A stretch of 20,392 nt of DNA from a virus: positions 1 through 20,392 of IMG/VR virus record IMGVR_UViG_3300042486_000368; one strand, 5' to 3'. Below are positions 1 to 20,392 of this stretch, in pieces (position 1 is the stretch's first letter; each line of letters opens with the position of its first letter). The notes below the pieces were generated by a model that was not told where the DNA came from, did not search any database, and saw only the letters and a list, made by a program, of their open reading frames with translations. The translations under genes and the position numbers were made by a program.

Positions 1-568
1 TGTCGAGGTCCACCAGAATGCGGTATCGTTGCTTGTCACTGGTGCCTATGGCCTGCACGGCTCCATTCGACTCCACAAGGATCGTCTCGCCATCGAACTC
101 ACGGATGTTCATGACAATCGAGGAAACAGCCATGCTTTGAAGCTCGGTGCCTTTGAAGAAACCGAGGTCCAAGAACGCTTTATCGCCATGCTTCAGGTAC
201 ATCACCGCTTGGCTTCCGCCTTGCCCGGACGACGGTGTAATGCCTGGCACTGATGCCGAACCAGAGAGCAGGTCGATGTTCACCTCGATGCCGAGACCGT
301 CATTGTAGTTGGAATCCTCGATGCCCATCGCAATATCCAATGGGGTGGATGAGCCGTCACCATTAGTGGCTGTGACTTTGATCAGGTAAACCCCGGCCGC
401 TGTCGCTGTGCCGCTGATGAGTCCGGTGGAACCAATTTCCATTCCGCTCGGCAGGCCGGTAGCCGCCCAAGATGTCGGCGTATTAGCGGCCGCCATCTGG
501 TACTCAAAGTATTGACCCTTGCGGTAGCCGAGGACGGATGTGGTGCTGGATATTACTGGTGCTGGCAT
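1..568 (-). CDS. Ig-like (He_PIG-type) tail or surface protein, C-terminus off left edge
   Basis: The reading frame opens with ATG at 568 and stays open for about 189 codons to the window edge, so the C-terminus is missing. Residues about 20-75 match the pattern of putative immunoglobulin (He_PIG-like) domains: aromatic-rich strand, then WAATGLPSG, a short spacer, GLISGTATAAGVY and IKVTATN. Such domains are carried by phage tail and fibre proteins and by bacterial surface proteins, where they bind carbohydrate or extend a fibre. The rest, about residues 80-189, is beta-like sequence that I do not recognise. The gene starts 6 bases after the stop of the 798-aa fibre-like gene, so it belongs to the same tail operon. 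A secondary fibre, tail-tip decoration or host-binding protein is the likely role, by inference. The domain call is fairly secure; the role is not. Confidence 0.7.
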   Translation of the reverse strand, partial: MPAPVISSTTSVLGYRKGQYFEYQMAAANTPTSWAATGLPSGMEIGSTGLISGTATAAGVYLIKVTATNGDGSSTPLDIAMGIEDSNYNDGLGIEVNIDLLSGSASVPGITPSSGQGGSQAVMYLKHGDKAFLDLGFFKGTELQSMAVSSIVMNIREFDGETILVESNGAVQAIGTSDKQRYRILVDLD

Positions 569-574
569 GGTGAT

Positions 575-2971
575 TTAGATTTTTGCGATTCCGTATTTCG
601 TATCAGACGACCCACCATCTTCGCCCAGGGTCGCGGCCATTCCGTTGAATGCGACAAGCCCCCTTGGGTCGGGTGAGTTGTTGTCGGTGTCGAACCTTAC
701 CAGTCGGCCCCGAACAATGAAGTTAGCGGTAGTTATTGATGTGTCGCTCGTTTCGGTCGCGCCATACAGCACGCGATCAACCTTGTAGACTGAAACTAGA
801 TTCTCAAGCTGCCTCGTCACGCGCAGCCCAAAGGAGTGAGCCGACGGCACGCTGGTCAGCATGAAGGAATGATCGAGCGACGGCGGGAGGAAATTGACGG
901 TCGAGATGTTGCTTGGGGTGGTCGGAGAGCCCTGCGGGATTCCAATATCAATCGCCACACCCCAGTGAACCGAGGTGTTGGAATTGAAGACGGCGGCAAC
1001 AAATGAGAAATCCAGCGAGAAGGTTTTGTTGAGGCGCAACTGCTTCTCGTTCACATGGATGCGGAAGAGTTCGCGGCTGAAGTCGGACGAGTAATAGACC
1101 GATTCCGAATCGATGATCTTCTCCACTTGGTAAAAACCTCGGCCATCCCATGCGTAGAATGCCGGGGCGGAGATATTCTTTCCTTTCCGTCCAAGGTAGC
1201 CGGGTAGAACCAAGTCCTTTGTCGTGTCGGTGTAGTGGTAAACTGCGCTTTGACTCGGAGCGGTGGGGATGGTGTTTGCCACCGTAAGCGAACCGGTGAG
1301 GTGCTTCGCAGGCAGCAGCCCGCCATTCCTCGGCAACTTTTCGACATCGATCGAAACCACATCCTCCGCATCCACCGTCGCGCGGGTGGGGAAAACCTCA
1401 AAGATTTCCGGCAACTCCCATGAGGCCACGGTTGTCTGGTTGGTGGATACTTGCGTGGAGATTCCGGCAGTTGGCACAAATGTCTCCAAAGTCTCCACAC
1501 GGCTGCCGATGTCATCGAGCAGGAGGTTCAATCCCTCAATCTGCTCGATGGTGTGCGTGTGCGCCTGGAAGGCTGAGATCGGGCCGGCAGTGGTGATGGT
1601 TGCCACATACTGGTTAGCTGTCGGCGGCGTCTTGAACTTGATGGTGAGATCATCCTCGCTGTCGAGGGTGACGGCGTAGGAGACATAGAGGTCTTCGCCA
1701 TCGACGGAAAACTGCCGATCGACGATAGCTGACTCGCCATCGTTCTTGCGCAGCGTCACATGCAGGTCGCGGGTGCCGAGGTTGTGAGTGAGCGTGTACT
1801 CGGTGTTGGTGCCGTCGCCGATCGGGGCGACATAGTGCTGGCTACCGGTGATGATCTGATCCTCGGTGAACGGGATGTAGGTGCGACCGTGTGGCGGGCG
1901 CAGCCAGTCGATGTTGGCGGCGGCTTCCAGACCTTCCCAGTTGAGCTCGCGGATGATCCGCACCGGCACACGGATCGGCGTGATGGTGTAGAGGGTGTCT
2001 GGGTCATTCTCATCCTCGATGGTCATCTCAACCTCCAGCACCGCTGTGGTGATGTTATCGACAGCACGCAGCGCGTCGGCCAGCTCGGCGGTGTTGAGGT
2101 TTAGGACAAAGGTCGGATCGCCGGGCGGTGCGGAGAAGACCACTGCCTCTATCAAATCATGTCCCTTGCCTTCCATCGATTTACCGCCAAAAGTGATGTG
2201 GGCGGTGTTATTGTTCGGGTTGGTGACCGTAAATTCACCATCCTCATCGGCTAGTTGTTGAATGGCTTCTTGGATTTCCTCCGCACCGTCTTCGATTGAT
2301 AGCTCGCTTGACTTTTTGAAGCCACGGCGGAGCTGATAGACACCTCGAAATTCAGGGGTAATCTTCAGGGCCTGTATCTCATTCCATAGAGTAGTTCCAT
2401 TCCTACCTCCTGCCTGCACCCGCGTGATGCTAGGTGCTGCCGGGATGCTGTTGGAAAATGTCGATGTCGAGGCGAGCGGTGAGCGGATCAGGCGGATCTC
2501 GTGGCGCGTCTTGCTGCCGACGAGGAAGGAACGCACCCGCACATGGGCGGTTGGCTCAAGGCTCACCGAGGTTCCGGTGATCGTGAGCTGGGCCTCGGTG
2601 GCATCCGCTACATCGACCAGCCACGATCCGTCTTTGAATGTGACCGTTGCTGTTGAGGAGTAGACTTCTTCGAGCGCGGATTTGACTTGGGCGGCGGTCG
2701 CGTCGAACGAAAGCGGGGAGCCAGCGGCATCGCCATCGACATAAAGCTGGAAAGTGCCAGAGGTCGGGCGGGCATCGACAAAGCCGATGCTGGCGCGAAT
2801 GGAGTTGATATTGCGTAAGACCTCGGTTGCTGTGCCTTCGATCTGCTTGGAGAACCGCATCCCGATGCGGACTTCGTCACCTTGGACAAGGTCAGGCAGG
2901 GTAAGCGTACTGCCCCCGAGGTTGCTGTTGAGCTTCCGGTTGGTGAGATCTACAAACGCGAGGACTTGCAT
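575..2971 (-). CDS. Tail fibre / receptor-binding-like protein, 798 aa
   Basis: This is a long, beta-rich protein at the distal end of the tail operon, the usual place for host-binding proteins. Residues about 60-150 (SGTFQLYVDG, then SFDATAAQVKSALEEV) and about 210-280 (a shorter copy with IQEAIQQLADEDGEFTVTN and HITFGG) look like two copies of a beta-repeat in which a strand pair is followed by a helix and then a TVT strand. Residues about 385-460 have a fibre-type module (YTLTHNLGTRDLHVTLRKN). HTHT at 471-474 followed by the heptad-like helix 476-500 (LNLLLDDIGSRVETLE) resembles metal-binding and trimerising hinges of phage fibres. The C-terminal 300 residues are unrecognised. A purine-rich AGGGGAAAAG directly precedes the ATG, one of the better ribosome sites here. 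The N-terminus may dock to the tail tip. The role is inferred from position and architecture. Confidence 0.65.
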   Translation of the reverse strand: MQVLAFVDLTNRKLNSNLGGSTLTLPDLVQGDEVRIGMRFSKQIEGTATEVLRNINSIRASIGFVDARPTSGTFQLYVDGDAAGSPLSFDATAAQVKSALEEVYSSTATVTFKDGSWLVDVADATEAQLTITGTSVSLEPTAHVRVRSFLVGSKTRHEIRLIRSPLASTSTFSNSIPAAPSITRVQAGGRNGTTLWNEIQALKITPEFRGVYQLRRGFKKSSELSIEDGAEEIQEAIQQLADEDGEFTVTNPNNNTAHITFGGKSMEGKGHDLIEAVVFSAPPGDPTFVLNLNTAELADALRAVDNITTAVLEVEMTIEDENDPDTLYTITPIRVPVRIIRELNWEGLEAAANIDWLRPPHGRTYIPFTEDQIITGSQHYVAPIGDGTNTEYTLTHNLGTRDLHVTLRKNDGESAIVDRQFSVDGEDLYVSYAVTLDSEDDLTIKFKTPPTANQYVATITTAGPISAFQAHTHTIEQIEGLNLLLDDIGSRVETLETFVPTAGISTQVSTNQTTVASWELPEIFEVFPTRATVDAEDVVSIDVEKLPRNGGLLPAKHLTGSLTVANTIPTAPSQSAVYHYTDTTKDLVLPGYLGRKGKNISAPAFYAWDGRGFYQVEKIIDSESVYYSSDFSRELFRIHVNEKQLRLNKTFSLDFSFVAAVFNSNTSVHWGVAIDIGIPQGSPTTPSNISTVNFLPPSLDHSFMLTSVPSAHSFGLRVTRQLENLVSVYKVDRVLYGATETSDTSITTANFIVRGRLVRFDTDNNSPDPRGLVAFNGMAATLGEDGGSSDTKYGIAKI

Positions 2972-2990
2972 CTTTTCCCCTGCCCTCGCG

Positions 2991-3164
2991 TCAACTTGTT
3001 GGATTCTCCTCCTCGGTCACAAAAATATCGACCCCGAAGAAATTGAAGGGGAATGCTTCCATCCGGTAGGGGAAACTCGGGTTGAGTTTCTCTGCCTCAT
3101 CCAGTCTTGCCTCTTCCGCATCGCTGCGCTTCCTAGCTAGGCGCCCTTTCTTGTCCAGGCTCAT
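2991..3164 (-). CDS. Small hypothetical tail-operon protein, 57 aa
   Basis: This is a short frame between the 359-aa tail protein and the fibre-like gene. I place the start at ATG 3164, which overlaps the preceding stop as ATGA; a second ATG three codons upstream would give 60 aa. The N-terminal half is charged and helical (KKGRLARKRSDAEEARLDEAEKL) and the C-terminal half is aromatic (FPFNFFGVDIFV). No family is recognised. The exact stop/start coupling upstream and the lack of room for another gene support it being translated. It could be a small chaperone or adaptor for the fibre that follows 19 bases later, but nothing in the sequence shows this. Confidence 0.55.
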   Translation of the reverse strand: MSLDKKGRLARKRSDAEEARLDEAEKLNPSFPYRMEAFPFNFFGVDIFVTEEENPTS

Positions 3165-4240
3165 AGCGACCAAAATGCCCCTTTCATGCTGCGGCTTTTA
3201 AGGATTTGAAGCGCCGTGTTTAGCTGGTTATTGAATGGAGCAAGAATGTTGTTGATTATACCAGTAGCCACACCGCCCGCGAGAGGGACTGGGAGGCGGA
3301 TCGGCTCAATCGGCGTGAGGTCTGGAATCTTTTGTGGAGAATGTGCCAGATTCCAGAAGTGGTTGTATTCCGCATACGGGGTCCATGAGGAATCCAGCTC
3401 GGCGGCTGGTTCAACGCCCTCGGGACTCACGAAGTAAATAGTGGCCAGTTTGATAAAGTCGTATTCGGGATCTGGAGTCCCTCCTATCAACTCCAAAGGT
3501 GATGTTGGTTCTTTTGGTGAAACGAATTTTTTTTGAACGCGCAAATACGCGTTTTTCTTCATCTGGCGTTCATTGTTATAGACGATCTGAATAGCCCCCA
3601 CGATTCCTTCATCTAGGCTGCCAGGGTAGATTTCAATCTTTGCCGATAGACGGTCTTTCCAGAGAGATATATCGCAGGCCCTTAATCGGCGGGCTGTTTT
3701 GATGTCTTCCTGTCCTCTGATGAAGCTGATGCCATCATCGATGTTACCAGTGATTTGAGTGTTTGCCGAGGTGACACCTAAATCAGAGAAGAATTTCGGG
3801 ACCGCCTCATAGGTGAGCCTTCCAACTGAACCAGATGATTCAACTTCAGTCATGCCAGTGGCTTCTGCGCCGGTTCCAATCACGCGCGTCTCGCCGATCT
3901 CAACCAACGGCCATTCGGTTAAAAAGGCGTTAATGGTCTGCTCTGAGTTTTTGATTTCCTCATCAGCTTCAGCCAGTCGAGAAAGTGTTCGTGCGCTCGC
4001 GTTCTTAACGCGAGTGGGTATTTCCACCTCCACCCCATTGACGAAACCCGGCTTGATCTTGAAAAGCCATTGCCCCTTGCTTTCCCCCTCCACCCCTTCT
4101 TGCCATGACGGGGTGATTTTCCACGGGTGTGACCACTTGCTGGGATTAGGACCGACCTCGAAACGAATCGGCAACCTCCTGCCGATGGTATCCACCATCG
4201 AGTTCCATGTTTCATCGCGAATGACCGGAATTTTTTTCAC
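3161..4240 (-). CDS. Unrecognised tail-tip protein, 359 aa
   Basis: The frame is open further upstream (an ATG at 4372), but that start would overlap the previous gene by 136 bases. A GTG at 4240 overlaps the previous stop exactly as GTGA, and the translation from there (VKKIPVIRDETWNSMVDTIG) looks like a natural N-terminus, so I chose it. The protein is mixed alpha/beta, with a predicted helical segment around RTLSRLAEADEEIKNSEQTI and a hydrophobic, proline- and glycine-rich C-terminal part (LPVPLAGGVATGIINNILAPF). I recognise no family. Position between tape measure and fibre corresponds to the region where lambda encodes M, L, K, I and J, so a minor tail or baseplate-like role is inferred. 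Base composition is lower in GC than in the head genes. Confidence 0.6.
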   Translation of the reverse strand: MKKIPVIRDETWNSMVDTIGRRLPIRFEVGPNPSKWSHPWKITPSWQEGVEGESKGQWLFKIKPGFVNGVEVEIPTRVKNASARTLSRLAEADEEIKNSEQTINAFLTEWPLVEIGETRVIGTGAEATGMTEVESSGSVGRLTYEAVPKFFSDLGVTSANTQITGNIDDGISFIRGQEDIKTARRLRACDISLWKDRLSAKIEIYPGSLDEGIVGAIQIVYNNERQMKKNAYLRVQKKFVSPKEPTSPLELIGGTPDPEYDFIKLATIYFVSPEGVEPAAELDSSWTPYAEYNHFWNLAHSPQKIPDLTPIEPIRLPVPLAGGVATGIINNILAPFNNQLNTALQILKSRSMKGAFWSL

Positions 4241-4878
4241 ACCGGATAGAAGAGGTGGCGATTGCCTGTTGTGGCCGTAGCCAATTTTTGAGTCTGGTAC
4301 AGGTAGCGCATGTTGTGGTGGACGATCTGAAACGATTCCTCGACGGCGGTTCCTGATGCGTTGAGATAGCAAAGCGCCAGAGGGTAGTAGCCAGCCCCAT
4401 CCTTTTTATTCCCCTCTGCGGTTTCTGTCTGAATAATTCGCAAATCGGTTTTAGGGTCTTCTATCCCGCCATCGTCGTCCGACATCACGCGAAGTGTGAT
4501 GTAGAACTTGCCGCCTTCTTGATTTTTCAAATCCAACTTCATCGCCGGCGCTGGCTTCTCTGAGTCGAACTTGTTGCCATCGTCGTCTCGGTTGTCGATG
4601 CGCCGCCAATTCTTGGTCGTGACATCGAGGATGTACGGCGTTTGACCATTCACCGTTCCCGCCCGCACCGATGCGCTTGATTCACTCGCCCCAACCTTGA
4701 ATGGGTGACTGTACGCCTGCCGCTTTTTCAGCACCGTGACGATCGTGCCTTTGGGCGTCTCGCGAACCTTCACTCCTTCGCCTGGCACCACCTTGAGCGT
4801 ATCGACCCATCGCACCAATCGCTCCCACGCGGTTTGGATCCTCTCACCCTTCTGGACTTTGATTTCCTTGATGTCCAT
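4237..4878 (-). CDS. Unrecognised tail-tip protein, 213 aa
   Basis: The ATG at 4878 directly abuts the preceding TAA (stop and start are adjacent with no spacer), a sign of coupled translation. The N-terminal 55 residues contain a helix (ERIQTAWERLVRWVDTL) followed by VVPGEGVKVRETPKGTIVTV, a helix-then-beta arrangement that also occurs in other phage tail proteins with an oligomerising stalk; that comparison is from memory and uncertain. The middle is acidic and asparagine-rich, and the C-terminal part has alternating hydrophobic strands (KFYITLRVM, YPLALCYL). No catalytic motif is visible. By position it is a minor tail or adsorption-apparatus protein. Confidence 0.55.
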   Translation of the reverse strand: MDIKEIKVQKGERIQTAWERLVRWVDTLKVVPGEGVKVRETPKGTIVTVLKKRQAYSHPFKVGASESSASVRAGTVNGQTPYILDVTTKNWRRIDNRDDDGNKFDSEKPAPAMKLDLKNQEGGKFYITLRVMSDDDGGIEDPKTDLRIIQTETAEGNKKDGAGYYPLALCYLNASGTAVEESFQIVHHNMRYLYQTQKLATATTGNRHLFYPV

Positions 4879-5640
4879 TTATCTTAAATTGCCAGCGTTC
4901 CCGTCTTGATAGACCTCCTTCGGCCATTCATAGTATTCGGAGAGCTTCCAGGATTCGGAAATCTGCCAGACATTTCCACGCTTGGAAATCTGCGGCGGCA
5001 TCTTCATCCAGTTTCGATTACCTTTGTCGAGGCTGTTAAATTGCTCTGGGGCGTCTGGTACTGAGCGATACAGTTTCCCGATGTTGTCGATTACAGTCTT
5101 GGGTAAGTTTTTCTTGGTGTAGCTCACTGAGGCAATGCAGTTCATCACGATGTAGGTTTTGACCCCAAACATTGGGTTTTTGTTACCACCTCCCACCTTG
5201 CTTTTTCCACCAAGACCGGACGAGGCTTTGGAGCCCGCAGGGAGAGTTTCATCAAAAGTCCAATCCACTTTAGTTTCTGGGTCTGCCCACCTCCCGCCGT
5301 AAACTTTTTTGATTTCCTCAAAGTTCCAATGGGCCTCAATCGGCTCCTCGGCCATCTCAAAATCAAGACTCCAAACGGTGCTTTCTTCGTCGCCGTAGGT
5401 GGCGCTGGCGGATTCGGCGCTGCCGCCCTCGTAGGTGACGGTCACGATGTAGGAAGGATCGGCGCCGTCATTGTTGCATGCCCATGTCCGCGAAACCTCT
5501 TGGCAGTCTTCGTAGTCTTCTTTGCCCACAGTCTTAACTTCAGCGATGCTCTGGACATAGTAAGGAACCACCCATTGTATGACGCCTTCCTTGCTCTTTG
5601 AGCCGGTGGCTCCTACGGTGATGAAATTACTGGTGCTCAT
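4879..5640 (-). CDS. Unrecognised tail protein immediately after the tape measure, 253 aa
   Basis: The start ATG overlaps the tape-measure stop as ATGA. In siphoviruses the gene after the tape measure usually encodes the distal tail protein or its functional equivalent, so this is a candidate for the ring that closes the tube, but I see no sequence hallmark of that family. The sequence is strand-rich with many aromatics (QWVVPYYVQ, TVWSLDFEM, VDWTFDET), a glycine/serine/lysine loop around residues 130-150, and four cysteines (DCQEV, WACNND, VMNCIAS regions contain three of them). The C-terminal tail is tryptophan- and tyrosine-rich (SESWKLSEYYEWPKEVY). The function is inferred from position only. 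Confidence 0.55.
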   Translation of the reverse strand: MSTSNFITVGATGSKSKEGVIQWVVPYYVQSIAEVKTVGKEDYEDCQEVSRTWACNNDGADPSYIVTVTYEGGSAESASATYGDEESTVWSLDFEMAEEPIEAHWNFEEIKKVYGGRWADPETKVDWTFDETLPAGSKASSGLGGKSKVGGGNKNPMFGVKTYIVMNCIASVSYTKKNLPKTVIDNIGKLYRSVPDAPEQFNSLDKGNRNWMKMPPQISKRGNVWQISESWKLSEYYEWPKEVYQDGNAGNLR

Positions 5641-7400
5641 GCGAAAACGGGGATTTGGATTTCGGGGTTGGTCGTCTTAGGTTTAGTATTCTCCTTAATC
5701 GTCCGTAGCAGGGATGTCTGACGGCGGCTTTCTTGGAGGATGCCATCATTGGCCGCGCGGCCCATCAGGACATTGGTCGCTTTGGCGACGCTGCCGAGTT
5801 GGCTCACACCGGCGCTCGGGCCGCCTTGTTGTTTCTTCTCGCGTGCCTTGTCGGCCTCATCTGCGGCAGCACGGGCGTCGACATTCTTGGCTGCAACGGC
5901 ATTCAAGTTTTTGTCTTTCGCATTGAGCGATTTGAGGCGTGAAATCTCTTCCTCGATTGCTTTCTGCTTTTCCAGATCAGCGATCTTTTTCTCATTACCG
6001 GCGATCCGCGCGCGGACCATCTCAAGTTCGAGTCGGTAGGCTTCTTGGGCAAGTCGTAGCTCTTCGGCCTTGGCTTGCTGTGCGGCGCTTGGGCCTTCCG
6101 GCGTGTCGGGTTGGGTCGGTAGGATCTTCTTTCCGTTTTGGATTGCCTGACGCTTATCATTCCACTCTGACCGCGTTTCTTTTTTCGGATTGCTACCGAC
6201 CGAGATTTCTTTGAACAGGCTGCGGATTCTTTCGATACCATCACCGATCTGGTTTTCCATGATCGGGCCTTTAGCATTTGAAACCTCCTCGCTTAACTTG
6301 CCTTGATTGAAAAACGGATCGTTGCCAAAAGTGTCTTGGCTCCACTTGGACATCTTGCGGATGGGGTTGTAGTCCTCCATCAATCGAAGAGCGCTTTCCG
6401 TGGCTTCCGCGAAACCGCGCGTGATAGCCACTTTGAACCCAAGCACGACCGACTCACCGATGAGTTCGCCGATCTTGACCAGTCGTGATGTATCGCCAGC
6501 GAGGCCTTCCGATAAAGCGGCGGCGAGCGTGCTGCCAACTTCGCGGATCTTGGGCGCGAGGCTACTGAGTGAGGCGACGATCTTCGGCGTCATGGCGGCC
6601 ACATCGGCAGCGAACTGGGAGAAAACCTCGGCCATCGGCTTGCCGACCTCTTCGAGCATCTGACCGATCGAGACTTTGATGCGCGACATGCCGCTTGCCG
6701 TTGCGTTTGCCGCTCCGCCGACCTGCGTTTCGATGGCTTTGAGCACCTGGTCGAATGCCTTGGCGCGGTTGCCGGTGGCGGCGAACTCTTCGGAAATGGC
6801 TTTGATCTGAGAGGTGGTCAGTGCGCCGGTGCGCTTGAGCGCGGCCAGTCCCTTCTCTGGATCCTCCAGCGCCTTGCCAAGTTGCACGGCGTAGTTTGAG
6901 GCGTCGCCACCGAAGACGGCTGCCATGTCGACGGATGCTTGTGTGGCGCGATCGAATGCGCCTCCGGTGGTGCCGGCGGTCTTGGCGAGTTCCTTGAAGG
7001 TCGCGAGCTTTGCCTGCGCCGCCATGATCAGGTCACCATCCACGCCTGTGGCGAGCTCAGTGGCATCGGCCATCTCGATGAGGCGAGATGCGACATCACC
7101 GGATTGGGTGCCGAAAAGGCCCATGGTCTTCACGACGCTCTTGATGCGGTTCTCCGCTTGAAGTCCTTCCTCGCCGATACTGATCAGCTTGTAGGCGATG
7201 CCACCGACCGCTGCGGCCGCACCTGTGGCGGCGATGCCTATTGCACCGACGCTCTTGGTGATGCCGGAGAATGCTGATCCGATCCCCGAGCCGATCGACG
7301 ACATCGAGGTCTTGAGAGAACTTGCCGACTTTTTCGACCGATCGATCCCACGGACGAAATCCGAGGCGTTCAGCGTGAGCTTGGTGGTGATCCCTGCCAT
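5637..7400 (-). CDS. Tail tape measure protein, 587 aa
   Basis: The tape measure fills the tail tube and sets its length. Evidence: the N-terminus (MAGITTKLTLNASDF, then a small-residue and hydrophobic stretch at about 35-75 with GSGIGSAFSG and GIAATGAAAAVGG) and the region of about residues 90-260 (LIEMADATELATG, LGKALEDPEKGLAALKRTGA, ISEEFAATGN) are typical of lambda-like tail-length proteins. Residues about 435-525 form a long charged coiled coil (EELRLAQEAYRLELEMVRAR). It is the longest gene downstream of the chaperone pair, as expected. At roughly 0.15 nm per residue it would specify a tail near 88 nm, shorter than that of lambda. The start at 7400 has GAAAAG just before ATG and a TTGAC element 19 bases upstream. 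No lysozyme or peptidase domain was seen. Confidence 0.88.
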   Translation of the reverse strand: MAGITTKLTLNASDFVRGIDRSKKSASSLKTSMSSIGSGIGSAFSGITKSVGAIGIAATGAAAAVGGIAYKLISIGEEGLQAENRIKSVVKTMGLFGTQSGDVASRLIEMADATELATGVDGDLIMAAQAKLATFKELAKTAGTTGGAFDRATQASVDMAAVFGGDASNYAVQLGKALEDPEKGLAALKRTGALTTSQIKAISEEFAATGNRAKAFDQVLKAIETQVGGAANATASGMSRIKVSIGQMLEEVGKPMAEVFSQFAADVAAMTPKIVASLSSLAPKIREVGSTLAAALSEGLAGDTSRLVKIGELIGESVVLGFKVAITRGFAEATESALRLMEDYNPIRKMSKWSQDTFGNDPFFNQGKLSEEVSNAKGPIMENQIGDGIERIRSLFKEISVGSNPKKETRSEWNDKRQAIQNGKKILPTQPDTPEGPSAAQQAKAEELRLAQEAYRLELEMVRARIAGNEKKIADLEKQKAIEEEISRLKSLNAKDKNLNAVAAKNVDARAAADEADKAREKKQQGGPSAGVSQLGSVAKATNVLMGRAANDGILQESRRQTSLLRTIKENTKPKTTNPEIQIPVFA

Positions 7401-7424
7401 CTTTTCAATTCAGTAAGGTGTCAA

Positions 7425-8093
7425 TCAGGACAATTTTTTTGCCGCTTTCTTGAGGAAATTGTTCACCCGGTTCTGCATGGCACGGGTTTGCCAGCGCACG
7501 GCATACTGTATTCTTTGGTCGATTAGATGAACATCACTTGCCCATTTTACCATATTGCTGATCGTTGCTGTAATTGTAGTGGAGGTGGACTTGATGTCCG
7601 CATCACCTGGCGCGTCATGCCTGCCGATCCAGCTAGGCACACGGATTTTGCCCAGTCTGCGAGCGGCGGATGCCCAGCCAGATGCTAGGTAGCCGACACC
7701 CTTCTGTTTCACCTTGATGAAATTGGTGATCATCGAGCGGGCTGCGCGAGTTTGTTTCACTGCCCGCTTGATGCGGATGTTTCCACCACGGCGCTTGGTG
7801 TGCATGATGTTGGCCATTTCCGACATACTGCTGACCTCCGAGTTCTTCGGGGTGGATCCGATGAAGACATTGCGCACATCGCTGGCAATCGCGGCCTCCC
7901 CCAGTTTCTTAGCCTTTACTCCGCGCGTCTTGCCGTTGCTCGGTGGCGTGATGTCCATCAGTTTGCGGACAACTCCCCGTGCCTGCTCTTCCATGAGCGC
8001 GCGGCCATCGCGTTTGGAAAACTCACCGAGCCTTGCGGCCATGGCTTGAAACTGCCGGATGTCAGCTTCCATTGCCCTGTAATACTTGGCCAT
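7425..8093 (-). CDS. Basic phage structural protein of unknown role, 222 aa
   Basis: This protein lies between the frameshifted chaperone and the tape measure, 3 bases after the stop of the GT frame. It is rich in lysine and arginine, with basic helices (MHTKRRGGNIRIKRAVKQTR, and NRVNNFLKKAAKKL at the C-terminus). An N-terminal segment, LMDITPPSNGKTRG followed by AKKLGEAAIASDVRNVF, recalls HK97 gp10-like neck or tail-completion proteins, in which a short motif after ITP precedes an assembly helix; this is a tentative resemblance. In lambda the tape measure directly follows GT, so an extra gene here is unusual. The ATG has AATAAAAG before it and a TTGAC element 18 bases upstream. Role unproven; a minor tail component is most likely. 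Confidence 0.6.
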   Translation of the reverse strand: MAKYYRAMEADIRQFQAMAARLGEFSKRDGRALMEEQARGVVRKLMDITPPSNGKTRGVKAKKLGEAAIASDVRNVFIGSTPKNSEVSSMSEMANIMHTKRRGGNIRIKRAVKQTRAARSMITNFIKVKQKGVGYLASGWASAARRLGKIRVPSWIGRHDAPGDADIKSTSTTITATISNMVKWASDVHLIDQRIQYAVRWQTRAMQNRVNNFLKKAAKKLS

Positions 8094-8096
8094 CTT

Positions 8097-8336
8097 TTAT
8101 TCGCTCTCAGAGTCAACCAGTCCGTCGATGTAGCTCAAAAGCGAGTCTGGCACCATTGCCTCGATCGTTTCGGTGGTCACGGGTTCCAGCGTCCAGAGGT
8201 TCGCGGATTGCAGGGCGCAGTGGTAGTATTGAAGTGCGCGGGAGAGCGGTAGCTTCCAGAGGATGAACTCCTCACTCCAGCCGGTCTCCTTGGCGAGCAT
8301 GTAGACCACGCTGGCGCACCAACCGGGACTCAGGAC
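8097..8336 (-). CDS. Frameshift extension of tail assembly chaperone (GT-like), 79 codons
   Basis: This frame has no good start of its own: the first candidate is a GTG at 8309, and the frame is open upstream to the slippery site. Reading G GGA AAG at 8342-8336 with a -1 slip continues without a stop as VLSPGWCASVVYMLAKETG and ends at TAA 8099-8097, giving a G-T fusion of about 211 residues from the ATG at 8731. This is how lambda makes gpGT, which binds the tape measure and recruits tube protein during tail assembly but is absent from the virion. The extension contains an aromatic helix (WSEEFILWKLPLSRALQYY) and an acidic end. It is shorter than lambda T. The alternative, independent translation from GTG 8309, seems less likely. 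Confidence 0.82.
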   Translation of the reverse strand, partial: VLSPGWCASVVYMLAKETGWSEEFILWKLPLSRALQYYHCALQSANLWTLEPVTTETIEAMVPDSLLSYIDGLVDSESE

Positions 8337-8731
8337 TTTCCCGGCGGCGTTTCCTCGTCGCTCTTGTACTTCGATTCGACGCGGATCTCGTTGGCCGCGA
8401 TCTGTTTGCCGATGCGCTCGATCTCGGTGATGATTTCGGGCAGGCGGTGAAATTCGATGCCAAGCGCGTAGACCAGTGCCGCTTTGCCGGCGGTGTTGTT
8501 GGCGATCGCCTCGGCGACCTCATCGACGGGCGCAGACTGCATCCACACGAAGGAATTGATCTGCCGTTGCAGCTCGATCTCGCTGACGCTGTCGCCATAG
8601 ATCATCGAGATATTGAGCAGGTCGGCAATCTGGCGCGAGCCAATGGAAAATGGCCGCATCTTGATGCCGCCGATAGTCTTGCTTTCGCTCTCGATCATGC
8701 CGAGCGCGATCATTTGATCTCTGGTTTCCAT
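8330..8731 (-). CDS. Tail assembly chaperone (G-like), 133 aa
   Basis: This is the short product of the G/GT chaperone pair, which keeps the tape measure soluble and nucleates tube polymerisation. The identification rests on position (between tube-like genes and tape measure), size, the lambda-type slippery heptamer near its 3' end, and a helical body (SRQIADLLNISMIYGDS, ELQRQINSFVWM, IITEIERIGKQI). I chose ATG 8731, 4 bases after the stop of the preceding gene; an upstream ATG at 8791 would give 153 aa but overlap that gene by 56 bases and add a low-complexity basic N-terminus. The protein ends KSDEETPPGKS two codons after the slip site. Primary sequence similarity to lambda G is not evident to me. 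Confidence 0.75.
   Translation of the reverse strand: METRDQMIALGMIESESKTIGGIKMRPFSIGSRQIADLLNISMIYGDSVSEIELQRQINSFVWMQSAPVDEVAEAIANNTAGKAALVYALGIEFHRLPEIITEIERIGKQIAANEIRVESKYKSDEETPPGKS
8336..8342 (-). promoter_or_regulatory. Programmed -1 ribosomal frameshift site, G GGA AAG
   Basis: On the minus strand the 0-frame reads CCG GGA AAG TCC TGA. The heptamer G GGA AAG is the same as the lambda G/GT slippery sequence. Both tRNAs can re-pair after a one-base backward slip (GGG AAA), and the new frame leads directly into the T-like frame. The 0-frame stop is only two codons downstream, as expected for a site that makes both a short and an extended product. A CCGGGA/TCCCGG inverted repeat surrounds the site, but I cannot say whether it matters. 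Confidence 0.85.
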
Positions 8732-8735
8732 AATT

Positions 8736-9203
8736 TTAGAATATCGAAAGGATCTTTTCGCGCTGGGCTTTGCTTTCTGGGTCGTTGCCACTAGGCACGA
8801 CAGCGAGGCGCTTGCCCTTGCGGATTAGCAGCATCGGGCGCATGGTCTTGATCTTGTCGACGAGGCCGTGGTGCGAATCGAACGCAGCACGCATGTAGGA
8901 AATCGGGTGGTCGGGATTTGCCTCACACCATTCCTGCGAATTGAAGCGCTTCTGGAACTCAACGAAGTTGATTTCCTCCTCCTTCGCGATCGGCGTAAAT
9001 TTGATCTTTTTGCCGCCGTCCATCATCCATGTGACGGTGCGCTTCGGATTGCCGCAGACATCTTCGATGGTGTCGGAGAATGCCTTTTCCGTTCCGAACT
9101 CACAACCAGAGGCAATGGCCGAGCCGATAAGCCGCGTGTTGCGACTCTCGACGGGCGGGGTATCATGGTCGCGCACGATGGCGACCGTGGATCCTTGTCT
9201 CAT
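8736..9203 (-). CDS. Hypothetical tail-region protein, 155 aa
   Basis: This is a single-domain protein of unknown family between the tube-like pair and the chaperone. It has a mixed strand/helix pattern, a conserved-looking central segment (NPDHPISYMRAAFDSHHGLV) with two adjacent histidines, then basic strands (MRPMLLIRKGKRLAVVP). Three cysteines (SGCEFG, EDVCGN, EWCEAN) could be metal ligands but do not form a recognisable zinc motif. Its ATG follows a short intergenic hairpin-bearing gap on the downstream side. The context suggests a tail assembly or tube-associated protein; nothing more can be supported. Confidence 0.55.
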   Translation of the reverse strand: MRQGSTVAIVRDHDTPPVESRNTRLIGSAIASGCEFGTEKAFSDTIEDVCGNPKRTVTWMMDGGKKIKFTPIAKEEEINFVEFQKRFNSQEWCEANPDHPISYMRAAFDSHHGLVDKIKTMRPMLLIRKGKRLAVVPSGNDPESKAQREKILSIF

Positions 9204-9217
9204 GGTTGATTTTAGGT

Positions 9218-9231
9218 GGCTCTTACGAGCC
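9218..9231 (-). other. Short intergenic hairpin
   Basis: GGCTC TTAC GAGCC forms a perfect 5-base-pair stem with a 4-base loop in the 30-base gap between the 114-aa and 155-aa genes. There is no U tract after it on the minus strand, so it is not a convincing terminator. It may be an mRNA-processing or stability element, or chance. Confidence 0.35.
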
Positions 9232-9233
9232 GG

Positions 9234-9578
9234 TTATTGGACGATCGCTGCCGCGTCCGGGAAAACGGTGCCGCTGATCTCGAACTCGTTGAAATCGTCG
9301 TTTTTCTCGCTTAGTTTCACCGAGGTAATGACAGTCACACCACCAGTCGGAATGTAGTCGGGGATGTACCCAGAGGCACTCGTGTCACCGGCATCAACGC
9401 TGGTCGTGCCACGGCCTTTGACCGTGAACTCGTAGGTGGGGTCGAAAGTCTTGGCCGCGCCAAATCCGCCCTCTGTGGACATGACCATCTTCGACTCCAT
9501 GTTCTTGGTCGACTCGACGCTCTCGATCAGCTCAGCGGATACTGACTGAACTCCAATTTGGTTGAAAGTGATTGCCAT
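9234..9578 (-). CDS. Small tail tube-like protein, paralogue 2, 114 aa
   Basis: This is a small, beta-rich acidic protein immediately downstream of a clear paralogue. Both carry ES(S/T)K near residue 25, a central T(V/I)(K/T)G(K/R)G strand, and near the C-terminus ITSVK.SE.N.DF.EFEI followed by a T.(Y/F) strand. Position (after the tail terminator and before the chaperone) is where siphoviruses encode the major tail tube protein, so this and its neighbour are the only candidates for the tube. They are shorter than lambda V but similar in size to a minimal tube domain; the tube assignment is therefore inference. Compared with its sister it has an insert rich in glycine, serine and tyrosine (ASGYIPDYIPTGGV). 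Confidence 0.6.
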   Translation of the reverse strand: MAITFNQIGVQSVSAELIESVESTKNMESKMVMSTEGGFGAAKTFDPTYEFTVKGRGTTSVDAGDTSASGYIPDYIPTGGVTVITSVKLSEKNDDFNEFEISGTVFPDAAAIVQ

Positions 9579-9590
9579 GGCTTTGAATGA

Positions 9591-9905
9591 TTAGATTTCG
9601 TCGTAGATGGTCGCTTGGATCTCGAACTCGGGGAAATCCTCGTTGCTCTCGCTTTGCTTGACGGAGGTGATCATTGCTGCGCCCAGGGTAACGGTGCCGG
9701 CGACGACTGCTTCGATGTCGGCGTCGCCCTTGCCAGTGATTGTGACATTGCGTGTGATGAGCTTGCGCGGTCCGGCAAAGACGGTGACGCCCTGCTCGTC
9801 GCGAATGGTTGCAACCTCGACAGAGGAGTCCTTGCTCGACTCGCTCACATGTCCGGTGTTCGGAGAGAGGCCGTGTGTGTTATTGACTCCAAAAGTCGCT
9901 GCCAT
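9591..9905 (-). CDS. Small tail tube-like protein, paralogue 1, 104 aa
   Basis: This is the upstream member of a tandem duplication. It shares with the next protein the ESSKDSS/ESTKNME segment, the VTITGKGD strand, and a nearly identical C-terminal block ending NEDFPEFEI. Its mRNA leader contains a 6-base-pair hairpin (9909-9924) ending 3 bases before the ATG, and a TTGAC element 17 bases upstream. One of the two proteins may be the polymerising tube subunit and the other an initiator, terminator or decorated form; alternatively they alternate in the tube. Assignment is from location, size, duplicated state and beta character, with no direct family match. Confidence 0.6.
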   Translation of the reverse strand: MAATFGVNNTHGLSPNTGHVSESSKDSSVEVATIRDEQGVTVFAGPRKLITRNVTITGKGDADIEAVVAGTVTLGAAMITSVKQSESNEDFPEFEIQATIYDEI

Positions 9906-9908
9906 GAT

Positions 9909-9924
9909 ACACCCGCGTGGGTGT
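9909..9924 (-). promoter_or_regulatory. Leader hairpin just upstream of the tube-like gene start
   Basis: ACACCC and GGGTGT form a perfect 6-base-pair stem with a 4-base loop. The 3' edge lies 3 bases before the ATG at 9905, where it could occlude or position the ribosome. No U tract follows, so it is not a terminator. Function is inferred. Confidence 0.4.
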
Positions 9925-9929
9925 CAACT

Positions 9930-10328
9930 TCACAAGCGAGTGACGCCGATGAGTGCCTCAATCGATGTGACCCAGCGGCCATCGTCTGACACAGCGGCGG
10001 TGTGATTGGTGATGTGGAATCCGCGCACCTCGATGGCGGTGATGCCGAGGCTCTGGGCTGAAGGCAGCGGCTCAGTAAATGCCTCTCTCACCTCGTCCAC
10101 AATATCCATGTGGGCGCTGCGGGTGCTGCCGTCTGCCGGCGATGAGATGGAAACTTTGACCGTGGCTTTGTAGAGGCTGCCGACGACGCCTTCCACCTGG
10201 TCGGCGAGCACCAGCACCGCGTGTGATTCTGGCGTGCGGACATCCGAGCTGGTGCCGGTGAAGACCTCGATGTCATTGCCGAGGTTGCCGACGAGCTCGG
10301 CGAGATAGTCTTCGATGTGTTGGTTCAT
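9930..10328 (-). CDS. Tail terminator / tail completion-like protein, 132 aa
   Basis: The size, the position between a head-closure candidate and tube-like proteins, and the strand/helix pattern agree with the gpU/gp17-type tail terminators that cap the tube and join it to the head. Visible features: an N-terminal helix (HIEDYLAELVGNLG), a beta strand pair with AVLVLADQVEGVVG and KATVKVSISSP, a helix (HMDIVDEVREAFTEP), and final strands (VTSIEALIGVTRL). The pattern of a strand ending in S(S/T)P followed by a long helix is common in this fold. No diagnostic motif exists for the family, so confidence is moderate. It begins 5 bases after the stop of the preceding gene. Confidence 0.55.
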   Translation of the reverse strand: MNQHIEDYLAELVGNLGNDIEVFTGTSSDVRTPESHAVLVLADQVEGVVGSLYKATVKVSISSPADGSTRSAHMDIVDEVREAFTEPLPSAQSLGITAIEVRGFHITNHTAAVSDDGRWVTSIEALIGVTRL

Positions 10329-10333
10329 GGTGA

Positions 10334-10642
10334 TTAACGGCGGGCAACTCGGTATTCGATGACGCCAGCACCGGGCTTGAGCATGATCTCTTCGACCTTG
10401 TAGCGCAGATCGCCGATCGTCATGGCGCTGTTCTGTGCCGGTGCTGGATCTGGTAGGTGCGCGACCAGCATGCGGACGCTGAGTGATCCGTCCTGGGAGA
10501 ATCCTCCTTCTTCCAAATCGATCTGGACGCCACCCATCGAGATCGCGGCGACATACTCCTCTTCACCGATGGTGATTGGTACGCCGATGTCTTCGAGAAT
10601 CGATGCGAATGCCTCGGCGGCGGCTTCTTGAATTAGGTTCAC
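10334..10642 (-). CDS. Head-tail connector / head-closure-like protein, 102 aa
   Basis: This protein starts with GTG at 10642, immediately after the terminator, with TTGAC within the terminator U tract 14 bases upstream. The C-terminal half has the pattern seen in lambda FII-like head-closure proteins: a short region ending MTIGDLRYKVEEI, then a strand and a terminal VIEYRVARR. The N-terminus is helical (AAAEAFASILEDIGVPITI), followed by strands. In siphoviruses such proteins plug the portal complex and form the site where the tail docks. Position after the capsid gene and before the tail terminator supports this. An ATPase or enzyme role is not suggested by any motif. Confidence 0.55.
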   Translation of the reverse strand: MNLIQEAAAEAFASILEDIGVPITIGEEEYVAAISMGGVQIDLEEGGFSQDGSLSVRMLVAHLPDPAPAQNSAMTIGDLRYKVEEIMLKPGAGVIEYRVARR

Positions 10643-10659
10643 GCTTCACGCGCGGCGTC

Positions 10660-10696
10660 AAAAAAGCCCCACCCGGAAATTTCCAGATGGGGCTTT
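10660..10696 (-). terminator. Rho-independent terminator between capsid block and neck/tail genes
   Basis: On the minus strand AAAGCCCCA pairs with TGGGGCTTT, enclosing an inner dyad (GGAAATTTCC), and the stem runs into a T6 tract. It lies 28 bases after the stop of the 85-aa gene and 18 bases before the next start. The strong GC stem plus U tract makes this the only convincing intrinsic terminator in the window. Because all genes face the same way, it probably reduces rather than abolishes transcription into the neck and tail genes. Confidence 0.85.
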
Positions 10697-10723
10697 CTCC
10701 TTAGACACTACCAATGAAACAAA

Positions 10724-10981
10724 TTACTTCTTGACCTTCTTCGGCTCGGGTGTCTCTGCGGCTTCCGGCTCGATCGGCTCGATCACTGCGGCGGCTGCTT
10801 TTTTCGCATACCGCTTGAGCGTGTCACCGTTCGACCAGATTTGCACCTCATCAGCACCACCGAAATCGCCGGTCACTTTCGCGGCCTTGAAATCGGCAAG
10901 CTGGTCGGCCAACGTCACACTCGGAAGGTGCTTAACCTTCCAAGTGTCGCCATTGCGGGTTAGTGTGATGGCGCGGCGCAT
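10724..10981 (-). CDS. Small protein after the capsid gene, 85 aa
   Basis: The ATG lies 2 bases after the capsid stop, so the two are co-translated. The first 60 residues form a compact strand-rich domain (RAITLTRNGDTWKVKHL, DEVQIWSNGDTLKRYAKKAA) and the last 20 are a disordered-looking acidic and basic tail (EPIEPEAAETPEPKKVKK). Lambda has FI, a packaging-assisting protein, at this position, but I see no sequence reason to equate them. It could also be a head decoration or capsid-associated protein expressed at high level with the capsid, since the terminator follows it directly. Role unresolved. Confidence 0.55.
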   Translation of the reverse strand: MRRAITLTRNGDTWKVKHLPSVTLADQLADFKAAKVTGDFGGADEVQIWSNGDTLKRYAKKAAAAVIEPIEPEAAETPEPKKVKK

Positions 10982-10983
10982 GA

Positions 10984-11889
10984 TTAGGCGGAGACGATCC
11001 GTTTGAGGGCTGCGGCGTGGCCGAGGGCGAAACCATAGTTGACCTCGATGACCGATTTCTCGGTGTCGGTGTCAGGATCACCCCATGAGCGGTACTCGAT
11101 GGTGAGGCCGGTCTCTGGGTCGGTGACGGTCTCGTAGTTGGTGAGGCTGGCGCGCACACCCGAGGAAGGAGTCACGGGCGAGAATGCCACGAGGATCGCT
11201 TCTGGGAGTGCCACCATGCCGACGAGGTTCTGCGAGTTGCCGGGGATGAGGTTGGTGCCGATGACATTGAAGCCAGCGATGCTTGGAAGCAGGCCATTTT
11301 GGATCGCCGAGGCGGTGCCAACTGCGGCCGCATTCTTGATGCCGGCGTCCTTGAGCAGCGCGCCTTCGTAGGCGTTGTCGAGGATCATCGTGCGGCTCGA
11401 TTTTGCCCACTTCGCTTGGTCGAGTGCGGTCTTGATGGTGATCACATCATCCGAATCAAACGCGGAGGCCGCGCTGGTAAGGACAGGTGCGCCGTAGTTG
11501 GCGGTCGTCACAACACTGAGGATGTCCTTGATGATGTCTTCGGCGAGCTTGCGACCCTTCAGGAAACCGAGTTGCTCGGGATTGAAGTAGGGTTGGCGAG
11601 CGAGTTCGCTGGAGGTGAAGGAAAGCGCTTGGTACTTGCGCTTGTTGACGGTGATTTCGCGGCTGTTGATCGCATTCGTGTCGCTGAATGCGTAGGTGCC
11701 GTTGAAATCGACGGTGGCGTCCGTTGCCAATGGGAAGAAAGGCACGGAAACTTTGTCAGTGCCTTGAAGCGGGACCGAGTTGTACACGGTCGAGAAGGCA
11801 TTGATGGGAAGAAGCGCCTCGCGAAGTGCAACAAGCGCACTGTCGAGGACGACATTCAGTTTGAGTTCATTGCTGATGGTGGTTGCCAT
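10984..11889 (-). CDS. Major capsid protein, 301 aa
   Basis: The shell subunit is expected here, after the protease/scaffold gene, and the size suits an HK97-fold capsid protein. Visible features: an N-terminal helix (VALREALLPINAFSTVY), a strand-loop (E-loop-like) section with VSVPFFPLATDATVDF, a helix (FLKGRKLAEDIIKDILSVV), and an A-domain-like section with SIAGFNVIGTNLI and VALPEAILVAF. The C-terminal strands (LTIEYRSWGDPDTDTEKSVI, GFALGHAAALKRI) match those of capsid proteins in which a GT.L loop precedes a domain-swapped strand. No cleavage site is evident. The ATG at 11889 has no clear Shine-Dalgarno. A 47-base gap separates it from the protease gene. Confidence 0.82.
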   Translation of the reverse strand: MATTISNELKLNVVLDSALVALREALLPINAFSTVYNSVPLQGTDKVSVPFFPLATDATVDFNGTYAFSDTNAINSREITVNKRKYQALSFTSSELARQPYFNPEQLGFLKGRKLAEDIIKDILSVVTTANYGAPVLTSAASAFDSDDVITIKTALDQAKWAKSSRTMILDNAYEGALLKDAGIKNAAAVGTASAIQNGLLPSIAGFNVIGTNLIPGNSQNLVGMVALPEAILVAFSPVTPSSGVRASLTNYETVTDPETGLTIEYRSWGDPDTDTEKSVIEVNYGFALGHAAALKRIVSA

Positions 11890-11936
11890 GATGATTGGAT
11901 GAGTTCGTTGTGGTTAGTTCGGGTTGGTTTTTGGTT

Positions 11937-12395
11937 TCAAAGTTTGGCCGCGTGGGCTTCGAGTTCCTTGCGGTGAGCCCTGAAAATTCGGGTTTTCTCT
12001 GCGCCAGAAGCGTTCTTCCACTGGTCGTAGATGCTCTCGCTGCTCTGTGCGTCCGGTGAGACATTCACGGGTGCGCTGGAGCTGCGGCTGGCGATGGCGG
12101 CGGCCTTGGCGGCTACTGCTTCATCGATGGAAAGTTGATTGGCCTTCAGTGCGGCGATCTCGCCTTGCAGCGTTGCCAGCGTGGCCTTGAGGTCGCCGAT
12201 GATCTCGGTGGCGGACTCTTCCTTGGGCTCATCAGCAGGCGCGCTTTCGTTTTCGCCTTCTGGTGCGGATTCAGGAGCTGCCTCTTGCTCACCTTCCGGT
12301 GCGGATGGGGCGGCTTCGTTTGCGATTTCCGCAACAACGGTCTCGACCGATGCGACGACTTCTTCGGATGGGGTGCTGGCGACTTGTTCGCTCAT
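11937..12395 (-). CDS. Possible nested scaffold protein (Nu3-like) from an internal start, 152 aa
   Basis: In lambda the scaffold Nu3 is translated from an internal start inside the protease gene C, in the same frame. Here an in-frame ATG (residue 278 of the protease) falls exactly at the boundary between protease domain and acidic tail, with GGAAG 5 bases upstream and a TTGAC element 15 bases upstream like those of several other starts. The product would be acidic, with a coiled helix and a basic C-terminal capsid-binding helix, the usual make-up of phage scaffolds. No separate scaffold gene exists between portal and capsid, which supports this. Internal initiation is inferred, not shown. 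Confidence 0.5.
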   Translation of the reverse strand: MSEQVASTPSEEVVASVETVVAEIANEAAPSAPEGEQEAAPESAPEGENESAPADEPKEESATEIIGDLKATLATLQGEIAALKANQLSIDEAVAAKAAAIASRSSSAPVNVSPDAQSSESIYDQWKNASGAEKTRIFRAHRKELEAHAAKL

Positions 12396-13226
12396 GCCAT
12401 CTTCCGCAGTGTCAACTGCGCGAAGCGGAGAGGATCCGGCTTTGCCTGCTTGCGAAGCACTGCGCACCACGGTGGCGAGGCCCAGCGACTCGGCTTGCGG
12501 GCCGTAGAATGTCTGACCTTGCATCGCCTCGGCTGGGATCTTCCGACCTTGGCGTGTGACGGCGGATTTGAACTCGCCAAAGACTTGATCAATCCGCTCT
12601 TGGATCAGCTCGCGTTGTGATTCGGTGAGCGAGGTGCCAGGGAAACCGGCTGCTTTGAACTTGCCGGTGGTGAAAAGCTCGACCTTCACGCCGAGCATCT
12701 CGGCGCGTTTGCTTTGGTCGATGTGCGGGACCATCACACCGATGGATCCGACCGATGCCGAGCGCGTCATCGAGACGCTGGTCGCTTGCGAGCCGAGCCA
12801 GTAGGCAGCGGATGCCATCGTACCGGAGGTGTGCGCACGCACCGGCTTGACCTTGCTGGCTTCGTAGATTGCATCGGCGGCCTCGGGGGTGCCGCGAACG
12901 GTTCCGCCAGGAGAGTCGATGTTGAGAACGATCGATGTGACCGCTGGATCAGCGGTGGCGCTTTCAACGGTGGAGCGAACTTCATCGAGACTCGTCGCAC
13001 CGAGCATCACGCGATCGAACTCGTCGGTGGTCGGAAGGAGCGGACCAGTGATCGAGATTGTGGCGACGCCATCAGCGACGCTCATGATCGACTGCGGTGC
13101 CTCGCTCTGCGGCAGGGTGAAGAGTTTGCCGGCGGCCATATCCATGGCCAAACCGATGATGCCGTCCATTGCCTCCGGGGCGATGGCCCACGGCTCCTGT
13201 GTCAAAATGAGATCGCGTGCGTTCAC
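11937..13226 (-). CDS. S49 (SppA/gpC-like) head maturation protease with C-terminal scaffold-like region, 429 aa
   Basis: This protease cleaves scaffold and portal-vertex proteins during capsid maturation. Residues about 50-250 match the S49 fold: a strand with SIVLNIDSPGGTV (98-110), TSGTMASAAYW (133-143) with the probable serine nucleophile S139, SVGSIGVMVPH (158-168), and TTGKFKAAG with K189 or K191 as candidate general base. Residues 280-340 are acidic, alanine/proline/glutamate-rich repeats, then 340-380 a coiled helix, and 390-429 a basic helical end. The start is a GTG at 13226, since an in-frame stop lies just upstream; the N-terminus PWAIAPEAMDGIIGL is family-like. An internal ATG at 12395 would make the scaffold separately. 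It follows the portal gene by 26 bases. Confidence 0.88.
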   Translation of the reverse strand: MNARDLILTQEPWAIAPEAMDGIIGLAMDMAAGKLFTLPQSEAPQSIMSVADGVATISITGPLLPTTDEFDRVMLGATSLDEVRSTVESATADPAVTSIVLNIDSPGGTVRGTPEAADAIYEASKVKPVRAHTSGTMASAAYWLGSQATSVSMTRSASVGSIGVMVPHIDQSKRAEMLGVKVELFTTGKFKAAGFPGTSLTESQRELIQERIDQVFGEFKSAVTRQGRKIPAEAMQGQTFYGPQAESLGLATVVRSASQAGKAGSSPLRAVDTAEDGMSEQVASTPSEEVVASVETVVAEIANEAAPSAPEGEQEAAPESAPEGENESAPADEPKEESATEIIGDLKATLATLQGEIAALKANQLSIDEAVAAKAAAIASRSSSAPVNVSPDAQSSESIYDQWKNASGAEKTRIFRAHRKELEAHAAKL

Positions 13227-13252
13227 GCGATGCGTGGGGTGTCAATTCCCCA

Positions 13253-14677
13253 TCACTTCGCAGGCCCAGTCGGCGCTTCGACTGGCGGGGTGGCAACTCC
13301 CGATGCGAACAGCATCTGCAAGGGGATGTTGTATTTCTCCGCGAGATCTTGAAGGTGAGCGATGTCGCGAGCGCGGCGTTCGGCTTCCTCCTCGAAGTCC
13401 ATGCCCAGCTCGGCGAAGTGATCGGACAAGGTCTTGAGACCGGCCTTCACATCTTCGCGGTTTTGAAGCGACTCCCGACCGGCATCGACGGTGACGCGGC
13501 GCGGGGTGACGACGGAAATCTTCCACCATCCTGCAATCAGCGGGATCTCGCCACGAGTGATGGCGTCGCCGATGACGAACTTCCAGACGGGCGTGAGAAA
13601 GCGGCGGATGAGGATGTTTTGCCTGTGGGAGAATCGGCGGTCTGCTTTAGCGACCACCATACGGACTCCGGCGCCACCGATCTTGCTCGAATCTGCGGTG
13701 AACTCGTATGGCACCACTCCGAGCGCTGAATCGCGGCGGAGGTGATCGAGAAATCCAGTGAAGGTGGGCGATGGGCGGTTGGACTCGAAGGGCTTGAGTT
13801 CCTCGCCTGGCTTGAGCGCGACCCACTTGCCGCCGACGATCTTTTGCAATGCAGTCGGGTCACTGTGTGGATTGTCTTCGGCCTTGCCAGAGTCGATGTC
13901 GAGTCCGCCAAAGCCGTCGTTGCTATCGATCTCGCCATTCTGCGTGGTGATCGCGAACGATTTGTCGGCATGATCTTTGAGCGCGTGCTTTTCGAGCGCG
14001 AGCAATTCCATCTCATCGCGAATGTGATTTATCGAATGCGCCAGTGATGGCACGCCGCGAGCCGATGATGCGCGCTCTGGGTCAAAAATATGCAGCACCG
14101 AGTAGGCTGGAAGCTCGATGAAAGTGCCGTCATCCTGCTTCACATTGTACGAAACTGGTCGGCCATAGCCGTCAAAACGGATGCCATCGACCGTGCCATC
14201 GTTGTTCCCGCCGCTCACGCGGTGGCTTTCGATAAGTTGGATAACCGGGCGGCCTTCAACGCGGGTGAGATGGACGAAAATATCACCGTCTTCGTCGATC
14301 GCGCGGCAGATGAGCATTTCGCACTCGGAAAGGGAGAATCGTCCCGTCACCTCGCACTGATTCGACCATTCTTCCCAGAAGTCGAGCGCGCCGGCAATCC
14401 ACTCGCGGTCTTCGGTCTTTGGCTGAATCTTGAGACCATCGCCGACCGAGTAGACGGCCATGTCGAAGACCATTTCGCGGGCAAACCCGCTGTTTTTCAT
14501 CAGATACCGGCTGCCTTTGATGAGTTCGTTGCGTACCAGCGGCGTCGCCTCCTTGCGGTGGTCTTGCGGAGCGGCGGCGGGCAGGCGTTGGCGAACCGGC
14601 GATGGGTTGACGCTCTCGTAGGGTGACCATCCGAAGGCTGAAGCGGCGGACTTGGTGATTTTTTGCAGCAGGTTCAT
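13253..14677 (-). CDS. Portal protein (lambda gpB family), 474 aa
   Basis: The dodecameric portal is the channel for DNA entry and the site of head-tail attachment. A longer frame starts at 14788, but ATG 14677, 1 base after the stop of the preceding gene, gives a natural N-terminus (MNLLQKITKSAAS). Family patterns: RNELIKGSRYLMKNSGFARE (50-69), an SVGDGLKI strand (77-84), WEEWSNQCEVTGR (101-113), the RAIDEDGDIFVHL strand (125-137), and a QLIESHRV segment. The middle has LEKHALKDHADKSFAIT and the later VVPYEFTAD and RRFSHRQNILIRRFLTPVW region, all typical of lambda-like portals. The C-terminus ends in a proline-rich tail. It is slightly shorter than lambda gpB. Confidence 0.9.
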   Translation of the reverse strand: MNLLQKITKSAASAFGWSPYESVNPSPVRQRLPAAAPQDHRKEATPLVRNELIKGSRYLMKNSGFAREMVFDMAVYSVGDGLKIQPKTEDREWIAGALDFWEEWSNQCEVTGRFSLSECEMLICRAIDEDGDIFVHLTRVEGRPVIQLIESHRVSGGNNDGTVDGIRFDGYGRPVSYNVKQDDGTFIELPAYSVLHIFDPERASSARGVPSLAHSINHIRDEMELLALEKHALKDHADKSFAITTQNGEIDSNDGFGGLDIDSGKAEDNPHSDPTALQKIVGGKWVALKPGEELKPFESNRPSPTFTGFLDHLRRDSALGVVPYEFTADSSKIGGAGVRMVVAKADRRFSHRQNILIRRFLTPVWKFVIGDAITRGEIPLIAGWWKISVVTPRRVTVDAGRESLQNREDVKAGLKTLSDHFAELGMDFEEEAERRARDIAHLQDLAEKYNIPLQMLFASGVATPPVEAPTGPAK

Positions 14678-14678
14678 G

Positions 14679-14924
14679 TTAGAAATTACCGGCAGTTGAC
14701 TGACAGGTGCGGCGGGTCTTGCCGTAGGTGATCGGGTCGAGCTTGCGGAGAGCGTGCTGGCAAGCCGCGATGATCTCTTTCGTGTCATCGAGGCGCTTGT
14801 AAGTGATCTGCGATCCCGACTCCTGGAAGCTGACCATGAGCTTCTTCAGTGTCTTTTTGTTCTCTTCGAGGATCTCGACCACCTCTTCGGTGGAAAAACC
14901 TGTCGTCATGTCGAGGGCCGCCAT
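14679..14924 (-). CDS. gpW-like head-tail joining protein, 81 aa
   Basis: This small protein sits between the terminase and portal genes, where lambda has W. I chose ATG 14924, preceded by AGAGGG and lying 17 bases after the terminase stop; a longer frame from 14999 would overlap the terminase by 59 bases. The sequence starts with a helix (STEEVVEILEENKKTLKKLM), then a short hairpin-like pair (SGSQITYKRLDD) and a second helix (TKEIIAACQHALRKLD), matching the helix-hairpin-helix layout of gpW. A TTGAC element whose TGA is the terminase stop lies 15 bases upstream. gpW proteins stabilise packaged heads and provide the docking site for the next connector. Similarity is structural in kind, so moderate confidence. 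Confidence 0.6.
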   Translation of the reverse strand: MAALDMTTGFSTEEVVEILEENKKTLKKLMVSFQESGSQITYKRLDDTKEIIAACQHALRKLDPITYGKTRRTCQSTAGNF

Positions 14925-14940
14925 GCCCTCTGACAAGTTG

Positions 14941-16827
14941 TCAATCTTCGGCGGCTTCCTGCTCGGTCTCGCGGCCAAGGATTTTAAGCATGAAGGCAAA
15001 CACCGTCGCCATCGCCTCGCAGTCGAGAAGGTGGTTCGGCCGTTTCTGGATCCGCGACCATTGCCACTTGTCGCCGTCCTTGATCCGCATCTCGGATTCC
15101 ATCTGGCTCAGGTACGCGATCTTCTTTTCGTCGTTGTCGACCTCGGCGAGAGCCTCGACCGGCACCTCCCATGTCGGGCCTCGGCTTGGATCTTGATTGC
15201 GGCGGATCCGCGAGAGGGCGTCTTTGATGTTGAGGTTCGACCAGTAGAACATCTGGGCGACTTTGCCTGCCGAGCAGTTGATCGAGCGCTTCGGAGAATA
15301 GAATCGGTCGAGTGACTTGACCCGGACGCCGACGCCGAGGCGTTGCTTTAGTCGGTGAGTCCATGTGGCCTTCCTGTCACCCATCAAGGCGACCCAGCCA
15401 TGCTCGGCGCAGCGTTGGTAGACCTCGTAGGAGTTGAATCCGGCATCGACGCCGACGAGCGAGGATGAAACGCGGTACTTTTCCTGCTGTTCGAGCAACT
15501 CTTCCCAGGTGTGGGCTGTTCCCCAGTCGATCCGGCGGCTGGATCCATCAGGACTCCACTGCGTGATCAGCCACCAGAAGTGATCCATTTGAACATCCAC
15601 CGTCATCACGCGCAGCCGAACCGGCGGATCGTCATCCTCATCCGGCACCCGGATTTTGCCACCGATGATCGCGCCTTCCTTTTCCCAGGCTAAATCGCCG
15701 CGCGCGTAGGTGCTGTCGGTGATCTTGATCGAGAAATCCTCGGTGTATTCGGTGAACGGAAGAGCGAGACGCTTCTGCCAGAAGATTTTCAACTGCTCCA
15801 TGTCGCCGGTGCGTGCCGATGACTTCGCTCGAAGGTAAATCTCGGCGAGGTTGCCCCATGATCCCGCGCAGAGGCCATTCCAATGGAAGCCGACATTCGA
15901 CTTCGCTGCTCCGGGGTTCTGGGAGACATAACGCGCGCCGTTCATAGGGTTGTTGAGCTCACGCCGTGATCGGTCGGTATCGGGAAAGCGGGTGCCACAC
16001 TCGCAGAACATTTCGGTGGTCTCGCGGACCCGCTCGTAATCCCACGCGCCATCTTCGAGGCGGCAATCCTTCGACCATTCGATGTTTTCCCATTTCCATG
16101 GCTGCGTCGTCTTGCAGCTCGGGCATCGCCAGCACCATTCACGCTGGTCGGTCGATCGAAATTTCCGATCGGTGTCGTCGTCGACCTCACCGGCCTGCGA
16201 CACGAAGAACCTTTTTCCCAGCCACCCGAAGGCGGTGACCCGCGCCTCGGCCTCGGCCATGTGACCGGATGGCCAGCGCCATGTCTCATCGCCGATCAAC
16301 CAGCGGATCGATCTCCTTTGAAGGTTGGTCTTGGAGTGAGCACCGAGCACCCAGCCAGTCATGCCGTTGAGAAATGCGACCGAGTTGCGCTTGAGCTTGT
16401 GCCTTTCGGTCCCTTGCTGGCGCGGGAGGATTTCCCGAATCGGCGCGCATTGCTTCCAGAGCACCTGCAAGCGGTTTTCCATCTGATCTTTGGCGTCTGA
16501 GTCTGTCTGGTCGAGCCAGAGCATCGGTCCGGGCGCATTCGCCGCGATCCAGCAGGATCCAAGCTCGGCGGTCATGGTTTTGCCCGCCTGAATTGCCGCG
16601 ATGATCGAAACCAGCGAAACCGACGGATCTGCCAGCGCCTCCAATGGTTCGCGGATCCATGGTGTGTTGCCTGATTGGAACCCACCGGGTATCGGCGAGT
16701 ACGGAATCGACTCGATGTGATCCTCGCACCACTGCCACGGCGGGCGGCGGTCGGTGATCACATGGCCGGCCCGCAGGATGTTATCGAGCAGGTCGGTCGT
16801 CGGATTTTTTTCGTCCTCTGGTTTCAA
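14941..16827 (-). CDS. Terminase large subunit (GpA family), 628 aa
   Basis: This is the ATP-driven packaging motor and nuclease that cuts concatemeric phage DNA. Walker A-like AAIQAGKT lies at 77-84 and Walker B IRWLIGDE at 174-181, with the catalytic carboxylate E181. A zinc-ribbon-like set (C232, C235, C238, then C275 and C277) follows the ATPase domain, a feature of the GpA family. The nuclease half includes VMTVDVQ (D411) and LVGVDAGF (D461). The start appears to be TTG at 16827, overlapping the small-terminase gene by 47 bases; no ATG or GTG fits better because an in-frame stop lies just upstream. The lambda-like family suggests cos-type packaging, but no cos site could be identified in the window. 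Confidence 0.92.
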   Translation of the reverse strand: MKPEDEKNPTTDLLDNILRAGHVITDRRPPWQWCEDHIESIPYSPIPGGFQSGNTPWIREPLEALADPSVSLVSIIAAIQAGKTMTAELGSCWIAANAPGPMLWLDQTDSDAKDQMENRLQVLWKQCAPIREILPRQQGTERHKLKRNSVAFLNGMTGWVLGAHSKTNLQRRSIRWLIGDETWRWPSGHMAEAEARVTAFGWLGKRFFVSQAGEVDDDTDRKFRSTDQREWCWRCPSCKTTQPWKWENIEWSKDCRLEDGAWDYERVRETTEMFCECGTRFPDTDRSRRELNNPMNGARYVSQNPGAAKSNVGFHWNGLCAGSWGNLAEIYLRAKSSARTGDMEQLKIFWQKRLALPFTEYTEDFSIKITDSTYARGDLAWEKEGAIIGGKIRVPDEDDDPPVRLRVMTVDVQMDHFWWLITQWSPDGSSRRIDWGTAHTWEELLEQQEKYRVSSSLVGVDAGFNSYEVYQRCAEHGWVALMGDRKATWTHRLKQRLGVGVRVKSLDRFYSPKRSINCSAGKVAQMFYWSNLNIKDALSRIRRNQDPSRGPTWEVPVEALAEVDNDEKKIAYLSQMESEMRIKDGDKWQWSRIQKRPNHLLDCEAMATVFAFMLKILGRETEQEAAED

Positions 16828-17458
16828 GTTTTGGGATCTGCTTTTGCTCGCCGGAATTCATGATCGCGATGTACTCGTCGACCACTCGGGCATTTTCTTT
16901 ACGGATGTCGACCGCATCTCTGCCGACCAGCAGCGGCGGCAATTCGTTTTCGAGCTTGTTCCGAAGCAGGGCGTTTGCCTGTCCGATGTGATAGAACCAG
17001 CGCTCACGCACCGCGTCGATCGGGACGAACTGCCCCTTGCGAACCAGCACCTTGAGCTCGCGGTCCTCGACCTCGGCGAAGAGTTTCCGCAGGCGAAGCT
17101 CGGCCTCGTCGGGCGTTTCGGATTGCCCTTTGGCCGCGAGCCCCTCGGCCTTGATGAAGGCCACCCACTTGAGGACATCATGGGTTCCGTTCGACCTCGG
17201 CTTCGGCGATCCCGGCTTCTTCTTCCAAACATCGACGGTCTGGCGAGCAACTCCCAAAACCTCGGCGAGCTCGACCCAGCTTTTCGCGGTCTTTTTGATC
17301 TCGGTGACATCCTCGATCGGCTTGTCGGCTTTGGCTTTGTAGTCCTCGATCTGCGACCAGTCATCGCGTGAAAGCGTCTTGCCCTCCTTGAGCTTTTTGA
17401 GGATGTTGGCCACATTCGCTTTGCGGATGCGGCTGTACTGTTCAGAGTTGATGTCCAT
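16781..17458 (-). CDS. Terminase small subunit (Nu1-like), 225 aa
   Basis: The small subunit recognises phage DNA and loads the motor. It directly precedes the large subunit and overlaps it. A helix-turn-helix lies at residues 58-80 (KSWVELAEVLGVARQTVDVW), followed by a lysine/proline wing (KKKPGSPKPRSNGTHDVLKW) that resembles the winged helix of lambda Nu1. Residues 118-175 form a long helical region (ELRLRKLFAEVEDRELKVLV), the usual oligomerisation part and binding surface for the large subunit. The C-terminus is basic (LETRGRKKSDDRPAR). The start ATG follows a 52-base gap containing two TTGAC elements (17464 and 17485) and no clear -10 box; this gap could hold a promoter or binding site. 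Confidence 0.85.
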   Translation of the reverse strand: MDINSEQYSRIRKANVANILKKLKEGKTLSRDDWSQIEDYKAKADKPIEDVTEIKKTAKSWVELAEVLGVARQTVDVWKKKPGSPKPRSNGTHDVLKWVAFIKAEGLAAKGQSETPDEAELRLRKLFAEVEDRELKVLVRKGQFVPIDAVRERWFYHIGQANALLRNKLENELPPLLVGRDAVDIRKENARVVDEYIAIMNSGEQKQIPKLETRGRKKSDDRPAR

Positions 17459-17510
17459 GGCTTGTCAACTGACCGAGGTGTAAGGTCAAAAAGAGTTTTC
17501 TCACGTTTTT

Positions 17511-18266
17511 TCAATGTAGGTCCGCAAAGCCGCGCCCTCGGACCCCTCCCTTAAAAGATTCCTTATGGTCTTTTGAGTAGTGTTCAGCGAGCTCATCTAT
17601 CCATGTCCGGTGGAAATCAAAAACCTGTTGGTCGTTCCAGATTGCGAACTGCTCGACATTATCGGAGGACCGGAGGTTGGCTGATCCAGCGATCACAAAG
17701 TAGTCAGGATCCTGTGCAATCAGAATCACTTTGGTGTGGTTCCGTGTGATGGTTGGCGGATGCCCCAGTATCTGACAGACTCGGGCGAATGTGCTCTCGG
17801 CATCAACGCTGGCGAAATAGTGCGAGACCATGATTTTGAGATCTTGAATCAGTCCCTTAGCTTTTAATTCAGCGAGCATCTTGGCATTCCCTTCACTCAT
17901 GCCGAGCGTGGTGATTTGAACTAAGCTGGCCGGTTTGCCTCTGAGGATGACCGGGATCATATCACCTGCCACAAAATTACCGCGCACGACTGCGTGTGTG
18001 GTGTCTCCGGTCTCTGGAAGGTAGGCGAGAACCTGTTTGGCATTCTCTGGCTTGATGTACCTTTTGACTCCTCTTCTTTTGCTTTTGTCTTTTGCCTCTG
18101 CTTCGTGAAATTGTTGGTGGAAGTGGTTTTTCTTTAATGGGAAGAGCCCTGGGGGCGGTTCCTTTGATTCGATTTCGCTAAATTCTAAATCTTCAATGTC
18201 TTCGAGTCCCAGATTTGTGTCGAGGACCGAAAGGTCAAAGTCGCCTGGGGATTCGATTTTCATCAT
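17511..18266 (-). CDS. PLD-superfamily nuclease-like protein, 251 aa
   Basis: A single HKD-type active site is visible near the C-terminus: NHTK (H177, K179) and, after an acidic spacer, AGSANLRSSDN (S195, N197), the pattern HxK...D...GS.N. Proteins with one such motif act as dimers, as nucleases or phospholipases. The middle contains a fold-like section (LVQITTLGMSEGNAKMLAEL, KIMVSHYF). The first 70 residues are low-complexity, acidic then basic. The frame opens at 18305, but ATG 18266, overlapping the methyltransferase stop as ATGA, is the likely start. The gene lies between a DNA methyltransferase and the terminase, so a DNA-processing, packaging or restriction-like role is more plausible than lipid hydrolysis. 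From memory, similar proteins occur beside phage terminases. Confidence 0.75.
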   Translation of the reverse strand: MMKIESPGDFDLSVLDTNLGLEDIEDLEFSEIESKEPPPGLFPLKKNHFHQQFHEAEAKDKSKRRGVKRYIKPENAKQVLAYLPETGDTTHAVVRGNFVAGDMIPVILRGKPASLVQITTLGMSEGNAKMLAELKAKGLIQDLKIMVSHYFASVDAESTFARVCQILGHPPTITRNHTKVILIAQDPDYFVIAGSANLRSSDNVEQFAIWNDQQVFDFHRTWIDELAEHYSKDHKESFKGGVRGRGFADLH

Positions 18267-19552
18267 GCGAGGCGCTTGGGTTCTTTGCCGGTGGCGTCGG
18301 CCCACCGTTGGATCGCCACGGCCACATATCCTGGGTTTAGCTCAATCGCGCGGCATTTGCGGCCAAGCTGCTCGCAGGCGATGATGGTGGTTCCGCTGCC
18401 CGAGAAGGGCTCATACACAAATTCGCTGTCGTGGTTGCGGATTGGGCGAGCCATGCACTCGACTGGCTTTTGGGTACTGTGGCCGGTTTCTGATTTTGTC
18501 GGCTTGGGGATTTCCCAGAGAGTGCTCTTGTCTCCACGAATGGCGTAGACTCGTTTTGCTTGGTCTTTTGCAATAAAAACCAGTTCGTCTGGTCGCGTGA
18601 CATCTTGGATGTTTTTGAATAGCGTTGTCTGGGTTCGGTCCTCAGTGAACTTGGCGTTTTGTCCTTTTCTCACCGCATACCAGCACGGCTCATGTTGATG
18701 GTGGTAGTTTCCGCGCGAAATAAGCAAACTCCCTTTTGCCCAGATAATAAGATTTCTTAACACGAAATCCGAAGCAATAAGGCTGTCAGCAACGGTGGGG
18801 GAAAATGATCCTGCGTGCCAAATGTAGGCGACGGCTCCGGGGAATAAATCCCAGGCCGGCTGCCAATCCGCCCGGTCATCGTTTAAGACTTTTCCAATAG
18901 CACCCGCTCCCTTCCCGGCTTCCTCACGCCAGTTGGCATCATACTCAACGCCGTATGGCGGGTCGGTGACCATGAGGTGCGGCTTGTCACCGTTGAGAAG
19001 AGTTTGGACTGTTTTTTTATCTGTGGAGTCACCGCAAATAATACGGTGGTCTCCAAGTTCCCAAAGTTGGCCGATCTCGATCCCCCACTTAGCACAAAGT
19101 TCCTCCGCGAGGTCGATTTTGGGCTCGGCATCGACGGGGGTTTTTTCTTCAGCTTCGATGTTCAAGTTGGCAAAGTCTTCAGCGCTAAAACCTATTTCTG
19201 AAATATCCATTCCGAGGGATCCAAGCTCCGATAGTTCGAGCTTCAGCATTTCCTCATCCCACCCGCCGCCGATCTCGGCGAGGCGGTTGTCGGCGAGGAT
19301 GTAGGCTCGGCGCTGGGTGTCGGTGAGGTGACCGAGGCGGATGCAAGGGACGGTTTCGAGAGAAAGCGATTGCGCTGCCATCACTCGCCCATGACCGGCG
19401 ATGATGCCGTTGTCCTTGTCGATCAAGACGGGGTTGTTGAATCCGAACTCGCGGATTGAACCGGCGATCTTGGAGACCTGCGCAGCGTCGTGCTTCTTGG
19501 CATTCCGCGCGTAGGGGATCAATTTGTTGGTTGGGATTTGCTCGATTTTCAT
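18263..19552 (-). CDS. ParB-domain / beta-class DNA methyltransferase fusion, 429 aa
   Basis: Residues 1-95 form a ParB N-terminal (ParBc/sulfiredoxin-like) domain: IPTNKLIPYARNAKKH, then GIIAGHGRVMAA (49-60) and LADNRLAEIGGGWDEE. Residues about 165-429 are an N4/N6 DNA methyltransferase, with TDPPYGVEYD (D197-Y200), HSTQKPVE (358-365) and EPFSGSGTTI (381-390, SAM-binding). The order DPPY, TQKP, then FSGSGTT is that of the beta class. It would methylate adenine-N6 or cytosine-N4; the target is unknown. Phages use such enzymes to evade restriction or alter expression. The start ATG overlaps the preceding stop as ATGA and has GGAGAG before it, the best ribosome site in the window. The middle of the gene is AT-rich while both ends are GC-rich. 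Confidence 0.9.
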   Translation of the reverse strand: MKIEQIPTNKLIPYARNAKKHDAAQVSKIAGSIREFGFNNPVLIDKDNGIIAGHGRVMAAQSLSLETVPCIRLGHLTDTQRRAYILADNRLAEIGGGWDEEMLKLELSELGSLGMDISEIGFSAEDFANLNIEAEEKTPVDAEPKIDLAEELCAKWGIEIGQLWELGDHRIICGDSTDKKTVQTLLNGDKPHLMVTDPPYGVEYDANWREEAGKGAGAIGKVLNDDRADWQPAWDLFPGAVAYIWHAGSFSPTVADSLIASDFVLRNLIIWAKGSLLISRGNYHHQHEPCWYAVRKGQNAKFTEDRTQTTLFKNIQDVTRPDELVFIAKDQAKRVYAIRGDKSTLWEIPKPTKSETGHSTQKPVECMARPIRNHDSEFVYEPFSGSGTTIIACEQLGRKCRAIELNPGYVAVAIQRWADATGKEPKRLA

Positions 19553-20292
19553 ATCTCTCCGATTTTGTAAGTGTCGCGGATTTTCTTGATGTCTTCGTCG
19601 TACTCATTGGCCACGACATAGTTTTGGCCAGTGGCGATCTTCTGTCCCACATAGGCGTGAAACTCCACAACCGGCAGCAGGTCTTTGTGCAGCGAGTAAA
19701 GCATCTCCTCGTCGACCTCATCGAACCATCCAGCATCTTCGAGGGAGCGGCGGAACACACAGAGCCGGTTCACATGCGGAATGGCGTTGTCGATACCTCC
19801 GCCGGTCGGCTTCTCCATGTCCTCCTTGGTAGCCACGCGGCCGAGCTTGATGGACTTGCGTAGCATGTCGCCGCTCATCTCCTTCTTGGCCGCTGTCTCT
19901 AGCCACATCGATTGGTCGTCAGGGTTTTTGAGTGATGCGACTGCCCGGTGATGGTCAAACGACAGGCGCTCTTTGCGGATGGTGAGTGGCACATTCTTGG
20001 CGACGAGGGCGACACGCATCAGCGTGCTCACCTCCAACCTCGTGAGGTTGCTGGCGCGAACATAGTCGAATGATCCCGTGGTGGATTTTACCCAGTTGAT
20101 GGCATCACCGATGATCCATGTGGATGATTCCCGCATCTTGGCGGCTTTGACGAGGATGTCCTCGATCTCGACCATATCGGGCGCCTCATCGCCGAAGACC
20201 AGTCCGGTCGGAGTTGCGGTGATGCGCGGTGTTTCAAATCCCGGTAGCGATGGATTGCTGCGGGCGACTTCGGTGATGATTTCAGTGTCCAT
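19549..20292 (-). CDS. ParB-HTH-like protein of unknown function, 247 aa
   Basis: I do not recognise a named family. Residues about 75-150 have the pattern of a ParB/KorB-type helix-turn-helix: LTRLEVSTLMRVALVAKNVP, followed by RKERLSFDHHRAVASLKNPD, then WLETAAKKEMSGDMLRKSIK. The form LSF.HH..VA.L......WL..A...... resembles a helical module in phage and plasmid ParB-like proteins. The N-terminus is acidic, and the C-terminal 80 residues contain an aromatic and acidic segment (DAGWFDEVDEEMLYSLHKDL). The ATG at 20292 overlaps the end of an upstream frame by 11 bases. It is translationally coupled to the ParB-domain methyltransferase, so the two may act together in DNA binding. Function is unproven. 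Confidence 0.6.
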   Translation of the reverse strand: MDTEIITEVARSNPSLPGFETPRITATPTGLVFGDEAPDMVEIEDILVKAAKMRESSTWIIGDAINWVKSTTGSFDYVRASNLTRLEVSTLMRVALVAKNVPLTIRKERLSFDHHRAVASLKNPDDQSMWLETAAKKEMSGDMLRKSIKLGRVATKEDMEKPTGGGIDNAIPHVNRLCVFRRSLEDAGWFDEVDEEMLYSLHKDLLPVVEFHAYVGQKIATGQNYVVANEYDEDIKKIRDTYKIGEI

Positions 20293-20392
20293 GGATCTCT
20301 AATTTTTGTTTTTGTACGGAAAGGATTCGGGCCTGCTGGTACGCCTTGCGTGCGTGTCCACTTCTCATGGCACGGTATGGCTTGATCTTGAG
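20282..20392 (-). CDS. C-terminal end of an upstream gene, 36 codons, 5' part off right edge
   Basis: A minus-strand frame enters at the right window edge and runs without a stop to TGA at 20284-20282, overlapping the start of the next gene by 11 bases. The visible residues are strongly basic (AMRSGHARKAYQQARILSVQ, then KQKLEIHGH). One of the other two frames stops early in this stretch and the other gives unconvincing sequence. The open frame and the stop/start overlap, which matches the rest of the cluster, suggest a real gene end, but the piece is too short to name. Confidence 0.4.
   Translation of the reverse strand, partial: LKIKPYRAMRSGHARKAYQQARILSVQKQKLEIHGH

Follow-up and report, generated by a model that had tools for sequence, protein, structure and literature searches.

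The locus described here is probably a ParB-Tls locus that serves as an exchangeable slot for DNA modification, set between a constant helix-turn-helix (HTH) gene and the cos/TerS region; we put the probability of this reading at about 0.7. It lies in a 20,392-nt stretch of viral DNA (IMG/VR record IMGVR_UViG_3300042486_000368, hereafter the window), which probably belongs to a temperate phage of the cos type, with the locus at the right end of its genome. Since enzymes are swapped on a constant ParB_N domain and a PLD-superfamily nuclease gene is added or dropped, the arrangement looks like a quick-change slot rather than a fixed three-gene machine. It looks like a means of escaping bacterial defences, in a phage of Verrucomicrobia-type bacteria. 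The natural series of enzyme swaps on one ParB_N and the overlap between the candidate cos and the PLD gene are new.

The comparison covered 18 locus-spanning contigs (the window and 17 others), most of them fragments, some of which may represent one population. The HTH gene was present in all 18, ParB_N in 6, an intact PLD gene in 6, both ParB_N and PLD in 3, and neither in 9; TerS and TerL were near-identical in most. Judged by this presence and absence, the HTH, ParB_N-methyltransferase and PLD genes are not one three-gene unit, and a fixed unit was rejected. Only part of the predicted modification and cutting unit stands, namely a modification gene with a ParB_N domain beside packaging genes. 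For one relative with HTH and PLD genes, L002, the genome is closed (38.3 kb, ends overlapping by 123 bp); it carries an integrase (phrog_1), and no PF01555 methyltransferase match was found in it.

The ParB_N-methyltransferase gene (18263..19552, minus strand, as are all features of the window below) encodes a 429-aa protein. The ParB_N domain occupies residues 1-121 (~19190-19552) and the N6/N4 DNA methyltransferase domain residues 192-414 (~18311-18979). Pfam returned N6_N4_Mtase (2.9e-20) and ParB_N (7.2e-5, 23.2 bits, just below the cut-off of 26.3), and PHROGs gave phrog_498, 'DNA methyltransferase' (1.7e-128); the original prediction of this fusion was therefore borne out, with ParB_N as a sub-cut-off match. 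ParB_N (aa 1-121) was 90-94% identical in all five relatives carrying it. The methyltransferase part was only 23-40% identical in L006, L007 and L012. At the DNA level, identity among ParB_N carriers exceeded 80% and then fell to mostly 30-65% past about codon 110-120. Four dissimilar N6/N4 methyltransferase parts are joined to this constant domain, and in L028 ParB_N stands alone, followed by a separate Mom gene (PF25680, 5e-46). ParB_N is thus a constant platform on which the attached enzyme, a methyltransferase or a separate Mom, is replaced within the population.

Both gene junctions (HTH/methyltransferase and methyltransferase/PLD) are ATGA overlaps, as had been claimed. The 11-bp sequence ATGAAAATCGA occurs twice in the window (0.01 copies expected), once where the ParB_N-methyltransferase gene begins, which is the cassette boundary (19542..19552), and once where the PLD gene begins (18253..18263), so that the two copies form a direct repeat around the methyltransferase gene. 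Among related contigs it is present at every cassette start and missing from empty loci. In L002 and L004 the methyltransferase is precisely absent between the two 11-bp positions. A palindrome common to the window and the empty loci was also sought; it occurs in the empty loci only.

The PLD gene (17511..18266) encodes 251 aa from the ATG at 18264-18266, which overlaps the methyltransferase stop codon; the longest open reading frame opens at GTG (264 aa), and the start in most relatives is the second ATG. PHROGs gave phrog_16945, 'endonuclease' (6.2e-12). No PLD match was found in Pfam, nor any relevant match in a sequence search of solved structures. The single H-K-N-E active site that had been predicted was recovered (aa 177-205, ~17652-17738). 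Indeed, H177, K179, S195, N197 and E205 were invariant in 34/34 aligned sequences, comprising those of the window and L006 plus 32 from a set of 44 open reading frames, themselves extracted from 80 listed of 111 relatives; the 12 excluded included L116 and L127, where the motif pattern failed. The predicted model contained one confident domain, the catalytic fold (whole-protein model), with best matches to Nuc (1byr, Z 13.8) and NucT (6ehi, Z 13.7). The N-terminal ~70 aa were of low confidence, and no separate DNA-recognition domain was predicted, aa 1-71 having been modelled as part of the whole only. Single motif and Nuc fold together point to a PLD nuclease of the Nuc/NucT type. Such enzymes are metal-independent, non-specific nucleases. 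Among the six intact copies, with or without a methyltransferase, dN/dS was 0.06-0.32, which indicates purifying selection on the PLD gene even in genomes without a methyltransferase.

Downstream of the PLD gene lie TerS (16781..17458, phrog_57, 2.8e-8) and TerL (14941..16827), a large subunit of the lambda GpA type (Pfam GpA_ATPase 1e-31, GpA_nuclease 9e-17). The original prediction had the terminase following; both subunits are indeed there, but a candidate cos (17513..17539) intervenes, TerS being the first gene beyond it. The conserved block before TerS looks like a cos site, as judged from its conservation in the compared contigs except L013-L015 (with one change in L006) and from shared contig ends. 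Four contigs from four metagenomes end exactly at the base where the top strand is predicted to be cut, between 17533 and 17532 (GAGGGCG^CGGCTTTGCGGACC), 74 bp before TerS. Beside its GpA-type TerL the genome would then have a fixed end upstream of TerS, at a position derived from contig ends. One of the four carries 19 extra joined nucleotides, which match the Illumina P5 adapter. Other contigs end close by at different bases (L033, L037, L042, L046, L049), and among seven contigs checked none ended at cos on the right-end side. Because four contigs end at one base, the terminase would cut within the last codons of PLD, leaving its final six codons and its stop codon on the far side of the candidate cut. 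PLD is an optional module, independent of the methyltransferase, whose reading frame crosses the candidate cos.

The HTH gene (19549..20292) was found in the window and in 17 of 27 related records, the remaining 10 of which start or stop past it; two alleles, ~46% identical, occur among relatives. Its 247-aa product is a predicted DNA-binding protein, with a ParB/Noc-type HTH at aa 53-152 (~19837-20136). Pfam HTH_ParB scored 5.9e-5 (23.6 bits, cut-off 22.6), and the assignment gains strength from the predicted fold, for which the 12 top-ranked VIA rows were all ParB/Noc/Spo0J chains (Z 9.6-11.4, about aa 53-152), with a Foldseek E of only 0.045. The identification of this protein as a ParB HTH part was thereby upheld from both Pfam and the predicted fold. 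A sequence search of solved structures returned no relevant match. The protein also matched the LmbU family (5.2e-17, 62.3 bits); membership was rejected at the NCBIfam cut-off of 125.

The same HTH protein had been proposed as one half of a ParB fold split over two coupled genes. On that reading it would give the ParB_N-methyltransferase its site recognition in trans. Both halves are ParB-type domains and adjacent in the window, and L017 and L018 contain both, at separate places. Yet the HTH gene stands without an adjoining ParB_N in 12/18 contigs, and relatives of the ParB_N-methyltransferase are encoded in 488 phage records against 0 for the HTH protein. On these grounds a split ParB was rejected as very unlikely. 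The HTH protein most likely acts as a site-specific regulator and not as the missing half of the methyltransferase protein. L002 encodes a further ParB-like protein (L140:7580-8542, phrog_4715, 1.8e-10), which might serve the HTH as a partner in trans.

A restriction-modification-like pair, in which PLD would cut DNA left unmarked by the fused methyltransferase, was also considered conceivable in the original prediction. The two genes are adjacent and overlapping, a methyltransferase lies directly upstream of PLD in six divergent loci, and PLD-type restriction enzymes are fold relatives (BfiI, Z 10.1; NgoAVII R-protein, Z 11.3). However, fold searches rank Nuc and NucT highest, confidence in the model is limited to the catalytic fold, and the methyltransferases that accompany PLD are of at least two dissimilar kinds (one in window/L005, another in L006). 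Moreover, three of the six genomes with intact PLD, the closed L002 among them, have no methyltransferase at the locus, and PLD remains under purifying selection there. The pair is therefore highly improbable, and was rejected. Alternatively, PLD could be a free-standing homing or exclusion nuclease that cuts the empty site of PLD-less relatives, is copied in and helps cassettes move. It would fit this that one site is occupied in some phages and empty in others that are otherwise near-identical, that the junction is precise, and that L007 and L028 retain PLD scars (the last 26 codons). Against it, the Nuc/NucT relatives are non-specific, we know of no PLD homing enzyme, and the methyltransferase cassette turns over equally without a nuclease of its own; we consider it quite unlikely.

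The possible link to packaging fared better. The order methyltransferase-PLD-terminase is retained in divergent Verrucomicrobiota (pro)phages (L062-L066, L137), which argues that the link is real, and elsewhere PLD lies among the terminase genes (TerS-PLD-TerL in L138, PLD-TerS-TerL in L067). In 50 of the 75 loci L062-L136, surveyed for TerL by PF05876 or PF03237, PLD was found ~0.6-1.9 kb upstream of TerL on the same strand in 11; no TerL of either family was recognised in the other 39. The outcome named beforehand as refuting the original prediction, genes unlinked in most relatives, is true of the close relatives and untrue of the nearest divergent PLD clade. In the six divergent loci methyltransferase and PLD stay neighbours, which hints at a function in common that is not accounted for by their independence in the close relatives. 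In Arthrobacter phage Vulpecula, PLD adjoins TerS alone; as a parallel to the HTH, methyltransferase and PLD genes it was rejected, its genes 42 and 43 being unrelated to the HTH and ParB_N parts. It is possible, if doubtful, that PLD is a packaging nuclease helping the terminase at cos or trimming concatemers. This role is favoured by its place beside or between TerS and TerL (L067, L138, beside TerS in Vulpecula) and by its 3' end running into the candidate cos, and comparable positions are taken by HNH packaging endonucleases, according to the available part of PMC12724721. However, intact PLD is missing from 12/18 contigs, among them several (L011, L012) whose TerS/TerL share 98-100% identity with those of the window, whereas the HNH counterparts occurred in all genomes analysed in that study. 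Our tentative view is that PLD serves during packaging as an auxiliary nuclease that processes DNA, and not as the restriction partner of the methyltransferase.

In the preferred reading of an exchangeable slot, ParB_N would bring the modifying enzyme to phage DNA, and the modification would shield the phage from host restriction, so that different enzymes would be favoured in different hosts. Cassettes may be gained and lost when recombination takes place between the 11-bp start that they share and the flank conserved at cos. A bolder form, which we regard as rather unlikely, makes the locus a cos-anchored socket with ParB_N as a universal adaptor for various DNA-modification chemistries, plus a packaging-interrupted PLD gene. 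Methyltransferases or Mom would be plugged onto ParB_N by recombination at the common 11-bp start, and the terminase would interrupt the PLD gene at each packaging event; its stop codon would then exist only in circular or concatemeric DNA. If true, PLD expression would depend on successful circularisation. A likely cos within a nuclease reading frame is an unusual anatomy, which bears on the timing of gene expression. So far there has apparently been no natural comparison with which to examine the proposal that ParB-like domains guide DNA-modifying enzymes to phage DNA during packaging. Since near-identical phages here differ in the enzyme on the same ParB_N, or have none, roles become testable by difference, and those of ParB_N, modification and PLD nuclease could be separated.

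The likeness of the 247-aa protein to LmbU regulators (5e-17) is offset by its sub-cut-off score and by its being a phage gene. PLD shares with Nuc and NucT the fold and the single catalytic motif, but it is encoded in the packaging region of a phage and has an N-terminal stretch of ~70 aa modelled at low confidence. With BfiI (2c1l) it shares the catalytic fold and PLD active site, but it has neither a predicted separate recognition domain nor an obligate methyltransferase. Like the HNH packaging endonucleases, whose genes adjoin the terminase (available part of PMC12724721), PLD adjoins packaging genes in the window, L062-L067, L137 and L138; unlike them it is another type of nuclease and dispensable in close relatives (intact in 6/18). 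A literature search on PLD together with the terminase small subunit found no paper, and one that combined phage ParB, methyltransferase, terminase and phospholipase D gave two, both unrelated to judge by their titles. Bacillus cereus has a fusion of a ParB domain with an adenine methylase, and its ParB domain is reported to nick, as far as the accessible text of PMC5512222 goes; the fusion here is predicted from sequence, and is distinguished by the downstream PLD and the cos context. Finally, the arrangement agrees with the ParB-Tls locus published by Iyer et al. (2013), in which, according to the portion of PMC6536676 available, DNA-modification genes, often fused to ParB, precede terminase genes, and ParB is proposed to direct modification during packaging. 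Here too a ParB-like domain lies in or beside the modification gene (ParB_N with N6_N4_Mtase, or with Mom in L028), and the slot is upstream of TerS and TerL, also in divergent loci. It differs in that the slot adjoins a candidate cos, that an optional PLD, unmentioned in that portion of the ParB-Tls description, is inserted, and that one constant ParB_N is combined with different methyltransferases or Mom in near-identical phages.

On the minus strand of the 20,392-base window, genes for a 247-aa protein (19549-20292), a 429-aa protein (18263-19552) and a 251-aa protein (17511-18266) are followed by TerS (16781-17458) and a GpA-type TerL (14941-16827). A ParB-type helix-turn-helix (HTH) was detected in the 247-aa protein barely above the Pfam cut-off (HTH_ParB, 5.9e-5). 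Its predicted structure (mean pLDDT 76, 8 sequences) aligns with chains of Noc, ParB and Spo0J over residues ~53-152; all 12 best rows (Z 9.6-11.4) are of this kind, and Foldseek by itself gave an E of 0.045. The Pfam and fold matches bear out the originally predicted ParB-type HTH in this protein. It also resembles LmbU regulators, with a score under the curated cut-off. The 429-aa protein was confirmed as ParB_N, a little below the Pfam cut-off, fused to an N6_N4 methyltransferase (phrog_498, 1.7e-128). The 251-aa protein is a PLD nuclease, as expected from its active site. In its model (mean pLDDT 74) the core is mostly above 90, and residues 38-71 and 240-251 fall below 50. The closest folds are Nuc (Z 13.8) and NucT (Z 13.7); BfiI scores Z 10.1. 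The motif pattern was present in 42 of 44 extracted ORFs (L116 and L127, lacking it, were left outside the alignment), and H177, K179, S195, N197 and E205 are invariant in all 34 aligned rows.

Scans with the HTH, PLD and TerS proteins yielded 27 related records, each then searched with every part. The HTH gene and the span to TerS are present in 17, the remaining 10 starting or stopping past the HTH gene; no record reaching that side of the locus lacks it. Among the 18 locus-spanning contigs (the window and these 17), ParB_N occurs in six (window, L005, L006, L007, L012, L028) and intact PLD in six (window, L002-L006). Both are found together in three (window, L005, L006), against two expected under independence, and neither in nine (L009, L011, L013, L014, L015, L029, L032, L040, L041). 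L007 and L028 retain about the last 26 PLD codons only. Thus, the three genes do not form a unit in close relatives. The idea of a ParB split over two genes is likewise unsupported, with HTH in 18/18 contigs versus ParB_N in 6/18.

Contigs L013-L015 carry a TerS merely 47% identical and 4.2-5.0 kb of other DNA. This unrelated DNA lies between the HTH gene and the divergent TerS (L013:5203-10231) and includes a repeat region of low complexity as well as an ORF of 269 aa on the minus strand. In L028 (512-1060) and L041 (4522-5070), a 182-aa HTH-like gene immediately precedes and overlaps the 247-aa-type gene. A similar pair recurs in the distant locus L017 (5034-5504); therefore the HTH gene may belong to an upstream operon with the HTH-like gene rather than to the cassette. 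L019 (5893-6885) combines an HTH domain resembling the one in the 247-aa protein with a methyltransferase-like part, presumably of MT-A70 type, in a single fusion; an apparent helicase-methyltransferase fusion in L016 is preceded upstream by a comparable HTH gene.

L002 is a complete genome (123-bp end overlap) encoding an integrase (phrog_1) and both HTH and PLD; no match to PF02195 or PF01555 was found in it. This closed genome also encodes a separate ParB-like protein fused to DUF4326 (L140:7580-8542), which might serve the HTH protein as its ParB partner. Over 235 codons, dN/dS values among the six PLD copies (methyltransferase present in three, absent in three) were 0.06-0.32, so PLD is kept without a methylase partner. 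This maintenance is the main evidence against the restriction-modification pair of the original prediction, which is not supported.

Behind ParB_N, the sequence is exchanged. All five relatives carrying ParB_N share 90-94% identity with the window over residues 1-121. Over residues 122-400, L005 is 96% identical, and L006, L007 and L012 are 23%, 35% and 40% identical. Beyond codon ~110-120, DNA identity falls from >80% to mostly 30-65%; in L012 it recovers over the last codons. In L028, a ParB_N ORF of 160 aa overlaps the gene for a 240-aa Mom protein (L028:2237-2959; PF25680, 5e-46), which stands in place of the methyltransferase part. The partner of the constant ParB_N is thus either Mom or one of four dissimilar methyltransferase parts (window/L005, L006, L007, L012). 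Both the methyltransferase and PLD genes of the window open with the 11-mer ATGAAAATCGA, a sequence expected there 0.01 times and present in 2 copies. It was found in 22 of 142 loci, all cassette-bearing copies of this locus and at cassette starts, and was absent from the empty loci among the 142. In L002 and L004, which have no methyltransferase, the HTH stop joins the PLD start directly with the overlap unchanged, a junction that recombination between two ATGAAAATCGA copies would produce.

The candidate cos (17513-17539, minus strand) is a block, GAGGGCGCGGCTTTGCGGACC, immediately before TerS, kept in contigs both with and without cassettes; it is changed in L013-L015 and carries a single change in L006. 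Among 21 contigs found to carry its TerS side, three (L044, L057 and L039) have an end precisely at CGGCTTT; in L045, 19 nt matching the Illumina P5 adapter are joined at this point, as might result from adapter ligation to a natural DNA end. These ends may instead be an assembly effect, as L037, L046, L049, L033 and L042 stop nearby at differing bases; no matching right end was found among the contigs scanned. If the block is cos, the cut would fall within PLD codon 245, placing six further codons and the stop on the other genome end; the PLD tail beyond it is predicted with low confidence. A palindrome, AAGGAGTCTCCTT, lies 32 nt ahead of the candidate cut in the cassette-less loci L032, L041 and L029 and was not found in the PLD-bearing loci compared; it is a possible binding site.

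The PLD-alignment scan returned 111 relatives, of which the 80 listed were used. Among these, L062-L065 have a ParB_N-methyltransferase directly upstream of PLD, 27-30% identical to that of the window (the two ORFs overlap in L062), and L066 has a PF01555 methyltransferase ~0.8 kb upstream; GpA TerL lies downstream in all five. A genome search gave three relatives among 13 candidate stretches. In L137 (Verrucomicrobiaceae MAG), a methyltransferase overlaps PLD, followed by a 355-aa ORF and a TerL-like ORF; L138 (Verrucomicrobia MAG) has the order TerS-PLD-TerL, with TerS identified by phrog_57; L139 comes from a Phycisphaerae MAG. Of 50 records searched for TerL, nine matched PF05876 and two PF03237, neither being seen in the other 39; each of the 11 matching records has PLD on the same strand, ~0.6-1.9 kb upstream of TerL. 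PLD relatives also adjoin TerS in Arthrobacter phage Vulpecula and the portal gene in Bacteroides phage BT-TP2. From these relatives, the host group of the window phage is probably Verrucomicrobiota. The proposed link to packaging is sound, the methyltransferase and PLD genes lying beside terminase in divergent loci too.

Altogether, a modification slot located at the end of the genome is the best-supported reading; PLD would be an independent accessory nuclease belonging to the packaging neighbourhood, although a methyltransferase-PLD neighbourhood conserved in six divergent loci speaks against full independence. No account of PLD with terminase, or of Mom with ParB and terminase, in this arrangement was found in the mostly open-access literature searched. 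A ParB-methylase with nicking activity is cited in PMC5512222. The arrangement in the window agrees with the ParB-Tls locus of Iyer and colleagues, as related in PMC6536676.
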